From IMG/VR virus record IMGVR_UViG_3300028581_001382, positions 89,874 through 153,873 of that record: 64,000 nt of DNA; one strand, written 5' to 3'. Shown here piece by piece: positions 1 through 64,000 of this stretch. Position 1 is the first letter of the stretch. Every line of letters starts with the position of its first letter. This DNA is from a virus. The position numbers and the translations under genes are program-made. The notes beneath the pieces were generated by a model, which saw nothing but the letters and a program-made list of their open reading frames with translations, did not search any database and was not told where the DNA came from.

Positions 1-18
1 TCATGCGTTTAAACCATT

Positions 19-471
19 TCATGCTGCTTTCCTTTGTGTCAAATATTGTTCCCACTGTACCCATTTATTCTTGACCAAGAATCCCCAATCACGTTGTTTG
101 ATACCTGGCATGAACAAGGTCCAGCATTGAATATCTGGATCCAGTTCAATCCTGTGATAGGTATTGGCCTTGGCTATACGGAAACTGCCTGCACCGCACC
201 AACGAGCAATTTCACCCATTTTGCGACCTTGATTATCAAACTGTGGTTGCCATTCCCAATAGCCACCTTTCAAAATTAGTGTGGCAAAGGGCCATGGATG
301 ATCATGTACATCGTCCGGATCTGATTTCAAGAACTTATGCACAAAGATATTAAATGGAAACCAGTTGCGATCTTTGAGAAACACATAGTAGCGTTCCAAA
401 TAAGGCTCGTTGTCTACGCGATCTTGAATAACACGATGCCGACCCAGTTTTTGAAAAATTTTCTTAATCAT
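19..471 (-). CDS. cupin-like phage protein
   Basis: This 150-residue protein has a HDHPW motif at residues 56-60, a glycine turn, beta-rich segments and a second histidine at about residue 106. That pattern fits a metal-binding cupin (double-stranded beta helix). Substrate is unknown. Its promoter lies just upstream at 494-522 (TTGCCC-N17-TATAAT). A further ATG sits at bases 2-4 on the same strand, so another gene probably follows off the left edge. The cupin assignment is by motif only. Confidence 0.6.
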   Translation of the reverse strand: MIKKIFQKLGRHRVIQDRVDNEPYLERYYVFLKDRNWFPFNIFVHKFLKSDPDDVHDHPWPFATLILKGGYWEWQPQFDNQGRKMGEIARWCGAGSFRIAKANTYHRIELDPDIQCWTLFMPGIKQRDWGFLVKNKWVQWEQYLTQRKAA

Positions 472-493
472 TGATCAATTCCTTCATGATTGT

Positions 494-522
494 ATTATAC
501 ATGAACTGTGGTTATTGGGCAA
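494..522 (-). promoter_or_regulatory. sigma70-type promoter for cupin gene
   Basis: On the minus strand TTGCCC is followed by a 17-nt spacer and a perfect TATAAT, about 20 nt before the ATG at 471. Confidence 0.7.
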
Positions 523-524
523 GA

Positions 525-551
525 AAAAACCCTGCATTGAGCAGGGTTTTT
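525..551 (-). terminator. bidirectional rho-independent terminator
   Basis: An A-run, stem ACCCTGC, loop ATTGA, stem GCAGGGT and T-run form a symmetrical hairpin. It lies downstream of the 575-841 gene and just before the promoter of the cupin gene. Confidence 0.85.
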
Positions 552-574
552 GGTGTGGAACCTAGTTAATAGGA

Positions 575-841
575 TTAGACCAAACCAAGTGCCATTGCTC
601 GGTAACCAGCAGCCACCAACTTGCGGCTGGGCTTGCCAATCACGTACTCAGTGACTTGCACACCATTGCCAGCTTTACGGTTGTTGGCATATACTGCAAA
701 TCCGGCTTGACGAACGCGGCTAACTTCGGCGCTCATGTTCTTGATGCCAAAACGCTTTTCAGCAGCAGCAGGGGTCACTGCTTCGCCATTTTGCAAGGCG
801 GTGAACAGTTTAAAAGTTTTGGTGTTTTCGCTAATACGCAT
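575..841 (-). CDS. small basic phage protein, possible HTH
   Basis: This is an 88-residue basic protein. An upstream in-frame ATG exists, but the start at 841 (MRISEN) is chosen because AGGAGAT lies 8 nt before it. The middle (TPAAAEKRFGIKN followed by SAEVSRVRQAGF) reads like a helix-turn-helix or winged-helix segment, so a DNA-binding role is possible but unproven. It is a single-gene unit with promoter 886-914 and terminator 525-551. It has the look of an early phage gene of unknown target. Confidence 0.65.
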   Translation of the reverse strand: MRISENTKTFKLFTALQNGEAVTPAAAEKRFGIKNMSAEVSRVRQAGFAVYANNRKAGNGVQVTEYVIGKPSRKLVAAGYRAMALGLV

Positions 842-885
842 GTTTTTAATCTCCTGTAAAGTTGCTGTTGCCACAGCATGATCTT

Positions 886-914
886 AGTATAAGCGATCTG
901 TCATATCAATGCAA
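886..914 (-). promoter_or_regulatory. sigma70-type promoter
   Basis: TTGCAT, 17-nt spacer, TATACT on the minus strand, about 45 nt before the start at 841. Confidence 0.65.
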
Positions 915-963
915 CATTTTTGGCAATCAATTTTGCCAAAATGTTTAGAAATAAACGGCGCAC

Positions 964-970
964 ATAAATA
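964..970 (+). promoter_or_regulatory. late promoter core ATAAATA
   Basis: ATAAATA followed by AC, 22 nt before the ATG at 992, with a CCGGAGG ribosome site between them. Confidence 0.55.
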
Positions 971-991
971 ACAATGTAACCGGAGGCACCC

Positions 992-1423
992 ATGTTACAC
1001 ACCATAACACAACCCAACGAATATCTACTGTCTTTGATAAAAGATGATCCTGTACGTCCAGAAATTCCTCTCAGCGACCGTGTGAATCACAACAGTCGAA
1101 TTTATGTCTGGATGAATGGTGACGAAACTGCTGCTGTGACTTGTGTAAAGTTTCTAGAGTCAGTTCCTGCTGCTGTGGAAGATATGGCCAACATGGTCGA
1201 GAGTGCCACCACAGCGGTATTTTATACCATCTGGAGTTATGCTGCCGGTGCTGGTCGTGTGTTGATCCAAGAAGCTCAAAAGAGCATAGAGACTGAATTT
1301 CCGGGCATACAGACCTATGTGACCTTGAGTCCCAAAACCGAAATGGCTCGGCGTTTTCATCTCAAAAATGGTGCTCGAGAACTACGCGAAAATCTCAACA
1401 CCATCAACTACATTTATAAGTGA
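992..1423 (+). CDS. GNAT-type N-acetyltransferase-like protein
   Basis: This 143-residue protein has a GNAT-like second half. An AAGAGRVLIQEAQ segment (about residues 82-94) resembles the acetyl-CoA-binding motif A, where a helix follows a glycine-rich turn. The segment FHLKNGA near residue 125 resembles the motif-B helix end. It has its own late-type promoter and a strong CCGGAGG ribosome site. The acceptor substrate is unknown. The family call rests on the fold pattern, not on a catalytic residue. Confidence 0.5.
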   Translation: MLHTITQPNEYLLSLIKDDPVRPEIPLSDRVNHNSRIYVWMNGDETAAVTCVKFLESVPAAVEDMANMVESATTAVFYTIWSYAAGAGRVLIQEAQKSIETEFPGIQTYVTLSPKTEMARRFHLKNGARELRENLNTINYIYK

Positions 1424-1426
1424 TTA

Positions 1427-1434
1427 GATAAATA
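1427..1434 (+). promoter_or_regulatory. late promoter core GATAAATA
   Basis: GATAAATA just after the stop of the GNAT-like gene, about 55 nt before the endonuclease ATG, which has its own AGGAGGG ribosome site. Confidence 0.55.
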
Positions 1435-1489
1435 AAATACACACACATCACACACACTTTCTATATTCCACAAACTAATAGGAGGGTGT

Positions 1490-2011
1490 ATGTACCAGGA
1501 ATATCTAATTTATTGGATCCATAGCGATCAAGAAACCAGCATAGAAACACAAGGCTATGTTGGTATTACTAAAGACCTAACTCGCAGACTTAAAGAACAC
1601 AGAAGAAAACACAACTTTCTGGACAACAGAACGGTAGATGTTTTTCTTTATGGTGATAAACTCTATTGTAAACAAATAGAAAAATCATTGCGGCCTAAAC
1701 GCAATGTTGGGCTAAACATTGCCGAAGGCGGTGGGCTCCCCCCAAATGTGAAGGGTATTAAACGGAGCATGGAAACCAGGGCCAAAATAAAAGCCAGCAT
1801 GGTTGGGTTTAAGGGCCAAACACATTCGGAAGAAACCAAAGCAAAGATGAGATCAGTAAAAAGAACTCCACATTTACATACAGAAGAAACTAAAAAACGG
1901 TTATCAGAGATTGCCAAAAATCGAACAACGCCCAATTCTATGTTAGGTAAAAAACATTCCCCTGAAACAATAGAAAAAATAAGGGCCAAGGCCAAAGCTC
2001 GATGGACATAA
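1490..2011 (+). CDS. GIY-YIG homing endonuclease with NUMOD3 repeats
   Basis: This 173-residue protein begins with a GIY-YIG-type nuclease core: YLIYWI around residue 5, then GYVGITKDLTRRLKEHRR around residues 23-40 carrying the catalytic Arg region. It continues with at least three NUMOD3-like DNA-binding repeats (G-K-KHS-ET-KI pattern) between residues 85 and 170. This is the layout of phage homing endonucleases. It is free-standing between a late promoter and a terminator. No interrupted gene is visible beside it. Confidence 0.85.
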   Translation: MYQEYLIYWIHSDQETSIETQGYVGITKDLTRRLKEHRRKHNFLDNRTVDVFLYGDKLYCKQIEKSLRPKRNVGLNIAEGGGLPPNVKGIKRSMETRAKIKASMVGFKGQTHSEETKAKMRSVKRTPHLHTEETKKRLSEIAKNRTTPNSMLGKKHSPETIEKIRAKAKARWT

Positions 2012-2015
2012 AAAT

Positions 2016-2037
2016 GAAAGCCCCGCAAGGGGCTTTC
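2016..2037. terminator. bidirectional terminator between convergent genes
   Basis: GAAAGCCCC, loop GCAA, GGGGCTTTC. It lies between the end of the GIY-YIG gene on the plus strand and the stop of the SWIM gene on the minus strand. Confidence 0.85.
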
Positions 2038-2376
2038 TTATACTTGCTTGATATGTCTGCAATCACCGCGGAAACGAAATCCTGAGCAGGTACAACTATA
2101 GCTGCCATCAAGTTCTGTGACTTTGTACTCATCGCCTTTGCTACCTTTTACAGTCCAGGTACGGCCTTCGGGTTCTTTCAAACCAGTCGCAAACTGCACT
2201 GGATTCACCACAAACTTGCGACCACGGGTATCAATACGGATAAAGTTTTTAAACGTTTTGATGTCGTCTGTGACGCGGGGCCGGAACGCATACATCTTGG
2301 TCTTGCTATCATCCAGCAAGTAGATGCCGTTGGGAACAGAGTCCTTGTAGTCGGTTGTTTCGGCAAACCATTTCAT
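2038..2376 (-). CDS. SWIM-type zinc-finger phage protein
   Basis: This 112-residue protein ends in a CTCSGFRFRGDCRH segment. Cys-x-Cys and Cys-x-His pairs there fit a SWIM zinc finger, a DNA- or protein-binding fold. The N-terminal half (about residues 1-70) has no recognised motif and may bind a nucleic acid or a partner. It lies at the end of a minus-strand run of small genes that starts from the promoter at 3102-3130. Confidence 0.65.
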   Translation of the reverse strand: MKWFAETTDYKDSVPNGIYLLDDSKTKMYAFRPRVTDDIKTFKNFIRIDTRGRKFVVNPVQFATGLKEPEGRTWTVKGSKGDEYKVTELDGSYSCTCSGFRFRGDCRHIKQV

Positions 2377-2385
2377 TTTGATTCC

Positions 2386-2553
2386 TTAGCTGAGTCTACG
2401 GGCATTACGTTGATATTGATATTCACGTCTAAGCCACCATTTGTATCGAACAAAGTATTCTTTAAAAGTATGGCGAGGTTGGCCGTATCCATCCAGCTCG
2501 TCGCAGTTTTCACGCCATAACTCAACCAACCAATGTCGAAATGACTGATTCAT
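2386..2553 (-). CDS. small Trp/Arg-rich phage protein, 55 residues
   Basis: A complete 55-codon frame runs from ATG at 2553 to TAA at 2386, filling exactly the space between its neighbours. The product begins MNQSFRHWLVELW and contains RYKWWLRREY, giving an aromatic and Arg-rich composition. A GGCGGGAA sequence precedes the start. The function is unknown. It is supported by packing, start context and non-random composition. Confidence 0.6.
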   Translation of the reverse strand: MNQSFRHWLVELWRENCDELDGYGQPRHTFKEYFVRYKWWLRREYQYQRNARRLS

Positions 2554-2555
2554 GT

Positions 2556-2777
2556 TTAGTTCCCGCCTTTAGTAGAGATACTAGTGTTAACCAACAGATT
2601 GAACAGGAACTGTAGACCCCACGCCTGAAGCCACGTGATCTCGTTGACGCCATTGATGGCACCAACCAAGCACCCGTTCCACAGCATCCAAACAGGCCAA
2701 CTCAACAGGAAGGACAGCAAAAACAGGCCTGCAATCACAGTAACGATTGTTCCAATGGTCTCAGAAATTTTTATCAT
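2556..2777 (-). CDS. small inner-membrane protein
   Basis: This 73-residue protein has two hydrophobic stretches: about residues 8-35 (TIVTVIAGLFLLSFLLSWPV) and about 50-65 (LQAWGLQFLFNLLV). It is predicted to be a small double-spanning membrane protein. A conserved-looking WPVWMLWN core lies between them. It is in the same run as the flanking small genes. The role is unknown. Confidence 0.6.
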   Translation of the reverse strand: MIKISETIGTIVTVIAGLFLLSFLLSWPVWMLWNGCLVGAINGVNEITWLQAWGLQFLFNLLVNTSISTKGGN

Positions 2778-2798
2778 GATATTTTACTTTATGATTAA

Positions 2799-3071
2799 TT
2801 AAGCAACAGACAGCATGTTAGCAGGCACACGCCACAAGCCCTGCGGTGTACGCACGGTGACAAACTTGATAGCAATCTTGTCCACGGTGCCAACAAAAGT
2901 CAGACCATTTTTGGTGCTGGTGAATTTAACTGTGGCACCCAGCATGAGACTACGCTTGGTTTTTTGTGTGAGTTGAGCCCGAGCATATTTCACAGCGTCG
3001 ATGATACTGGTCAATTGGTCGTTAGTAAAATTACCATGCAGGATTGCGGTGTTGATTGCTTTGATATCCAT
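2799..3071 (-). CDS. small early phage protein
   Basis: This is a 90-residue protein. An in-frame ATG at 3095 exists, but the start at 3071 (MDIKAI) is preferred because AAGGAG lies before it. The C-terminal half (TVKFTSTKNGLTFVGTVDKI) looks like an SH3-like beta barrel. It is the first gene after the strong promoter at 3102-3130. The function is unknown. Confidence 0.6.
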   Translation of the reverse strand: MDIKAINTAILHGNFTNDQLTSIIDAVKYARAQLTQKTKRSLMLGATVKFTSTKNGLTFVGTVDKIAIKFVTVRTPQGLWRVPANMLSVA

Positions 3072-3101
3072 CACAGACTCCTTTTTGCTGAACATGTGTA
3101 T

Positions 3102-3130
3102 ATTATAGCCGATCTTGTGTTTCTGGTCAA
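3102..3130 (-). promoter_or_regulatory. early-type promoter TTGACC-N17-TATAAT
   Basis: Member of a repeated promoter family. The sequence from TTGACC to ATACACATG is almost the same as at 42787-42815. It drives the small genes from 3071 down to 2038. Confidence 0.85.
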
Positions 3131-3225
3131 CTAAAAAAGTTGTGGTTTTTTACAACAAAAATGAAGTTTTTAGCTGAAAATTTGTCTTTTTGTTATTTTG
3201 CTGACAACTTTAGTTGTAATTGGTG

Positions 3226-3642
3226 CTATTGATATAACCAACCTAAGTTGAGTTTTTGGTGCATCCAGGTAAACACTGGCACTGAAAACTCTAACTGCCA
3301 AATCCCATTCCAGCCTAGATAGTGTTGGCCGGGCAATTCGCTAGGTCCAGTTAAGTGTGCTGGGTAATCTGGCCTATACACTCCGGCCCACACAAATCGT
3401 GGATCAGTGATGCCAAAAAAACTCACGCTCACAATTTCTACGGCTGTGGTGGGATCAGAATCCAATTTATCAACATGATGCACTTTTATTACCGTTTGAT
3501 CAGTTGCAATAAAATCAAACTCAAAATCTTGAGTATGTGTTAACATTTGATCAACACTCTTACCGCCCGCAGTTATCACCACCCTTGGCCGATTTATCGG
3601 GCGCAATCTCAAACTCATTATGACCTGATAATCAATAGCCAT
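3226..3642 (-). CDS. phage protein with carbohydrate-binding-like beta domain
   Basis: This 138-residue protein is started at 3642 (MAIDYQ), overlapping the radical SAM gene by 11 nt. It is beta-rich, with a VKVHHVDK-like acidic segment, then VEIVSVSFFGI, YRPDYP and a C-terminal LGWNGIWQLEF...WMHQKLNLGW. The pattern reminds me of phage lectin-like or calcium-dependent glycan-binding domains, but I cannot name the family. Its place directly after a radical SAM gene suggests co-expression. Confidence 0.5.
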   Translation of the reverse strand: MAIDYQVIMSLRLRPINRPRVVITAGGKSVDQMLTHTQDFEFDFIATDQTVIKVHHVDKLDSDPTTAVEIVSVSFFGITDPRFVWAGVYRPDYPAHLTGPSELPGQHYLGWNGIWQLEFSVPVFTWMHQKLNLGWLYQ

Positions 3643-4921
3643 GCTTATCCCAGACTGCTTCAAGTTCTGGGTACAATAATCTAGCATTGTAGCCATATAG
3701 TGAATCCCATTTACGGCAATGATCTACCATGTGTGCCAGCAAGGCATCTGCTTGTTCAGGTTGGGGTGTAGACAAAATGTTCATGCACATCTGCGCCTGC
3801 TCTTTCACAATCAATGCATGATTGTTCAGATCACTTGCATTGTAATCAACAGGCACTTTTATTTCTGCCAACTGATCTAGAAAGTGTTGATATTGATTGA
3901 CATACTGTTTTTTTACATGATCTGGCAACAACACTGCATTTAAAAATGCTGGGCGGGTAACTGACAAACTTTTGACTATGAGATTTTTTTCCAAGCAATG
4001 TTGCAATAGTCCAACAAAATAACCAATGGTTAACAAACTTATTGCAGGCCGCACTGTTAGTGTAATGTTATGATTGTTACAAAATGCTTGATAATTGTCA
4101 ATATTTTTTAATACCTGTTGAGTGTCTGTGCCTTGGCGTTGATAAGCATTGTGCTCGTCTACCGTTTCTATGCTGACTTCAATTCCTACTCTCCTGAACA
4201 ATTTTAATTTGTTTATCAACTGAGTATTAAACACTGTGCCATTGGTTACAAAACTTAAATTTAAATCCAGCCGATCATGCGCAATCATGTAGTCAACAAA
4301 ATCTTCAAATCGTTTGGTTAGCAAAGTTTCGCCACCCATGAAATGTATGTTGTTTAGTTTGGGGATTGCAAGAAGTTGTTGCAGAAAGCTGTGCCAAACT
4401 TGTTCATCCTGAGTCCAGTCTGTACCAAGGTAAGGCCTAGAAGATTCAATGCCCCACTTTATCTGCTGACTGGCAATTTTACTTGATGCATTCGGACCGC
4501 ACATTTTGCAAGCAAGATTGCAAAAGTTACCAAGGTCTATATGTATGTCAATTGGATGAGTATCAGTAATGCCAGATTGATTGAAATGTTTGAATCCTGG
4601 GCTTTGTACCACGCTCTGGACAAAGCTCTGTTTAAAAATTGCACTCTTTTGATTGCTCTTGATACGTCTGCTGTTACCACCAACTTGCTCTTCTCGATAA
4701 CAAGTAGAGCATGCACTAACCGGATAATCTCCCAACACCTGCTGTCTAAATTGCTTGACCGGCTCACTATTAAACCAGTCTGATATGGTCATAGTGGCAA
4801 TGTTGTAATTGCCAGAACTGTATAACTTGTGTGATTCCTGGCAACAAATACCCAAGCTACCATCCCAATAGATGTGTAGCTCATACCACGGGGTATTACA
4901 AAAAATATTTTTATTGATCAC
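3632..4921 (-). CDS. radical SAM protein with twitch-like cysteine-rich N-terminus
   Basis: This 429-residue protein has the radical SAM CxxxCxxC motif (Cys134, Cys138, Cys141 in [11 protein letters not shown]), which should bind a 4Fe-4S cluster and SAM. The MGGET segment at about residue 196 is the SAM-binding glycine motif. Extra cysteines near the N-terminus (Cys8, the pair at 26-27, and CSTC at 71-74) are placed as in the two sister proteins at 55318-56568 and 62763-63806. They may hold a second cluster. The substrate is unknown, possibly a peptide. It overlaps clpP by 11 nt. Confidence 0.85.
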
Positions 4922-5501
4922 GATTGGCTAGAATTTTATCAGCTAATCCGTATGCCACAGCTTGATCAGCTGTCATAAAGAAGTCACGTTCCATGTCTGA
5001 CTCTAGCTCAGCATAAGATTTTCCAGTATGCTTGACATAGATATCAGTTAATACTTTTTTCCAACGTAGCAATTCACGTGCCTGGATTTCTACATCAGTG
5101 GCTTGCCCTGAGGCTCCTCCCAATGGCTGATGAATCATATGACGTGCATTAGGTAAGATATACCGTTTTCCTGGTGCGCCAGCTGTTGCCAGCAATGATC
5201 CCATACTTGCTCCTTGCCCCATCACAATAGTTGCAACATCAGGTTTGATAAACTGCATGGTGTCATAGATGGCCATGCCTGCGGTTACACTTCCGCCTGG
5301 TGAATTGATATACAAGCTGATTTCTTTGTCTGGATTGTCTGCTTCAAGAAATAACAACTGGGCACAGATCAAGCTGGAACTGTGTCCGTTGACTTCGCCG
5401 TCCAGCATGACCACACGATCACGTAACAGTCGACTGTAGATATCATAACTGCGTTCGCCTTTGGAGGTTTGCTCGAGAACTATGGGTACTAGACTTGACA
5501 T
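4911..5501 (-). CDS. clpP: ClpP-type serine protease
   Basis: This 196-residue protein is the proteolytic subunit of the Clp protease. The start at 5501 (MSSLVP) is chosen because AAGGAAT precedes it. The catalytic serine (Ser99) is in GQGASMGS and the histidine (His124) in HMIHQP. The third triad residue, Asp, lies in the ESDMERDFF segment near residue 170. Length and sequence are close to bacterial ClpP. The matching unfoldase ClpX and the adaptor ClpS are encoded at 34-35 kb and 33 kb. The start overlaps the glycosyltransferase-like gene by 13 nt. Confidence 0.95.
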
Positions 5502-6481
5502 GGTATTCCTTGTTTGATTTTTATCCACTGACCTTGTACATAATCAGTGAAGTGATGTTTATTGTATAGGATTTTTTCCTGCAAAGCAAGATATTTGGCT
5601 TGCCAATATTTAGGAGTTTGCTCACATAACACTGCTAAAAAGTTTGCAATGTTATCCGGATTTGTTAAATCCAACTGTGTGATGTCTGTGAAATCTTGAA
5701 TGTAAGATTCAAATCCACGGTCTTGTAACCATTGAGTACCACCATCAGGATCGTATACCAAGAATGGTCTACATCCTACTATGGGTTTGTAAATCTTTTC
5801 ACTCACAAATCCTGAACGATTTATGTCGTATATAGTTTCGGTAACAATGTTGACCAAATGCCGTTGCCAATTTTTAATATGTCCCAGACTCGCAATGTCA
5901 TTGGGCGGCCCGTAGTGTTCTCGTCCTGGGTTAGGTGCTAACGTATCTGGTTCTCGATCAGTATCAAGTAGAATCTCTGCTTGACCGTTGACTCCTCCCA
6001 TGCTTACTATTCCATGTTTGACAATATCCATTGATTCCAACTGTTTGTACAGTTTGCGCCTGTGCAAATGTGGTTTGCGATTCAAACACATATAGGCTGT
6101 GTTGATTTGAGTTGCGTCTAGTAATATGTCTTGGGCAGGTGGATTTAAATAATGTTCTACAAACAATGCACAGAAATCCACAGCATGTTTGCCTGGATAG
6201 TACCCCACTGTTAAAATCTCACAGTCAAACTCATTGTACCATGATTGTTGTGGTATAGCTTGATCCAGCATAGCTACCAGTATAATTCTATCTACTGGAT
6301 TAGATTTCAGCCAAGCCAACACTTGCTGATGATACTCATTGGTGTACCACACTGAGTTTATAACCACAGTTTGACTCAAGTCTATTGCAATATGTTGTAA
6401 CAAACTATCAACTATACTTTGTTCAAATTGTTTAAGAGGCAAATGATTACCCCACCCATTGTCAAATTTTTGTATAATCAT
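5489..6481 (-). CDS. glycosyltransferase-like phage protein (paralogue A)
   Basis: This 330-residue protein has a C-terminal region TETIYD...[18 protein letters not shown] (about residues 220-265). It resembles the nucleotide-sugar-binding end of GT10/exostosin-type glycosyltransferases. The same region recurs in 6462-7499 and 30556-31896. The N-terminal part ([15 protein letters not shown]) is not recognised. It probably transfers a sugar to a phage or cell-surface glycan. It overlaps both neighbours, so it is likely co-translated with them. Confidence 0.55.
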
Positions 6482-7499
6482 GTGTTGTTAAATTAATTTG
6501 ATGATTGCAAATTTTTGAAAGATGTTGTCTATTGTGCATGGCAATTTTGTGGGCCTGTGTTAAAACTTCAAGTTGGTCACTACGGCTGCATTCTAATAGT
6601 CTATTCATGCTTTTACGCATGAGTTCCCAACGTGCTGGACCTTGATATAGGTCATAACTTTCGTCCCAAATTTCACTGTAGGTACGGAATCCTAAACTGC
6701 GTAATCTTGCAAGATAATATTGTGGCCCGTACACCAGGATGGGTTTAGCAGCCATGAGTGGACGGATGGTTTTTTCTGTGGGAAAAAAAGTATTGCCTTG
6801 CGTAAAAGTTTCACATACAATCTCAACAGCAAACCGATTGTAATATTGTAACAGACTGGTATTGGTATCTACCCAGCCCATTGGATTGCTAAATTGATCT
6901 CTTACTGATTTAGAGTCAACACTGGTTATATGATTTCCGTTAAACCAATCAAACAAGTCCACTTGTTTATGCAACGGGAACCAGCTAGATATGATCTCAA
7001 GATTATGCTGATGCTGATCTGGGACTCTCCATGGAAATTCTTGCATAAGGCTGGCAAAAATTTGTCCGCTAATAGAACCTGTGCCAGCCCGCATTAAATT
7101 ATAAAGTATTGCAGCACGACTCATGGTCAACCGCCCAATGAATATACCAAATGGTTGTTGATATTGTAATTGTTGTTCTAGTGTAGGTTCGGTGTGTTGC
7201 CAATACTCACGCACCATGGTAAAAAAATGACTTATCTTGCTGCATCTAACACGCTGATATGGCACAAATTCAACAGGATTGCACCATCTCAGTATCTGTA
7301 CAGTGTACGGTGATTGTTGCCTATTTTTGAGCCAATCATTTACTACTGCGGTAACACCAAACAATTCCAAGCTAGGACCTTCGCTATGCAGGTCTAATAC
7401 CAAAGGTTCTCCTTGCGGATGTTGATTCAATTGCTGTTGAAATTGCACTGGATTGGTCCACCAATCACCAATGAATTCCACTGATATGGGTTTTGTCAT
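6462..7499 (-). CDS. glycosyltransferase-like phage protein (paralogue B)
   Basis: This 345-residue protein shares with paralogues A and C the segment CETFTQGNTFFPTEKTIRP followed by AAKPILVYGP and LRSLGFRTYSEIWDESYD. The last stretch matches 30556-31896 especially well (LRSYGFKTFDSVFDESYD). The Glu-Lys pair in TEK is at the position used for nucleotide-sugar binding in GT10-like enzymes, by analogy. It is the first gene of the run that leads to clpP. Its start faces the 7529-9124 gene. Confidence 0.55.
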   Translation of the reverse strand: MTKPISVEFIGDWWTNPVQFQQQLNQHPQGEPLVLDLHSEGPSLELFGVTAVVNDWLKNRQQSPYTVQILRWCNPVEFVPYQRVRCSKISHFFTMVREYWQHTEPTLEQQLQYQQPFGIFIGRLTMSRAAILYNLMRAGTGSISGQIFASLMQEFPWRVPDQHQHNLEIISSWFPLHKQVDLFDWFNGNHITSVDSKSVRDQFSNPMGWVDTNTSLLQYYNRFAVEIVCETFTQGNTFFPTEKTIRPLMAAKPILVYGPQYYLARLRSLGFRTYSEIWDESYDLYQGPARWELMRKSMNRLLECSRSDQLEVLTQAHKIAMHNRQHLSKICNHQINLTTHDYTKI

Positions 7500-7518
7500 C
7501 TTAATACTTATGTTCCAC

Positions 7519-7525
7519 TAAATAC
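7519..7525 (+). promoter_or_regulatory. late promoter TAAATAC, 3 nt before ATG
   Basis: TAAATAC-CAC-ATG. There is no room for a ribosome-binding site, so a leaderless mRNA is predicted. Confidence 0.65.
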
Positions 7526-7528
7526 CAC

Positions 7529-9124
7529 ATGAGATATTTACTAGACCGATTAGACAGATTAGTATTACCACTTGCCGAAGGTGTGGGCCTGGCCAATCGT
7601 AAACCTGGCGAAAAATTCAAAAATTCTGTAGGTGACATTATTACCTTCCAAAACTTAGAATTTTATCCTACCTCGGGACGATTCAACACTCCTGACGAAT
7701 TGCAAGCCGGTGTAGATGCCATGTTGGCAGATAAACAAGTTCCAGCTACTCAAATACATTGGGTCAATCAACCAACCAAAAGTGCAGGTGCATTCAGTAT
7801 TGCTACTTTCGCTGGTGAAGATGGTACTCCTTACTACCTAGGCCGATGGGCTGGTGCAACTAGTGCAAATCGTACACAAAACAAATTTGCACACGACGAC
7901 ATTCCTGGTGGTTTTAAATATCAAAGCCGCGCAGGACAAAAAGAAAACTCTGGACTCAAACCCAGCGAATGGTTGACACAGTTTCAGGACAATACTCCCG
8001 ACTCTATACTGTCACAAGTTCAACAACATTTTGGTGCTGATAGCGATGAAGCTAATGCACTTGAGATCTTTATCAACTCAGATATTCCATGTACAGTGCC
8101 GCGTGGCAATATGAATCCCGATGCTTTCCGTGATTACTTTGCTGAAGTGCTACAACCTATTGCTCTAGTAACAGGCAAACGAGTAGGCGGCAATGCTGAA
8201 GAAGCTGCTGATATATTCTTTGGTGAAGGTGGTTACAGTGAATGTACCATCAGCTTCAACAGCAATACCATTGGCGGATTATACGACAGCTTGTTGGTCA
8301 ATCCTGAAGGTAAACAAATCAAACTCAGTAGCAAGGGCAAAGACGGCGCTTCGGCGTCGGTCACAAACTTGTTGAAATCTGTAAATGAACTATCAGTCAC
8401 GCCCAAGGGTCAAAAACTATTGACCACACACAAAGATGCCATAGAACTGTTAAACATCATCCAGCAGGACGGTCACTTTGGTGCACCGCTGACTCTGGGT
8501 GTAAAATATGGCATCATTACTCCTGAAGAAGCTGCACAAATTCCACAACTTAAGAAACTTGGACCAACTGACGATATCGTTGGTACAGGCATCCTGAGTC
8601 CTCACTTGGAAGAACTGTACAGTCGACGCAAAAGCAAAGATCCCAAACGTGTGATTCCCCTGGAGCATATGACCGCCAGTATTGCTTACAATGTGGCCAA
8701 CTACGTGAACAAAAATACTAACTTTGGTAAAGCTGCTTCGGAGATCCTAAACAATGCAGCCTTGGTGCAGATGTACACTTATACTTCTCACACTGACCAA
8801 ACTATCACCATCAGCAAGTCGGAAGCAAAATACCCTAGCGACACAGTGAATGGTGTATTGTTGGATGCCAGCAAAGTTTATTTTAGCACAGGCGGCAAAG
8901 GTAACTTTACTTTTACCATTCTCAAGAACGGTGCCACAGAGAAAGATGTTAATCCAATAGATGCTGTGGACAGTCTAGATGATCAACCACCTGCTGCTAC
9001 CAGTGCAGCTGATCTAGATGCCGAAGCTGAGAAACCCAGATTGGCCGGTCCTGGAGCAAAAGCAGCCAGAACCAGTCGCGAACCCAGAATGGATCGTGCC
9101 ACCCTGGGTCGCGAACTTCGTTAA
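7529..9124 (+). CDS. large phage protein, possible nuclease-like core
   Basis: This 531-residue protein carries a central segment, about residues 250-285, reading GLYDSLLVNPEGKQIKLSSKGKDGA (given here in parts: GLYDSLLVNP, then IKLSSKGKDGA). The Asp followed by a beta strand ending in SSK is reminiscent of PD-(D/E)XK-type folds, but the acidic residue before Lys is absent, so this is speculative. The tail is acidic, then basic, and ends LGRELR, similar to the LGRERR end of 57914-58813. It may be a virion or DNA-packaging-associated protein. Late promoter at 7519. Confidence 0.45.
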   Translation: MRYLLDRLDRLVLPLAEGVGLANRKPGEKFKNSVGDIITFQNLEFYPTSGRFNTPDELQAGVDAMLADKQVPATQIHWVNQPTKSAGAFSIATFAGEDGTPYYLGRWAGATSANRTQNKFAHDDIPGGFKYQSRAGQKENSGLKPSEWLTQFQDNTPDSILSQVQQHFGADSDEANALEIFINSDIPCTVPRGNMNPDAFRDYFAEVLQPIALVTGKRVGGNAEEAADIFFGEGGYSECTISFNSNTIGGLYDSLLVNPEGKQIKLSSKGKDGASASVTNLLKSVNELSVTPKGQKLLTTHKDAIELLNIIQQDGHFGAPLTLGVKYGIITPEEAAQIPQLKKLGPTDDIVGTGILSPHLEELYSRRKSKDPKRVIPLEHMTASIAYNVANYVNKNTNFGKAASEILNNAALVQMYTYTSHTDQTITISKSEAKYPSDTVNGVLLDASKVYFSTGGKGNFTFTILKNGATEKDVNPIDAVDSLDDQPPAATSAADLDAEAEKPRLAGPGAKAARTSREPRMDRATLGRELR

Positions 9125-9699
9125 CGTTGAAATTCAGATATTGAATCGCAGATGTTTAGTTTCAATGCATCATGGGCATCTAGCCAAACATCGTGTGGCG
9201 GCAATAGTTTGGATTTAATCACTGCGTCAGTTAGCCCTGTACAATCTTTGTAGTGCTGAATCATGCGTTTTTGCGTGAGCTCAAATTCACGTATGGTTGC
9301 AAACAATTCGTGTGCTTTGCCGTCACTGCCCCAACTGAACTGATGACTTAAGATACTGGTGTTAGGTGTGAGTGTGCGTCGTCCCGGTGTTCCTGCTAGA
9401 AATATCAACAATCCAGCTGATGCAATCTGTCCCAATCCTACTGTTTTTATACTCAACTTGGAACTACGCATGACGTCGATCAGTGCAAAGGCTGAGCTCA
9501 TGTCACCGCCTTCACTGCAAATACTTAAAACTAGTTCTTTACGTCTCTGGGTTCTTACAAAGTTTTCATGCAGTATCCATTCAATCGCTGGCTTTACAGT
9601 ATCAGTGTCAATTGGCCCCATCAACACAAATATGCCAGCGGCATGCAAGTGTTGTGAGTGCGTCCAAGTGCTGGTATCCGTTGTTGCCGTTGTTGCCAT
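9121..9699 (-). CDS. second ClpP-like serine protease
   Basis: This 192-residue protein has the ClpP/crotonase-type fold. The nucleophile Ser94 lies in GQIASAG and the histidine in LSHQF (His119). The Gly-rich SEGGDMSSA segment at about residues 62-70 forms the oxyanion strand. It is divergent from the canonical ClpP at 4911-5501. Such second ClpP copies can form mixed rings in some bacteria. It converges with the 7529-9124 gene, overlapping its stop by 4 nt. Confidence 0.85.
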   Translation of the reverse strand: MATTATTDTSTWTHSQHLHAAGIFVLMGPIDTDTVKPAIEWILHENFVRTQRRKELVLSICSEGGDMSSAFALIDVMRSSKLSIKTVGLGQIASAGLLIFLAGTPGRRTLTPNTSILSHQFSWGSDGKAHELFATIREFELTQKRMIQHYKDCTGLTDAVIKSKLLPPHDVWLDAHDALKLNICDSISEFQR

Positions 9700-9708
9700 A
9701 TCACATAC

Positions 9709-9855
9709 TTATTTGATAGTAAGCTGATCAAGATATTCACGTAGAATATTTTCAATCAACTGATTCAAAGTAATATCTTGTTCATGTGCCCGCAGCATTA
9801 GCTGATACAACAGTTCTTCTTCAATTTCAATTTCAATGTTTTCACGTTTGCTCAT
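9709..9855 (-). CDS. ribbon-helix-helix-like small protein
   Basis: This 48-residue protein is started at 9855 because GGAGG lies 6 nt before that ATG. The form MSKRENIEIEIEEELLYQLM followed by two helices fits an RHH (CopG/Arc-like) fold, often a DNA-binding repressor. The N-terminal strand is acidic rather than basic, so it might act through a partner. It is just upstream of the ClpP-like gene in the same run. Confidence 0.55.
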   Translation of the reverse strand: MSKRENIEIEIEEELLYQLMLRAHEQDITLNQLIENILREYLDQLTIK

Positions 9856-9856
9856 A

Positions 9857-10075
9857 TTAACCTCCAAAATATTTAATGACCACATCCAAGGCTGCAATAG
9901 TTTGAGTATTGCCGACCACATCTTCAGGATGTAGCCAATAGCCGTCGGGATTAGTATCAGACCTGGGATTCTTTTTCCATTGTGCTAGTTCTTTTTTAAG
10001 ATACGCACGGCAGTCTTTGAGATTGCACAGTGTAATACCGTCAGCAACTTCTGCATCTAATTCAATTTTTTTCAT
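9857..10075 (-). CDS. small phage protein, 72 residues
   Basis: A 72-residue acidic/hydrophilic protein with no recognised motif. Its start overlaps the stop of the upstream gene by one base (TAATG), which indicates translational coupling. It is part of the tiny-gene string 9709-10980. Confidence 0.5.
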   Translation of the reverse strand: MKKIELDAEVADGITLCNLKDCRAYLKKELAQWKKNPRSDTNPDGYWLHPEDVVGNTQTIAALDVVIKYFGG

Positions 10076-10293
10076 TATTCGACTCCGAAATGTTCTCTAA
10101 TCAAATTGTATGCTTGACCACGGCTAACCATATCACGCAACATAGGACTTAGTGCTACACTACATTCCCGCACAATCAACTCGGCAAACTTTTCTCTATC
10201 AAATTTGGCATAACTGCTGGCATAACCTTGTGGACCTACCATTTCTACAATCGATGTAGCCTGTTCAGCAAGTTCTCGAATTCGTTCGTTCAT
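10075..10293 (-). CDS. MNERI-family small protein, copy 1
   Basis: This 72-residue protein begins MNERIRELAEQA and contains FDREKFAELIVRE. The same two blocks are in 10404-10604, and MNERI also opens 10601-10828, so these genes look like tandem duplicates. It is helical, probably a small coiled-coil protein of unknown role. The start overlaps the stop of 10293-10400 (TAATG). Confidence 0.6.
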   Translation of the reverse strand: MNERIRELAEQATSIVEMVGPQGYASSYAKFDREKFAELIVRECSVALSPMLRDMVSRGQAYNLIREHFGVE

Positions 10294-10400
10294 TACATAT
10301 AATCCTGAGGGTGTTCATCTTTTGACTGTGTGTCTAAGTATTGAAAGAATTTTACAAGACCATAAACACCAACCACAAACCAAAATAATTCAACAATCAT
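10293..10400 (-). CDS. 35-residue membrane peptide
   Basis: A 35-codon frame from ATG 10400 (preceded by AAGGAG) to TAA at 10293-10295. The N-terminal half MIVELFWFVVGVYGLVKFF is a single hydrophobic span and the C-terminus is charged. The stop overlaps the next ATG (TAATG). Small single-span phage peptides often modulate host membranes, but no function can be assigned. Confidence 0.55.
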   Translation of the reverse strand: MIVELFWFVVGVYGLVKFFQYLDTQSKDEHPQDYM

Positions 10401-10403
10401 ACT

Positions 10404-10604
10404 TTACTCCTTGAAGTGTTCTATCACTGCATCAGCAACATCAAGGTAAGTGTTTTGCGGTAGATTGTTGGCCACAACCTGCATGGTTTCCCGAACAATC
10501 AACTCGGCGAATTTTTCTTTGTCAAAAGTTTCAAACCCGCCAACGCATTCAGAAAAGTGACGATCAGTACATTCTTCAATAAGTTCTCGAATTCGTTCGT
10601 TCAT
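10404..10604 (-). CDS. MNERI-family small protein, copy 2
   Basis: This 66-residue protein has MNERIRELIEE and FDKEKFAELIVRE, so it is a paralogue of 10075-10293. Its ATG overlaps the stop of the upstream gene (ATGA). Function unknown. Confidence 0.6.
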   Translation of the reverse strand: MNERIRELIEECTDRHFSECVGGFETFDKEKFAELIVRETMQVVANNLPQNTYLDVADAVIEHFKE

Positions 10605-10828
10605 TTTGGTTCGTCCAAAGGATGCATCACCCCTGGTGATCGTTGGGTGTAAAATTTTTCATCAGGTACTGCAATCACCATAACTTCATCTATAGTATTG
10701 CAATATGGGTCCAATGGGTTTGCGTATTTTACAATAGCACATTGAGTTTCTTGCCCTTGCTCAAATCGATCCAGCTTGCTCAGCAAGGTCAATAGATTGC
10801 GCCGAGATAGATAAATTCGTTCGTTCAT
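10601..10828 (-). CDS. small phage protein with MNERI start
   Basis: A 75-residue protein. Only its first five residues match the neighbouring MNERI proteins, which suggests that the 5' end was copied and then joined to a different body, or that the start region is conserved for translation. Both ends overlap neighbours by ATGA. Function unknown. Confidence 0.5.
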   Translation of the reverse strand: MNERIYLSRRNLLTLLSKLDRFEQGQETQCAIVKYANPLDPYCNTIDEVMVIAVPDEKFYTQRSPGVMHPLDEPK

Positions 10829-10980
10829 TCTTCAGACCCTTTTTTCACATGTTTAGCACGACGACGATACTGCACCCGACTCTGCTCTGCACGATGACGA
10901 AATGGAGTGTCACGAGAGTACAGTTCCACAGCACGACGGCGCTGTCGAGGTAGTTCAATTTGAAAGCTCAAGGTACGCAT
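10825..10980 (-). CDS. small Arg-rich basic protein
   Basis: A 51-residue protein, started at 10980 (MRTLSF) because GGAGAT lies 6 nt before. It has many Arg, Lys and His residues (PRQRRRAVELYSRD, HVKKG), suggesting nucleic-acid binding. It is the first gene after the promoter at 11014-11042. Confidence 0.55.
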   Translation of the reverse strand: MRTLSFQIELPRQRRRAVELYSRDTPFRHRAEQSRVQYRRRAKHVKKGSEE

Positions 10981-11013
10981 TCGTATCTCCGTAAAAAATC
11001 CGGTATATGCTGT

Positions 11014-11042
11014 ATTATAGCACACCCCGGATTAGTGGTCAA
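11014..11042 (-). promoter_or_regulatory. early-type promoter TTGACC-N17-TATAAT
   Basis: TTGACC, 17-nt spacer, TATAAT; about 35 nt before the start at 10980. It drives the tiny-gene string that runs down to 9121. Confidence 0.85.
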
Positions 11043-11061
11043 CTGCTTTTACGCAATCAGT

Positions 11062-11337
11062 TTAGGTATTTTTCTGCGTGTTCTGATATGCTTTCATGAT
11101 ACCTTCGCCAAACTTAGTATAGTCAAATTTGGAACCTGCTTGAGCCAATTTGATTGATTCCTGCATGATGGTAGTGGATGCATCTGTAGAGGCTTTGAAA
11201 GCCTTTTTGGTATAATCAGCTTGTGTGTCAATGAATTGATTCATTGACTCAGCAATGGTGCTGTTGGTGACAAAAGTCTTAACGAATTGTTTTTTACCAT
11301 TTTGAATGGTGTCGATCATGGCGTCTGCTGTAAACAT
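11062..11337 (-). CDS. phasin-like helical protein
   Basis: This 91-residue, all-helical, amphipathic protein (FVKTFVTNSTIAESMNQFID, then a Thr/Ala/Lys-rich helix) resembles small phasins, proteins that coat polyhydroxyalkanoate granules in betaproteobacteria and others. It could instead be a small structural coiled-coil protein. A TATAAT-like box is at about 11366 and a ribosome site AGGAG precedes the start. Confidence 0.4.
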   Translation of the reverse strand: MFTADAMIDTIQNGKKQFVKTFVTNSTIAESMNQFIDTQADYTKKAFKASTDASTTIMQESIKLAQAGSKFDYTKFGEGIMKAYQNTQKNT

Positions 11338-11480
11338 ATGTTTCTCCTAATTTAAGCAAGTAGATTATAGAACCCGCCCTATGCAGCATCCTATACACTA
11401 TTATATATGATAAAATGCTGCGACCGCACATTTTTAGGCAAAATTCAGAAGAAAAATACGCAGGTATATGTAGTCACTAA

Positions 11481-11487
11481 TAAATAA
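11481..11487 (+). promoter_or_regulatory. late promoter core TAAATAA
   Basis: TAAATAA, with an AGGAG ribosome site and ATG at 11504 downstream. Confidence 0.55.
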
Positions 11488-11503
11488 AACATAGGAGACA
11501 ATC

Positions 11504-11821
11504 ATGTTCAAGAAAATCGTAGAATTCTTTACTGGAAAGAAAACCGAAAGCAACTTTGCTCATCCCCTGGATGCAGTTACCGCCCCCAATGTGCCACAAG
11601 CACCATACAAGGTTCCTGAACCTGTTGCCACAAAACCAATTCCGGTTGTTGAGCAGCCTACTACTGTTGAAAAAGTTGTAGCAGAGCCAGCTCAGACTGA
11701 AAAGAAACCTGCGGTGAAGAAACCTGCTGCGACGAAGCCTGTTGTGAAGAAACCTGCGGTGAAGAAGCCCGCTGTGAAGAAGCCAGCTGCGCCTCGCAAG
11801 CCTCGCACCCCCAAACAATAA
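11504..11821 (+). CDS. histone-H1-tail-like Lys/Pro/Ala-rich protein
   Basis: This 105-residue protein has an ordinary N-terminus (MFKKIVEFFTGKK), a Pro/Val-rich middle, and from about residue 64 a run of KKPA-type repeats (KKPAVKKPA) ending in PRKPRTPKQ. That composition is like the tail of histone H1 or bacterial H1-like proteins, which bind DNA electrostatically. It could help condense phage or host DNA. It is expressed from a late-type promoter. The antisense frame is also open because of the repeat, but this is an artefact. Confidence 0.6.
   Translation: MFKKIVEFFTGKKTESNFAHPLDAVTAPNVPQAPYKVPEPVATKPIPVVEQPTTVEKVVAEPAQTEKKPAVKKPAATKPVVKKPAVKKPAVKKPAAPRKPRTPKQ
11699..11802 (+). repeat. 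short tandem coding repeats (KKPA)
   Basis: GAAGAAACCTGC/GAAGAAGCC-type units repeat about eight times imperfectly and encode the Lys-Lys-Pro-Ala tail. Confidence 0.7.
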
Positions 11822-11852
11822 TCTTACACTATATCATAGATCCAGTCCCATG

Positions 11853-11859
11853 TAAATAC
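11853..11859 (+). promoter_or_regulatory. late promoter TAAATAC for curli-like operon
   Basis: TAAATAC lies 16 nt before the csgF-like ATG. Between them is a run of seven G (11865-11871), an unusual ribosome-binding site. Confidence 0.55.
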
Positions 11860-11875
11860 TACGTGGGGGGGTTCT

Positions 11876-12316
11876 ATGAAAATAAAAATAATAACAATAG
11901 CCTTGCTTGTAGTAACAATACAGGTCAGGGCTGCCGAACTGGTACATCAGTTCAATTCATCTGCATTCAACGGTGTTGGATACAGCAGTCATGTTCTCAC
12001 AATTGAACAACTAGAATCACAACGTCGAAAAGCCTTGGCCGATGCTGCCAAATCCGCTGCTGACCAAGCCATTAGAGATGCCAAGAATACCAATCTGGCC
12101 AAATTCTTAGTCAATGTTGAAAGTCGTATCTATGCCCAACTCTCAAAACAGTTAGCCGATGCTATGTTTTCTGAAGGCGGTGAATCTGGCCAACTGAATT
12201 TTCAAGGTACCAACATCTCCTGGCTGAAAACTGCCACCGAAGTCACACTAACCATTATGGAAAATTCAGGCAATCGCACTGAAATCACTGTACCCATCGG
12301 GAGTTTTGCATTTTGA
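11876..12316 (+). CDS. csgF: CsgF-like curli assembly protein
   Basis: This 146-residue protein has a signal peptide (about residues 1-19) and then LVHQFNSSAFNGVGYSSHVL, which matches the CsgF opening (LVYxFxNPxFGGxP). In curli systems CsgF sits at the outer-membrane CsgG pore and anchors the fibre nucleator. It is directly followed by csgG in an overlapping arrangement, which supports the call. The gene is longer than the E. coli version by a few residues. Confidence 0.75.
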   Translation: MKIKIITIALLVVTIQVRAAELVHQFNSSAFNGVGYSSHVLTIEQLESQRRKALADAAKSAADQAIRDAKNTNLAKFLVNVESRIYAQLSKQLADAMFSEGGESGQLNFQGTNISWLKTATEVTLTIMENSGNRTEITVPIGSFAF

Positions 12317-13128
12317 TCCGAACTGTGCTATCACTGTTGTTGGCTACTGTACTCACTGGTTGTGCCGCAGTGCTGTGGGACACTGAACGTGAAGAGCCTC
12401 GTGTGATCCCCAGGGTAAGGCTGTTGGATTCTATACCTGCATTGGATGGCCCTCCTATGCCTATTGCTGTGTATGGATTTTTAGACAAAACTGGTCAAAT
12501 GAAATCCAATGATCGACTAGCCCTATTTTCCAAAGCAGTAACCCAAGGTGCCGAAGTGTTTCTGATCAAGGCTCTGCAAGACACAGGCCGTTGGTTTACT
12601 GTAGTGGAACGAGTGGGGTTAGACAATCTCATCAAAGAACGCCAACTCATACGTAATCAACGCGAAGTGTATGAAGGCAAAGATGCCAAACCCTTGCGGC
12701 CCATGCTGGTGGCTGGTATTATGATTGAAGGTGGCATTGTGGGTTACGATACCAATTTACGTTCAGGTGGCGCCGGAGCCAGAATCATGGGAATTGGCAA
12801 TTCCGTGCAATATCGAGTGGACGAAGTGGTTGTGGCCTTGAGGTTTGTGTCGGTGCATACAGGCGAAGTGTTAATCAATACTGCTGTGAGTAAGACCATT
12901 TACAGCACTGCTCAAAATGCAGGCATGCTGAGGTTTGTGGATGTGGGCACACGAGCTGTGGAATTAGAAGCTGGTGCTGCACTCAACGAACCTACAACCT
13001 ACGCTGTTCGAGTGGCTATTGAACAGGCTGTGTATGAAACTATCATCACAGGTGAACGTCGAGGACTATGGCGTTTTAAAACTACAATGAGCGTGTCTGG
13101 GGAAAACTCGGGCATAGATAAAAAATGA
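12313..13128 (+). CDS. csgG: CsgG-like outer-membrane curli secretion lipoprotein
   Basis: This 271-residue protein has a lipobox (LTGC, Cys17) and then typical CsgG features: PIAVYGFLDKTGQ, the VVERVGLDNLIKERQLIR segment, and a beta-hairpin region around residues 150-200 ending in QYRVDEVVVALRFVSVHTGEVL. CsgG forms a nonameric pore that exports curlin. The start is TTG at 12313, inside the last codons of csgF (TTGA overlap). It overlaps the curlin-like gene by ATGA. Confidence 0.9.
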   Translation: MIRTVLSLLLATVLTGCAAVLWDTEREEPRVIPRVRLLDSIPALDGPPMPIAVYGFLDKTGQMKSNDRLALFSKAVTQGAEVFLIKALQDTGRWFTVVERVGLDNLIKERQLIRNQREVYEGKDAKPLRPMLVAGIMIEGGIVGYDTNLRSGGAGARIMGIGNSVQYRVDEVVVALRFVSVHTGEVLINTAVSKTIYSTAQNAGMLRFVDVGTRAVELEAGAALNEPTTYAVRVAIEQAVYETIITGERRGLWRFKTTMSVSGENSGIDKK

Positions 13129-13724
13129 TAACAAAAACTCTCAAAAGTGTAATATTATTGGCAGTTATGCTGTGGTCCACAGCATGGGCCAATGAACTGT
13201 ATATGGAACAAAGTGATGACTCGTCCACCATAACCATCACACAGGACGGTGCCAGCAATGAAATTGGCACACAACTGTCTCCGGTGTTTATTGGTGGAGG
13301 CTCAAATACTGTAAATATTGAACAAATTGGTGCCGGCAACCAACTACAGTTTACAGTAAATGGTGCCACCACTGCTATGACCATTGAACAACACGGTAGC
13401 AACAATATCGGTACAGTGACTTGCGGTACCACTGCCAATGCCAGTTGCAGTGGCAGTACCATTTGGCAATTTATCACTGGTGATGACAACAACATCAGTC
13501 AGCTTCTAGGTGCCGGCGGAAATCATACCAGCAAGATCACTGTGACTGGGGACACCAACACAGTGAGTCATACCAGTACCAACACAGGCGCTGTGAGTAT
13601 GCAATACCTAGTAACTGGGAACAGTAATTCAATTTCAGTGACCACTGCAGGTACCACAGCCAAGACTCTCAATGCAACTACTACTGGCAATAGCAATACT
13701 GTTACTATCGTTCAGACCAACTGA
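13125..13724 (+). CDS. curlin-like amyloid repeat protein
   Basis: This 199-residue protein has a signal peptide (about residues 1-22, ending in TAWA) followed by curlin-type repeats: ITITQDGASNEIG, VNIEQIGAGNQ, MTIEQHGSNN and later SNTVTIVQTN. Ser/Asn/Gln/Gly spacing is like the repeats of CsgA/CsgB. It is expected to be exported through the CsgG pore and to form a fibre or a cap. It also carries two Cys in the middle, unusual for curlin. Confidence 0.8.
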   Translation: MITKTLKSVILLAVMLWSTAWANELYMEQSDDSSTITITQDGASNEIGTQLSPVFIGGGSNTVNIEQIGAGNQLQFTVNGATTAMTIEQHGSNNIGTVTCGTTANASCSGSTIWQFITGDDNNISQLLGAGGNHTSKITVTGDTNTVSHTSTNTGAVSMQYLVTGNSNSISVTTAGTTAKTLNATTTGNSNTVTIVQTN

Positions 13725-14745
13725 TGCAGTAGCTTCTGTCGGAACAATTACTTCCTTGACAGGACCCACTGAAATAGTAAGAAAGCGACAAAGCATGCCT
13801 AGTCAGGCTGGCTCGGCCATTGAGATGAATGACACAGTGGTCACTGCTCGCGCTCGAGCAGAACTGACTTTTGTAGACCGGACTCAGGTCAAAATCACTG
13901 AACAGTCAAAACTGATCATAGATGACTTTGTGTATGATTCCAATCAAGGTACAGGTAAACTGGCATTGAAAATGGCGCTGGGTACTGCTAGATATGCGTC
14001 AGGACAGATTGCCAAGAACTCACCGCAAAATGTAGCTGTGCAAACTCCTACGGCCACAGTGGCTGTGCGTGGCACAGATTTCTCAATGACTGTGGACGAA
14101 CTGGGTCGCAGTATGATTGTATTACTACCCAGTTGCGATCAAAACAGTTGTGTCACCGGAGTGATTGAAGTGTTCAACGAAGCTGGTCGTGTGATGCTTA
14201 CCCAGGCCTATCAAGCCACACTGGTCACAAGTTTGAGTACTCCGCCCAGTCAACCTACAATGATCACTGTGGATATCAATAACATAAACAATTTGCTGAT
14301 CATTAGCCCACCTGTTGAACTGCGCAGAGAAGAATTTCAAAATAGCCGCCAAGAACAAGAATTCAATCTGCTAAATGTAGATTTCTTACGATACGATGAG
14401 CTGGAAAAAAACTATCTAGACAACAGATTTTTGGATGTTGATTTTTTAGAAAACACGTTTTTGAGTAATGAATTGGATGCAGTTGGAATAAATGTCTGGG
14501 CAGCAACTGCTTATTTGTTGGATAATGGCATGATGCCAGGATATGATCCCGCTAGTTTATTGCGATACACTGTGGATGATCAAGATCGCTTGTTTCTCAT
14601 ACGCAAAGTCAACAATCACTACACTGAACTCATTGTGAGCAAAGAAGCCAATCTAGTAGTAGATATTCGGCAAGACGGCATTCCTGTATGGCAGAGGGTA
14701 AATCGCGGAGGATCTACCACAGTTACAATTGTGCAAAGGCAATAA
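13672..14745 (+). CDS. FecR-domain periplasmic protein
   Basis: This 357-residue protein begins with a signal peptide (MQLLLAIAILLLSF...) encoded inside the last 53 nt of the curlin gene. A FecR domain follows (about residues 24-170: VGTITSLTGP, then LTFVDRTQVKITEQS, then TPTATVAVRGTDF). FecR domains act as periplasmic sensors or polysaccharide/peptidoglycan-associated modules. The last residues, STTVTIVQRQ, resemble the curlin ending. In bacteria FecR genes often sit near CHASE2 cyclases, and one lies at 16235-18283. No clear ribosome site is seen. Confidence 0.75.
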   Translation: MQLLLAIAILLLSFRPTDAVASVGTITSLTGPTEIVRKRQSMPSQAGSAIEMNDTVVTARARAELTFVDRTQVKITEQSKLIIDDFVYDSNQGTGKLALKMALGTARYASGQIAKNSPQNVAVQTPTATVAVRGTDFSMTVDELGRSMIVLLPSCDQNSCVTGVIEVFNEAGRVMLTQAYQATLVTSLSTPPSQPTMITVDINNINNLLIISPPVELRREEFQNSRQEQEFNLLNVDFLRYDELEKNYLDNRFLDVDFLENTFLSNELDAVGINVWAATAYLLDNGMMPGYDPASLLRYTVDDQDRLFLIRKVNNHYTELIVSKEANLVVDIRQDGIPVWQRVNRGGSTTVTIVQRQ

Positions 14746-14749
14746 ATAC
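14743..14749 (+). promoter_or_regulatory. late promoter TAAATAC sharing the fecR stop
   Basis: The TAA stop of fecR (14743-14745) is the start of TAAATAC, 3 nt before the next ATG at 14753. Confidence 0.65.
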
Positions 14750-14752
14750 TGT

Positions 14753-15034
14753 ATGGGTGATTATTTCAAACTTGTGGCCGAAGTAGGCTTTCCAATAGCA
14801 GCAGCCATAGCTGGCGGTTACTTTGTGTTTTTAACACTGAAGTTTATTCTAGCTGGGGTAACCAGCTCTGTGAATGGAATCAAAGGTATAATCAGTGCTT
14901 TAGATAATCGTGTAAAAACCATGAACCATGATGTCATACGCATAGATACTGTGGTTTCGAATGCGTTAGGTCTTGTACCTGATGTGGACCGTGTGACTCG
15001 TGCTGATGGCAAAAACGATGCTCGACGTGACTGA
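14753..15034 (+). CDS. holin-like membrane protein (copy 1)
   Basis: This 93-residue protein has one or two hydrophobic spans (EVGFPIAAAIAGGYFVF and LKFILAG) and then a helical, charged tail. The start at 14753 follows TAAATAC-TGT directly. The form EVGFPIAAAIAGGY is like KYGFPIVAAGGLGY in the gene at 15195, so they are paralogues. Both resemble BhlA/UviB-type holin-like proteins. A lysis role is only inferred. Confidence 0.55.
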   Translation: MGDYFKLVAEVGFPIAAAIAGGYFVFLTLKFILAGVTSSVNGIKGIISALDNRVKTMNHDVIRIDTVVSNALGLVPDVDRVTRADGKNDARRD

Positions 15035-15043
15035 AAGACAATT

Positions 15044-15208
15044 ATGCTATTTGTTGACTACACACTTCGCACTGCCGACAATGGCAACATTATTCTCGAC
15101 GAAGAACTCAAAGCTCAAAGTTTGGGCGTAGCAGAGGGTGATACCTTTGTGGTTCGTATTGTAAACAATCAAATTATATTAGAAAAACAACAACATGGAC
15201 CTAGCTGA
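15044..15208 (+). CDS. 54-residue AbrB-like protein
   Basis: A 54-codon frame from ATG 15044 to TGA 15208 lies between the two holin-like genes and overlaps the second by 14 nt. The segment IILDEELKAQSLGVAEGDTF followed by VVRIVNNQIILEK has the strand-turn-strand pattern of AbrB/MazE swapped-hairpin proteins (compare LGLKPGDxVxxxxExxxIxL). It may bind DNA or be a small dimer. No ribosome site of note. Confidence 0.5.
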   Translation: MLFVDYTLRTADNGNIILDEELKAQSLGVAEGDTFVVRIVNNQIILEKQQHGPS

Positions 15209-15533
15209 ACTTATCAACAAATACGGTTTCCCCATTGTGGCTGCTGGAGGGCTTGGGTATCTCATATATTACGTATGGGTATGGGCTACCAAAGAAATCA
15301 AGCCTGTGCTGAGTGAAGCCAATAGCACACTGATTGCGTTGATCGATCGTATCCGTATGCTTGACAACGATCTTATTAGACTGCAACAAAAAGTCAATGT
15401 CACACTGCAATTGCGTGGCAAAGTCATTGAAAGCGAACGTGTGCTAGCACAACAGAAATTTGATTCCGAAGCTGAAACAAAATTCAAGAAGGCAGCGGCG
15501 GAAGACTCCGACACTGCTGCTGGCAAAAGTTAA
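15195..15533 (+). CDS. holin-like membrane protein (copy 2)
   Basis: This 112-residue protein has one hydrophobic span (about residues 10-30, FPIVAAGGLGYLIYYVWVW) and then a long coiled coil rich in Lys/Glu/Arg. It is related to 14753-15034. It may be a holin or a membrane-anchored virion protein. The stop overlaps the start of the desaturase gene (TAATG). Confidence 0.55.
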   Translation: MDLAELINKYGFPIVAAGGLGYLIYYVWVWATKEIKPVLSEANSTLIALIDRIRMLDNDLIRLQQKVNVTLQLRGKVIESERVLAQQKFDSEAETKFKKAAAEDSDTAAGKS

Positions 15534-16234
15534 TGACATTACTCATAGCCACGCTGTTGATGACACATGCTACTATAGTTTGTGTTACACTTTATCTACA
15601 CCGCAGTCAAACTCATAGATCAGTAGAATTCCATCCGCTTGTGGCGCATGGCATGCGCCTTTGGCTGTGGCTGTCAACTGGTATGGTCACACGCCAATGG
15701 GTTGCTATACATCGTTCTCATCATCGGCACAGTGATCAATCTGACGATCCGCACTCGCCCCATGTGTGGGGTATTTGGCGTGTGCTGTTTGGTGGTGCGT
15801 GGCTTTATAATCAAGCTGCTCAAGATAGTGCATTAGTTAAGCAATACGGAGTAGGCACTCCCGACGACTGGATTGAACGTAACCTGTATACTGCACATAG
15901 CCGCCTTGGTATTCTTTTGATGCTGATTATAGATTTATTGTTATTTGGGCCTTGGGGACTTATGGTGTGGGTCGTACAAATGCTATGGGTACCTTTTCAC
16001 GCCGCCGGAGTTATTAATGGATTAGCACATTGGTGGGGTTATAAAAATGGTCCCACCAAGGATCAAAGTCGTAACATCAGTCCCTGGGGAATATGGATTG
16101 GTGGCGAGGAATTGCATTCTAATCATCACCAAGAACCAGCTAGTGCTAAATTAAGTCGCAAGTGGTTTGAATTTGACGAAGGTTGGATGTGGATCTGTAT
16201 TTTACGTTTTTTTAAACTTGCCAAAGTTCGTTAA
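15533..16234 (+). CDS. fatty acid desaturase (delta-9 type)
   Basis: This 233-residue membrane enzyme carries the three histidine boxes of acyl-CoA/acyl-lipid delta-9 desaturases: HRSQTH (residues 23-28), HRSHH (about 60-64), and HSNHH (about 194-198). A fourth NGLAH histidine occurs near residue 165. Hydrophobic spans flank them. It would introduce a double bond into membrane acyl chains at the di-iron centre. It is translationally coupled to the holin-like gene, suggesting late membrane remodelling. Confidence 0.85.
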   Translation: MTLLIATLLMTHATIVCVTLYLHRSQTHRSVEFHPLVAHGMRLWLWLSTGMVTRQWVAIHRSHHRHSDQSDDPHSPHVWGIWRVLFGGAWLYNQAAQDSALVKQYGVGTPDDWIERNLYTAHSRLGILLMLIIDLLLFGPWGLMVWVVQMLWVPFHAAGVINGLAHWWGYKNGPTKDQSRNISPWGIWIGGEELHSNHHQEPASAKLSRKWFEFDEGWMWICILRFFKLAKVR

Positions 16235-18283
16235 TTATTTTTCGGTCGCTATCCATTCACCATTCCAATTGGACGGTAAGGCTTGCCGCTTCATAAAGTC
16301 GCAACGTTCCGTCCATATCTTATAATACTTGTCCATCTGTCCGCCAAAGTTTCCCTTTAGATCTGCACACATTACAGCAGCTTCGTCAAACTTTTTCTGT
16401 CGATACAAGGCATGCATCGCTTCGTGTTGTGCTTTGTCTTTAGAGTAATCTGTGCCTTTGGTGCGTAGAGCTGTATAGATCAAGTCTGCTACAGTTTTAC
16501 CCTTTGGTTGTAAGTTATCTAGCAACAAATACAAGAAGTCATCTTTGGTTCTATTATATGTTTCGGCACCAATAATACATAGCACACCATATGCTTTGCA
16601 ACGTGCTTCCAAACGTGCAGCGGTGCTCACCATGTCACCCAAGATGTCATAGCTGTGTCTTTCTGTTGATCCCATTTCACCAATAAAGCCAATACCACTG
16701 TTACAACCCCAACCCATTGCAGCAGGTGGTAATCCCTGTGCTTCCATAACTTTGGTATACTCGTCTACCTTGTCTAGCATTTCAAGTCCTACCTTAACAA
16801 TTGTTCGTGCGTGGTCAGGATCTTCAATAGGAGCACCGTGTATGTGCATTGATGCATCGCCCACATACTTGATGACCATACCTTGGTTGTCTAGCATTGG
16901 CTGACTAATGGCATCCATATAACCGTTCATGTACTTGCCAAGTCCGGCAACGTCATCGCCATAGTATTCACCAATAGGAGTAAATCCACGCAAGTCGCTG
17001 AACATAACTGATACGTCTTTACGCACACCTCGCTTGATTAAGTCTGGATCTTTTTGTAGTAACTCTACTACTTCTTTGGAGCAGTAACCGGCAAACTGTT
17101 TCTTTATGGCTTGCTTTTGCAAGAACTCGCTTAGAAACTTGATACCATAGGCATGCAGAGCGACCAAAGTTGTGCCAACTGCAAAGGCAGTAGCATCGAA
17201 TAAGAATAAAAAATTGCTGTAAGCAAGAATGCTGCCAGCAATACCGCCGCCCACAATAACCAAAACTGTCGCCATACCTGCATAAGTATACCTCGTCAAA
17301 AACAACAATGTTAGGCCAGCCAGAGCCATGGCCAATATCTCAGCACCGTCGGCCCAATCAGGCCGCACAATGCGACGTTCTGAAGTCAGGGTATCTAGTA
17401 CAGCGGCCTGCAGATAATGCGGGAAGACCTCACCTCTTGCAGTGGCCACTGGGTTGTTGAGTCCCCGGGCGGATAAGCCCACAATGACGATTCCACCTTG
17501 GAAATCTTTTGGCAAACTAGCCAAGGAGTGTTCTTGCGGTCGGGATGACCAATCCACCCAGATTCTACCAAGACTGTCTGTTGGGATTTTTCCAAACTGT
17601 GGAATTCTAACTGCTTCAATAATTCCTGAGTTGACTCGAACTTGGAAAGAGGGGTCGCCTGCTGCAACTCGTAGGGTTTCAAGACTGATAGAGGGGTAGA
17701 TCTGTTGTCCAACACTGACGACCATGGGGATTCTGCGAACGACACCGTCCAGTTCGGGCACAGTGTTAACAATACCAATACCAGCTGCTGTTTCATTGAT
17801 CTTCCTTTCGTTGGGTTGAATTGCCCGGTATGGTATGCCCGGTTCACCTGAACCAATCACGCTTACACCAGGTCTAAATGGCACAGTGTTGGTGCGCACT
17901 GGGTCATTGGTTGCGGTGTGTGGCAACACCACAGGATATTTTTGTAAGAGTTGCGCCAATTGCTGATCTTGACCTGCACGATCTGCGTCGGGCATGAACA
18001 CATTAAACACCACAAGACCTGCATTACGCTGATAGAGATCTTGAATTATTTGGGCGTATTGGCCCCGGGGAAAAGGAAACTGTCCACGCTGCTCAATGGC
18101 CTGATCATCAATGTTCACTAGATGTACGCCAGAGCTGGCCGTGGTTGGTGTGCTGGTTATCACTGTGTCAAAGTAACGCAGCCTAACACTTTCTACTAAG
18201 GCTGGATCTGCGATTCTAATGCCAACCATTATGGCTAGAGTTAGCAGCGCAGTCCAAGGGGATAACAGTAATTTTTTTACCAC
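16235..18283 (-). CDS. CHASE2-domain class III nucleotide cyclase
   Basis: This 682-residue protein has an N-terminal span, a periplasmic CHASE2 sensor domain (about residues 28-310), three membrane spans (about 312-385), and a class III cyclase domain (about 415-600). The metal aspartates are in MFSDLRGFT and KYVGDASM. Lys in VIKYVGD and Asp in YDILGD match the adenine-selecting pair, so cAMP is the probable product. The catalytic Asn of the usual VNxAAR is Ser here (DMVSTAARLE). The start is GTG at 18283, 3 nt after TAAATAT; the preceding TTG is the alternative. Confidence 0.85.
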   Translation of the reverse strand: MVKKLLLSPWTALLTLAIMVGIRIADPALVESVRLRYFDTVITSTPTTASSGVHLVNIDDQAIEQRGQFPFPRGQYAQIIQDLYQRNAGLVVFNVFMPDADRAGQDQQLAQLLQKYPVVLPHTATNDPVRTNTVPFRPGVSVIGSGEPGIPYRAIQPNERKINETAAGIGIVNTVPELDGVVRRIPMVVSVGQQIYPSISLETLRVAAGDPSFQVRVNSGIIEAVRIPQFGKIPTDSLGRIWVDWSSRPQEHSLASLPKDFQGGIVIVGLSARGLNNPVATARGEVFPHYLQAAVLDTLTSERRIVRPDWADGAEILAMALAGLTLLFLTRYTYAGMATVLVIVGGGIAGSILAYSNFLFLFDATAFAVGTTLVALHAYGIKFLSEFLQKQAIKKQFAGYCSKEVVELLQKDPDLIKRGVRKDVSVMFSDLRGFTPIGEYYGDDVAGLGKYMNGYMDAISQPMLDNQGMVIKYVGDASMHIHGAPIEDPDHARTIVKVGLEMLDKVDEYTKVMEAQGLPPAAMGWGCNSGIGFIGEMGSTERHSYDILGDMVSTAARLEARCKAYGVLCIIGAETYNRTKDDFLYLLLDNLQPKGKTVADLIYTALRTKGTDYSKDKAQHEAMHALYRQKKFDEAAVMCADLKGNFGGQMDKYYKIWTERCDFMKRQALPSNWNGEWIATEK

Positions 18284-18286
18284 CAA

Positions 18287-18293
18287 ATATTTA
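18287..18293 (-). promoter_or_regulatory. late promoter TAAATAT sharing the glyA stop
   Basis: TAAATAT begins at the TAA stop of the SHMT gene and lies 3 nt before the GTG start of the cyclase. Confidence 0.6.
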
Positions 18294-19445
18294 TCGTGGC
18301 AGGCCTCTTAAAATATCTATCATACGATGAGCTAAATTGCGAAACCATTTCTCATCGTGTCCACGGGTTGTTTCTGCGGCCACACCAATACGTACACCTG
18401 ATGTTTCAGCAAAGCTACGAGTTTCGCCTGGTACACCATTTTTGTTTACGGTGATTCCTTGTGCTTCTAATTTATCAGCATACTCGCGACCACTCATGGC
18501 ATGATTACGCAGATCTACAGTGAACATATGACATTGTGTGCTGCCACTCACGATGTCAACTCCTGCATCTAGAAACGTTTGTGCCATGGCATGTGCGTTG
18601 ATGCGAATACGTTTGGCATACAGTTTGAATTCTGGTTGTAGTGCTTCATAAAAGCACTGTGCCTTGCCAGCAATGATGTGCATGAGCGGACCACCCTGGG
18701 TTCCAGGAAACACTGCACCATTAATTTTCTTGCTAAGTTCATCGTCATTCCACATGATCATACCACCACGAGGACCGCGTAAAGTCTTATGTGTAGTTGT
18801 GGTTACAACGTGAGCATGAGGGAATGGACTTGGATATTCGCCGCCAGCAATCAATCCTGAATAGTGGCTGATATCTGCTAGTAAGACGGCACCAACAGAG
18901 TCTGCAATTTCACGAAATCTCTTCCAATCAATCACTTGACTGTATGCACTAGCTCCAGCAATGATCATCTTAGGACGATTCCACTCGGCTAGTTTTTTGA
19001 CTTCTTGATAGTTAATAAAACCATTTTCGCCTACACCATAACTAACAGGATCAAACCATGCGCCGCTGACATTTACGTTGGCACCGTGGCTCAAATGCCC
19101 GCCACTGGCAAGATCCATTCCAAGAACGCAGTCACCTGGAGTCAATAATGCCTTGAACACTGCTAGGTTGGCATTAGCGCCTGAGTGTGGTTGCACATTG
19201 GCAAATGAACAGCCAAACAACTTGGTAGCATATTCAATGGCAATGTTTTCAATCTTGTCAACATTGGCACATCCATTGTAGTATCGCTTGCCCGGCAAGC
19301 CTTCTGCATACTTGTTGGTTAAAATACTACCACACAATTCCATAACTGCATCACTAGTGTAGTTTTCACTGGCAATAAGTTCAATTGTATTTTCTTGTCT
19401 GATTGCTTCGTTGTTTAAAGCAATGTGAATTCTTGGATCTATCAT
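18291..19445 (-). CDS. glyA: serine hydroxymethyltransferase
   Basis: This 384-residue PLP enzyme converts serine and tetrahydrofolate to glycine and methylene-THF, feeding one-carbon units to thymidylate synthesis. The PLP lysine is Lys220 in TTTTHKTLRGPRGG. The opening IELIASENYTS and LTNKYAEGLPGKRYYNGC are characteristic. It is shorter than bacterial GlyA (about 415) and differs at ADISHYSGLIAGG, where DMAHIAGLVAxG is usual. It is 4 nt downstream of ahpD. Confidence 0.93.
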   Translation of the reverse strand: MIDPRIHIALNNEAIRQENTIELIASENYTSDAVMELCGSILTNKYAEGLPGKRYYNGCANVDKIENIAIEYATKLFGCSFANVQPHSGANANLAVFKALLTPGDCVLGMDLASGGHLSHGANVNVSGAWFDPVSYGVGENGFINYQEVKKLAEWNRPKMIIAGASAYSQVIDWKRFREIADSVGAVLLADISHYSGLIAGGEYPSPFPHAHVVTTTTHKTLRGPRGGMIMWNDDELSKKINGAVFPGTQGGPLMHIIAGKAQCFYEALQPEFKLYAKRIRINAHAMAQTFLDAGVDIVSGSTQCHMFTVDLRNHAMSGREYADKLEAQGITVNKNGVPGETRSFAETSGVRIGVAAETTRGHDEKWFRNLAHRMIDILRGLPR

Positions 19446-19449
19446 ACTT

Positions 19450-19956
19450 TTAACTATTTAAAACCTTGGCAACACTATTCATCACACTAGCAATTCGACC
19501 AATGTCACGAAGTTGTTCGACAGTATAACCTTCTGTCTTCAATGTTTCGTAATGTGCTTTTACACAGAAGTGGCATTTACCAACAATACTGGCCGCTAGA
19601 CTGAATGCTTCAAAGTTCGACTTGGTAGTTCCGCCATGGCTTGCGATAGCGTTCATTCTGAGTTGTGCCGGTAACCCCTTGAGAGCAGGATCATCTGCCA
19701 TTTCGACGAATGGGTAAAAAATATTGTTCTGTGCCATAATACTAGCGGCTGTCATGGCAGCATCTGCATGAACAGGTGCGTCTGCTAGCATAACTGCAAG
19801 TACCTTACCGTTGCCAGTTGCAGCAAGTGCAGCCACCGCACAACCCATGGCCACATCTGCATCTAATGTACTACGTAGTAGCACAGCATCCAGATTTAAC
19901 TTGGTGTCCTTGGCATAGTCTGGCAATGCGCCTTTTACTGATTCAATAAAACTCAT
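19450..19956 (-). CDS. ahpD: alkyl hydroperoxide reductase AhpD
   Basis: This 168-residue protein has the CxxC pair Cys128-Cys131 in GKCHFCVKAHY with His135, and Glu116 in NFEAFSLAAS. That is the active-site set of mycobacterial-type AhpD, which reduces AhpC and links it to lipoate thiols. A partner AhpC is at 22105-22644. It is coupled to the upstream gene by an ATGA overlap. Confidence 0.88.
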   Translation of the reverse strand: MSFIESVKGALPDYAKDTKLNLDAVLLRSTLDADVAMGCAVAALAATGNGKVLAVMLADAPVHADAAMTAASIMAQNNIFYPFVEMADDPALKGLPAQLRMNAIASHGGTTKSNFEAFSLAASIVGKCHFCVKAHYETLKTEGYTVEQLRDIGRIASVMNSVAKVLNS

Positions 19957-20588
19957 TCTTTTCTTCCTTCAATGGTATAAAACCAATCATCTCCAGCCGA
20001 CCACTTGCGTGTACCATCAACTGTGAATATTGTCTGTGCGGCTTTAAAGTCTGGAAACTTAACATTACCCGAAATCAAACTTTGATCGTACCACAAACAT
20101 CGATTGTTGGGTTGGCAGGCAAACTGACCATTTTCTAATTTAATAAAATTAAACGATTTGTGTTCTTCGGCAACTTCAGTAAAGCCTGTGTCTACATCCA
20201 TGCCGTCGGCACAAAAATCCACAGTAAACAAATAAGTCCCGTGATGCCATTCCTTGTCTTTGCCCAAGAACTTAACACCTAAATTACGCAGACCTATTTT
20301 TTCAATAATAGTAAAGCGGTAGCCCATGCAGTCCCAAAGCTGTAGGGTATCTATGGGCAAATTACCTGTGTAATTCTCTTGCCACACATACGCATGAATA
20401 GGTAGCTTGTCGTACAGTGCTCCATAATTGGGTAACAGTGATTCAATTCGAAACACCTGTCCCCTAAGAGCTTTGAGACTGACCCATATTGCAGGTTCTA
20501 ATTCACCGTGACCTTTTTCAAAGTTGTAAAGAAATTCACGTTTTATAAAACATTTAATCGGCGGCAAAGATCCTACAATATAACTCAT
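19953..20588 (-). CDS. conserved phage protein of unknown function
   Basis: This 211-residue protein is rich in aromatic and beta-forming residues with a Cys-containing middle. Segments such as ELEPAIWVSLKALRGQVF and HAYVWQENYTG are not recognised. It overlaps both ahpD and the BI-1 gene by ATGA, so it is co-translated with them. No signal peptide or membrane span. Confidence 0.55.
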   Translation of the reverse strand: MSYIVGSLPPIKCFIKREFLYNFEKGHGELEPAIWVSLKALRGQVFRIESLLPNYGALYDKLPIHAYVWQENYTGNLPIDTLQLWDCMGYRFTIIEKIGLRNLGVKFLGKDKEWHHGTYLFTVDFCADGMDVDTGFTEVAEEHKSFNFIKLENGQFACQPNNRCLWYDQSLISGNVKFPDFKAAQTIFTVDGTRKWSAGDDWFYTIEGRKE

Positions 20589-21277
20589 TCTTTTCTATCG
20601 CCAAATAATTGTAACAAGTTAATAAACAAGTTGATGAAGTCCATGTACAGAGTCAATGCACCACGCACTTCTGCGCTATCACTGGTCTCAGTACTAAGTT
20701 CCTCACGAATCTTTTGTGTGTCATAGGCAGTTAGGCCAAGAAAGATAACGATAGCCAATGCTGAAATTACCATCTGCATCACAGTTGAGCCAATAAAAAT
20801 ATTAACAATACTAGCAATAACAATAGCAATCAATCCAACAATCATAAACTTACCCATGCTGTCTAGGCTTTGTTTAGTAAAGTAGCCGTAACCACTCATG
20901 ACACCAAACAAGATAGCTGCACCCATAAATGAGCTTACAATGCTACCCATATTGAATACAGCAAAAATTGTAGCAAAGCTCAATCCCATTAGGGCCGCAA
21001 AGCCATGTAAGCATAACTGTGCCACGCCTTTACTGGGATTATTGCCTAGCACATAGCTGACACCAAAGATTGCCGCTAGTGGAGCAAAAATAACAACCCA
21101 TTTTAACACACCTGTAAAAAAGAATTGTAGTAACTCTGGGCTAGAACCCACAAAATAGCTCACAAACATTGATACAATCACAGCAAGGCTCATGTGTCCG
21201 TAGACCCGACACATTGCTGAGTTGATTTCGCTTGCAGAACGATATGATCTTTCGTTTTCATAAGTTGTTTCAAACAT
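20585..21277 (-). CDS. Bax-inhibitor-1-like membrane protein
   Basis: This 230-residue protein has seven hydrophobic spans and the BI-1/YccA family endings LTAYDTQKI (about residue 183) and GALTLYMDFINLFINLLQLFG near the C-terminus. BI-1 proteins form pH-sensitive ion channels; YccA also modulates the FtsH protease in E. coli. The phage copy may protect the membrane or inhibit host proteolysis. An AGGAG ribosome site is upstream. Confidence 0.9.
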   Translation of the reverse strand: MFETTYENERSYRSASEINSAMCRVYGHMSLAVIVSMFVSYFVGSSPELLQFFFTGVLKWVVIFAPLAAIFGVSYVLGNNPSKGVAQLCLHGFAALMGLSFATIFAVFNMGSIVSSFMGAAILFGVMSGYGYFTKQSLDSMGKFMIVGLIAIVIASIVNIFIGSTVMQMVISALAIVIFLGLTAYDTQKIREELSTETSDSAEVRGALTLYMDFINLFINLLQLFGDRKE

Positions 21278-21287
21278 AAGTTTCTCC

Positions 21288-21908
21288 TTAAAATTTACCA
21301 GATGCTAATACGATTTGACAAATATGTTCTAATCGTTCAATGTGTTCAAACGCACGCCATGGGCTGGTATCGATTGCAACAACACCGTGACCTTTGATAC
21401 CCACAATGTCATAGGCAATATTACCACGGTCATCTAATTCCAACCGATAATGGCACTGATCAGCAAGTTCTTGGCTGATTGGTTTCACGTCACCTACATT
21501 AGGTGCTACCTTGGTATAACGACTAAGTTCAGGAAAGTCATCAACAATAGTACTCAGATCAATGCCGGCATGCATAGCCGCAACACAATAGGTAGGATGC
21601 AAGTGAACTACTACTCGAACATCATTGCTATGTTGACCCATTGCTCTCTGTAATCCAAAATGTAATGGAAGTTCTCCACTGGGATTTAGATTAGCACTAA
21701 TGTCAGTGTAGAAATCTTCTTGCCATAACAGCCCATGAATACTGATCTTTTTAAATTGGTCAGGTTGTAGTGTCTGTTTACGGACGCCACTGGGTGTGAT
21801 ATAAAAGTGATCACGGTCGTGATGACGAATACTTACATTACCATCACGACTAGTAATCCAATTGCGTTTATATGCCTCGACTAGAGTATCACAAATAGTT
21901 TCTAACAT
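21288..21908 (-). CDS. class II aldolase/adducin-family protein
   Basis: This 206-residue protein has the zinc motif HLHP (in VVHLHPTYCVAAMH) and the later KGHGVVAIDTSPWRAFEHIERLE with a third His. The family includes ribulose-5-phosphate 4-epimerase and fuculose-1-phosphate aldolase. The acidic catalytic residue is likely the Glu in SGELPLHFGL. The start at 21908 (MLETIC) is preferred over one 15 codons earlier, which would overlap far more of the upstream gene. The true substrate is unknown. Confidence 0.85.
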   Translation of the reverse strand: MLETICDTLVEAYKRNWITSRDGNVSIRHHDRDHFYITPSGVRKQTLQPDQFKKISIHGLLWQEDFYTDISANLNPSGELPLHFGLQRAMGQHSNDVRVVVHLHPTYCVAAMHAGIDLSTIVDDFPELSRYTKVAPNVGDVKPISQELADQCHYRLELDDRGNIAYDIVGIKGHGVVAIDTSPWRAFEHIERLEHICQIVLASGKF

Positions 21909-22104
21909 AATTATTTTCCGTATTGTTTTTTGGCAAATCATTTGCCAGGGCATCCTCGTAAGTCAGTGATGGATCGTTCCAGATGTTACAATTATTCCAC
22001 TCACGAATCCTGGCCAATCTCTCCGCGTCAGTCAGTTCATAACATCTAGGGTTACGATCTGGCTGACGAAGTGTATCAATGCCTCTACTTAGAAGCCTGA
22101 ACAT
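21889..22104 (-). CDS. small phage protein, 71 residues
   Basis: A 71-residue hydrophilic protein with no recognised motif (MFRLLSRGIDTLRQ, then an acidic middle and Asn-rich tail). It starts directly at the stop of ahpC and overlaps the aldolase gene. Confidence 0.5.
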   Translation of the reverse strand: MFRLLSRGIDTLRQPDRNPRCYELTDAERLARIREWNNCNIWNDPSLTYEDALANDLPKNNTENNYVRNYL

Positions 22105-22644
22105 TTAGAGAGTCTCGCCGCCCACTGTACGGTTACAGGCACACAGTTCGCCAGTTTGTAGCGCATCTAATACACGAAGTGTTTCGTCCGGACTACGACC
22201 AACATTCAAGTTGTTCACAGTAACGTGTTGGATAACGTTGTCTGGGTCAACAATGAATGTGGCGCGAAGTGCGGCACCTGCTGGAGCATAGAATACGCCG
22301 AGTTGTTCAATCAAGCTCAACTCACCACGCTGTGTGTCTGCGAATTGTGTGTGGGTGATTTTCTTTAGATCTGCGTGAGCATTTTGCCAGCTAACTTTAC
22401 AGAACTCATTGTCTGTTGAACCTGTTAGCAATACTGCGTCACGGTCAGCAAAATCGCTAGCCAACTTGTCATACGCAACAATCTCTGTAGGACATACAAA
22501 AGTAAAGTCCTTGGGATAGTATACGATAATTTTCCACTTGCCTTCAAAGCTTTTCTCCGAGATATCGAAAAATGCATCTTCTGGTTGCCCGGGACGAACG
22601 CCGGTGACTACGAATGCATCAAGTTTATCGCCAACTGTTTTCAT
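22105..22644 (-). CDS. ahpC: alkyl hydroperoxide reductase AhpC (peroxiredoxin)
   Basis: This 179-residue peroxiredoxin carries the peroxidatic Cys51 in DFTFVCPTEI. A C-terminal GELCACNR has Cys168 and Cys170, as in the mycobacterial three-cysteine AhpC that is reduced by AhpD. AhpD is encoded at 19450-19956. It detoxifies peroxides. It has its own promoter (22682-22709) and a strong AAGGAG ribosome site, and starts the minus-strand run that ends at the SHMT gene. Confidence 0.93.
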   Translation of the reverse strand: MKTVGDKLDAFVVTGVRPGQPEDAFFDISEKSFEGKWKIIVYYPKDFTFVCPTEIVAYDKLASDFADRDAVLLTGSTDNEFCKVSWQNAHADLKKITHTQFADTQRGELSLIEQLGVFYAPAGAALRATFIVDPDNVIQHVTVNNLNVGRSPDETLRVLDALQTGELCACNRTVGGETL

Positions 22645-22681
22645 ATTTTCTCCTTAATTTAAAAATGAATTCCAATTAAGT

Positions 22682-22709
22682 ATTATACACTTACAATAGT
22701 AATTATCAA
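22682..22709 (-). promoter_or_regulatory. sigma70-type promoter of ahpC
   Basis: TTGATA, 16-nt spacer, TATAAT, about 35 nt before the ahpC ATG. Confidence 0.7.
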
Positions 22710-22758
22710 AAGATTCTGGCAAAATTGTTAAATTTTTATGACTTGGCAACTATGGCAT

Positions 22759-23031
22759 TTACCAACCAGATTTTTCTCGGGCCTCAATTTCAAGAGGATT
22801 AGCGTGATAGCCAAATCGCAGATTATACCAAAGATACACTAAAGTGAATTTTACTGCGCCTAGCCGTTGAATTTGTTCAATGTGTACAGCTTCGTGATCT
22901 AAAAGTTTTTGATACTGTGGACCCACTCGATCTGGACGAAGATACACAGTTTGCCAAGGCATGGTTATAGCACCATAATCAAATGTTTCTAGAAACCAAC
23001 GAATTGGACCTGTTGCTGTTTTTGTTTTCAT
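22759..23031 (-). CDS. small zinc-metallopeptidase-like protein (HExxH)
   Basis: This 90-residue protein has HEAVHIEQ (HExxH) at about residues 45-52 and a later Glu in NPLEIEAREKSGW, typical of small phage peptidase-like proteins. The start at 23031 (MKTKTA) is placed by a late promoter TAAATAT 4 nt upstream; an in-frame ATG 7 codons earlier is rejected. Substrate is unknown. Not certain that it is proteolytic. Confidence 0.6.
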   Translation of the reverse strand: MKTKTATGPIRWFLETFDYGAITMPWQTVYLRPDRVGPQYQKLLDHEAVHIEQIQRLGAVKFTLVYLWYNLRFGYHANPLEIEAREKSGW

Positions 23032-23035
23032 AAAA

Positions 23036-23042
23036 ATATTTA
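23036..23042 (-). promoter_or_regulatory. late promoter TAAATAT, 4 nt before ATG
   Basis: TAAATAT-TTTT-ATG. A leaderless mRNA is predicted. Confidence 0.6.
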
Positions 23043-23048
23043 TCGTGA

Positions 23049-23246
23049 TCATTCAAAAGAAAACTTACTACTGCATCCCAAATCCTGTTCAGAGTTTTTG
23101 TCAATATCTTTAGAGATAATGTCATACACTTGTGTGTATGTGTGGGTAATTTTGTCTAGCTGTTGTTCGGTAACCAAATTATTATCTTCCAAAATAGCTA
23201 AGTCTTTAGCTAAGTTTTCTTGTAATTTTTTTAGTTGGTTGACCAT
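23049..23246 (-). CDS. small coiled-coil protein
   Basis: A 65-residue helical, charged protein (LKKLQENLAKDLAILED, QQLDKITHTYTQ). The start follows a TATAAATAT box after 4 nt. Function unknown. Confidence 0.5.
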   Translation of the reverse strand: MVNQLKKLQENLAKDLAILEDNNLVTEQQLDKITHTYTQVYDIISKDIDKNSEQDLGCSSKFSFE

Positions 23247-23250
23247 GTAT

Positions 23251-23257
23251 ATATTTA
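23251..23257 (-). promoter_or_regulatory. late promoter TATAAATAT, 4 nt before ATG
   Basis: TAAATAT-ATAC-ATG; includes the full T4 core TATAAATA. It lies within the last codons of the glycosyltransferase gene. Confidence 0.65.
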
Positions 23258-24256
23258 TACAGGATTTTTGTCAACCAAATTGTCGCGGAATATTTCCCAA
23301 GCTCGTTGCCATGACCATTTTTGGCTACCTTCTAATACTCGTTCTCTATTCAATACAATACAGCGATGAACCGCAGTGGCTAAATCTTCTTCCAAGTATC
23401 CAGTCACTCCCTGCTCAACCACATCCTCGGGACCTTGCACAGGATATGCTGCAACCGGTGTGCCACAGGCCATTGCTTCAATCATTACAATACCAAATGT
23501 TTCCCACTGACTAGGGAATACAAACACATCGGCCTGTCTATAGTAGTCGGCCAATTCTTTACCAGTTTTATATCCTACAAATTCAACATCAGGGTACTGG
23601 TGTCGATATGTTTCCAACATAGGTCCATCACCCACCATGACTTTACAATAACCTGGGTAGTCTAGCTTAAAGAAATCTTCTAAGTTTTTTTCTTTAGAAA
23701 CTCTACTAACACACAACAGAGTGCCAGTGTTAGTATAAGAATTGCTAGGATAGAAAATATCTCTATCAACACCTCTTGTCCAAGATATAATATCTCCATC
23801 AAATCCATGATCACGCAACTCCTTTACCATTGAGTCTGTAGTGGTCAGCACTTTACCACTGTGTTTGTGAAACCAACGCACTAAAGGCCAAGTAAGGACC
23901 TCAGGTATTCCAAACAGCTTCTTAATTCCTTCTGGAAATTTAGTATGATAAGCAGTATTGTAGCAATAACCGTGTTTGTCAAGATATTGTCTAGCACACA
24001 GACCCACAGGACCTTCGGTGGCGATGTGGATATGATCCGGATTGATCTCCTCAAGTATCTGGCCCATCTTCCAGGGAAAGGCAATCTTGACTTCGTTGTA
24101 GCCAGGGCAATCAACATAGCGGAACCGCCCGGGATCAAGATATACAACACGATAGTTGTCGCGAATCGCACACGTCTCAATATTTTTGTAGGTCGTGGCC
24201 ACACCATTGATCTGCTCCGGTAAATTATCTGTGACTATCAGTATTGTTTTTGACAT
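23255..24256 (-). CDS. GT4-family glycosyltransferase
   Basis: This 333-residue protein reads as a GT-B fold retaining glycosyltransferase. NGVATTYKN (residues 17-25) is the acceptor/N-domain opening. The C-domain has the sugar-nucleotide motif ending EAMACGTPVAAYPVQGPEDVV around residue 265-285. It resembles alpha-mannosyl/glucosyl transferases of the MgtA/SqdX type. It is 21 nt downstream of the LpxH-like gene, a pairing that also occurs in proteobacterial genomes. Confidence 0.85.
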   Translation of the reverse strand: MSKTILIVTDNLPEQINGVATTYKNIETCAIRDNYRVVYLDPGRFRYVDCPGYNEVKIAFPWKMGQILEEINPDHIHIATEGPVGLCARQYLDKHGYCYNTAYHTKFPEGIKKLFGIPEVLTWPLVRWFHKHSGKVLTTTDSMVKELRDHGFDGDIISWTRGVDRDIFYPSNSYTNTGTLLCVSRVSKEKNLEDFFKLDYPGYCKVMVGDGPMLETYRHQYPDVEFVGYKTGKELADYYRQADVFVFPSQWETFGIVMIEAMACGTPVAAYPVQGPEDVVEQGVTGYLEEDLATAVHRCIVLNRERVLEGSQKWSWQRAWEIFRDNLVDKNPV

Positions 24257-24277
24257 TTGCCTTCTACCTTAAAACTT

Positions 24278-25165
24278 TCAAACTTTAACTGCCACTTCAT
24301 TGTGGCCAGTGCTTGTTCGCATATGTGTTGACTGGGAAATTGTAGTTCTATTCTCCCTGGAGTGTCTTTGGGATTGTTTATGTGAACTGCTATCAATATC
24401 ATCAACCACATCATCTCGCTCCTTGGACCAAGTTACTATTTCCCATTTACCATCATGATGTTCTACCAATGCGGTACAACTTTCTACCCAGTCACCGTCG
24501 TTCATATAAATGATACCGTCTATGTCTTTGATCTCTGCGTGGTGTATGTGACCACAGATCACGCCATCAAACCCACGCTTTTTACAATAGCCTGCTAGAT
24601 TCTTTTCAAATTGAAATATAAAATCCACAGCTTTCTTTACTCTATGCTTTAGATACTTACTTAAACTCCAATAACCAAATCCCATCTTATGTCGGCCCCA
24701 GTTAAACTTACTGTTGAGATTGAGTACAAAATCGTATAATTTGTCTCCCAAGAATCCCAGCCAAGGAGCTAGTCGTGTAATGCCATCGAACAAATCACCG
24801 TGAATCACTAAGTAGTGACGACCGTCTACACCTATATGTTCAAATTGATTGTGTATTTCTACTAGACCAAAACTAAACCCATATGGTAACATAGGTCTAA
24901 GAAACTCATCATGGTTACCAGCTATGTAGATAACTCTAGTACCACGTTTAGCATGACCAAGTACTCTACGAACTACATTAGTATGACTTTGTTTCCAACG
25001 CCATTTGTTTTGCTGTATTCTCCAAGCATCAATGATATCACCCACGAGATACAATGTATCGCAGGTGTTGTGCTTGAGGAAATTATTCAATGCTTCGGCT
25101 TTGCAATCTTTGGTGCCAAGATGTACATCACTGATTGCTATGGTTCTATAAGTTTTGGTTGTCAT
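24278..25165 (-). CDS. LpxH-like UDP-2,3-diacylglucosamine pyrophosphatase
   Basis: This 295-residue calcineurin-like phosphoesterase has DVHLG, GDIIDAW, GNHDE, HGDLFDG and GHIHHA, which bind two metal ions. The spacing and the DIIDAW form fit the COG2908/LpxH family that cleaves UDP-diacylglucosamine in lipid A synthesis, though a divergent branch. The start at 25165 (MTTKTY) is chosen because the earlier 12 codons are not typical. The C-terminal 40 residues are hydrophilic extras. It is paired with the glycosyltransferase downstream. Confidence 0.8.
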   Translation of the reverse strand: MTTKTYRTIAISDVHLGTKDCKAEALNNFLKHNTCDTLYLVGDIIDAWRIQQNKWRWKQSHTNVVRRVLGHAKRGTRVIYIAGNHDEFLRPMLPYGFSFGLVEIHNQFEHIGVDGRHYLVIHGDLFDGITRLAPWLGFLGDKLYDFVLNLNSKFNWGRHKMGFGYWSLSKYLKHRVKKAVDFIFQFEKNLAGYCKKRGFDGVICGHIHHAEIKDIDGIIYMNDGDWVESCTALVEHHDGKWEIVTWSKERDDVVDDIDSSSHKQSQRHSRENRTTISQSTHMRTSTGHNEVAVKV

Positions 25166-25211
25166 AGTTGTTGTATTTGTTATTATAATGCAAACCCACA
25201 AATTAAAAACT

Positions 25212-25233
25212 AAAAAAGGACCAGTTGGTCCTT
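25212..25233 (-). terminator. terminator after pstS
   Basis: On the minus strand AAGGACC, loop AACT, GGTCCTT followed by a T-run (25212-25217). Between pstS and the LpxH-like gene. Confidence 0.8.
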
Positions 25234-25277
25234 AGTACTGGTTACGAGTTCCAGCCACACTCTATCGTTGTGTGCGG

Positions 25278-26282
25278 TTATTTAATCTGTGTCCAAACTC
25301 GCTGACGAATCTGATCTTGCAACACTGTGGGCAAGTGTACATAATCCAATTCTTCACTCATGTTCTTGCCGTTCTTGAATGCCCAATCAAAGAATTTCAA
25401 CGCTTCATCACTGGCGGCTTTGTTAGTAGGATTTTTGTACATGATAATAAAACTTGCTGAACTCACTGGCCAGGCGTTGAGATTCTTTTGATCCACAATG
25501 CTGAGTCCCATACCCGGAACTGAGAACCAATCAGCACCGTCTGCCGCAGCGGCAAATGTTACGTCATCTGGACTTACATATCGTCCTGCGTTGTTCTGGA
25601 GTTGTAGAAATGTCATGTTGTTCTTTTTAACATACGCATATTCCACATAACCAATTGATCCTTTGATACGGTTTACATTAGCAGCAACTCCTTCGTTGCC
25701 TTTACCACCCACTGAACTGGCAGCAGGCCATTTAACAGCAGCACCTCGGCCCACACGCTGTAGCCACTCGGGACTTACAGTAGCAAGATAGTCTGTCCAA
25801 TTAAAAGTTGTACCCGAACCATCAGCACGGTGTACCACGGTGATTTCTGTATTAGGCAAGGTTTTACCTGGGTTCAATGCTGTTAATTTTGGGTCATTCC
25901 ACTTAGTAATGTTACCCATGAACACTTCCGCCATAACTGGTCCAGTGATCTTTAGTTCTCCGGGCTTGATACCATCTAAGTTAACAATAGGCACAGTACC
26001 GCCAATGATGGCAGGGAATTGTATCTGTCTCTGTTTGTCTAGGTCTTCACCCTTAACTGGAGCATCGGTGGCACCAAAGTCTACAGTTTTGGCATTGATT
26101 TGTCTAATGCCACCTGAACTGCCAATTGATTGATAGTTCATGCCTTTACCAGTGGCCTTTTTATATGCTTCGGCCCATTTAGCATAGATTGGATATGGAA
26201 ATGTAGCGCCAGCGCCGGTAATTTCCTGTGCTGTTGCAGAAAATGCAACAATTGCAAGTAGCATGGTAATGAGTTTTTTCAT
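25278..26282 (-). CDS. pstS: phosphate-binding protein PstS
   Basis: This 334-residue periplasmic protein has a signal peptide (MKKLITMLLAIVAFSATA) and PstS phosphate-binding motifs: GAGATFPYP, GSSGGIRQI, FGATDAP, and HRADGSGTTFNWTDYL. It captures phosphate for the host PstCAB transporter. The start at 26282 follows AAAGGAAA; an earlier ATG at 26306 is rejected. A Pho-box-like element lies upstream. PstS genes are known in cyanophages. Confidence 0.94.
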   Translation of the reverse strand: MKKLITMLLAIVAFSATAQEITGAGATFPYPIYAKWAEAYKKATGKGMNYQSIGSSGGIRQINAKTVDFGATDAPVKGEDLDKQRQIQFPAIIGGTVPIVNLDGIKPGELKITGPVMAEVFMGNITKWNDPKLTALNPGKTLPNTEITVVHRADGSGTTFNWTDYLATVSPEWLQRVGRGAAVKWPAASSVGGKGNEGVAANVNRIKGSIGYVEYAYVKKNNMTFLQLQNNAGRYVSPDDVTFAAAADGADWFSVPGMGLSIVDQKNLNAWPVSSASFIIMYKNPTNKAASDEALKFFDWAFKNGKNMSEELDYVHLPTVLQDQIRQRVWTQIK

Positions 26283-26324
26283 CAAAATTTCCTTTAGTTG
26301 ATACATTTATTTAAGCATACAAGT

Positions 26325-26342
26325 ATTACAATTATGTTACAG
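26325..26342 (-). promoter_or_regulatory. possible Pho box
   Basis: On the minus strand CTGTAAC-ATAA-TTGTAAT is two 7-nt half-sites 11 nt apart, as in Pho boxes (CTGTCAT repeats). A -10-like TTAAAT follows 10 nt after. It overlaps the end of uvsE. Confidence 0.5.
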
Positions 26343-27359
26343 ACTTAGCCAATGTTGATGTAATTGGTTAGTGGCCAAGTTCTTACCTTTGGCTTCAACT
26401 TGCATGTCCCACTCTTTACTAAAGGTCAACGCCCATTCAGTCACAGCATGATTCCACAAGAAGTCACTATGAGCTCGCAGCTTCTGCTTGCGGTATCCAG
26501 AATTAAGAAGTTGTCCCAGGTCGGGACGAACATTGGGATCGTGATCCACCAAAACGTCTTCACGACTAACACTGTAGTGCAAAGCAGGACGAGTACCACG
26601 CCAAGACTCCAACACGCGACGAGCACGAGGGTCGTTAGGAGTGATGTATTCGCCGGTGTTGATCCAGTGGTGGTGGATATCCAGCGTAAGAGCGCAATGC
26701 TCAGCCACAAGTAAAGTAACGTCGATCCCATTTGTCATCTCATCATTTTCAATAGCAATTAGATTCCTAGCTTCTGGAGTAAGTCGACCCAGGGTGCGAA
26801 GGAACTTTGTAGGGCCGCCTTTGCCCGACAAATGTACATTGATCTTAAATCCATGATCATGCCATGAACTGCCATACCCCATCCAACGAGCCATGTCCGC
26901 ATGGTACTCGAATTCCAAAATACTACGTTCCACAATCTCGTCTGCTTCACTGGCCAACACACAAAATTGGCCTGGGTGAAAACTGAGCCGCACACCAAGT
27001 CGACGTGCAGCTTCGCCCACAGGGGCAAAGATTTTTTTGCAATGCGCTTGGATGTCGGCCTGTTGCCACCAAGAAATCCAGCTGGGTTCAGTATAGCCTT
27101 GCAGCATTTCGCTGCCCAGCCGTACCATGCGACGTTCAGGAGCCATTGCACCCACACGTTCCACCATCATCAATGCTGCACGAGCATTGTGATTCATAAT
27201 ATCCCACTGGCGTTGTTCGGCCTGGTCCTTGTGTTCACGTAACCAACGCATTGTGGTACTTCGTCCGTTGATGTCACGATCAATGGCGTTGACTTTCATT
27301 CCGCCAGTTTCATCTGGAGTGTTAAGCCATTTGCAGCAAAAACCAAATCGAGGATGCAT
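26337..27359 (-). CDS. uvsE: UV damage endonuclease UvsE (UvdE)
   Basis: This 340-residue TIM-barrel endonuclease nicks DNA 5' of UV lesions. Signature segments are GFCCKWLN near the start, RLSFHPGQFCVLAS, NVHLSGK, IAIENDE, LDIHHHW and LHYSVSRED, whose His, Glu and Asp bind the metal ions. Length is typical. It is the last gene of a run from 30555 and sits 3 nt after the stop of the upstream gene. Confidence 0.93.
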   Translation of the reverse strand: MHPRFGFCCKWLNTPDETGGMKVNAIDRDINGRSTTMRWLREHKDQAEQRQWDIMNHNARAALMMVERVGAMAPERRMVRLGSEMLQGYTEPSWISWWQQADIQAHCKKIFAPVGEAARRLGVRLSFHPGQFCVLASEADEIVERSILEFEYHADMARWMGYGSSWHDHGFKINVHLSGKGGPTKFLRTLGRLTPEARNLIAIENDEMTNGIDVTLLVAEHCALTLDIHHHWINTGEYITPNDPRARRVLESWRGTRPALHYSVSREDVLVDHDPNVRPDLGQLLNSGYRKQKLRAHSDFLWNHAVTEWALTFSKEWDMQVEAKGKNLATNQLHQHWLSL

Positions 27360-27361
27360 AA

Positions 27362-27907
27362 TTACTCACCGTTGTTGTTACCCAGTAATTGTAACACATT
27401 TGGCAATAGATCTCTAGTGATATTGGCAAGTTTTTGGATGGGTTCGGCAAGATCGGTATGATGATCTACTATTACCCATTGTTTACCGCTGCTGCGTATG
27501 GCTTCAGCTAATAGTCCAACATAGTTGGTTCTACGTTCTGTTGATTTGGTTTCTAGATCAAATCCAATCATAAGAATCACATCAGCTACACTTGCTACCA
27601 AATGAGCAGCAATTATGTCGTCAACCGAATCTACAGAAAAATCAAACTCTCCACCAAATGCCCGCACACCTTTGGGTGCCTTTAACTGTTCATAAACTGT
27701 TTGTTGGATGTAAAGATTGCATATCTTTGCATATCCTTGTGCCACTAACTTGGCAGCTTGCTCGGTGTCCCAGCACACCACATTGTCGGTATTATATCCT
27801 CGTTGGGTTCGCCAGCTGCCCCAGATTGGTGCAAGATTTTTTATGGCCTGAACCGGTGTCGTGGGCGGCAACATGGTATTTTCGGCAAATAACCAGGCTA
27901 TGTTCAT
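27362..27907 (-). CDS. conserved phage protein, possible glycan-related
   Basis: This 181-residue protein has an alpha/beta pattern with a middle ADVILMIGFDL and a later WVIVDHH, reminiscent of Rossmann-like folds of sialic-acid or DUF115-type proteins, but I do not recognise it. The start at 27907 overlaps the amidinotransferase stop by ATGA. It lies in a coupled set with amidinotransferase, hydroxylase and UDP-sugar dehydrogenase. Confidence 0.45.
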   Translation of the reverse strand: MNIAWLFAENTMLPPTTPVQAIKNLAPIWGSWRTQRGYNTDNVVCWDTEQAAKLVAQGYAKICNLYIQQTVYEQLKAPKGVRAFGGEFDFSVDSVDDIIAAHLVASVADVILMIGFDLETKSTERRTNYVGLLAEAIRSSGKQWVIVDHHTDLAEPIQKLANITRDLLPNVLQLLGNNNGE

Positions 27908-28821
27908 GACTCTCTGTGCAGGTCTAAGGTGACACAATGAAACCCGCCGCCTAATGTTCGACTATGGCGAAGTTGCATAGGTACAACTGTGAATTGATTC
28001 TTTTCCAGGAAATCAATTAACATGGGTTGATTCTGATCTACAACTACTGTGTATGGATTTACTACCAGCATATTCAATGCTATCCATTTAGATGCATATG
28101 GATATTGGAAGAACCCTTGTTCTTCCACGTGATTGCAATAGATGACTTCCCAGTCTTTTAACACTCGTGGTAAGTTTCCTGGAGTGACTCTACTGCCGTT
28201 GACTAATACCAATCCTTCACGTAACGGAACTATGGTTGAATCAATATGTACTCCTGCGTAGAAATTAACCAATTCAATATCTACTGTTGGAAATTGATTA
28301 CATAACCAATCATATGCAGCGCGATTGCCTGATGCAGATTCTAAGAAAATCCATTTGTCATTTAGTCGTGCTATGTTGGCAGCATCCAGAGTCATACCCA
28401 CATGTCTGGGCATGAATAGATAATTATCAGCAGCATCTGCTATATCACGATAGCATTCAATTTCCATATCTCTGCAAGGATACATCATGGCTGGATTCAC
28501 AATGGTATTACCGTATACCAACAATCGATCTCTAGGACAATAGTTATACATGCCATCGTGTTCTTGAAAATCAAGATCATCCGGGCGAAACACTTCTACA
28601 TTCAATGATCGTAAAACCCCAGCTAATGCATCAAGGTCTTCATTGGCTTCTTTAATGATCCAGTCTGGCACTGGTCCCGACGGTAATGGAGTTTCTTTCC
28701 ATAACGTTCTTTCACTTTCGCTGCGGAACACTGGATCTTTTGTTGGCCAATTGGCATGGTCAGCACGCCCTACTACTACGGATCGCAATGTATCCCATTC
28801 ATTGAAACTGTGTATCTTCAT
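27904..28821 (-). CDS. amidinotransferase-family enzyme
   Basis: This 305-residue protein is of the glycine/inosamine amidinotransferase and arginine deiminase superfamily. It has CPRDRLLVYG (about residue 95), the catalytic His in GVHIDST, and the catalytic Cys296 in GGGFHCVTLD near the C-terminus. It could transfer the amidino group of arginine to an amine. The acceptor is not apparent. ATGA overlaps join it to genes on both sides. Confidence 0.85.
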   Translation of the reverse strand: MKIHSFNEWDTLRSVVVGRADHANWPTKDPVFRSESERTLWKETPLPSGPVPDWIIKEANEDLDALAGVLRSLNVEVFRPDDLDFQEHDGMYNYCPRDRLLVYGNTIVNPAMMYPCRDMEIECYRDIADAADNYLFMPRHVGMTLDAANIARLNDKWIFLESASGNRAAYDWLCNQFPTVDIELVNFYAGVHIDSTIVPLREGLVLVNGSRVTPGNLPRVLKDWEVIYCNHVEEQGFFQYPYASKWIALNMLVVNPYTVVVDQNQPMLIDFLEKNQFTVVPMQLRHSRTLGGGFHCVTLDLHRES

Positions 28822-29339
28822 ACGGTTCCGGTAAGTTGTAATGTATATCTATCAGTTTGTCCCATGTTAGCTGCCAAGTGTAAAAAATCATCACGCCAGC
28901 TTACCCAATCACCGGCACGCCAGCCAGTAAACGGTTGTCCATTCATTTCCAAGTAATGCCCACTGGCCCAGTCCTCCATGAATACAATGGTGCGTACCAC
29001 ATTGTGGGTGGTTTCTAATCCATGTATCAGCTTGAATCTATCATATGTATCTCTATGTGCAGGCAATACACTTCCTGGAGGCATACGATAAAAACTCCAA
29101 CCAAATCGTTCAAATGGAAATATTGTTTGGAACGGTGTTATCCAGTCTGGTTCGACTTGTTTCATGTCATACATGTCACCGGTGAATCTAGTTTGTGTAT
29201 AACCTAATCTGCGCCACTCACGCAATGCGTAAGTGTCATTGAACTGCTGGTTGATGTAGTTGAGATCGCGATGTCGTAGATCCCACCAAGGATCTACATG
29301 CCCTTGCGCCCAAGCATTATTTGTTGCGAGTGTTTCCAT
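28818..29339 (-). CDS. Asp/Asn beta-hydroxylase-like protein
   Basis: This 173-residue protein has a beta-helix iron-site pattern: HRD in LPAHRDTYDRF (residues 93-98), a distal His in FLHLAANMG, and an Arg in DRYTLQLTG for the 2-oxoglutarate carboxylate. The WASGHYLEMN segment lies between. It fits the aspartyl/asparaginyl beta-hydroxylase branch of 2-oxoglutarate/Fe(II) oxygenases. The substrate may be an amino-acid or phage product of the neighbouring amidinotransferase. Confidence 0.65.
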   Translation of the reverse strand: METLATNNAWAQGHVDPWWDLRHRDLNYINQQFNDTYALREWRRLGYTQTRFTGDMYDMKQVEPDWITPFQTIFPFERFGWSFYRMPPGSVLPAHRDTYDRFKLIHGLETTHNVVRTIVFMEDWASGHYLEMNGQPFTGWRAGDWVSWRDDFLHLAANMGQTDRYTLQLTGTV

Positions 29340-30555
29340 AATGGACCACGGTTAGTCCTTCGACATTGGATAGTTTACGCCATGGATCAATGATCACTGA
29401 TCCTTTGGGTATTTCACAATAAGGTTGTGTTTCAGGTTGATCACCGGTGTATTCATATGTGATTTTACGATTGTGTGCCCACAAAATAACAGCAGGGCCT
29501 GCTAGCTCTGAGATTACTTCTTTAGGATCATCTGCCAATGGGTCAAGATACCTGACACTAAACCCTGCTTCTTTGATATAGTGACCAACCAATGTAGAAT
29601 ATGATCCAATACAATACGGAACATCGGGCTTGTATGCTTTACCATGAATCACTATGCTCATTCCAAGTTGTTTGGCATACTTTACTAAAAACAATGCCAG
29701 ATTCTTTGCTTGAATTTCTCGAGCATGCATCACAGTATCAAACAAGTCGTATCCAATGTCATACTCCTTGGCCAACCAACGCAAAGCAATGTTGTCGCGT
29801 GGGTGGCAGGCACCTGCATCACCCATACCTGCAGTCATGTATTTTGGCCCCATAATACGCATGGTGCTACGTGCTAATGCATTTGTAACAACGTCCACAT
29901 TGATGTGACCAATTTTCATAGCAAAGTCTTGCACCATGTTTACCAATCCTACTTTGGCTGAAATAAATGTGTTGTAGAAGATCTTAACTGCTTCGCATTC
30001 GTCCCAGGTACCAATTTCGTAACGTGGATCGTTTTGCATCACAGTGTCGTAGAGATCCTTAAGTTCACCCGCAATGCCATTCCAGTCACCGTCTTCAGTA
30101 CCAATCATAATCATTTCAGGATTAACCATATCCCACTTTACAGATCCCATGGCAATGAGATAAGGGTTGTAAAGGAACTGATGTATTGGATCTAGCAATG
30201 GCACAAAATTTCTACGTGTGGTTCCTGGTAACACTGTACTGATCAATACCACTTTCTTGGAACTACGGGCATGCTGGTTGATTTTGTGAATAGCATCAAT
30301 CACTGCGTCGTGCCCAAAATCTCGAGGTTCCATATGGCTTGATGGCACAGAGCCATCATACCCATCAGCATGAGGAGTTGGTACAGCAATAAAAATCCAT
30401 TCGCTTTCGTTGATCAATTCATCAATATCGCAAACTTTTACTGAGTCACTGGTTCGTGGGTAAATATCATAGCCTCTGACTTCATGCTTCTCAGCCATGA
30501 CTTCAGCGCAATCCAATCCCAGTTTTCCAATGCCAATAAAACCAATTTTCTTCAT
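29317..30555 (-). CDS. UDP-glucose/GDP-mannose dehydrogenase family
   Basis: This 412-residue protein has an N-terminal NAD-binding GFIGIGKLG (residues 5-13), an N-domain SVPSSHMEP loop, and the catalytic cysteine in GACHPRDNIALRW (about residue 264). The C-terminal UDP-binding domain has YCIGSYSTLVGHYI. It would oxidise a UDP-hexose to a uronic acid. Its ATG is directly adjacent to the plus-strand ATG at 30556. It overlaps the hydroxylase-like gene by 23 nt. Confidence 0.85.
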   Translation of the reverse strand: MKKIGFIGIGKLGLDCAEVMAEKHEVRGYDIYPRTSDSVKVCDIDELINESEWIFIAVPTPHADGYDGSVPSSHMEPRDFGHDAVIDAIHKINQHARSSKKVVLISTVLPGTTRRNFVPLLDPIHQFLYNPYLIAMGSVKWDMVNPEMIMIGTEDGDWNGIAGELKDLYDTVMQNDPRYEIGTWDECEAVKIFYNTFISAKVGLVNMVQDFAMKIGHINVDVVTNALARSTMRIMGPKYMTAGMGDAGACHPRDNIALRWLAKEYDIGYDLFDTVMHAREIQAKNLALFLVKYAKQLGMSIVIHGKAYKPDVPYCIGSYSTLVGHYIKEAGFSVRYLDPLADDPKEVISELAGPAVILWAHNRKITYEYTGDQPETQPYCEIPKGSVIIDPWRKLSNVEGLTVVHYGNTRNK

Positions 30556-31896
30556 ATGAATATTCCTTTAGATAATCTTTATCATTGGGTGCAAGGCCTA
30601 GTACAACATCCAATGATACTTTATGTATTCCGTCCACATGGCAGCAAAGATATTTTTAATCTAACTCAGTTTGAAAACTATCCAGCCATAACATATCTAT
30701 TAGACATAGCGCCAGTGGTTATCTGCCATGACCAGGAACCATTAAATTTCAACGACCATAAATTTAATTTTGATCTTGATCGAATCAAACAGTTGTTATT
30801 ACATAGAGGTCGTAACAGAAATGAGTTAAATATTCCAATAGAATTTTATTCTCATTTATCGTCATTTCCTAATTTTAATCCAAATTGGCTCAGAGCGGCC
30901 ATTGGTCATAATGATTGGTTTATACTGTTACATAGTGAAAAGAATAGTTTGGATGTTGAGCAGTTTTCGCATGTGGGATTTGTTCCAGTTTACTATTGGA
31001 GTCATGCCATGATTGCCAGAGATTGGTACAGATTTGCCCAACACGATAAGAGACTGACTCAGAAAAAAATACAAAAAACTTTTCTTGTGTATTGCAGAGA
31101 CTGGATGCCACGTCGTGAATATAGATTAAAATTTCTTGATTTATTAGTAAACGCCGATTTAATCAATGACTGTAACATCAGCACTCAACACGTAAACAAT
31201 CAAGGTGTGCATCTTAAAGATTATGTTGCCAAAGATTCAAGATTTGCCATTGATACAAAACGTCTTGAGATTATACCCGACAACAATGTCAGCTCAAACG
31301 CTAGTGCTGACTACGATGTAACTGACATAAATGCCACTGCTATCAGTGTGGTGTTAGAAACAGTAGTAGATGATAAGATTCATCTGACAGAAAAGATATT
31401 CAGACCCATTGCCTGCGCACACCCGTTTGTGCTAGTAGCGGGCCCTGGATCACTGGCATATCTTAGAAGTTATGGATTTAAGACATTTGATTCTGTGTTT
31501 GATGAAAGTTATGATCAACAAACCGATACTGTTAAACGATTAGAAATGGTTGTTCAACTCATGCAAAACATACAACAACTGACTGAGGCAGATTGGAGAG
31601 AAATCAATGACATTGCTGCATATAATAAACAACATTTTTTCAGCGATTCATTTGTAAATCAAGTTAAGGTCGAATTACAAACAAATCTCAATGGCGCAGT
31701 AGAATTCTGTCTTGAAAACCGTGGTGACACCTGGTGGAGATGGCGGAAGATTTTAAGACGCACAAGACAACTTTATCAACTTGCTATTTTTAAATCTGAC
31801 TTAGATAAGAATACCATTCGCGAATTAAGAAAACATAGATTACGAAAATCGCAGAATAACCCCAGTCCAGTCGTCCCCAAGGGTTTGGGTCTTTAG
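30556..31896 (+). CDS. glycosyltransferase-like phage protein (paralogue C)
   Basis: This 446-residue protein starts at ATG 30556, back to back with the UDP-sugar dehydrogenase ATG (CATATG). The C-terminal half has ETVVDDKIHLTEKIFRPIAC then AGPGSLAYLRSYGFKTFDSVFDESYD, matching paralogues at 6462-7499 and 5489-6481. A basic tail (WWRWRKILRRTRQ) is added. It is probably a glycosyltransferase that uses a sugar nucleotide made by the divergent gene. It overlaps the 31840 gene tail to tail. Confidence 0.55.
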   Translation: MNIPLDNLYHWVQGLVQHPMILYVFRPHGSKDIFNLTQFENYPAITYLLDIAPVVICHDQEPLNFNDHKFNFDLDRIKQLLLHRGRNRNELNIPIEFYSHLSSFPNFNPNWLRAAIGHNDWFILLHSEKNSLDVEQFSHVGFVPVYYWSHAMIARDWYRFAQHDKRLTQKKIQKTFLVYCRDWMPRREYRLKFLDLLVNADLINDCNISTQHVNNQGVHLKDYVAKDSRFAIDTKRLEIIPDNNVSSNASADYDVTDINATAISVVLETVVDDKIHLTEKIFRPIACAHPFVLVAGPGSLAYLRSYGFKTFDSVFDESYDQQTDTVKRLEMVVQLMQNIQQLTEADWREINDIAAYNKQHFFSDSFVNQVKVELQTNLNGAVEFCLENRGDTWWRWRKILRRTRQLYQLAIFKSDLDKNTIRELRKHRLRKSQNNPSPVVPKGLGL

Positions 31897-32193
31897 ATCT
31901 TGAATACGTTCAATTAACACAGTATAAAAAGTGTCAAGTTCGCCATTCCATTTGCCTCGAAGATGCTCCACAGCATCTTCACAATATTTCCAATTGCGCT
32001 TGCGATACTCTTTTAATAGATTACTGTGCAATTCTTTGAATGTGTCCAAACTAAGCATTTCCATCAATGTTACTCGTTCAACCAGTGCGTAGGTAGTGGT
32101 CAGTTGTTGATCCACTTGAAATGTGTCTAGTTCTAATACTATGTATTTTTCTCGGGCTTGTTGTGCTGCCAGGTTGCCAAATATTATGTTCAT
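31840..32193 (-). CDS. conserved phage protein, 117 residues
   Basis: A 117-residue hydrophilic helical protein (KYIVLELDTF, LMEMLSLDTFKELHSNLL, CEDAVEHLRGKWNGELD). No motif recognised. It has an AAAAGGA ribosome site and faces the phosphoesterase gene from 25 nt. Confidence 0.55.
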   Translation of the reverse strand: MNIIFGNLAAQQAREKYIVLELDTFQVDQQLTTTYALVERVTLMEMLSLDTFKELHSNLLKEYRKRNWKYCEDAVEHLRGKWNGELDTFYTVLIERIQDLKTQTLGDDWTGVILRFS

Positions 32194-32205
32194 GTGTAAT
32201 CCTTT

Positions 32206-32212
32206 TAAATAT
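32206..32212 (+). promoter_or_regulatory. late promoter core TAAATAT
   Basis: TAAATAT, 5 nt before the ATG at 32218. Confidence 0.45.
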
Positions 32213-32217
32213 GTATC

Positions 32218-33021
32218 ATGAGCATGACATTTGATTTAATTTCAGATCTACATCTGGAAACATGGCCCGGGGAATTTGATTGGTCCGGGCAACCTACTAG
32301 CCCGGTGTGTGTAGTAGCTGGAGACATAAGTTCAGATCCTAGAATAGTGAGAAACTGTTTGAAACATCTGGCCAATTGTTATGCGGCTGTGTTTTACATA
32401 GACGGTAATGACGAGCATACCTATAACTATCACAGAATAGGTCAAAGCTATCAAGAATTAGCTCGCAGTATTAATCGATTACATCGAGTCACATATCTTC
32501 AAGACAATGTGGTTGTAATTGACGGTGTGGCTATATTGGGTACTAATGGATGGTGGGGATACGATCTAGATGAAAATATCAACAGAGACGATTGTAAACA
32601 ACACATGACCGATTGGTACGCCAAGAAAATGCCTGGATTTAAAATAAATCCTGAAGAAATCAGTGACATGTCCAGACGTGATGTAGCTTATCTGGTCAAC
32701 AGTGTGCAACGATTACAAACACACAATGATGTAAAAAAGATTGTGATTGTAACACATACTGTGCCTGGTGCGCATTTGATACAACATGATATAGAATTAG
32801 CAAATACCACACAGTTTAATCACATGGGCAATAGACTCATGCATCTAGTGCATACCAATGATACTGAACGCAAAATAAACACCTGGTGCTTTGGCCACTA
32901 TCATGGTAATGTGGACAAAACTATAGAAGGTATAAGATTTGTAAACAATTGCCGAGGGCGCGGCGACACATCTTATCGGCAAGATGTTTACTTTCCCAAA
33001 CGCATAGAAATAAAAACTTAA
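32218..33021 (+). CDS. calcineurin-like metallophosphoesterase
   Basis: This 267-residue protein has the phosphoesterase motifs DLHLE (residues 9-14 region), AGDIS, GNDEH, THTVPGAH and GHYHG, which bind two metal ions. The family includes phage phosphatases and nucleic-acid or nucleotide phosphoesterases. The start is 32218 or 32224. It is unlike the LpxH-like enzyme at 24278. It lies convergent to clpS. Confidence 0.85.
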   Translation: MSMTFDLISDLHLETWPGEFDWSGQPTSPVCVVAGDISSDPRIVRNCLKHLANCYAAVFYIDGNDEHTYNYHRIGQSYQELARSINRLHRVTYLQDNVVVIDGVAILGTNGWWGYDLDENINRDDCKQHMTDWYAKKMPGFKINPEEISDMSRRDVAYLVNSVQRLQTHNDVKKIVIVTHTVPGAHLIQHDIELANTTQFNHMGNRLMHLVHTNDTERKINTWCFGHYHGNVDKTIEGIRFVNNCRGRGDTSYRQDVYFPKRIEIKT

Positions 33022-33022
33022 T

Positions 33023-33331
33023 TTATTTAGAATCAGGCTCTAGCTTGATTTGCAAAGGAAAATCTTGCTCACGTGCGCTTTCGTTTACTTCATACTTTTT
33101 TTGCTCAGCAATTTCAAACGGCAATACTGCTACAATAGCTTGACCATTTTCATGTATGCTCACTGTCAACTGTGTAGCTGTTTCAATGGTATAGTCAAAA
33201 AACTCTACTAGACTTTCTACTACAAATTCCATAGTAGTAGTGTTATCATTGATATAAATCACACGATAAAGAGGCGGCTCTTTGATGGCTTTTTTAGTTC
33301 GGATAATGGTTGCTGCTTCTGCGTTTGACAT
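33023..33331 (-). CDS. clpS: ClpS N-end-rule adaptor
   Basis: This 102-residue protein matches ClpS: PLYRVIYINDNTTTMEFV (residues 20-37) with the N-degron-binding Asp, then SIHENGQAIV with the binding His, and KYEVNESAREQDFPLQI. The second Asp of the usual NDD is Asn here, which may change specificity. ClpS binds ClpA in bacteria; here the window has ClpX, so the partner is uncertain. A hairpin and late promoter lie upstream. Confidence 0.85.
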   Translation of the reverse strand: MSNAEAATIIRTKKAIKEPPLYRVIYINDNTTTMEFVVESLVEFFDYTIETATQLTVSIHENGQAIVAVLPFEIAEQKKYEVNESAREQDFPLQIKLEPDSK

Positions 33332-33345
33332 ATGGTTCCTATTGG

Positions 33346-33369
33346 AGTGGTAGGATAATTCCTACCACT
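33346..33369 (-). promoter_or_regulatory. 5' hairpin in clpS leader
   Basis: AGTGGTAGGA-ATTA-TCCTACCACT is a 10-bp perfect stem, directly after the late promoter. It ends 15 nt before the clpS ATG and has no T-run, so it is a leader hairpin, not a terminator. Confidence 0.5.
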
Positions 33370-33376
33370 GTATTTA
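33370..33376 (-). promoter_or_regulatory. late promoter TAAATAC of clpS
   Basis: TAAATAC, then CAGTGG where transcription should start at the hairpin. Confidence 0.55.
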
Positions 33377-33386
33377 CACAATTATA

Positions 33387-33833
33387 TTACACAGTGTATG
33401 TGATTGCAATGCTCTTCGGCTTGGCTGATTCAGGAACTTTACGCTCCAAGTATACAGTCAAGATACCATCTTTGATGGCTGCACCATTGACTTCCACGTG
33501 TTCGGCAAGCGGAAATGTTTGCTTGAACTCACGGCTAGAAATACCACGATGTAGATATTCATGCTCAACGCTGTCATTGCGCTTTTTATTACCAGTTACG
33601 GTAAGCAATCGCTTGTCCAAACTGATATCAATTTCGCCTTCAGAAAATCCTGCCACTGCGACTTCAATTGTGACTGTGTCGTCACCAGTTTTAATCACAT
33701 TGTGTGGAGGATAGTTGGTTGAGCTTTGAGTTTGTGTTACACGCATCAGATCGTCAAACAGATTGTCAAAACCAATTCCAAATTTGTTGAATGCGGGGAT
33801 ATCGAAACTACGAAGGTGTAGAGTTTTTGTCAT
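33387..33833 (-). CDS. Hsp20 small heat-shock protein
   Basis: This 148-residue protein has an alpha-crystallin domain (about residues 40-130): PPHNVIKTGDDTVTIEVAVAG, EIDISLDKRLLTVTGNKK, and the A-x-xx-GILTVYLER end. Short N-terminal arm FDNLFDDLM is typical of IbpA-type proteins and of phage Hsp20. It holds unfolded proteins, and may work with the nearby Clp genes. Late promoter TATAAATAC at 33900 and strong AGGAG site. Confidence 0.93.
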   Translation of the reverse strand: MTKTLHLRSFDIPAFNKFGIGFDNLFDDLMRVTQTQSSTNYPPHNVIKTGDDTVTIEVAVAGFSEGEIDISLDKRLLTVTGNKKRNDSVEHEYLHRGISSREFKQTFPLAEHVEVNGAAIKDGILTVYLERKVPESAKPKSIAITYTV

Positions 33834-33899
33834 GTTGTTTCTCCTTTAATAAGCAAGTATGACTGAATAATGTAGACCCCACCATGGGCATCTACAAAT

Positions 33900-33908
33900 G
33901 TATTTATA
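33900..33908 (-). promoter_or_regulatory. late promoter TATAAATAC of hsp20
   Basis: Perfect T4-type late core, with a leader of about 65 nt before the ATG at 33833. Confidence 0.7.
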
Positions 33909-33917
33909 CAAGAAATC

Positions 33918-34154
33918 TCAGTGGCCGTCAAGTTTCATTGGCTCAATTACTCTATACTTTCTAAGATATTCATATGGTGGATTCCAGCTTAGAGCAAAAA
34001 AACTATAAAGTTCGTCGGATGCAAATACCACACGGGTTACATTTTTGACTGTTTTGGTCTGATAAGGTATATCGTATTTTTCTTGCCACTTATCTAATGC
34101 ATCTTGAATATCATTCAAGTGACGAAAGTTCACAAGATCAAATGCAATATACAT
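33918..34154 (-). CDS. small phage protein, 78 residues
   Basis: A 78-residue protein beginning MYIAFDLVNFRHLNDIQ, with an aromatic middle (YSFFALSWNPPYEYLRK). No known motif. It follows clpX by 4 nt. Confidence 0.5.
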   Translation of the reverse strand: MYIAFDLVNFRHLNDIQDALDKWQEKYDIPYQTKTVKNVTRVVFASDELYSFFALSWNPPYEYLRKYRVIEPMKLDGH

Positions 34155-34158
34155 GACA

Positions 34159-35361
34159 TTAGTCTGTACCAGTTAGTGCAGTTGGTTTGTTCACTTGTGC
34201 AGGATCAATTTCCACACACTTGATACCTGTGTTGGCATAGCGACGTAGATTAAACATGTGCGGAATCAATGTACGTTCCAGTTCAGAATGCAGTCCACGA
34301 GCACCAGTTTTGTTGACCAGAGTGTGTTCAGCAATAAGATCCAAAGCAGGTTCTGTGAATGTTAACTCCACTCCATCTTCTTTGAACAACCAATGATACT
34401 GTTCAATGTAGTTGTTCTTGACTTCAGTGAGAATACGGATCAAGTCTGCTTTGCTGAGTTCTTTGAGACTAACCCAATTAGGAAAACGTCCAACAAACTC
34501 TGGAATCATTCCAAACTTTACTAGATCATCAGGAGTGGTCATGGCTAGATCTGCGTCTATGTCTGTCTTTACTTGGGCATTGAATCCAATACTTGTGCCT
34601 TGCACACGGTTCTTTACAATGCCGTCTAGTCCTACAAATGCTCCACCTGCAATAAACAAGATATTCTTGGTGTCAATTTCAATCATTTCCCCACCAGGAT
34701 GTTTCCGCCCGCCCGCAGCACTCACGCGACAGATAGTACCTTCGACCATCTTTAACAAGGCCTGCTGTACACCTTCGCCGGACACATCTCGTGTGATGCT
34801 GGTGCTTTCACCTTTGCGCGAAATTTTATCAATTTCATCCACAAACACAATACCTTTCTGTGTTTTGGCTATATCATTTCCTGATGCTGCGTACAGTCTG
34901 CTGATCAAACTCTCTACATCGTCACCAACATAACCTGCTTCTGTAATACTTGTGGCATCTGCAATAGCAAACGGTACATCAAGATATCGTGCTACACTTT
35001 TGGCCAGCAGGGTCTTGCCCGAGCCAGTGGGACCTAACATCAAGATGTTGGCTTTGTCTAGTTCTGGCTGTGTTGTGGTTTTATTGATGCGTTTGTAATG
35101 ATTTACAATGGCCACCGCCAACATGATTTTGGCAGCATTTTGTCCAATCACGTATTGGTCTAGATAATTCTTTAACGCAACAGGATCCATCTTGTCAGAT
35201 GGTTGTGCCGGTGCCGCGGGCGCTTCTTCATCAGTGAGTAGATCTTGACAAAAATCCACACACTCGTTGCAGATACCTGCGTATTCCCCAACAATTAGTT
35301 TTTTCACTGAATCTTTGTTTTTGCCGCAAAAGCTGCAAGATGTATGTGTTTCTTTGGTCAT
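34159..35361 (-). CDS. clpX: ClpX unfoldase
   Basis: This 400-residue AAA+ protein has the zinc-binding N-domain (Cys9, Cys12, Cys31, Cys34), Walker A GPTGSGKT (110-117), the pore loop GYVG (143-146), Walker B VFVDEID (172-178), the RKH loop (219-221) and the IGF tripeptide (258-260) that docks onto ClpP. Sensor-2 [10 protein letters not shown] is near residue 360. It unfolds tagged proteins and feeds them to ClpP, which is encoded at 4911. It overlaps the 35358 gene by ATGA. Confidence 0.96.
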
Positions 35362-36797
35362 TTGGTTTGTGTTATGCGTTGTTCAATTTGGTCACGTTCA
35401 CTGTCACTGAGCTGATCGGGATCATATAGTCCTTGTTCAATTTGTTTAATCAGATGATCAATGTAAGCTGTATCGTAAGTGTAGTTATTTTGCTGAGTGG
35501 TGTCAATTCCGATCCACGCAGATCCATTATGTTTATATAGCCTATGTGGAATGCCAGAGGTGGATATAAATGTATCACCTTTGTTTCCTTTATCAGGCAA
35601 TACTGAACCAAAACCTGACTCAGGAACTTTGGGCAAATATTTCATCCAAGGCAGTTGATCTATTACGCCGACTTCTAGCAAACGTCGATGGCGTTTTAAT
35701 GTGTCATTGGGATTATCCGCTTTCCATTGTTCCTTGGCATTTTTAAGGTCAACGCTGTCGTTTTCATCATGGTCTTCATCAACTTGTGTTGTGGGCAGAA
35801 TAACTTTGATCTGCACGGGTTCTTGATCATCCAAAAACGGACCGTCAAGTACATCACACGCTCGGTTGGGGCAGAATGGCCCAATACCTGGGGCATGTAC
35901 CATTGGCGTACCACATTTATAACAAGGGTCTAGTGTTGGATCACTAGCTTGGTGTTTTTGGATATCAACTGGTGATGTATCAGCAACTGTGGTGGGCCAA
36001 GATGTTTTGGGTATTTCTTCATCAATTTCTGTTGCTGTTGGTTTGCGAGCCCACTTGAGACTTTCTGTAGCAGCCAACAACATCATAATGGCCAATGGAT
36101 CAAACACACAAACTAGTAGTATGATCACCCAACGCACAGAACGTTCTAGTACATTGGTATCTGTATTGTCCCCATAGATCAATGCTGCAATGTATTTGAT
36201 TGGGCCAACTTCGGCTTCGATCTTGCGTACTTCAGCCGATATGGGTGCTCGTTCTTGTCTAAGAGCACTAATTGTTTTCTGTTCGGCTGCAATTTCAGCC
36301 AGTAGTCTAGATCTTTCTTTCGCTTGCGACTTACGGATGGCCACCGCTTTGTCAGCACCCGTTTCTGTTGTCGAGCGTGCCATGCTTTGGTCCACCGCCT
36401 CATCGAGTTGTTTAAGTGCTTTGCGATTAACATCAATGTTGTCCTGTGATACTTTTATTTTTTCGTCGTAGACTGCAATCTTGGCCTGCACGTCTCCCGA
36501 TACCATGCTTTGATCACTGTGTGCCTTGCTCAAGAAACCAAAAATGCCCATGCTGGTGATCAGCATTAACATACACACAGCTGGTACTAGATACAATTTC
36601 ATCAACCAACGGCAGCGTGACCAATATTCGTGTAGCCACAATGTGACCACAACCTTGGCCAGTTCTAGTACAGAACCCATGATCATAATAGGCACCAGGG
36701 CCGCGGCAAATATGGTAGCAAGACCTGCAATGCTATAATATGCAGCAATGGCGCTGAGGCCTAATGCCACAGCTAAAGTAATAAGACTAAGAAACAT
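35358..36797 (-). CDS. membrane coiled-coil protein with zinc ribbon
   Basis: This 479-residue protein has three N-terminal hydrophobic spans (about 1-28, 30-52 and 68-90), a long coiled coil (about 100-195), another span near 225-245, and a CYKCG...CPNRAC zinc ribbon (about residues 292-313). The C-terminal half is hydrophilic with [22 protein letters not shown]-like strands. It may be a membrane-associated virion or takeover protein. The late promoter TAAATAA shares the stop of the upstream gene. Confidence 0.5.
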
Positions 36798-36801
36798 AAG
36801 A

Positions 36802-36808
36802 TTATTTA
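36802..36808 (-). promoter_or_regulatory. late promoter TAAATAA sharing an upstream stop
   Basis: The TAA stop of 36802-37131 starts the TAAATAA box, 4 nt before the ATG at 36797. Confidence 0.6.
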
Positions 36809-37131
36809 CCGGGTGGTGCTAGCACAGTTACCGCATACTTTATAGCTATCCAAGTGGCAAACTTTTCGTCAGGTACATCGAACCACACACGTTGGGGTGT
36901 GTTAGATTCGGTGGGCCATCTCATACCCTGGCGATCTAGCCGACGTTTAGCACCTGATTGGCCACGCCAGCCACGAATACCAAATTCACGATTGGCTTCT
37001 GCAATGATTTTGTACCAAACTTCGGTACTGCCAATCTCTACCCAAATACGGTGCATGGGTTGGGGCGTTACTTTAAGCGAATTGAATGATTCAGACATGC
37101 TCGACGCAGAGATCTCAACTTCAACAGACAT
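36802..37131 (-). CDS. small phage protein, 109 residues
   Basis: This 109-residue protein has a basic GIRGWRGQSGAKRRLDRQGMRW segment in the middle (given as GIRGWRGQSGAKRRL plus DRQGMRW) and a hydrophobic C-terminus. No function recognised. It is downstream of the strong promoter 37324-37352 and the structured leader RNA. Confidence 0.5.
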   Translation of the reverse strand: MSVEVEISASSMSESFNSLKVTPQPMHRIWVEIGSTEVWYKIIAEANREFGIRGWRGQSGAKRRLDRQGMRWPTESNTPQRVWFDVPDEKFATWIAIKYAVTVLAPPGK

Positions 37132-37134
37132 TTA

Positions 37135-37318
37135 CATATCCTTTCCAGATTATTCCTCTTGGCATACTCCCAGGGTACCAGCCTGGTTTTGATCGTTCGA
37201 TCGAGGTCTTAGTCGCATCCTCAGAGACTTACATCTATTTGCCACGGATATCTACAGGCCCGGGTTATTGAATTACCCTGCAGACACCAATAGAAAGCTC
37301 CACCTCCCTACCCATGCA
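37135..37318 (-). ncRNA. candidate structured leader RNA
   Basis: About 180 nt between a perfect sigma70 promoter and the 36802-37131 start. On the minus strand it can form several local stems: CUGCAG with CUGUAG (enclosing GGU...ACC), GAGG with CCUC, GAUCG with CGAUC, and CCAGG with CCUGG. It matches no tRNA. Candidate riboswitch-like leader or small RNA; structure by eye only. Confidence 0.45.
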
Positions 37319-37323
37319 TAGTA

Positions 37324-37352
37324 ATTATAGCAAGAACTACGAGTGTTGTCAA
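37324..37352 (-). promoter_or_regulatory. consensus sigma70 promoter TTGACA-N17-TATAAT
   Basis: Perfect -35 and -10 with 17-nt spacing on the minus strand, driving the structured leader RNA. Confidence 0.9.
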
Positions 37353-37423
37353 TTTTAACTTGGGTCGCCTTGACCTAAAACGTTGTCGTCTTCATCTTCC
37401 AATTGTAATGGTCCATGGAACCA

Positions 37424-37702
37424 TCACTCTTGTTCATATGCTACCCAACATTTATTTCTGTGATCCCAATGTCGATTATCGTGTACGCCAATATGGAATT
37501 CCCAACCTAGCAATCCCAATTCAAGTCCTATGCCAGCATGATCTTGCATAACAGTATATTGAAACTCAAACCTAAACAAGTTTTCAGTTTTGAGTATTTC
37601 AATTTCCCATGATTTGTTTTTGGTAATTGAGCCTGCATTGTTCCATACATTTTCAAAACGGTCAAACCAAGGACTGCGGAGATTGAAATTCAAATAGATC
37701 AT
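37424..37702 (-). CDS. conserved phage protein, 92 residues
   Basis: A 92-residue beta-rich protein: MIYLNFNLRSPW, ENVWNNAGSITKNKSWEIEI, FEFQYTVMQDHAGIGLELGL, HIGVHDNRHWDH. Of a type that is common in large phages but of unknown function. Its ATG overlaps the stop of the upstream gene (ATGA). Confidence 0.55.
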   Translation of the reverse strand: MIYLNFNLRSPWFDRFENVWNNAGSITKNKSWEIEILKTENLFRFEFQYTVMQDHAGIGLELGLLGWEFHIGVHDNRHWDHRNKCWVAYEQE

Positions 37703-37917
37703 ACTACGTGACCAAGCACTTGATAAATCAACTGATCTAATTCTTCTTGATAGTTATTGTTGCCCTGTCTCCGCTTTAACCAAATTGCAGTTAACAATTC
37801 TTTGGCATCAAAACTAGCGTCAGCTGGCAGTTTCCCGCGAGACTCTAGTTCGTCAAGTAAGTCATCTGTGTCGAATTCCGAGATATCAATATCAACATCA
37901 ACTGTTATGTATGTCAT
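37699..37917 (-). CDS. small acidic phage protein, 72 residues
   Basis: A 72-residue acidic protein starting MTYITVDVDIDISEFDTDDLLDELE (in parts: MTYITVDVDIDI, DTDDLLDELE). Function unknown. It is coupled to the ligase gene by ATGA. Confidence 0.5.
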   Translation of the reverse strand: MTYITVDVDIDISEFDTDDLLDELESRGKLPADASFDAKELLTAIWLKRRQGNNNYQEELDQLIYQVLGHVV

Positions 37918-39302
37918 AGTTTCTCTCCAGGTTCAAATCCACGGAATCGTTTGTGACGAGGAAATCTCAAGCTGTATGATCCGTCTTGGTTTTGCGTAAC
38001 TGCGTCAGCTTCGACTTCGCCAATGACACCAAGTAGACGATCTCGGGCAGTCCAAAAATCATCACGATCTTTATCGCTATAGCCAGTACCAACATTAACA
38101 CGAATATTTCGCTCATTATCAACTCCTTCGTAAATTATAGCACCAAGTCGGCCAGCATTGCGACCAGTCCCTTCCTCAAAGCCCACAATATTAAGATCCA
38201 CTGTAATTGTGGGCTTCCATTTCATCCAAAAGCTGGATCGTTTGCATTCGTAAGGCGCAGACAGATCTTTGATCATGATGCCTTCAAATCCATCCTTTAC
38301 TGCATCCTGAGCATAACGATTCATAATGTCATGGCCCTCGGCAGTGTCCAGATCTACATCAATGCCCGACATAATGCGCAAACAGTCTGTGGCCATTAGT
38401 CGATCTCGACTGCTTTCCAACCATTCAAGACGCCGTGCTTGTCTGGCATTACAATGCCCTTCCATAAACTCATCCAGCGGCATGGCATCAAAGATGTGAT
38501 ATACCATGTCTGAAGTTTCTGCATTGCTCTTGCGATGTGCTTGGCGCATGAGCTTTTGGAAACTCTCGCCTACTACTTCACCATCAAGAATAAAACTACC
38601 TTTGATTGGAGAGTGTGCCAGTAGTGCGGCTCGAGATTCCATCACAGCATCGGCAATCTGTGGAAAATTTGCAAACTCTTTACCGTTACGGCTGTACAAT
38701 GTGCAACCATTTGCATTGACCACAGCAATGACTCGTACACCATCCAGCTTGACTTCCAGGCGTTTGATGCCTTTCATCTTGGCTGGACGATCTGTAGAGT
38801 CTTGTGCCAGTTGGCAGGAGAACACAGGAATACGATATTGTGTTCTACCCAGTACCTTGTTTAGTGTTTTTTCACTGATACCACACCGTAGATCTTTGCG
38901 AATTACTGGAGCACAGATTGTGTTCCATTCTTCACTATCAAATTCTTCACTCACACGAAGCATGAAGTCACGAGCTGCATGTCCGGTGCTAGAGCGTGTG
39001 CGTAGACTTTCAAGCAAGGCCCAAAACATTGGCCAAGGGTTGTCACGTCCAACAAGTCCTTGGGTTTCGGGCACTTGTTTGACATGAAAAGTATAAAAAG
39101 GATTGTATGCTTGATAGCAATTGAACAAAAAAGACTGAGCGTCGGCACTGCCCAATTTTGCAGCCATCAAGGCTTTTTCAATCACTTTTTCTTTGTGAAT
39201 GCGACTGTCCGAACTGTTGAGATCTTTTATCCAACCCGAGGACATATATCCTTTGAAACGATCATTGTCAATGGTATATGGTGCAAGTGGTTCATACGTC
39301 AT
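37914..39302 (-). CDS. 30: ATP-dependent DNA ligase
   Basis: This 462-residue T4-gp30-like ligase has the adenylated Lys185 in EVKLDGVR (motif I), the EGIMIKD motif, and motif V KWKP at about residue 376. It seals nicks in phage DNA during replication and repair. It starts immediately after a TAAATA box and the stop of the upstream gene. The gene symbol follows T4 naming. Confidence 0.93.
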   Translation of the reverse strand: MTYEPLAPYTIDNDRFKGYMSSGWIKDLNSSDSRIHKEKVIEKALMAAKLGSADAQSFLFNCYQAYNPFYTFHVKQVPETQGLVGRDNPWPMFWALLESLRTRSSTGHAARDFMLRVSEEFDSEEWNTICAPVIRKDLRCGISEKTLNKVLGRTQYRIPVFSCQLAQDSTDRPAKMKGIKRLEVKLDGVRVIAVVNANGCTLYSRNGKEFANFPQIADAVMESRAALLAHSPIKGSFILDGEVVGESFQKLMRQAHRKSNAETSDMVYHIFDAMPLDEFMEGHCNARQARRLEWLESSRDRLMATDCLRIMSGIDVDLDTAEGHDIMNRYAQDAVKDGFEGIMIKDLSAPYECKRSSFWMKWKPTITVDLNIVGFEEGTGRNAGRLGAIIYEGVDNERNIRVNVGTGYSDKDRDDFWTARDRLLGVIGEVEADAVTQNQDGSYSLRFPRHKRFRGFEPGEKL

Positions 39303-39305
39303 TAT

Positions 39306-39767
39306 TTACTCTGCTTTCTGTTTGGTTAATGCACACACGAATAAGAACTTTTCGTAAGCATCACGCACTGCTGGATTAGAGTATAACACATCTGCTTCTT
39401 GTTGTAAAGCATTCATTCCTGCCTCGGCAACATCGTGTGCGCTAGGTCCTTGTAAAGTGCAGAGTTCATTACCAAACTCTTTTGCTAATTTTTTCCAGGC
39501 TCGTTCTTGTCTCGGTGTTATTGGCTTTTGTATTGGTCGAAGCTCACTGGCCATAAGCATGGCTCTAATCATGACATCTTTTGCCACCCGCCCAGCGGCA
39601 ATTAGCGCGGCATAATTAGGTTCCACGTCATACCTACAGGATTTACCCCCGGGGTATACGCAGATAAGGTGACTACCTTTATGGAAACTATCCAAAAGAT
39701 CGCTATCATACTCAGCCACAGGCCGATACCGCCGTCCAATTTTTTCATAATATATTTTCTTTACCAT
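39306..39767 (-). CDS. conserved phage protein, 153 residues
   Basis: A 153-residue helical protein with basic N-terminus (MVKKIYYEKIGRRYRPVAEY) and a VKDVMIRAMLMASELRPIQ-type middle. Function unknown. It overlaps 39761-40138 by 7 nt. Confidence 0.5.
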   Translation of the reverse strand: MVKKIYYEKIGRRYRPVAEYDSDLLDSFHKGSHLICVYPGGKSCRYDVEPNYAALIAAGRVAKDVMIRAMLMASELRPIQKPITPRQERAWKKLAKEFGNELCTLQGPSAHDVAEAGMNALQQEADVLYSNPAVRDAYEKFLFVCALTKQKAE

Positions 39768-40138
39768 GAGCTATTGTAAAACACTTTTAGTCCCAGAAAC
39801 AATTCGGCCTTGGCGTTACGAACAAATGCAAGATCCTGCTCTTGATAATGGTTGTCACTATTATCACCAAAGAAGAATCCTCTAGTAGCAGGTAACCGCT
39901 TATTTACAATATCCTGCTCAAGTTCTTCAAGATCATCCCAGGTGAGTTCTAGTTCGGTGCCATTAAATTGATCTCCAGGATGGCCGTTTGGACGGCCTTT
40001 GTTTTCCCATAACTGTTGCATCCAACCATGCAGATTAGGATGCTTGCGCCAGTATGCAATTTCACGCTGTACCAATTTACCTGCGTTGGCGCTGGCATTT
40101 GACTGAGTGGCTGCATAAGCATACATATCTAATCCCAT
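39761..40138 (-). CDS. MGLDMY-family phage protein
   Basis: A 125-residue protein with the MGLDMYAYA start seen in many phage proteins, followed by IAYWRKHPNLHGWM and an acidic segment. Of unknown function. Confidence 0.6.
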   Translation of the reverse strand: MGLDMYAYAATQSNASANAGKLVQREIAYWRKHPNLHGWMQQLWENKGRPNGHPGDQFNGTELELTWDDLEELEQDIVNKRLPATRGFFFGDNSDNHYQEQDLAFVRNAKAELFLGLKVFYNSSW

Positions 40139-40145
40139 ATTTTCC

Positions 40146-40499
40146 TTATGTGTTGACTAAGTTTGGCACTTTGCCATCTTTGAGTGTGCGTAGTAGAATA
40201 CGATTACGCTCATCTTGCTCTTTGCGTTCACGCTTTTTGTCATTGTTCCGATCAATGGTCATACGGTCGTATTCTCGTGCCCATAACACACCTTGCATAA
40301 ACCTGTCGGCATGTTCCAATGATCCAGCAAATAATATAGCATCACGGCTGTAGATAGGCAATGCGTCTTTATCTTTTGGCACTAATGCCACACGCTCGCC
40401 ATACACGTCATCATGCTTGTAAGCAGTAAACCGCATGCCAAGCCCATCCGCTCGTTCTTCTAACTTACGAATTTGTGTAATTGTATTCCAGCCTGCCAT
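40146..40499 (-). CDS. small phage protein, 117 residues
   Basis: A 117-residue protein with a basic/acidic helical C-terminal half (DRNNDKKRERKEQDERNRIL). Function unknown. It is in the run from promoter 40979-41007. Confidence 0.5.
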   Translation of the reverse strand: MAGWNTITQIRKLEERADGLGMRFTAYKHDDVYGERVALVPKDKDALPIYSRDAILFAGSLEHADRFMQGVLWAREYDRMTIDRNNDKKRERKEQDERNRILLRTLKDGKVPNLVNT

Positions 40500-40530
40500 G
40501 ACAATTCCTATGTTAGCAAATAATCATTGA

Positions 40531-40950
40531 TTATTTGGTGCCATACACCGCCATCATCAGGCTGTCAACTTCGGCTTCTGTCACTACCACTTGAGCGGCT
40601 GCGGCACGAGCCTTGGCTGCTTTGACACGGATAGAATCCATAGTAGGAGCAGTTTTGGCACTCTTCACTACCTTGGCCATTTTGGTCACACGCACCTTTA
40701 CAGTACGAGCAGGTTTGGCTTTGGGAGCCACTTCTGCTTGTAGTGCTTCACGAACTGCATCTGAGGTAGCAAAGCCGCTGGCCAAAAGATGTGCAACCGC
40801 ACTGGCCTTGTCCATAGTAGACGGCAGCGGAACAATGTTCACATCAGTATCTCCCAGCTTGGCCAGCTGTTTGGCACGAGCCTCAGAGTTAGCAAAACGA
40901 ACTTTGAGAACACCTTTGAGAACGGAGGTACCAGCGAAAGTGTAAGACAT
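40531..40950 (-). CDS. basic Ala/Lys-rich phage protein
   Basis: This 139-residue protein has an ordinary N-terminus and a C-terminal half rich in Ala, Lys, Arg and Val (KAKPARTVKVRVTKMAKVVK, then KAAKARAAAAQ). It may bind nucleic acid. An AGGAG ribosome site and the promoter 40979-41007 are upstream. Confidence 0.5.
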   Translation of the reverse strand: MSYTFAGTSVLKGVLKVRFANSEARAKQLAKLGDTDVNIVPLPSTMDKASAVAHLLASGFATSDAVREALQAEVAPKAKPARTVKVRVTKMAKVVKSAKTAPTMDSIRVKAAKARAAAAQVVVTEAEVDSLMMAVYGTK

Positions 40951-40978
40951 AAAAACTCCTGAGTTAAATTAAAAATGT

Positions 40979-41007
40979 ATTATAACTGAAAACACAATAC
41001 CGGTCAA
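40979..41007 (-). promoter_or_regulatory. early-type promoter TTGACC-N17-TATAAT
   Basis: Member of the repeated family; before the 40531-40950 gene. Confidence 0.85.
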
Positions 41008-41639
41008 CCCCAGGCCAGCCCAAAGTTGCGGGCACATACCGGACCATACCCAACTTGCACAGAACGATCATCTTTCAGACCATGATTGCAGAAACTGCAA
41101 CCACCAGTGAGACGTCCATAGCGTCCTGCGGTAGCAGATGGGTCATCTGCAAACTCTTTTACCAGCTCACACACTTCCTGAGTGGCACTGCGGGTAGCAA
41201 AGAACTCGCCGGTAACATCCACGCGGCCAAAGAACTTGTTGTTGCCAAACGGGCCGCCGTCAGTGATCAGGACCTGACCTGCATATTTGCTGTTGGTACC
41301 TGCACGAAAGAATGCCACTGGCTGCCCTTGTGTGGTTTGCAATTTAACTTTGACACGGCGCAACTTTTTGGCGGCCACATCAAACAGATCTTGAATCTTT
41401 TGAAAGTTCACTTGGATCTGCGCAACAGGTGCAGGTTGTGTGGCACGTTGCTGCAAAGTATCAACCCAGGTCAGCTGTTTAGGAGACAAGCTACCATAAC
41501 GATAAAAGTTTTGGATCAAACTTGAAGCAAAATTGCCATCGTTTTTACTCAGCTTATCCAGAACAGAACTCAGTGTTTCAACCTGAGTTTGTTGTACTGC
41601 ATTCAGTTGCACAGTCTTGCGAGTTTGATTTGCGAACAT
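41004..41639 (-). CDS. DUF6011-like zinc-ribbon phage protein
   Basis: This 211-residue protein starts at 41639 (MFANQT) behind AAAGGAG; a longer in-frame start upstream would precede the promoter TATAAT and is rejected. The C-terminus GCSFCNHGL...GYGPVCARNFGL has Cys pairs like the DUF6011 zinc ribbon. The middle is basic. It may bind nucleic acid. Expressed from its own early-type promoter. Confidence 0.6.
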   Translation of the reverse strand: MFANQTRKTVQLNAVQQTQVETLSSVLDKLSKNDGNFASSLIQNFYRYGSLSPKQLTWVDTLQQRATQPAPVAQIQVNFQKIQDLFDVAAKKLRRVKVKLQTTQGQPVAFFRAGTNSKYAGQVLITDGGPFGNNKFFGRVDVTGEFFATRSATQEVCELVKEFADDPSATAGRYGRLTGGCSFCNHGLKDDRSVQVGYGPVCARNFGLAWG

Positions 41640-41669
41640 AAACACTCCTTTTTGTTGCTCTATGTGTAT

Positions 41670-41698
41670 ATTATAGCAAATTGGGCAATTCTGGTCAA
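41670..41698 (-). promoter_or_regulatory. early-type promoter TTGACC-N17-TATAAT
   Basis: Member of the repeated family; before the 41004-41639 gene. Confidence 0.85.
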
Positions 41699-41740
41699 CC
41701 AAAATCTGCTGTAAAAAAGTTAACACTTTGGTATTACTTT

Positions 41741-42190
41741 TTAGTTTACTAGTTTTTTCCTGAACAGTGCGTTGCTCAAGGGCACAAGACCGCCGGCTAC
41801 TAATCCATCAACATCATACACAGAGCCCACATACCACACACCATCTCGCATGATGTAGTAATATTCGGCACCGCTGTCGCTCACACGTTGCATGAAATCT
41901 TCAAATGTGTGATCCACTGAAAACTCGCAACCATTTTCCTTACGATCGCGACCGTAGAAAATAGTGATACCTTCTGCAGGACTCTCAAACGAATGCTCAA
42001 CACCTTCGGGGATTTCAATGTTTTGACACAGGCTTGACACATCTCCTAGGGCCACCAAATGATTGGCCTTGGCACTGTCATAGTGTTCAAGCAGAGTGGC
42101 GCCAACCCTGCTGAGATAGCCATCCCAGTGAATGTAAATGCTCTTGCACTTGTCACCGTGCATGACACCAACGCGACTACGAGTTCCCAT
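41741..42190 (-). CDS. MGTRSR-family phage protein
   Basis: A 149-residue protein started at 42190 (MGTRSRVGV), with IHWDGYLSRVGATLLEHYD and a beta-rich C-terminal half. The start form MGTRSRxG is common among small phage proteins of unknown role. An ATG 13 codons upstream lies inside the neighbouring gene. Confidence 0.6.
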   Translation of the reverse strand: MGTRSRVGVMHGDKCKSIYIHWDGYLSRVGATLLEHYDSAKANHLVALGDVSSLCQNIEIPEGVEHSFESPAEGITIFYGRDRKENGCEFSVDHTFEDFMQRVSDSGAEYYYIMRDGVWYVGSVYDVDGLVAGGLVPLSNALFRKKLVN

Positions 42191-42192
42191 GA

Positions 42193-42492
42193 TTATTGAC
42201 CTTTCATAACGTAGGTTGAAAGAACCCATTTAGCACGATTCAGCAGTTGGCGCTGGTCTTCCATTATGTTGGCCAGTTGGTCAGAATCGTAAGGGCCAAA
42301 AAAGACCATTTCTTGTGCATCACTCATCAAGCTCATAGCATACATTGCCGGGCCTGAAAAACGATAGGTCAAACTTTCTTCTACGCACTCACGCATCTGG
42401 TCCACGGTAGTACCATACATGCGAATTTCACGACGGTCTGATTCAGTCATGTCGCGCATGTAGCGGCCTTGGAGGTCAAGCAGTACACTCAT
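42193..42492 (-). CDS. conserved phage protein, 99 residues
   Basis: A 99-residue helical acidic protein (DLQGRYMRDMTESDRREIRM). Function unknown. AAGGAG ribosome site and promoter 42522-42550 upstream. Confidence 0.5.
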   Translation of the reverse strand: MSVLLDLQGRYMRDMTESDRREIRMYGTTVDQMRECVEESLTYRFSGPAMYAMSLMSDAQEMVFFGPYDSDQLANIMEDQRQLLNRAKWVLSTYVMKGQ

Positions 42493-42521
42493 TCGGGCTC
42501 CTTTTTGTTAAACTATGCTAT

Positions 42522-42550
42522 ATTATAGCAAAATGGGAATTTTGGGTCAA
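42522..42550 (-). promoter_or_regulatory. early-type promoter TTGACC-N17-TATAAT
   Basis: Member of the repeated family; before the 42193-42492 gene. Confidence 0.85.
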
Positions 42551-42780
42551 CCAAAAGCTCGGATCATACCCGAAATACCAATGGCTATGCTTACAAGATT
42601 AACGGTGATCTGTGGCTTATTTCCCACACGCCATGCCCAGAGAAAAAACATCACAGTGCCCAGCAGGAATGTAATGATGTTGTAAGGATACGCCGCAGGG
42701 CCCACAGCGTTGAGACTGTGACCTGCAATGATTAGGACAGCGCCCGACCATTGCAAAATTTCGTTGATGTCTAGTTTCAT
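42547..42780 (-). CDS. small inner-membrane protein
   Basis: A 77-residue protein with two hydrophobic spans (WSGAVLIIAGHSLNAVG and IITFLLGTVMFFLWAW) and a third weaker one. The ATG at 42780 lies only 6 nt after TATAAT, so a leaderless transcript is predicted. Function unknown. Confidence 0.55.
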   Translation of the reverse strand: MKLDINEILQWSGAVLIIAGHSLNAVGPAAYPYNIITFLLGTVMFFLWAWRVGNKPQITVNLVSIAIGISGMIRAFG

Positions 42781-42786
42781 GTGTAT

Positions 42787-42815
42787 ATTATAGCCGATCT
42801 TGCAATTCTGGTCAA
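42787..42815 (-). promoter_or_regulatory. early-type promoter TTGACC-N17-TATAAT
   Basis: Member of the repeated family; nearly identical to the one at 3102-3130. TATAAT is 6 nt before the ATG. Confidence 0.85.
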
Positions 42816-42823
42816 CCAAAATT

Positions 42824-43054
42824 TTAAAGGAATTGAACAGTTTGACGGATAGTGCGATTCAACCGGATTATCTTGCTCATGATTTCCTGAAGTTGCTTCT
42901 GCAAAATGGGTTCAGCTTCGCGGGGTACAGCGTTCATGACTGATTGTAAACGCATAGCGTTAGCAACCAACTCTTGCTTCTTAGTCATTTTCTTGACCAT
43001 GTCAGCATCTACTAGAGCTTGGCGCCCACCTACTAACATCTGTACTTTTTGCAT
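42824..43054 (-). CDS. small helical protein, 76 residues
   Basis: A 76-residue Met/Arg-rich helical protein (VKKMTKKQELVANAMRLQ). An AAGGAGT ribosome site lies between promoter and ATG. Function unknown. Confidence 0.5.
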   Translation of the reverse strand: MQKVQMLVGGRQALVDADMVKKMTKKQELVANAMRLQSVMNAVPREAEPILQKQLQEIMSKIIRLNRTIRQTVQFL

Positions 43055-43083
43055 GTCAACTCCTTGTTGCTGTTTATGTGTAT

Positions 43084-43112
43084 ATTATAGCCGATTAAAC
43101 GATTCCGGTCAA
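43084..43112 (-). promoter_or_regulatory. early-type promoter TTGACC-N17-TATAAT
   Basis: Member of the repeated family; before the 42824-43054 gene. Confidence 0.85.
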
Positions 43113-43138
43113 CCAAAATTTCTGTGAGATTTCACAAC

Positions 43139-43166
43139 AAAAAACCCTGCGCAGGGCAGGGTTTTT
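43139..43166 (-). terminator. terminator after porin gene
   Basis: Stem ACCCTGC / GCAGGGT with flanking A-run and T-run; the same stem as at 525-551. Confidence 0.8.
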
Positions 43167-43210
43167 GTGGTTATTTTACAACAATTTGTTGTAAATTTAA
43201 GTTGACACAA

Positions 43211-44119
43211 TTAGAAATTGTATTCCATTCCAACACCATATTGTTTAACATCGGCCACTGAGTTTACATTATCAATGTTAGCCCAACGACCATGCAGAAT
43301 CAATGATTTGCTCATCGAGTACGCCACACCAAGTGCCTTGGCAGTTACGCCAGTGCTGGTTTCACCGTAGCTGCCCAACAATGCAACTTGTGAATTAAGT
43401 GCTTGACGAACACCCACGCTCTTACCTGTGCTGCCAACACCAGACACTTTGTCATCGCTGTACATGCCAAACACTGTGGTACCTGTTTTGGCCACAGTAT
43501 ATTTGGCACCAAGGATGGTGCTTGAGCTGTTTACACGGTTGCTGTAACTTGCCACAGTAACAGATACTGGACCTACTGCGTAATCAATGCCGGCAGCATG
43601 TGCATTGGCCACACCAGCTGTTTCGCTGTTGGACACTGCGTAGTTACCTTTGAATCCAGCCACAGTTGGGGTGCTAACAAATACTGCGTTTTGCAAACGG
43701 CTACCTTGTGCATTGTGAATTGTGGCTGCGGATGTACCATACGCATTTTCCATCACATCAAAGTTATCCAACACACGAGTCACACTGTGCTTGTCGCGGC
43801 CTAGACCAATGGAACCAAACTTGCTGTCCAAACTGAACAGAGCAGTGCGATCACCTAGTGTGGTAGCTCCTGGTGCGTCCATTAAAATTCCAGTTTCAAC
43901 CACTGCACTAGCAGTGATCCCGCTGCCAACATTGGTTGTGGCCTTAAATCCCAGGCGACTGGAATCATTGGTCAATCGTGTCAATGCACTAGCAGTGCCC
44001 AAGGTATAAGATTCTTGATACTGACGGACTTTGCCATAGATGCTGACTTGAGGGGTGGTTTGTGCCTGAGCAAAACCTGCGGCCAATGCCAGGGCCAATA
44101 GTAAAGCATATTTCTTCAT
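43211..44119 (-). CDS. Gram-negative general porin
   Basis: This 302-residue protein has a signal peptide (MKKYALLLALALAAGFAQA) then VSIYGKVRQYQESYTLG, a SSRLGFKATTNVGSG strand turn, GSIGLGRDKH, and ends in GVGMEYNF, the terminal-Phe signature that BAM recognises. This is the pattern of betaproteobacterial porins (Porin_4-like). It is phage-borne here and would insert into the host outer membrane. A UUCG hairpin and TATACT box lie upstream. Confidence 0.85.
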   Translation of the reverse strand: MKKYALLLALALAAGFAQAQTTPQVSIYGKVRQYQESYTLGTASALTRLTNDSSRLGFKATTNVGSGITASAVVETGILMDAPGATTLGDRTALFSLDSKFGSIGLGRDKHSVTRVLDNFDVMENAYGTSAATIHNAQGSRLQNAVFVSTPTVAGFKGNYAVSNSETAGVANAHAAGIDYAVGPVSVTVASYSNRVNSSSTILGAKYTVAKTGTTVFGMYSDDKVSGVGSTGKSVGVRQALNSQVALLGSYGETSTGVTAKALGVAYSMSKSLILHGRWANIDNVNSVADVKQYGVGMEYNF

Positions 44120-44151
44120 GAAGTTTTCCTTTTAAAAAATTGTTGTTATGT

Positions 44152-44165
44152 ACCCGAAGGCACAT
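44152..44165 (-). promoter_or_regulatory. UUCG hairpin in porin leader
   Basis: On the minus strand GTGCC-TTCG-GGTAC forms a small stem with a stable UUCG loop, about 30 nt before the porin ATG. A TATACT -10-like box lies at 44178-44183. Confidence 0.4.
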
Positions 44166-44195
44166 TCTTACTTAGCTAGTATAGCAATCTAAGTG

Positions 44196-46124
44196 CTATT
44201 TTACGACTAAATTGGCTGCTTCTGCCTCGGTATATGTGCTCGGAATCAAGTTTCCCTGAGTAGGAATTGAATTGGGTGTGCTAGGAATCACTGTGTCTTG
44301 TCCAGCCCCAGCAGCATCCAGAACAAATATATTTTTACCTTCTCTCAAACAAGCCACTATGGCTTGCCCACCTTGTGTGCTGAGATTGGCAATGGTTTCA
44401 AGAAACTGTGCAGGTCCATCTTGTTCTGTATTGACTCCATAATCAGGCAAACTCTGTACCAAACTCATAATTGGACCGCGGCTGGTTGGATCTAAATTGG
44501 CCACGTCTATGCTGGCTAAAGAAAGATTAGTATTCTCTAAATTGAGATTAGCAGCCATGGAAATAAAATTATTGTTTAATACCAAAGATTGTGTAGGATA
44601 CAAACTTTCAATACCAGCAACTTCAGCAGCGGCCACAGTGATCAATGCATTCAGTGCCGCATCAGGATTGGTATAAGTTCCTGCGCCTGGGCCCGGGGGG
44701 ATGACCACTGTGTCGTCTATACCTGTATTATAAACTCCATCCACGGTATTTTGCATTCGAGTGTAGATGATAATTAATGTGTTCAGGATTCCATCTGATG
44801 TCATGCTATTGAGTGTGGTGGTAACATTGGTAAGATCACTAGTGAACGGTACCCCGACTGCTGCACCCAACAAATCAGTTATGACCAATGTCCCATTGGG
44901 ACCTGTTCCAGTTGCATACGTGTTGGCATAGAATTCTGCCACAGATGGCGGAACTGCTGTGGTCAATGAACTTATGAGATCAAGGTCTCGAGTGGTCTCC
45001 ATGTTAGCAAATGCTAACGCCAACTGTATCAAACTCATGTTGTTGATATTTTTAATTTGTTGCAAACTCACCTGCATGGCCTTGCAAGCCAATGCCTGAT
45101 CTGGTGGGATGATCAAACTCAATCTTTGATATGTGATCATATTACTACCGCCCAAGATCAACACATATCGTGGCAAGTAAATCAACAACTTTGAATTCAC
45201 AGCGCCTTGATTGTTGTCGTAGATGGCGCGAAGCACAGTCGATGTCTCTTGATTGTAAGTTCTCACTGTGAGACTGGGATAGCTGTTAGGGAATATCTTG
45301 ACTGGGTTTAACAAGTCAGCCATGTTATTGATATTTGGTGTGCTTACTCCAAACACAGCCAGCACCTGTTCTAGTTCTGTGCCGGTCACAGTCAACATGC
45401 CCTGATATGCTAGTCGTTGCAAATTGTCACTAACTGTGACATTTGGATTTGCAATGTCGTTGATATCGGTTTGGTCAATTCCTGCCTGAATCAATGCATT
45501 GCTTACCCCTGGGATGAGATTGGTCAATGAAGCCAATCGTCTCAACAACGAAGCTGGTGATCCAAAATTACCAAGGTCAGAAAGATCAATCAGTTGTCCC
45601 AGCGCAGCTAGATCAGCACCAAATGTCGGCATGGCCAAATTCACATCACTAAGATTCCCAGTGATCAAACTGTTCATTGTAGTAAAAGTTGACCCTAGAT
45701 AAGTCTGACTGTTGATACTGGTATTGATATAGTTGTTAGTTGCACTCACATAGCCTTGTGCTGCTGGAAACACCTGTGCAAACACAGTCACGTTGCCATT
45801 GCCAAGATAACTGTTGCCTTGTTCAGTGATTACCCCGGTGAATCCTGAATTCACATTGATTCCCAGATCAAGATAACCCGCAGGCGTATTGTCAGCCAGT
45901 GCCGGTACTGTGGTCGAGCAAAACGATGCCATATTGGCCAATGTGTTGGCAGTGATGCCAGCTGGTCCTGAGTTGGCTATTGCAGCAAAGAAAGGAGTAA
46001 GCAAAGTGGTACCAGTGTAAGAAGTTACAGCAGCAGTCCAAGTGTTGGCAATTCTGATGCCACCGTTGTTGCTCAGTGTAGCACCAGCAATCATTTGTAA
46101 AGGAGTTAGAATACCAATGGTCAT
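44196..46124 (-). CDS. tail/baseplate-associated structural protein
   Basis: This 642-residue protein is rich in Asn, Thr, Ser, Ala and Leu with no signal peptide, and lies 3 nt after the PAAR gene stop. The Asn/Thr-rich N-terminus (GATLSNNGGIRI...WTAAVTSYTG) and the repeated LNNxxLSLAS-type segments fit a virion surface or tail-tip assembly. Proteins of this size downstream of PAAR are found in T4-like aquatic phages. The exact role is not known. Confidence 0.6.
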   Translation of the reverse strand: MTIGILTPLQMIAGATLSNNGGIRIANTWTAAVTSYTGTTLLTPFFAAIANSGPAGITANTLANMASFCSTTVPALADNTPAGYLDLGINVNSGFTGVITEQGNSYLGNGNVTVFAQVFPAAQGYVSATNNYINTSINSQTYLGSTFTTMNSLITGNLSDVNLAMPTFGADLAALGQLIDLSDLGNFGSPASLLRRLASLTNLIPGVSNALIQAGIDQTDINDIANPNVTVSDNLQRLAYQGMLTVTGTELEQVLAVFGVSTPNINNMADLLNPVKIFPNSYPSLTVRTYNQETSTVLRAIYDNNQGAVNSKLLIYLPRYVLILGGSNMITYQRLSLIIPPDQALACKAMQVSLQQIKNINNMSLIQLALAFANMETTRDLDLISSLTTAVPPSVAEFYANTYATGTGPNGTLVITDLLGAAVGVPFTSDLTNVTTTLNSMTSDGILNTLIIIYTRMQNTVDGVYNTGIDDTVVIPPGPGAGTYTNPDAALNALITVAAAEVAGIESLYPTQSLVLNNNFISMAANLNLENTNLSLASIDVANLDPTSRGPIMSLVQSLPDYGVNTEQDGPAQFLETIANLSTQGGQAIVACLREGKNIFVLDAAGAGQDTVIPSTPNSIPTQGNLIPSTYTEAEAANLVVK

Positions 46125-46127
46125 TGT

Positions 46128-46418
46128 TTATCCTGCAAACACAGTTGCACTACCACTAGCTACAAACGTACAACCAGCAAGGCCATCACCAACTCTTGCC
46201 AACGGCTTGCCGCCGACAAATACTGTAGAACTTCCACTTGAAATTGGTGCCACGTGCGGCGGACATTTCGTGCCTGCTGGACGCAAATGAGGCGTACTGA
46301 GATCGCCAAGTCTAGCAGCAGGTTTTGAATTGACAAATACTGTGGCACTGCCTTGAGCAATGCTAAATCCGCTGCAATGTGGAACTCCTTGATCACCCAA
46401 TCTCGCTACTGGTCGCAT
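46128..46418 (-). CDS. PAAR-domain tail-tip protein
   Basis: This 96-residue protein has PAAR-like repeats (VARLGDQGVPHCSG, PAARLGDLSTPH, LARVGDG) and the His/Cys that bind the metal at the tip. It caps the spike on the phage baseplate needle. The start at 46418 (MRPVARLGD) is preferred to a longer in-frame start within the upstream gene. It overlaps 46393-46608 by 26 nt. Confidence 0.9.
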   Translation of the reverse strand: MRPVARLGDQGVPHCSGFSIAQGSATVFVNSKPAARLGDLSTPHLRPAGTKCPPHVAPISSGSSTVFVGGKPLARVGDGLAGCTFVASGSATVFAG

Positions 46419-46608
46419 ACGCTTTCTCCATAAGTCTATTAAACAGACCCAGCCAGGCGTCAATTTCTTTGTGCTGCTGTTGAGTATGCGGCTCCGGAGG
46501 GATTTCCGGAAGAAATTCTATCACATGGTCCAGGTCGTCAGGGATATCGTCATAGCAATCGTATACTTCAATTATATCGCGCCTCATGATTACAAATCTG
46601 TGTCCCAT
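46393..46608 (-). CDS. small acidic phage protein, 71 residues
   Basis: A 71-residue acidic protein (MGHRFVIMRRDIIEVYDCYD, then DIPDDLDHVIEFLPEIPPEP). The start at 46608 is set by the late promoter 3 nt upstream, which excludes a longer reading frame. Function unknown. Confidence 0.6.
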   Translation of the reverse strand: MGHRFVIMRRDIIEVYDCYDDIPDDLDHVIEFLPEIPPEPHTQQQHKEIDAWLGLFNRLMEKAYATSSEIG

Positions 46609-46611
46609 ATT

Positions 46612-46620
46612 GTATTTATA
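46612..46620 (-). promoter_or_regulatory. late promoter TATAAATAC, 3 nt before ATG
   Basis: TATAAATAC-AAT-ATG: full T4-type core; predicts a leaderless mRNA for the PAAR run. Confidence 0.7.
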
Positions 46621-46636
46621 GGAGCAAAAACTCGTA

Positions 46637-46927
46637 TCAGCCCAAATGTATACTGGTGGTGCTTTGCATGTATTGGTCAGCAAATGATTTGTCACTGGCC
46701 ACCGCAACAGTTACTGTGAGTTTACTCAAGTTGATATCTTTGTCTGGTGCCACAGTGAACAGGTATGGCATCAACCCTGGTCCCTTGGCACCCATGGCAA
46801 TTACCATGGGCTTTGACAGTTTGTAATGTGTAGCAGTTTCTTCATTGAGTCTTGCCACTAATTCTTCACCTGATGTGAGTTTGAGTGTGACTACTTCGCC
46901 TGCGCTAACGCCTTTGTCTATTAACAT
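46637..46927 (-). CDS. small beta-barrel phage protein (Sm-like?)
   Basis: This 96-residue protein has VVTLKLTSGEELVARLNEE, a strand-rich pattern like Sm/Hfq-type barrels, then KLSKPMVIAMGAKG. RNA binding is possible but unproven. It is between grx and the PAAR run. Confidence 0.45.
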   Translation of the reverse strand: MLIDKGVSAGEVVTLKLTSGEELVARLNEETATHYKLSKPMVIAMGAKGPGLMPYLFTVAPDKDINLSKLTVTVAVASDKSFADQYMQSTTSIHLG

Positions 46928-46962
46928 AATTTTAAACTTTCTTTTGAATTGACATTTGTAAT

Positions 46963-47208
46963 TTACTCCCCATATCCGCCAGCAGTTTCTTCAATGTATT
47001 TTTTTAATTCTTGAAACCCCCCAATGTGGTTGTTATGTACAAAAATTTGTGGTACTGTTCTTGCTGTGGGCACTGCTTCTAACAAGTCTTCTCGGGTGTA
47101 TCCGTGCCCAATTTTCTTTTCTTCATATGCAATATTGCGTTGCTTTAACAAAGCTTTGGCTTGGTCGCAGAATGTGCAATTGTCTTTTGACCAGACGATG
47201 GCTGTCAT
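46963..47208 (-). CDS. glutaredoxin
   Basis: An 81-residue protein with the CTFC redox pair (Cys11, Cys14), the TVPQIF cis-proline strand and the IGGF loop. It reduces class I ribonucleotide reductase, whose NrdB gene lies 10 nt upstream. AGGAAA ribosome site. Confidence 0.92.
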   Translation of the reverse strand: MTAIVWSKDNCTFCDQAKALLKQRNIAYEEKKIGHGYTREDLLEAVPTARTVPQIFVHNNHIGGFQELKKYIEETAGGYGE

Positions 47209-47217
47209 ATTTTTCCT

Positions 47218-48318
47218 TTATAAATTTGGTAGTTGATCATAATCAAGTTCAGACGACATAATACCAATTACGTAGTTAGTTGACTCATTTTCTTGCAAGG
47301 CCGTCTGTTTGCTGGATGTTGAGACATGTTTGTTGAACCATGGAATAGGTGTGCTGCGTGGTGCTGCGGTTTGATATTTGATACCAATGTCTTTGAGAGC
47401 ACCAACTGCTGTGTAGTCCACAAAATCTTTGAGAATGTTTGCATTGAGACCAATTACTGGACCCATCTTGAACAAATGCTCAGCCCAGGCTTTTTCTTCA
47501 CGGATCACATCCTGATACAAGGCATACACTTCTGCTTCGCAAGCGTCTTTGACCGCAGCAAATCGGTTGTCTTCTTTGATAACTTGGTTGATAAGATATG
47601 CAGTCCATCCTTTGTGCAGCAATTCGTCTTGCAGAATCAATCCAATAATGTTGCCATTGCCAATGAAGATTTTGTTCTCTACCATGGCCAAGCTAGTGGC
47701 AAACGATACCATGAATCGGAATGCTTCCAGTGCATAACTGGCATGCAATGCCATCCAAATTGTTCGAACATGTTCACGTTCTTCCACCGGTTGCCCTAGT
47801 TCTTTTGCACAGTTGATTCTGTGTAAGTCATCATAATATCGTCCTACACTTGATGCCATGTCTACAATTTCTGTGGTGTCATGAATGGTATTGAAAACAT
47901 CTTTAGGCACGTTATAGATATTACGAATGATATGGCTGTAACTCTTTGAATGGATATTTGTTTCAAAGAATCCCCAGTTATACATCAATGCTTCTACTTC
48001 GGGCAAGCTGCATACCGGCGTGAATACCTGTGTAGGTCCACGTCCTTGCAAACTGTCCAATGCAGTCTGCCGCAGTAAATTGCTAGTAAAGATATGTTTG
48101 ACTGCATCACTGGCATCTTTAAAGTCATTGGCATCTTTGCTGAGACTGATCTCTTCAGGTTGCCAGAAGAAGCCACGTGCAGTGGCTTCAAAGTCTGCAA
48201 TCTTTTTATACTTGACTTCTTCAAAGCGTTGAATAGTAACTGGACCTGCTGGGTCCAGAAACATCTTGCGATTCAAATAATCTGTCTTTGTGTTTAGGTT
48301 ATATTGTGCTTGGCTCAT
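47218..48318 (-). CDS. nrdB: ribonucleotide reductase small subunit NrdB
   Basis: This 366-residue protein is the di-iron tyrosyl-radical subunit. It has the ALDSLQGR segment (ligand Asp), ETNIHSKSYSHIIRNI (His and the radical Tyr), and DELLH (second Glu-x-x-His). The first carboxylate-His spacing is E-x-x-x-H, one residue longer than E. coli ETIH. The C-terminal YDQLPNL end binds NrdA. It overlaps the NrdA C-part by 4 nt. Confidence 0.95.
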   Translation of the reverse strand: MSQAQYNLNTKTDYLNRKMFLDPAGPVTIQRFEEVKYKKIADFEATARGFFWQPEEISLSKDANDFKDASDAVKHIFTSNLLRQTALDSLQGRGPTQVFTPVCSLPEVEALMYNWGFFETNIHSKSYSHIIRNIYNVPKDVFNTIHDTTEIVDMASSVGRYYDDLHRINCAKELGQPVEEREHVRTIWMALHASYALEAFRFMVSFATSLAMVENKIFIGNGNIIGLILQDELLHKGWTAYLINQVIKEDNRFAAVKDACEAEVYALYQDVIREEKAWAEHLFKMGPVIGLNANILKDFVDYTAVGALKDIGIKYQTAAPRSTPIPWFNKHVSTSSKQTALQENESTNYVIGIMSSELDYDQLPNL

Positions 48319-50147
48319 AATTTACAACTTTCGCAATCTTCTTCTTCATCAAAATCTATATGTTCTAACATCGGCGGTGCGATTTCAGCATCAGCTTTGC
48401 TACCCTGTTTATTCACGAGGCTATAATAGAAGGTCTTGAGGCCCCACATATGTGCTTGCATCAAGTTCTTTGCTATCAATGTAGTTGGAACTTTACGGTC
48501 AGCGTAGTGTGCAGGGTTATAGAATGTGTTAGTACTGATACTTTGATCTACATAAGCCGCTAATACTGCTGCGGTTTTTAAGTAACCATCACAGTCTTTT
48601 TGTTCCCACATCAATTGATACTTGTTCTTTAGTTTGTGATATTCTGGAACAACTTGTGTAAAGCTACCTGCTTTACTTTCTTTAACACTAATCAAACTCA
48701 TGGGCATCTCAATGCCATTTGTACTGTTAATAACTACACTACTTGATTCTACTGGAGCAATAGCCATTTGTGTAGCATTACGTACACCGTGTTCTTTCAT
48801 GTTAACACGTAATGTTTCCCAATCTAGTTCTGGAGCAAAGTCAGTTAATTGATTAACACCTTTGGCTCTTAGTTCCCAGGGGAATACTCCTTGACCATAT
48901 CTTGTCTTGTCGCTACCTTCACACTTGCCTCTTTCTTTGGCAAGTTCTACACTTGCTTCTGTTAGATAGAATGCTAGATGTTCTGCCCAAATTTTAACTT
49001 CAGCTAATGCATCTTTCTCACCGTACTTGAGACTACGCTTTGCATGCCAATATGCTAAGTTAGTTACACCAATGCCCAATGGACGAATCTCATCGTTGCT
49101 CAGTTTAGACTGAATGGAGAGAAAGTCTTGATAGTCAAGAATGTTATTGAGGCTACGATGCAATATGCGACAAGCACGGCGCATATCTTCGGGATTTCTA
49201 AACGCACCCCAATTTATACTTCCAAGTGTACAGAGGGCTATCCTGCCGGTATCGTCATCTAATCGCTTAAAACTTTTTGTCGGAAGTAGGATCTCACAAC
49301 AGAGGTTGCTTTGATAGATGGTATGATACTCTGGATCAAACGGTCCTTGTTTCATTACATTATCTATGAACACAAGATAGATACGTCCAGTGTCAGTGCG
49401 CTCTTTCAGTATGCCTGACTTGAATACTTCTTCTGCACTCATAGTCTTAGTACGCAGGTCTTTGCGCTTTTCATATTTAACATAAAGTTCTTCAAATCTT
49501 TCTGTATTTTGATAGAACGCTTCGTACAAATCAGGAACTTCATTTGGATCAAAGAATGTTATTTGTTCTTTGTTTTTGAATCTTCTCCAGAAGAAAGCAC
49601 TAAGCACAACCCCATAATCCATATGACGGACTCGGGTTTCTTCTGTTCCTTGGTTGTTCTTAAGGACAATAAGATCATCAAACTGATGATGCCAAATGGG
49701 ATAAAAAACTGTAGCACTTGCATTACGAATACCTCCTTGCGAATTGTGTGTCAATACCATTGGACCATTGCTACTAGAGGAAGCAAAAAAGGTATGAGTA
49801 TCTTCTACTGTAATATCAATATAGCCAGTATCGTTTTGCTGTTCAAAATCAGAAACTAGCAAACGAGTAAATCCTGTTTCAGTGAGAACAAGATGATCGT
49901 TAGTAAGTTCCTTAGGTTTTTTCTGTAAGAACGATCCCGAGTCGCTCCATACCATTATGGGGTGATTTACGGAGCAGTTTAACACAACACCGTTTTCAAA
50001 CTGCAAACGAACTTGATCTTCTGTTTTTACAATAGTATCCCACTTGTTAGTTACTGCTTTAAACAATATATCTCCTTGCTCATTTTTTGTTTTAACTTTC
50101 ATCCCTATCACAAGGTCTTTAATCTGAATCTTTTTAGTTTTTACCAT
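48315..50147 (-). CDS. nrdA: Intein C-part fused to NrdA C-terminal part
   Basis: This 610-residue protein has 135 residues of intein C-part (block B as SVNHPIM, block F DITVEDTHTFFAS, block G ending VLTHN) and then the NrdA C-extein from SQGGIRNAS. The extein has NLCCE (active-site Cys, Asn/Glu), ALCTLGSINWG (Cys) and the C-terminal CESCKL redox pair, so the enzyme is complete apart from the N-part. By trans-splicing with 51273-52226 it should rebuild a 773-residue large subunit. Confidence 0.92.
   Translation of the reverse strand: MVKTKKIQIKDLVIGMKVKTKNEQGDILFKAVTNKWDTIVKTEDQVRLQFENGVVLNCSVNHPIMVWSDSGSFLQKKPKELTNDHLVLTETGFTRLLVSDFEQQNDTGYIDITVEDTHTFFASSSSNGPMVLTHNSQGGIRNASATVFYPIWHHQFDDLIVLKNNQGTEETRVRHMDYGVVLSAFFWRRFKNKEQITFFDPNEVPDLYEAFYQNTERFEELYVKYEKRKDLRTKTMSAEEVFKSGILKERTDTGRIYLVFIDNVMKQGPFDPEYHTIYQSNLCCEILLPTKSFKRLDDDTGRIALCTLGSINWGAFRNPEDMRRACRILHRSLNNILDYQDFLSIQSKLSNDEIRPLGIGVTNLAYWHAKRSLKYGEKDALAEVKIWAEHLAFYLTEASVELAKERGKCEGSDKTRYGQGVFPWELRAKGVNQLTDFAPELDWETLRVNMKEHGVRNATQMAIAPVESSSVVINSTNGIEMPMSLISVKESKAGSFTQVVPEYHKLKNKYQLMWEQKDCDGYLKTAAVLAAYVDQSISTNTFYNPAHYADRKVPTTLIAKNLMQAHMWGLKTFYYSLVNKQGSKADAEIAPPMLEHIDFDEEEDCESCKL
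49743..50147 (-). other. split intein C-part (135 residues)
   Basis: Blocks B, F and G with the final His-Asn (VLTHN), followed by Ser as the +1 extein residue. Block A is not here but in 51273-52226. Confidence 0.85.
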
Positions 50148-51243
50148 TTTCGTGCTCTTTTCTTGTTATTGTTTCAATATCATTAAATTTTGCAGACATG
50201 TCATATTGTTTGACTTTCAGTACTGTTTTTCCTCTAGTTGCTCTATAATATTGATCTAATAATTCTTTTGATTTAAAGAATTTACTGTCTACCTTATAGA
50301 AAACTTTAGTGGTCTGATTAGCATAATCGTTAATATTAATTTGATATTCTTCTTTGTCTATTATAACAGTTTTTCTTTTAGAAATTGAATAAACTACCAC
50401 ATTTCCGGTGTTATGATGTTTATATAAATCCCTATCATAATTTTCTTTTTTTACTAATTTCTTCTCTCCTGTTACCCTGTCTGTAACTGGAATTAAACCA
50501 AATGTATTTCCAATGTACCGACCATTTGAATTGTTGAAATCTTCTTGTGTTATAGTTACTCTAGTGTTAGTGGTTGTGTCGTGTGCAACCACTTTCCCTT
50601 TAGTAAGTCCCACATATCTACTGTCCGCTTGAAATACTGATTTTGGAATCCTACATGATTGTCCAGTCACTGTATCCAATGCTAAGACATAATTCTTAAA
50701 TTCAGTAGAATGAATGCTAGGATCAAAATCTGAAGTATATATCTTTTTAATTCCGGTTTCTGTTCTTATATTCATCATACCTTTTGAAATATGTAGATGT
50801 TTTCCAGTAGCAAATTCTTCCACACTTACCCGATACGTATTTCCACTAGAATCTTTGCATAATACAGACCCTGCTCCGCAGTTTGAGCCACCTGCAGTTA
50901 GAGAGTTTATAAAAATAGAGTTCTTACCAACTTGATGCTTTTGATGGAATATTTTTTCTGCCGTAAACGCATCACTCCTGGTAGTGAAGTATTCAATTCT
51001 ATACTCAAATAAGTATGGCATCTTTTTTAGTTTTTCTTTAAAATCAACTACGGTTGAACTAGTAAAGTATTTTACCAACAAATCGTGCTTATTACAGCCT
51101 TCAACCCCACGAGAACCGGAATAAAACTTTCCAGTCTCTGTATCTTTAATAGTATAGCAGTAGTAAGCCGAATTTGATAGCATATTAGTTTGTGCTCCGT
51201 TGTATGATTCTAGTAAATAATTTAGCATTTCGTATACCCCCAT
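50134..51243 (-). CDS. GIY-YIG-like homing endonuclease within split nrdA
   Basis: This 369-residue protein has a nuclease core at residues about 26-100: YYCYTIKDTETGKFYSGSR, a KYFTSSTVVDF segment, and AEKIFHQKHQVG with the catalytic Glu. This is the form of phage GIY-YIG enzymes. The rest has repeated DTVTG/DTTTN-type strands, probably DNA-binding. It lies between the two halves of NrdA. Its ATG follows TAAATAA by 2 nt and its end overlaps the C-part start by 14 nt. Confidence 0.8.
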   Translation of the reverse strand: MGVYEMLNYLLESYNGAQTNMLSNSAYYCYTIKDTETGKFYSGSRGVEGCNKHDLLVKYFTSSTVVDFKEKLKKMPYLFEYRIEYFTTRSDAFTAEKIFHQKHQVGKNSIFINSLTAGGSNCGAGSVLCKDSSGNTYRVSVEEFATGKHLHISKGMMNIRTETGIKKIYTSDFDPSIHSTEFKNYVLALDTVTGQSCRIPKSVFQADSRYVGLTKGKVVAHDTTTNTRVTITQEDFNNSNGRYIGNTFGLIPVTDRVTGEKKLVKKENYDRDLYKHHNTGNVVVYSISKRKTVIIDKEEYQININDYANQTTKVFYKVDSKFFKSKELLDQYYRATRGKTVLKVKQYDMSAKFNDIETITRKEHENGKN

Positions 51244-51244
51244 T

Positions 51245-51252
51245 ATTATTTA
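51245..51252 (-). promoter_or_regulatory. late promoter TAAATAA, 2 nt before ATG
   Basis: ATAAATAA then TA and ATG of the endonuclease; suggests the endonuclease is expressed independently of NrdA. Confidence 0.55.
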
Positions 51253-51272
51253 TGCTTGTGTGCGAAAAACTA

Positions 51273-52226
51273 TTATTTAGCAATAGAATCATCCTCATCT
51301 AGTACTTCTATCCAAGTATCCGGAGTTACACAGCAAGACCTTAAATCTCCAAACCACTTCTTTAAAAATGGTATCATGCCGGTATGCATGATCTCACCAC
51401 CGCGGATGGGTGAGCCTAGTGGTCGTAGTCGTCCAATCTCTAACCCAATGCCAGCACGTTTGCTGGCATACTTGGCCATCATTTCCCCACTAGCGAATAT
51501 ACTATCGAGATCATCATCGCTGCGAATAAGAACGCAGCTAGAGAATTGTTTAGTAGGAGTTCCAAGACCAGCGAGAACAGGAGTAGCAAGAGTAAATAAG
51601 CCATCACTTGCAGCATTGTAATATTCCTTTATATAGCGCATTCTTGCTGAGTTTGGTTCTTCCGAGTGAAAAACTGTAGCCGCTGCAACCATGTAACGAA
51701 CTTGGGGAGTTTCATAAGTTTCCTTTGTGGCACGATTCTTCACAAGATATTTTTCAATCAATTGCTCGATAGCGGCATAGCCATATTGTTCGTCCTTGGA
51801 ATGATCTATCATGTCCTGCATACGGTTCCAATCAGATTCGTCGTACCATTCCAATAGTTCAGGAGTGTACAAGCCCGTGGCTACGTTTTTCTTTACAATC
51901 TCATACAAGTGGGGAGGCTCATAAGAGCCATATACATCTTTTCTCAACATGCTAAGACGTTGCTTACCTGCCACATATTGATAGTTAGTGTGCCCAACAT
52001 CTGGATTATGTTCTATATCGATCAAGTCCACAATGGCTCGTAGTGTGATACCATCAATTTCTTTGGTAGTGATGCCATCATAAAAGTGCATCTGGGCTTT
52101 GATTTCTACCATGCTTTGACTTACATCTGCAATGCCTGCACATACTTTGGCAATTTGGGTTTGCCACTTTTCTAGGCTTAATTGTTCTTTTCTTCCGTTA
52201 CGTTTAATAACTGTGATTTGTGTCAT
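51273..52226 (-). CDS. nrdA: NrdA N-terminal part fused to intein N-part
   Basis: This 317-residue protein is the first 298 residues of class I NrdA, from the ATP-cone (IKRNGRKEQLSLEKW) to the GDLRSC segment, with FSSCVLI active-site Cys. It ends with a 19-residue intein N-part CVTPDTWIEVLDEDDSIAK. Cys1 and the DTWIEV block A are intact. The split is right after block A, as in atypically split inteins. Partner: 48315-50147. Confidence 0.92.
   Translation of the reverse strand: MTQITVIKRNGRKEQLSLEKWQTQIAKVCAGIADVSQSMVEIKAQMHFYDGITTKEIDGITLRAIVDLIDIEHNPDVGHTNYQYVAGKQRLSMLRKDVYGSYEPPHLYEIVKKNVATGLYTPELLEWYDESDWNRMQDMIDHSKDEQYGYAAIEQLIEKYLVKNRATKETYETPQVRYMVAAATVFHSEEPNSARMRYIKEYYNAASDGLFTLATPVLAGLGTPTKQFSSCVLIRSDDDLDSIFASGEMMAKYASKRAGIGLEIGRLRPLGSPIRGGEIMHTGMIPFLKKWFGDLRSCCVTPDTWIEVLDEDDSIAK
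51276..51332 (-). other. split intein N-part (19 residues)
   Basis: CVTPDTWIEV then an acidic tail and stop. Very short compared with usual N-inteins of about 100 residues. Confidence 0.85.
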
Positions 52227-52230
52227 ATAC

Positions 52231-52653
52231 TCAATATAGTTGTTGTTTTACATCGCTCTGCGTGATGTGATGTCTATTCTGCTGTAGGTTGATATTTAAC
52301 CCTGGAGACTGGTCCCAATTCAATATATATTTCCCATTCTCTACTAGGACTAAATTGCCCCGATCTGATTCGATCAGCATAGCGTCTTGAAGATCGTAAC
52401 GATCCAGCACAGTAATAGTATACAGGATTCCTAGCCCGCGAGCAAGATCACAATAGATGTTGTCGCTCAAAAGTTGCCAGGGATCTGGCCAATCCGCTTG
52501 ATCGTCCCAGTGTAAATGATAAGCTCGCCAGGGAGTTTGTTGCCACCAGGAATTGATCTCCTCTAGGGCATCCGGCTTAGGCAGTGTGCAAACGCGATTT
52601 CGTAAAACGTTCCACGCTGCCAAACGTTGTTCAAAGGTTGAACACCACATCAA
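52231..52653 (-). CDS. conserved phage protein, 140 residues
   Basis: A 140-residue Trp-rich protein (INSWWQQTPWRAYHLHWDD, WPDPWQLLSD, CDLARGLGILYTITVLD). Function unknown. It overlaps the tailspike gene by ATGA, so it may be a chaperone or structural accessory to it. Confidence 0.5.
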   Translation of the reverse strand: MMWCSTFEQRLAAWNVLRNRVCTLPKPDALEEINSWWQQTPWRAYHLHWDDQADWPDPWQLLSDNIYCDLARGLGILYTITVLDRYDLQDAMLIESDRGNLVLVENGKYILNWDQSPGLNINLQQNRHHITQSDVKQQLY

Positions 52654-54236
52654 GCAAGTTTGGTTACCGAATAGTTAATAGTGGCTCCAATACCAGTGTT
52701 AGTGGTAGTGGCTTTCCAAGTTACAATACCAGCAGTTTCACTCACAGCAAACGCAACACCAGTGGATGCATTTTGCACACCTGCATCGGATCCTTGTATA
52801 TTTGTACCAGCATTGTCTGTTCCAGCCACAATGGTATACACACCAGTTCTGGTATTAACATCTCGAACAATAGTATAGTCAATCTGTACTGCTCTGATTG
52901 CTGTGGAATTAAATGTCAAAATGGTTTGATCGGCTGTGTTGTTAAGCAATGATCCAGTAGCACCAGTTTGTCGCAAATACGTACCTTGTTGTAGTTGACT
53001 GGCTGAATCAAATGCTATGTTGATACCGTTATTGACGTCGATGCGAGGATAAGTGCCAGCATAAACTGTGGTACGTTGAAACATGTCTCCGACGCTGACA
53101 TTGTTTTGTCCTATGAAATTAATAACTGATGTTGCCGGCGATGTGGTTCCATTAAAGTGATTGCCCACATCATAAAACGTGTTATAACCACTGGCATTCA
53201 TTCCAGTACCAGCAGCAATTATAATACCTTCAGCATAGATGTTATCGAATACATTGCCTAAGAAACGGAATCCAGTAGGGCCGCCATTTACTGGAGAAGG
53301 ATTGCCTAACGACACACCTTGATAGTGTGTATCAAATGTACTTTCTGTAACCAATACACCTTGCACTTGATTGGGGGTCTCAAATGCCCAGGTGGTACCA
53401 CCAAATGTACATCGACGGAAAGTGATGTTATTACAGACTAAACTTGCAGTGGAACTAAAATGTACACATGCTGTGCTATCAATTGCAGTTGTTAGATCAG
53501 GTTGGCCAAGTGATCCTGAAAAACTCACATCTGTGAATGTACACTGTTCGGCATCTTCAACCAGGAATATATCTGCTAGGCCATCGGCTTCAAATCCCAT
53601 ATTGGATATTGAAATATCAACTGGAGGTGTGGCGCCATTGTTACCAATATTTACTCCAGTTTGCTGCAAGCTGTCACTGTACACAGCCACAAACTGACTG
53701 GCACTGCTTGCATCTAATACAATAACACTGGAGTTGATCCCTTCACCGCACAACAATGCATAAGGTGGAATTTCAATTGAGCTAGTGACCAAGTAGCGAC
53801 CAGCTGGGAAAAATAACGATCTACGTATTTGTGGATTTGATTCTCTACAATACAGTTGAAACAATGCACGATTGATAGCGTCAGTGTCATCAGTTACGCC
53901 ATCGCCCACAGCACCAAAATTCAGTACACTGGCAAATTGGTCTAGCCAGCTTTGCAGTGGAATACTAATTGGACTACCTGACGACGATCCTGTTTGTACT
54001 GTATATCCAGCTGCTGTACCTTGGTAAGTGTATGCTCCGCCTACTAGCAATATGTCACTGTATTCAGTGAGAATTTCTGTATTGCCTATTACAGGTGCAC
54101 CATCTTGCAAGGTTCCATTGCCGATGTATAATCGACGTTCGTCGATTGCCCAGCCTAATTCTGCGCCAGCTAGTTGTGGCAGATTTTCTGCTAGACCTTT
54201 ACGATTTGTTATTCGTGATACTTGAACTATTGCCAT
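52650..54236 (-). CDS. tailspike/tail-fibre with pectate-lyase-type beta helix
   Basis: This 528-residue protein has a phage N-terminal segment (RRLYIGNGTLQDGAPV, about residues 34-50) and then FGAVGDGVTDDTDAIN (about residue 106-121), the signature of pectate-lyase-type tail spikes, followed by beta-helix coils. Such proteins bind or degrade host polysaccharide. The late promoter GGCTAAATAC is 20 nt upstream. It lies downstream of the PD-(D/E)XK gene. Confidence 0.85.
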   Translation of the reverse strand: MAIVQVSRITNRKGLAENLPQLAGAELGWAIDERRLYIGNGTLQDGAPVIGNTEILTEYSDILLVGGAYTYQGTAAGYTVQTGSSSGSPISIPLQSWLDQFASVLNFGAVGDGVTDDTDAINRALFQLYCRESNPQIRRSLFFPAGRYLVTSSIEIPPYALLCGEGINSSVIVLDASSASQFVAVYSDSLQQTGVNIGNNGATPPVDISISNMGFEADGLADIFLVEDAEQCTFTDVSFSGSLGQPDLTTAIDSTACVHFSSTASLVCNNITFRRCTFGGTTWAFETPNQVQGVLVTESTFDTHYQGVSLGNPSPVNGGPTGFRFLGNVFDNIYAEGIIIAAGTGMNASGYNTFYDVGNHFNGTTSPATSVINFIGQNNVSVGDMFQRTTVYAGTYPRIDVNNGINIAFDSASQLQQGTYLRQTGATGSLLNNTADQTILTFNSTAIRAVQIDYTIVRDVNTRTGVYTIVAGTDNAGTNIQGSDAGVQNASTGVAFAVSETAGIVTWKATTTNTGIGATINYSVTKLA

Positions 54237-54256
54237 GTGAGTCCTGATTCTGTGCT

Positions 54257-54263
54257 GTATTTA
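54257..54263 (-). promoter_or_regulatory. late promoter TAAATAC of tailspike
   Basis: GGCTAAATAC, 20 nt before the ATG at 54236; the same decamer is at 58836-58842. Confidence 0.65.
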
Positions 54264-54282
54264 GCCAGAATCCGTCGAGCAA

Positions 54283-55038
54283 CTAAATGTGTTTGGTATA
54301 GTATTCTTCTACCTTGCGCCACCATAAGTTACAATAACGATCGTATTCAGCACCTTCCAATACAAATTCTTGATATTGAGGTGGGCTTATAATATTGTGA
54401 TTGGCGTCAAGATCAGGTTTCACACACATGAGAATCACTCCCTTGCGTATTTTTGTACCATGCAATTCATTGTGAGCTTCTGCATAAGCACATAATTGAA
54501 CAAAGTAATCATCAATCCATTCACGCTTTTTTGGCTTGTTGGATTGTTTGTAATCCAAAATACTTTCTTCATTCAAGTGCAACCCTGCACCATCAGTGGT
54601 ACCTGCATATATCTTAGGGAAATATAATGGTACTTCAATACCCCAGAATTCATTTACATTTTTCAATCCATCACGTATTACAGTCTTGGCCATTTCGTGA
54701 CTGCTCCAGGAAAATGGATTTGTGCCACGTTCTTTAATTGAGCCTTTTTTCACATAGTCTTCAAGGTACGTGTGCATACGTGTGCCGCGATTGGCGGCTT
54801 CAGTGGTAATCTGTTGTGCCTTTTCTGCACCTACTGCACGCCGCCAATTGTGCAATGCAGCCTTGCTTTCTTCGCTTTTGGTCTTGTCAAGAATGGTAGT
54901 CACCGATGGCAACTTGTTTCCATCTGGTGTGGCATAAAAACGTTTGCCTTCTATTGTGACTCTAGGAATCTCTTGGTAATCAAATTTTGGATTGTACAAA
55001 TTAAACTCTAAAACTTTCTCCACATCCGCAGCGGTCAC
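54283..55038 (-). CDS. PD-(D/E)XK exonuclease-like protein
   Basis: This 251-residue protein has an RGTRMHTYLEDY helix with the first Glu, then GTTDGAGLHL and SILDYKQSNKP, which give the D...DxK metal site of PD-(D/E)XK nucleases of phage recombination type. The frame begins with GTG at 55038, overlapping iscA by 38 nt; a TTG about 14 codons later is a possible alternative start. It may act in DNA processing. Confidence 0.75.
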   Translation of the reverse strand: MTAADVEKVLEFNLYNPKFDYQEIPRVTIEGKRFYATPDGNKLPSVTTILDKTKSEESKAALHNWRRAVGAEKAQQITTEAANRGTRMHTYLEDYVKKGSIKERGTNPFSWSSHEMAKTVIRDGLKNVNEFWGIEVPLYFPKIYAGTTDGAGLHLNEESILDYKQSNKPKKREWIDDYFVQLCAYAEAHNELHGTKIRKGVILMCVKPDLDANHNIISPPQYQEFVLEGAEYDRYCNLWWRKVEEYYTKHI

Positions 55039-55321
55039 GTTCGTTAGGATTGCTGAACTGAAATCCTTCGTTGAGCCCTTGTCTAGTGTAGTCTACTTCA
55101 AGACCTTGCAGATATGCACCGCTTTTGGGATCAACAAATAATTTACATTTGTTGGAATCAATACATATATCGTCCGGTTGCACAGTGTCTACATATTCTA
55201 ACACATAAGCAAGCCCAGAGCAACCTGTTGTTTTGACTCCCACACGAATACCAATTCCGTGTCCTCGACGTTGAATGGTTTGAGTTATTTTTCGAGCAGC
55301 AGTTTCAGTTATTGTTATCAT
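55001..55321 (-). CDS. iscA: A-type Fe-S carrier IscA/ErpA
   Basis: This 106-residue protein has the three Fe-S cysteines: Cys34 in TTGCSGLAYV and Cys98, Cys100 in RCGCGESF. It carries clusters from IscU to apo-proteins. IscU is at 56569. Coupled to the radical SAM gene by ATGA. Confidence 0.93.
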   Translation of the reverse strand: MITITETAARKITQTIQRRGHGIGIRVGVKTTGCSGLAYVLEYVDTVQPDDICIDSNKCKLFVDPKSGAYLQGLEVDYTRQGLNEGFQFSNPNERDRCGCGESFRV

Positions 55322-56568
55322 TTGATATGTTGATAGTAAGAGTTTTTATCTTCGTCTGACAGCAGATCCCATAATTTTTTATTGTTAAAACTCAGATCAG
55401 TCTTGGTTAGATTATCCCATTTTGCAGTAGTTGATATGTAAGTATCCCAATCGATCTCTGAAAAAGTATCACTAGTTAATTGATCTAAGAGAGATTGTAT
55501 GCTTTTTTTAAAAACTTGATTCCTATTGAATAACGAATGCCCTTGTAATAATATCTCCTGAATCTGTACTGCTAATTTTTTCCGCAGATACAATGGCAGG
55601 GCTAACAATGACAAATGATCACATTCTGACAGCGAGTTGTCAAATATTTTAATATCACGCCCGGAGATATTAAACTTCCCAAAATAATCTAAAAATTCTT
55701 TAAGATAGGCTATATTGTTAATATAAAAAGTTGGAGTGATGTGCAAATTAACATTCGAATATGTTTCCGCTAACAATTTAAATTTTTGCAAATTATTGTG
55801 TATCTTTTCAAATTTCACTGGATATCTTACATATACAAAGTTATCATCATCAGTTGAATCAACACTTATAGCAAACGATAAACTTTTAAAATTATTAGGC
55901 CATTTGTTAAAAATTTCTTCAAGAAACACTGATCCATTTGTGCCTATTTGCAAATTAATCTTGTTGCTGAGCTTTTCTTCTTGTAACCAGTCGGTTAGCA
56001 TGTACAGGTCTGATTGGATAGTTCCTTCACCGCCCATAATGATTAATTTAAAATCTTCGTGCTGGTTGCTTATTTCTCTTATGTTAGTTTTTAATGTTTC
56101 AAAATACATTGGATCATTACCAATGGATTTAGGTACCGTTTGGTTGGTGTTCCATATTGAATCATATAAGCTACTGGTATTAGCATTACATATTCTACAG
56201 GCCATATTGCATTTGTTACTAAATGTAACAAACATAAGAAAGTTATCAATTTTTTTAGTTGTTAAAAATTTATTCAACTCTCGAGGACTTAAAGAAGCTA
56301 ACGCCCGTTGTCTACCGCTAAACTGATTGTTAGTTTCTTTTTTATGACATAAATGACAATTTTTATCAATCTTCCTTGATTCAATATGTTGTTTGACTTC
56401 GGCGATAGGGTTATCACCAGCGGATCGATACCAGCAACAAGGATCTTGTTTAATCGAACTAAAGTGAACACCTAAATTAGAATATGGTATTACACATATA
56501 TGTTGATTGTCCATTGACCATTGATTAAACTCCACGCTGTAGTCAAATGTTGTACTATGCGGAATCAT
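55318..56568 (-). CDS. radical SAM protein with cysteine-rich N-terminus
   Basis: This 416-residue protein has the CxxxCxxC motif (Cys120, Cys124, Cys127 in SNKCNMACRIC), then MGGEGT (SAM-binding). N-terminal CC (44-45) and CHLC (71-74) match the sister proteins at 3632 and 62763. It is directly between IscA and IscU genes, suggesting that they supply its Fe-S clusters. The substrate is unknown. Confidence 0.85.
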   Translation of the reverse strand: MIPHSTTFDYSVEFNQWSMDNQHICVIPYSNLGVHFSSIKQDPCCWYRSAGDNPIAEVKQHIESRKIDKNCHLCHKKETNNQFSGRQRALASLSPRELNKFLTTKKIDNFLMFVTFSNKCNMACRICNANTSSLYDSIWNTNQTVPKSIGNDPMYFETLKTNIREISNQHEDFKLIIMGGEGTIQSDLYMLTDWLQEEKLSNKINLQIGTNGSVFLEEIFNKWPNNFKSLSFAISVDSTDDDNFVYVRYPVKFEKIHNNLQKFKLLAETYSNVNLHITPTFYINNIAYLKEFLDYFGKFNISGRDIKIFDNSLSECDHLSLLALPLYLRKKLAVQIQEILLQGHSLFNRNQVFKKSIQSLLDQLTSDTFSEIDWDTYISTTAKWDNLTKTDLSFNNKKLWDLLSDEDKNSYYQHIK

Positions 56569-56943
56569 TTAATGCTTGCTCTTGTAATCAATTATTGCTG
56601 CTTTGATCGCATCTTCTGCAAGTATTGAACAATGAATTTTAACTGGGGGGAGGGCAAGCTCGCCAGCAATCTCGCTATTCGTAATCTCTGCCGCTTGGGC
56701 AAGTGTCCGTCCTTTGACCCATTCAGTAACCAGCGAACTCGACGCAATCGCGCTTCCGCAACCATACGTTTTAAATCTTGCATCTGTGATAATTCCATCA
56801 GTTACTTTTATGCTCAATTGCAAAACATCACCGCAACTTGGTGCTCCAACGAGTCCTATCCCGACTCCCTCTTCGTCTTTTTTATAAGATCCAACATTTC
56901 TTGGATTATTATAATGATCGAGAACAGCTTCACTATACGCCAT
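56569..56943 (-). CDS. iscU: Fe-S cluster scaffold IscU
   Basis: This 124-residue protein has the three scaffold cysteines (Cys37 in GAPSCGD, Cys62 in YGCGSAIASSS, Cys105 in HCSILAEDA), Asp39, and LPPVKIHCS, the HscA-chaperone-binding motif. It builds 2Fe-2S and 4Fe-4S clusters. A desulfurase (IscS) gene is not in this window. AGGAGA ribosome site. It overlaps the HNH gene by 11 nt. Confidence 0.94.
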   Translation of the reverse strand: MAYSEAVLDHYNNPRNVGSYKKDEEGVGIGLVGAPSCGDVLQLSIKVTDGIITDARFKTYGCGSAIASSSLVTEWVKGRTLAQAAEITNSEIAGELALPPVKIHCSILAEDAIKAAIIDYKSKH

Positions 56944-57529
56944 ACTTATCTCCTATTATAGATTTTACTACATCGTCTGATTGAAAATAATCCCATTTGG
57001 ATCTATTCTCTTCTCCTAGTATATACCTTAAATTTTTCCTTCCTCCAATTACGGTAGGATCTATACCTAATGTGTATCCTTGCCTGTAAGGAATGATATG
57101 ATCAAGTTGATAATCAGTTTTCCTTTTTCCAGTTATTTTAGCTGTTCCTTCTTTTTTCATAGCATACACAGTTCTATAAGTTGCTTTCTGGCATTCTCTT
57201 TTGTATGCAGTGAAATTATCATCTACATAGTTTTTAGGTCTGAGATTATTCAGTTTACCATTTTTGTTAGGATTATCAATTAACCACTTTTCTCGTTGTC
57301 TTTCATTTGGAATACCTTTGTTCCACCCATGTCCTTTAGCAAGCCCCGATGTGTTTTGTTTTGCTTTTTGGTCATCATTGAGTTTAACACCCTTATTCCA
57401 TGGAATGTGGCCTGGTCTGTTATGTGGATTTTTACACGGTTGAGAACAATATTCAAGTAACCGCGGCTTAGTAATAAATTTGTTACCGCAGAATAAACAT
57501 ATTTTTTGTATACCATACTTGTTTTTCAT
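56933..57529 (-). CDS. HNH homing endonuclease
   Basis: This 198-residue protein has an N-terminal zinc finger (CLFCGNKF...YCSQPCKN), NUMOD3-like HIPWNKG/GHGWNKG/repeats, and an HNH core YQLDHIIPYRQGYTLGID...GGRKNLRYI. This is a typical phage homing endonuclease. It lies next to iscU and begins 4 nt after a TAAATAC box. Confidence 0.88.
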   Translation of the reverse strand: MKNKYGIQKICLFCGNKFITKPRLLEYCSQPCKNPHNRPGHIPWNKGVKLNDDQKAKQNTSGLAKGHGWNKGIPNERQREKWLIDNPNKNGKLNNLRPKNYVDDNFTAYKRECQKATYRTVYAMKKEGTAKITGKRKTDYQLDHIIPYRQGYTLGIDPTVIGGRKNLRYILGEENRSKWDYFQSDDVVKSIIGDKYGV

Positions 57530-57533
57530 ACAA

Positions 57534-57540
57534 GTATTTA
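57534..57540 (-). promoter_or_regulatory. late promoter TAAATAC, 4 nt before ATG
   Basis: CATAAATAC-TTGT-ATG of the HNH gene. Confidence 0.6.
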
Positions 57541-57566
57541 TGATAGGCGCACCAGTCTGTGCAGGG

Positions 57567-57914
57567 TTAAACGCTGCGATCTTTTTTCATTGCGGATTGT
57601 GCGGCTTGTGCTACAATATCTTGTGCTTGATTAACTGGCATGGTGACTGGTCCAGGCTTATCGCCACCTTTGAATATTAGTTCTGTAGCGTCGGGACTCA
57701 TTGGCTCAATCAAACCACTCAATGGAGGTTGTCCAATTAAGGTTTGCAAAGTGTCGGGAGTGATATCTACGCCCATACTTTGTGCTCGATTGATAAATGC
57801 CTGCACTGGCATTTGCATCTTGGCAGAAGTGTCTTGTGCTCTACCCACAGCAAACTTGGCCAAGGCCATGAGTTTGTCTGCGGTAGCATCTGCTTCTACT
57901 TCGTTGATTCGCAT
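57567..57914 (-). CDS. phage protein, 115 residues
   Basis: A 115-residue helical protein (ADKLMALAKFAVGRAQDTSA, then a Pro-rich turn and a C-terminal helix). No motif. It overlaps the next gene by one base. Confidence 0.5.
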   Translation of the reverse strand: MRINEVEADATADKLMALAKFAVGRAQDTSAKMQMPVQAFINRAQSMGVDITPDTLQTLIGQPPLSGLIEPMSPDATELIFKGGDKPGPVTMPVNQAQDIVAQAAQSAMKKDRSV

Positions 57915-58813
57915 TATCTGCGCTCGCGTCCTAGTGCTGCGGCCGGTGCGGCTGCACCTGGTTCAACGGCTGCTATTTCAATTTCTTCTTCGCCTGGCGC
58001 AGGACCTGCTAGTCCCATATCTCCTTCTGGAGGGGACATACCTGCATCGGCTCCTGGCATTTCTACAGGACCTTGCCCAGTTACAACACCCAATGCTTGT
58101 TCTAGCTGTTGCTTGCTGCTTTGCAAATTCTGCACTAGACCACTCAATGCCGCTTGTGCATCACTGTTAAACTGTGCAGCTTGGTTAGCCCCAATTTGAT
58201 TCTTGATCGAATCCACTAATGCTGGCAATTCTTTGAATTGCATCTCGGTGCTGTCTTCAATCATGTCTTGCAGTTTGTCAACCATATCTTGTGCGGCCAA
58301 TACAACTTGAGCTTGTTGCACTTCACTTTCGCTGAGATAGTAACCGTAGCCTTGCGCACGTAATCGAAGTTTGGTTTCTTGTACCGAAGTAGTGGTGTTA
58401 ATACTGTTGAGTTCGTTCTGCTTATCAGTTACTTGTTTTTTCAAATCGTCAAGTTCTTGTTGCACCTGCTTTTTTTGATCCATCTTTTGCTTCACAGCCA
58501 TAGCAGCGGCCTGTTGAGGATTTACACCAGGAGCTGCTCCTGGTGCAGTAGTTGCGACCATTTCGGCTTCGTAGATCTTTTCAGCTAATGCTTGTTCCAT
58601 CATCATGAGCTTGAGATAAGCTGGATTCTTTTGGCTGGTATGACGAGCAGAACTGCTGCGCACTTCACTTAACACACCTCGTACCTGGCGATACATGTTA
58701 TGCAGTTGTTTGCGATTCAAAGTATCAAAGTTGACCGATTGATCAAAATGACTTTCAAATACTTTAGAGATTTGTCGTGTAGGGCGTGTTACGGCCAATT
58801 CGTTTAGTTTCAT
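57914..58813 (-). CDS. coiled-coil phage protein, possibly internal or scaffold
   Basis: This 299-residue protein has a basic N-terminus (NRKQLHNMYRQVRGVLSEVR), a long coiled coil with Gln-rich stretches (about residues 85-135), and an acidic, Pro/Ala-rich tail ending LGRERR. It resembles phage internal or scaffolding proteins. Late promoter GGCTAAATAC and an RBS GAGGAAA upstream. Confidence 0.55.
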   Translation of the reverse strand: MKLNELAVTRPTRQISKVFESHFDQSVNFDTLNRKQLHNMYRQVRGVLSEVRSSSARHTSQKNPAYLKLMMMEQALAEKIYEAEMVATTAPGAAPGVNPQQAAAMAVKQKMDQKKQVQQELDDLKKQVTDKQNELNSINTTTSVQETKLRLRAQGYGYYLSESEVQQAQVVLAAQDMVDKLQDMIEDSTEMQFKELPALVDSIKNQIGANQAAQFNSDAQAALSGLVQNLQSSKQQLEQALGVVTGQGPVEMPGADAGMSPPEGDMGLAGPAPGEEEIEIAAVEPGAAAPAAALGRERR

Positions 58814-59255
58814 TTGAGTTTCCTCGTAGTTGCCAGTATTTAGCCAAATTTATACATTTTGCTAGTTCTTTTTCTAGGACCTGAGTATATTCTTGCCTAG
58901 CACTTGTTTTATTAATCAAGTTTTCCCATGTGTTTCCGGCTGTGCGATCAGCCAATGCACGACGTACATATATGTCATTGCGCAATCTAACGACAGATTG
59001 ATCTAATTCTTTTATTTGTCTAGCCAAGTTGAAATGATGTAGATTATCTGCTATGCACCAAGCCAATGCAGATTTGGTAGCAGAAAATGTGCCAATCTCA
59101 TCATCACGCTGACAAACTTGAAATCCTGCAGGTACAGGGTATATGGTGTATTTGCCAAATACTCGATACTTCTTGCCATCTTCTATAATTACTTTGTTTA
59201 AAAGCAGCGGCAACTCTTGTTCTGCTAATGCAGCCAATTTACGACTGGCTTTCAT
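58764..59255 (-). CDS. helical phage protein, 163 residues
   Basis: A 163-residue protein started at 59255 (MKASRK), coupled to the upstream gene by ATGA. The middle has GKKYRVFGKYTIYPVPAGFQ and then charged helices. A late promoter lies inside its last codons. Function unknown. Confidence 0.5.
   Translation of the reverse strand: MKASRKLAALAEQELPLLLNKVIIEDGKKYRVFGKYTIYPVPAGFQVCQRDDEIGTFSATKSALAWCIADNLHHFNLARQIKELDQSVVRLRNDIYVRRALADRTAGNTWENLINKTSARQEYTQVLEKELAKCINLAKYWQLRGNSNETKRIGRNTPYTTNL
58836..58842 (-). promoter_or_regulatory. late promoter TAAATAC
   Basis: GGCTAAATAC, 23 nt before the 57914-58813 start. Confidence 0.65.
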
Positions 59256-59512
59256 TTGAATACGTAGTTTGTTAGCATCCAACCCACAGTGGCCACAAGG
59301 AATCCAATTATAGCTATTCCCCACCCAACGAGTTGATCATTACGTTTGGCTGACATGGTATGCACCATTTCATGCACTGACTCTACCATGACTTTTACCG
59401 ATTCGATTCCTGATTCAACAGTTTGAATTTTGAGTTCTAGCATGCGATAACGTTCGGCACAAAGCTCAACGTGCGCCTCTAAACTTTTCTTCTCGATGTC
59501 TGTGGTGTCCAT
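59252..59512 (-). CDS. coiled-coil protein with C-terminal membrane span
   Basis: An 86-residue protein: N-terminal helix (EKKSLEAHVELCAERYRMLELKI-like, in parts), then a hydrophobic span LVGWGIAIIGFLVATVGWML at about 61-80. It could be a holin or a membrane-anchored virion protein. The ATG follows TAAATAA by 3 nt. Confidence 0.5.
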   Translation of the reverse strand: MDTTDIEKKSLEAHVELCAERYRMLELKIQTVESGIESVKVMVESVHEMVHTMSAKRNDQLVGWGIAIIGFLVATVGWMLTNYVFK

Positions 59513-59515
59513 GAG

Positions 59516-59522
59516 TTATTTA
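59516..59522 (-). promoter_or_regulatory. late promoter TAAATAA sharing an upstream stop
   Basis: The TAA stop of 59516-59926 starts TAAATAA; 3 nt before the ATG at 59512. Confidence 0.65.
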
Positions 59523-59926
59523 TGGTTCAACGGTTCAAACCAGATGTTAACATCTGGACGTAGTAATGTAGTCAATTGTTGCTCAACATAGTTAATGATA
59601 GGTACACCATCGCAGGCTTGTCGTAATCTTCCCACAGGATCATTTTCCACTGCAAACACATCATCAAATTCTGTATCAAACTCAAATTGCCAACGTTGGT
59701 CTTTGATTCTCACACGAGACACTCGTACTGGTTGTGTGTAAAGACCAATCAACTGCATGATAGTTTCCCAGTTGCGTTGTTGGTTACGACTGCGAACCCA
59801 TGTGGATACGTCAGTTACTTGCTGCCCCAGCTGATCCGTAAACGGCAGCAAATTTTCTCTTAGATGTCCGGTAACTCCAGTGGGTCTGCAATCAAAGTCA
59901 GTGGTTATTTGTATACTCAATGTCAT
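59516..59926 (-). CDS. phage virion-type protein, 136 residues
   Basis: A 136-residue protein with TDFDCRPTGVTGHLRENLLP and a beta-rich second half (VRIKDQRWQFEFDTEFDDVF). Of a type found near tail genes of T4-like aquatic phages. Exact role unknown. Confidence 0.5.
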   Translation of the reverse strand: MTLSIQITTDFDCRPTGVTGHLRENLLPFTDQLGQQVTDVSTWVRSRNQQRNWETIMQLIGLYTQPVRVSRVRIKDQRWQFEFDTEFDDVFAVENDPVGRLRQACDGVPIINYVEQQLTTLLRPDVNIWFEPLNHK

Positions 59927-59929
59927 ATG

Positions 59930-59936
59930 GTATTTA
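59930..59936 (-). promoter_or_regulatory. late promoter TAAATAC, 3 nt before ATG
   Basis: TAAATAC-CAT-ATG. Confidence 0.65.
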
Positions 59937-59941
59937 CGACC

Positions 59942-59970
59942 AAAAAAAAGCCCTGGAAATAAACCAGGGC
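59942..59970 (-). terminator. rho-independent terminator
   Basis: On the minus strand GCCCTGG-TTTATTT-CCAGGGC followed by eight T; terminates the 59995-60426 gene. Confidence 0.9.
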
Positions 59971-59994
59971 CTTGATTTTTGCTACCGCTTAGAA

Positions 59995-60426
59995 TTAAGT
60001 CGGAGCAAAGTTGGTTGCGCTTGTGACAAACACAGCATTACCTGCGCATGAGCTCAATTCCAGGTTCTGACCACCTGAAGCCACAGTAGCACTGGTATTA
60101 GCAGTAGCTAGCAATGTGACGTTGGTGTAAGCACCTGTGGGATACACAGCCAAGTTCAACACTGTAGGTGCTGCTGGGCTAACTTGATACATGGCCACTG
60201 TGGCTTTGGTCTGAATAGCTTGCATCAGGTTGTTGATGTAGCCATTGACGTTACCGGATGTGGTCAATGAACCATTGGCTACCAAGCTGAAAAAGTCCAG
60301 CTTAGGGCCTTGGAAGTTAACTGAGCCTGTGGCTGCAATGTTAGCTGTACCTTGAATGTTACCATTCGCAGTGTCCATGTGGAATACTGGTTGTGTAGTT
60401 CCGTTTACTCTTGTAAATACTGCCAT
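59995..60426 (-). CDS. small structural protein, Thr/Ala-rich
   Basis: A 143-residue protein with Thr, Ala, Gly and Val-rich beta-type sequence (NGNIQGTANIAATGSVNFQG, then TATANTSATVASGG-like). It is a likely virion surface or tail protein. It is a single-gene unit with late promoter, AGGAGA site and strong terminator, as for an abundant late protein. Confidence 0.55.
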   Translation of the reverse strand: MAVFTRVNGTTQPVFHMDTANGNIQGTANIAATGSVNFQGPKLDFFSLVANGSLTTSGNVNGYINNLMQAIQTKATVAMYQVSPAAPTVLNLAVYPTGAYTNVTLLATANTSATVASGGQNLELSSCAGNAVFVTSATNFAPT

Positions 60427-60463
60427 TTTAAAATCTCCTAGTTAGTGGGTTTTTGCCCTACAC

Positions 60464-60470
60464 TTATTTA
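60464..60470 (-). promoter_or_regulatory. late promoter TAAATAA
   Basis: CATAAATAAG, about 37 nt before the ATG at 60426. Confidence 0.55.
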
Positions 60471-60486
60471 TGAATTTGGCAAAAAA

Positions 60487-62463
60487 TTAGGCAGTTGGCG
60501 GATTGTTTCTGGCTTTATTTCGAGCAGTAAAATCAAACCTATTCACTGCTTTGCCATAGCCTGCAGGGGTAGCAAATACCCATCCTTCGTTGCCGGGCAC
60601 TTGCGTATCCAGCTGCGACAACAGATCTAGTTTTAAATCATGCAATAGTTCAAACAACAAGAATGCAGCAGCCAAGGCCTGTTCATTTGAAGTAGGGCTA
60701 CGCAGGTATTGTGCAATGTTGTTTACTTTCTGCGGAGTTTGAGTTTGTTGTAACCATGATAAAAATCCTGGAACTAGATCACTGAAATCACCAGTATACG
60801 CAGCATGATTTGGATCCACACGTTTGTTAATATAATCCACTGCCAATTTGGCCAAGTCGGTTATTTTCATAGCACGTAGTTCAGTGGGATTAAACAACGT
60901 ATCCAATACTGCACGATTCTGACGTAACAGTGTTTTGATCTGTTTGACTATGGCATCGTTCTTTGGTACAGGTTTGGCGTAGATAGGTTCAATCAGCAAC
61001 AATCCTGGCACAGGATTAAACTTGACTCTACTGAGTGGTTGTTTGGACGCACCTGCATCTTCATACATGGTATGTACTGCCACACCCACATCGCTGTTGG
61101 CAATTTGCTGTCCTAGCTTGCTACCAGCAGGAATACGATACTGTACTGTGTTAGGTTGGAATACTAAATTTCCAGCCTCCACAGGCGGGGTTTGTGTGTA
61201 TAACAGATCACCTTTGACAAAACCACGAAAGTTGGTAGGGGTAGCTGCTTCAAGATATGGCCAAATAGTTTGATATACTGGTAGTAATGTGTTTACTCTA
61301 GTGGCTGCATTACCTTTGGCTGCTGCATTGGCATCTCTGCGAGCCATATCGTCAGCGATGGCATCCGGACTGGTAAACAATCCGTCATATCCGGCGGCAG
61401 TGAATCCTGCATCATCTGTAAGCACAAACTCGCCGGTCTCGGGCTTTCTACCAAATACCACAGCAGGTTTACCGTCCCATTTTACTGATCCAGTTTTGGA
61501 ATTTTCATAGAATGAATCTGCAATAGCCAATGCTCGATCCACACCCGCAGTGCCCTGGCGGAACACATAGTCTTCTAGGTGTTCAATACCCTTGGCTTTG
61601 CCGCCGATTGCAGCAGGTTCTTGCTCGTACAGTTGATATATTTTCTTGGTTTCAATCAACGGCATCATGCCTTGATTTACAATTCTATCACGTAGTCTTG
61701 CCAAAAAGTTAACATCATTTTCCTTGACTGTGGTAGTAGGCTCCTGAAGTTCTTCACGTGCCAGATATTCGCGGAAGTCTGCTAGCTTGGTATCTCGTGA
61801 AGGGTCTTGTGCCAATGCAGCATAAATGGATTCTACATTCTTTAGATTCTCACGGTCGGCACCTTGCCCTAGCAGCACACTTGCCACGTAGTCAGGATCC
61901 ATACCACCATCCACTAGCTGATTTGTGGTGCGAGAGAACATACCATTGGCACCCACTTTGAGTCCCAGTTGCTTGGCTATGCTGCTCATTAGCACATTGC
62001 GGTTCATTCCTTTGTATGCAGAATCTGTGCCGCCAGCATAAAAGAATTGGCCCCAATCCAAATTAGGGAAAAACATAAAATCTGTTTGTACAAAGCCTTT
62101 GTTGGAATCGCCTGCAATAGGTGTTCGCAAGTGTACTTCGCCGCCCTTTTTGACCCACTCTCTAGGATCAAGTTCTTGACTCTGCACAAACTGTGTGAGA
62201 ATAGCAGCCAATTGTTCTTTGCTGATCTCATTGAGATCCACAGCTAGATCCAAATCGCCTGATGTGGGCTTTTTACCTGTGCTGCCCAACCAACGTAGTG
62301 GTATGCCATCTGACCCTTTTTCTGTAGTAAAGTCTATACCGGTGACTTGTTCGATCCAATCAATTGTGGCTGGCACATCTTGCAGATTGATACGTTGGGT
62401 TAATGACTCACCCGATTTGGTTTTGAATACGTTGCCACCTTCAAGTAGCTGTTTAATTTGCAT
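60487..62463 (-). CDS. nucleotidyltransferase fused to ligase-like domain
   Basis: This 658-residue protein has an N-terminal nucleotidyltransferase motif LGSTGKKPTSGDLDLAVD (residues 59-76, GS then DxD) with a third Asp at FVQTDFM (about 128). A second region has KWDGKPAVVFGR (Lys328), like the KxDG adenylation motif of DNA/RNA ligases. The combination suggests an enzyme that transfers a nucleotide and then joins. The substrate is unknown. It overlaps the next gene by 11 nt. Confidence 0.6.
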   Translation of the reverse strand: MQIKQLLEGGNVFKTKSGESLTQRINLQDVPATIDWIEQVTGIDFTTEKGSDGIPLRWLGSTGKKPTSGDLDLAVDLNEISKEQLAAILTQFVQSQELDPREWVKKGGEVHLRTPIAGDSNKGFVQTDFMFFPNLDWGQFFYAGGTDSAYKGMNRNVLMSSIAKQLGLKVGANGMFSRTTNQLVDGGMDPDYVASVLLGQGADRENLKNVESIYAALAQDPSRDTKLADFREYLAREELQEPTTTVKENDVNFLARLRDRIVNQGMMPLIETKKIYQLYEQEPAAIGGKAKGIEHLEDYVFRQGTAGVDRALAIADSFYENSKTGSVKWDGKPAVVFGRKPETGEFVLTDDAGFTAAGYDGLFTSPDAIADDMARRDANAAAKGNAATRVNTLLPVYQTIWPYLEAATPTNFRGFVKGDLLYTQTPPVEAGNLVFQPNTVQYRIPAGSKLGQQIANSDVGVAVHTMYEDAGASKQPLSRVKFNPVPGLLLIEPIYAKPVPKNDAIVKQIKTLLRQNRAVLDTLFNPTELRAMKITDLAKLAVDYINKRVDPNHAAYTGDFSDLVPGFLSWLQQTQTPQKVNNIAQYLRSPTSNEQALAAAFLLFELLHDLKLDLLSQLDTQVPGNEGWVFATPAGYGKAVNRFDFTARNKARNNPPTA

Positions 62464-62698
62464 TGCTGCGCCTCACTGTTCTTGCAAACTTACTTGTATC
62501 ACGAGTACGGATAGCATTGAGTAATTTGCGTGTTAAATTTTCTGCTTGTTCCTGTGTGTACGAAGCATCAATCTGTTCTAATAGATTGATTGCACCGGCA
62601 ATGATATTTGCAGCACGACTCTCTATCACTAGGTCGCGTTCACGCTCAATGTACATAGAATCTAATTCTTCTAATAGACTACGAGTTCGTTTCTGCAT
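62453..62698 (-). CDS. small helical phage protein, 81 residues
   Basis: An 81-residue charged helical protein (MQKRTRSLLEELDSMYIERE, ENLTRKLLNAIRTRDTSKFA). Function unknown; upstream of and coupled to the 658-residue gene. Confidence 0.5.
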   Translation of the reverse strand: MQKRTRSLLEELDSMYIERERDLVIESRAANIIAGAINLLEQIDASYTQEQAENLTRKLLNAIRTRDTSKFARTVRRSNAN

Positions 62699-62717
62699 AT
62701 GGATAAAGGCCTTTGGA

Positions 62718-62724
62718 TTATTTA
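62718..62724 (-). promoter_or_regulatory. late promoter TAAATAA
   Basis: AATAAATAA before the 62453-62698 start, with an 18-19 nt leader. Confidence 0.5.
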
Positions 62725-62752
62725 TTTAAATTTGCACATACAACTTATTAAT

Positions 62753-62759
62753 TAAATAC
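62753..62759 (+). promoter_or_regulatory. late promoter TAAATAC, 3 nt before ATG
   Basis: TAAATAC-CTG-ATG. Confidence 0.65.
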
Positions 62760-62762
62760 CTG

Positions 62763-63806
62763 ATGAACAACTACTTTTGCGTTTTACCTTGGTACAGTCA
62801 AGAACTAGGATCTCAAAATAGTCCATGTTGCCTATTGCCGGACAAATACAATATTAATCAAATAAAACAAGATTTGCTCAATAACATTCCATCTGTAGAT
62901 TGTAAAAAATGTTGGGATATAGAATCCACTGGAAACAAAAGTCGCCGTCAATTTGAGAATGAATTTTTAGACTATAAATTGGATAGAGATTTAGATAAGA
63001 TTCAACAAGATTGTGCAGACTTAAAACATCAAACTTTACTTTATCAAATAACCACTAGTAATCTGTGTAATCAGGCATGTGTGAGCTGTGATAGCAGCTT
63101 ATCAACTAAATGGGCGCAGATTGAAAAACGCATGGACATAATTCCTAAATCTCAATATCAAATTGAATTAGATCCAACAATTATCAATTACAGTTCAGCA
63201 AAACGAATTTCTTTGCTGGGCGGCGAACCGTTATTTGACCCTAAGACTTTTAAAATATTACAAAACTTAATTGACCACAATAACACTAATTGTTTTATAT
63301 CATTGATCACCAATGGCAGTATACATCTAAACATACAACAAATTGACTTACTGAAGCAGTTTAATGATTTGAATATTTGTATCAGCATTGATGGCATTGG
63401 TACTGTATTTGAATACATGAGATGGCCCGGAAAGTGGAATAACCTACTAGAAAATATTAAACAGTACAAAAACATAGCAAAAAATATCAGTGTAAGCTAC
63501 ACAATTAGTTCATTGAATGCTATGTACTATAACGAAACTGTTGAGTGGTTTCAACAGAATAATCTAACATACAATCACAATGTTGTTTCATCTCCAGAAT
63601 GGCTATCACTAGCAAACATGCCAACCATACTAAAACAACACTTAACTCAACAAGATAATTTTATCAAAATGTATTGTAAGCCCAATGGATGTGAGATAGA
63701 TTTAAAAATCCTAACACAAAATATTGTTAAACAAGACCATGCAAAAAAAATAAACATCAAAGACTATATGCCTGAACTAGCTGCTGTTATTTTTGATACT
63801 GTATAA
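62763..63806 (+). CDS. radical SAM protein with cysteine-rich N-terminus
   Basis: This 347-residue protein has Cys102, Cys106 and Cys109 (TSNLCNQACVSC), a LLGGEPL SAM-binding motif at about residue 150, and N-terminal PCC (21-23) and CKKC (47-50), as in the sister proteins. It is shorter than the others. Its ATG follows a late promoter. It converges with and overlaps 63787-64000 by 20 nt. Confidence 0.82.
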   Translation: MNNYFCVLPWYSQELGSQNSPCCLLPDKYNINQIKQDLLNNIPSVDCKKCWDIESTGNKSRRQFENEFLDYKLDRDLDKIQQDCADLKHQTLLYQITTSNLCNQACVSCDSSLSTKWAQIEKRMDIIPKSQYQIELDPTIINYSSAKRISLLGGEPLFDPKTFKILQNLIDHNNTNCFISLITNGSIHLNIQQIDLLKQFNDLNICISIDGIGTVFEYMRWPGKWNNLLENIKQYKNIAKNISVSYTISSLNAMYYNETVEWFQQNNLTYNHNVVSSPEWLSLANMPTILKQHLTQQDNFIKMYCKPNGCEIDLKILTQNIVKQDHAKKINIKDYMPELAAVIFDTV

Positions 63807-64000
63807 ATTCAGCAACTTCAGGGAATACTGCTGTCATGTTTAAGTTTCTGCGATGATCATTTTTTTGTAACTCTTCCAGTACTCTTGTTAAATTGTATTG
63901 TTGTGATCCTAGAATTTTCAATTGTTGTATCCAAGGTTGGCAGTAATTGGATTGAGATTTAAAATACTCAATCATTGCATTGGGCATGGACTCTAGTCCG
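63787..64000 (-). CDS. C-terminal fragment, possible radical SAM protein
   Basis: An open frame enters from the right edge and ends at 63787. An internal ATG at 63987 is possible, but the frame stays open to the window end. The ending LNMTAVFPEVAEFI resembles the ends of the other radical SAM proteins here ([17 protein letters not shown]), so this may be the last part of a fourth member. Partial; function inferred only. Confidence 0.4.
   Translation of the reverse strand, partial: GLESMPNAMIEYFKSQSNYCQPWIQQLKILGSQQYNLTRVLEELQKNDHRRNLNMTAVFPEVAEFIQYQK

What the first reader, a model, noticed from the sequence alone, without database searches (positions are those of the whole stretch)
48315..52226. 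nrdA broken by an atypically split intein with a homing endonuclease between the halves
The N-part ends ...GDLRSC followed by a 19-residue intein N-part (CVTPDTWIEV plus an acidic tail). The C-part begins with 135 intein residues including blocks B, F and G (...VLTHN) and then SQGGIRNAS, the exact continuation of NrdA. Splicing residues Cys1, block-B His, block-F His, His-Asn and +1 Ser are all present. The split is just after block A, so the N-intein is far shorter than usual. A GIY-YIG-type gene with its own TAAATAA box sits between. Fractured genes with split inteins and endonucleases are known (Dassa-type arrangement), but this combination in phage NrdA with such a short N-part deserves attention.
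Basis: partly seen in the sequence, partly recalled or inferred. Interest (0 to 1): 0.92.

Follow-up and report, generated by a model that had tools for sequence, protein, structure and literature searches.

The report
Mobile split intein breaking phage NrdA
A freshwater phage's gene for the DNA-building-block enzyme NrdA has been cut in two by a 1.6-kb mobile parasite made of a protein-splicing element with an unusually short first half and a DNA-cutting enzyme between the halves, and near-identical copies of that parasite in otherwise unlike phages show that it still jumps.

Summary
NrdA is split after residue 298 (GDLRSC) by a 19-residue N-intein, a 364-codon endonuclease gene and a 135-residue C-intein. 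The exact empty site exists in 74 related phage contigs. A tree of 41 distinct intein sequences from this insertion site (two phages lie one codon upstream) holds continuous, split-with-HEG, split-with-other-HEG and split-without-HEG forms; several continuous forms look like re-fusions. The 1,590-bp unit is 98.9% identical between two phages whose nrdA flanks are only about 77% identical, so it moves as one element. Both the C-intein and the HEG are under purifying selection. The HEG start lies in a hairpin with covarying arms and a T4-late-type box, and its start region is the best match in the window to the nrdA sequence just downstream of the insertion, recalling I-TevI's operator. The HEG has no Pfam or PHROG match; GIY-YIG rests on a predicted fold and conserved residues. 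Short natural N-inteins (15 aa) and split inteins with GIY-YIG genes are each known, so this is a new variant of a known kind. Some relatives are stranger: nrdA seems made from four translated pieces, one giving only eight residues. Splicing and cleavage are inferred, not shown.

The parts
51333..52226 (-). NrdA N-extein (residues 1-298, ATP cone, all-alpha and start of barrel domain)
   Evidence: Pfam ATP-cone, Ribonuc_red_lgN, Ribonuc_red_lgC; boundary set by 74 empty-site relatives
51276..51332 (-). N-intein, 19 residues CVTPDTWIEVLDEDDSIAK, followed by stop 51273-51275
   Evidence: Block A; conserved in the intein family
51223..51272 (-). Hairpin whose 3' arm covers the HEG Shine-Dalgarno and ATG; weakened by two mismatches in this phage
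   Evidence: Covariation 6 pairs, 0/500 shuffles; folds
51244..51254 (-). T4-late-type box CATAAATAATA in the hairpin loop
   Evidence: consensus match only
51223..51244 (-). HEG start region / putative operator resembling the nrdA sequence at 49718-49739
   Evidence: 16/22, best match in the 64-kb window after the target itself
50134..51228 (-). Homing endonuclease gene, probable GIY-YIG type, 364 aa (frame opens at 51243)
   Evidence: AF2 beta-beta-alpha-beta-alpha N domain, Foldseek viral library, alignment, dN/dS about 0.09-0.17
49743..50147 (-). C-intein, 135 residues with N2, blocks B, F, G; start overlaps HEG end by 14 nt
   Evidence: Pfam Intein_splicing 24.8 bits, below cut-off 35.8; continuous relative L118 over the Hint cut-off; family alignment
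49718..49739 (-). C-extein sequence CAAGGAGGTATTCGTAATGCAA, +3 to +25 from the insertion; candidate HEG recognition half-site
   Evidence: Resembles HEG start region in 9 of 9 loci tested, rank 1 in 8 and rank 2 in one
48315..49742 (-). NrdA C-extein (475 residues, +1 Ser; QSNLCCE, IALCTLG and C-terminal CESC motifs present)
   Evidence: Pfam Ribonuc_red_lgC; motifs
49743..51332 (-). Whole mobile unit, 1,590 bp (N-intein + HEG + C-intein)
   Evidence: 98.9% identical as a unit between L087 and L089 with divergent flanks
47218..48318 (-). nrdB, intact small subunit gene next to nrdA
   Evidence: Pfam Ribonuc_red_sm

Best explanation
A mobile, atypically split intein. The nrdA gene yields two polypeptides; the 19-residue N-intein docks onto the 135-residue C-intein and splices the NrdA halves in trans into one working NrdA. 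The gene between the halves makes a probable GIY-YIG homing endonuclease that cuts intein-less nrdA near the GDLRSC/SQGG codons during co-infection, so the whole 1,590-bp unit is copied in. HEG translation is held down on read-through transcripts by a hairpin over its start, may be released on transcripts from a T4-late-type promoter in the loop, and may be repressed by the HEG binding a site resembling its target. Shown: anatomy, empty sites, precise boundaries, recent horizontal movement of the unit, purifying selection, covarying hairpin, target-like start region. Inferred: trans-splicing, cleavage, late promoter use, autorepression.
For: ORFs and junctions; 74 exact empty sites. Related loci show continuous, split+HEG, split+other HEG and split-without-HEG forms of the intein. 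HEG-less split loci L109, L110, L111 and L092 keep HEG 3'-end sequence before the C-part, so they descend from HEG-bearing forms yet still keep the intein intact. Continuous L086, L112 and L171 have a Met at the joint, as expected of re-fused halves; L171 is sister to split L113 (99/98). Continuous forms are not one clade (AU p 9e-5; at least 10 changes). L087 vs L089: unit 98.9% identical, flanks 66-94% per 50 bp; synonymous divergence of the unit 0.02-0.03 (L087-L088) against saturated exteins. dN/dS about 0.05-0.15 for the C-intein in most comparisons and 0.09-0.17 for the HEG. Hairpin covariation 6 pairs, 0/500. Target-like start region. N-part tails mean charge -3.6, C-part starts +2.8, fitting charge-assisted docking.
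Against: No biochemical data. The HEG has no Pfam or PHROG match; its model is of middling confidence (pLDDT 71.7, pTM 0.34); and the PDB match to UvrC GIY-YIG is weak (E 4.7). The hairpin is weak in this phage (z -1.7). The continuous-intein model was too poor to use. Similarity of the HEG start to nrdA is helped by a shared GGxGG...ATG pattern, and the loci are related.
Confidence: 0.87

Rival explanations
1. The two NrdA pieces work as non-covalent subunits, as in phage Aeh1, and the intein parts are inert tails.
For: Genes-in-pieces NrdA that stays active is documented for Aeh1 (PMC2988022); site D in relatives of this phage looks like that type.
Against: All splicing residues and the C-intein sequence are kept under purifying selection, also after HEG loss; an inert 135-residue tail would not be.
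Confidence: 0.07
2. A decayed nrdA: the pieces no longer make an enzyme and the phage relies on the host enzyme.
For: Decay of nrdA by multiple interruptions was suggested for Campylobacter phages (PMC3653736).
Against: Open frames, intact catalytic motifs and nrdB, low dN/dS.
Confidence: 0.03
3. The insert is removed at RNA level by a group I intron, with the intein resemblance fortuitous.
For: Group I introns with HEGs are common in phage RNR genes (PMC3653736).
Against: No Rfam match at E <= 1 in 48000-52600; intein motifs on both sides; continuous inteins at the same site in relatives.
Confidence: 0.01
4. The split intein reading is right, but the endonuclease is not GIY-YIG and belongs to another nuclease fold.
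For: No Pfam PF01541 hit; weak PDB match.
Against: Beta-beta-alpha-beta-alpha N domain, conserved CYT...YSG, Glu91, Asn108; viral Foldseek matches are mostly GIY-YIG or homing endonucleases, many at probability 0.95-1.00.
Confidence: 0.1

Closest known systems
Fractured genes with split inteins (Dassa et al. 2009, cited in PMC3653736; paper not held)
   Same: Host gene broken by split intein halves with a free-standing HEG between; NrdA among the hosts
   Different: From my own knowledge: those inteins are mostly split at the canonical endonuclease site with a Vsr-like (EDxHD) HEG; here the split follows block A and the HEG is GIY-YIG-like. Relatives L107, L115, L121, L123 and L170 hold ORFs of another kind, possibly of that Vsr-like family, at the same split point
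AceL NrdHF split intein (PMC7891396)
   Same: Fractured RNR gene in phage-like DNA with a GIY-YIG gene between
   Different: Beta subunit, class 3 intein, canonical split 98/48; here alpha subunit, class 1 residues, 19/135
Atypically split inteins AceL-TerL (25 aa), GOS-TerL, PolB16 OarG (15 aa) (PMC11766414, PMC10189870)
   Same: Short N-intein, split near the N-terminus, long C-intein
   Different: Other host proteins and site; PolB16 uses Ser1/Ser+1; here Cys1/Ser+1 and a mobile unit with its own HEG
I-TevI of phage T4 (PMC2988022)
   Same: Late promoter and RBS-hiding hairpin before the HEG; operator resembling homing site
   Different: I-TevI sits in a group I intron; here the arrangement sits inside a split intein and is inferred from sequence only
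Aeh1 mobE genes-in-pieces nrdA (PMC2988022)
   Same: nrdA broken by a HEG, function presumed kept
   Different: Aeh1's pieces assemble into an active enzyme without being spliced
Acinetobacter phage KARL-1 nrdA (MH713599)
   Same: Cultured phage with the same broken arrangement, related C-intein (43% identity), 12-residue N-intein and HEG
   Different: One codon upstream, +1 Cys; its HEG matches DUF7487 and PHROG homing-endonuclease profiles and is of a different type

Membership tests
Split intein (class 1) | Cys/Ser at position 1 | tested here: met
   Cys1 in every N-part read
Split intein (class 1) | Block-B His, block-F residue, terminal His-Asn, Ser/Cys/Thr at +1 | tested here: met
   block-F His is Asn in L122 and Thanatos only
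Split intein (class 1) | HINT fold | tested here: inconclusive
   Window C ORF 24.8 bits, below the 35.8 cut-off; continuous L118 over Pfam Hint and PT-HINT cut-offs; structure model too poor
Split intein (class 1) | Trans-splicing | not testable with these tools
   Needs co-expression
Atypically split intein | Natural split near the N-terminus with short IntN | tested here: met
   19 residues; split between block A and N2; 12-25 residues in relatives
Fractured gene (Dassa type) | HEG as separate gene between intein halves | tested here: met
Fractured gene (Dassa type) | HEG of the Vsr-like family described with it | tested here: not met
   Window HEG has no such match; L115 shows only a weak Vsr hit
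GIY-YIG homing endonuclease | Profile match to PF01541 | tested here: not met
   No hit at E <= 0.1; the genome search finds PF01541 only at window 1502-1618
GIY-YIG homing endonuclease | Fold and catalytic residues | tested here: met
   moderate confidence, PDB match weak
Mobile homing element | Empty sites and horizontal transfer of the unit | tested here: met
Mobile homing element | Site-specific cleavage of the empty allele | not testable with these tools
   Needs enzyme assay
I-TevI-like control | Hairpin over the HEG start | tested here: met
   Covariation in the family; weak in the window copy
I-TevI-like control | Operator resembling the homing site | tested here: met
   binding not tested

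The most novel reading that the evidence does not exclude
The unit is one module of a wider system that keeps breaking nrdA in freshwater phages. In close relatives (L097, L099, L101) NrdA would be assembled from four separately translated proteins through two successive trans-splicing reactions at sites A and B, the middle protein giving only the eight residues SQGGIRNA, plus non-covalent assembly at a further break. Split and continuous intein states switch repeatedly, and the endonuclease in the gap is swapped between families.
Probability: 0.5. Interest if true: 0.88.

Novelty: new variant of a known kind. Interest (0 to 1): 0.74.

Why it matters
Naturally occurring atypically split inteins are few and prized for protein labelling; this gives a family of several dozen distinct sequences with N-parts of 12-25 residues, continuous relatives and a cultured member. 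It also shows in one locus how split inteins arise, move, lose their endonuclease and re-fuse, a question so far argued from single examples, and makes it testable. If the multi-piece relatives work, a central metabolic enzyme is built by tandem natural trans-splicing.

Tried and rejected
AlphaFold2 of a continuous relative gave pLDDT 49 and was not used. Rfam found no intron. The intein was not found in 84,980 bacterial and archaeal genomes by pattern scan, which is not proof of absence. Sequence search of the PDB gave nothing useful for the HEG. The dN/dS values of 1.7-2.0 for the L091 HEG are taken as artefacts of an in-frame stop before its true start. Tree support inside the main clade is low, so the order of gains and losses is not claimed beyond the starred branches. 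Empty-site loci were picked by similarity, so 74 is not a frequency. Dassa 2009 was not held, so statements on it rest on citing papers and my own knowledge. L116 is misaligned by one column in the hairpin alignment; it was left in and lowers the score.
Full report
What is there. The window is the last 64 kb of a 153,873-bp virus record. On the minus strand lie nrdA-N (52226-51273), a HEG (51243-50134) and nrdA-C (50147-48315), followed by an intact nrdB. The N ORF is NrdA 1-298 plus 19 intein residues; the C ORF is 135 intein residues plus 475 NrdA residues. The HEG and C ORF overlap by 14 nt, so the C part may be translated by coupling. The internal ATG at 51228 is the likelier HEG start: it has a Shine-Dalgarno sequence, and relatives L091, L093, L094 and L095 have a stop right after the first ATG.

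The insertion is exact. Of 80 NrdA relatives fetched by C-extein similarity, 74 with enough sequence have residue 298 joined directly to Ser of SQGG.

It is an intein family. The first scan returned 49 loci with relatives of the C-intein; a profile scan added 12; cultured phages Thanatos-1/2, KARL-1, SUMAE and VPALA hold it too. Thanatos-2 and KARL-1 carry it one codon upstream with Cys at +1. The splicing residues recur throughout. A continuous member, L118, passes the Pfam Hint and PT-HINT cut-offs; the window's own C-part is below the intein cut-off, as expected with block A missing.

Forms. Twenty-nine contigs carry the same HEG, one only in part and two at about 40% identity. L107, L108, L115, L121, L123 and L170 carry other large ORFs; L107 and L115, the ones scanned, match PHROG homing-endonuclease profiles, and L115 has a weak Vsr hit. 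L084 has an HNH/NUMOD3 ORF. L092, L109, L110 and L111 are split but lack most or all of the HEG while keeping its 3' end before the C-part. L086, L090, L112, L118, L122, L171, L183, L192, L195 and L197 are continuous. L086, L112, L171 and L195 have a Met at the joint. On the tree L171 is sister to split L113 (99/98), continuous forms are rejected as one clade (p 9e-5), and at least 10 switches are needed. I read this as repeated fission and re-fusion; direction is firm only where HEG remnants or the starred branch show it.

It moves as a unit. Between L087 and L089 the unit is 98.9% identical over 1,590 bp while flanking nrdA is 66-94% per 50-bp step. Between L097 and L104 the unit is 95.5% identical, against 66-90% on the N-extein side. 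Synonymous divergence of the unit is 0.02-0.21 in L087-L088 and L097-L104 while the exteins are saturated. The first 50 bp of N-extein beside the insertion are 90-92% identical in both pairs, which fits a short co-conversion tract. Intein and extein divergence are out of step: L125 has a 78% identical C-extein but a 52% identical C-intein, whereas L116 has 42-44% and 59%.

Both partners are under selection. dN/dS is about 0.05-0.15 for the C-intein and 0.09-0.17 for the HEG in usable comparisons; the one higher C-intein value, 0.39 for L087-L088, rests on a handful of changes. Retention of the intein without a HEG argues that splicing is needed.

HEG control. Upstream of the HEG start is an inverted repeat whose 3' arm covers the Shine-Dalgarno and ATG, with CATAAATAATA in the loop. 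Six pairs have changes on both sides, none of 500 shuffles matches this, and slid controls fail. Folding z-scores are -4.9 to -6.5 in six loci, -1.7 in the window and in L116. The 22-nt HEG start region is the best match in its own nrdA at exactly +3 from the insertion in 8 of 9 loci and second in the ninth; in the 64-kb window the only better match to that nrdA stretch is itself, and 38 other gene starts score at most 13 against 16. This parallels I-TevI, whose operator resembles its homing site and whose RBS is hidden on early transcripts (PMC2988022). Shared GGxGG...ATG letters help the match, so binding must be tested.

HEG identity. No Pfam or PHROG family matches. AlphaFold2 gives a beta-beta-alpha-beta-alpha N domain (residues 20-98) followed by repeated small beta modules. 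Viral Foldseek matches are mostly GIY-YIG or homing endonucleases, many at probability 0.95-1.00; the best PDB GIY-YIG match is weak. Conserved CYT, YSG, Glu91 and Asn108 fit GIY-YIG.

Placement. Short natural N-inteins are known down to 15 residues (PMC10189870); a fractured RNR beta-subunit gene with a GIY-YIG gene and a canonically split class 3 intein is known (PMC7891396). I found no report of this NrdA family in the papers searched. The combination, its mobility as a unit, the regulation and the split/continuous series make it a new variant of a known kind.

Beyond the window. In L097 and four sister contigs nrdA is broken at further sites. At site B (SQGGIRNA|SATV) a second split intein leaves a 204-residue middle protein that would give NrdA only eight residues. 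Other breaks lie after QSNLC (split in L096, L107 and L112), at LDDDTGR|IALC (site D: no recognisable intein; basic and acidic tails in L101 and L104; Aeh1-like) and at PVES|SSVV (split intein in L098). These were read from sequence only.

Noticed in passing
L097:5983-8918; also L099, L100, L101, L102: A second split intein at SQGGIRNA|SATV with another ORF between its halves leaves a 204-residue middle protein contributing only SQGGIRNA to NrdA; the L127 group has a continuous form at the corresponding site.
   Followed up: partly
L101:7476-10274, L104:5983-8043, L091:5980-8688, L086:132-3061: nrdA broken at about LDDDTGR|IALC without a recognisable intein; in L101 and L104 the N piece ends in a basic tail and the C piece begins with an acidic one, like Aeh1 genes-in-pieces.
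   Followed up: partly
L096:1121-3276, L107:6001-8394, L112:1-3269: Canonically split intein directly after QSNLC, next to the catalytic cysteine motif; an HNH-like ORF lies between the halves in L096 and L112.
   Followed up: partly
L098:2576-5209: Another canonically split intein at PVES|SSVV with a 414-aa ORF between.
   Followed up: no
L134 (MH713599):1728-5447: Cultured Acinetobacter phage KARL-1 has a broken nrdA with a 12-residue N-intein, a HEG and a C-intein; annotated only as two large-subunit pieces and a hypothetical protein.
   Followed up: partly
window 1490-2011 (+): A second GIY-YIG homing endonuclease gene (PF01541 over cut-off; PHROG homing endonuclease).
   Followed up: no
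window 51223-51272: The hairpin over the HEG start is degraded in this phage by two mismatches although well kept in relatives.
   Followed up: yes
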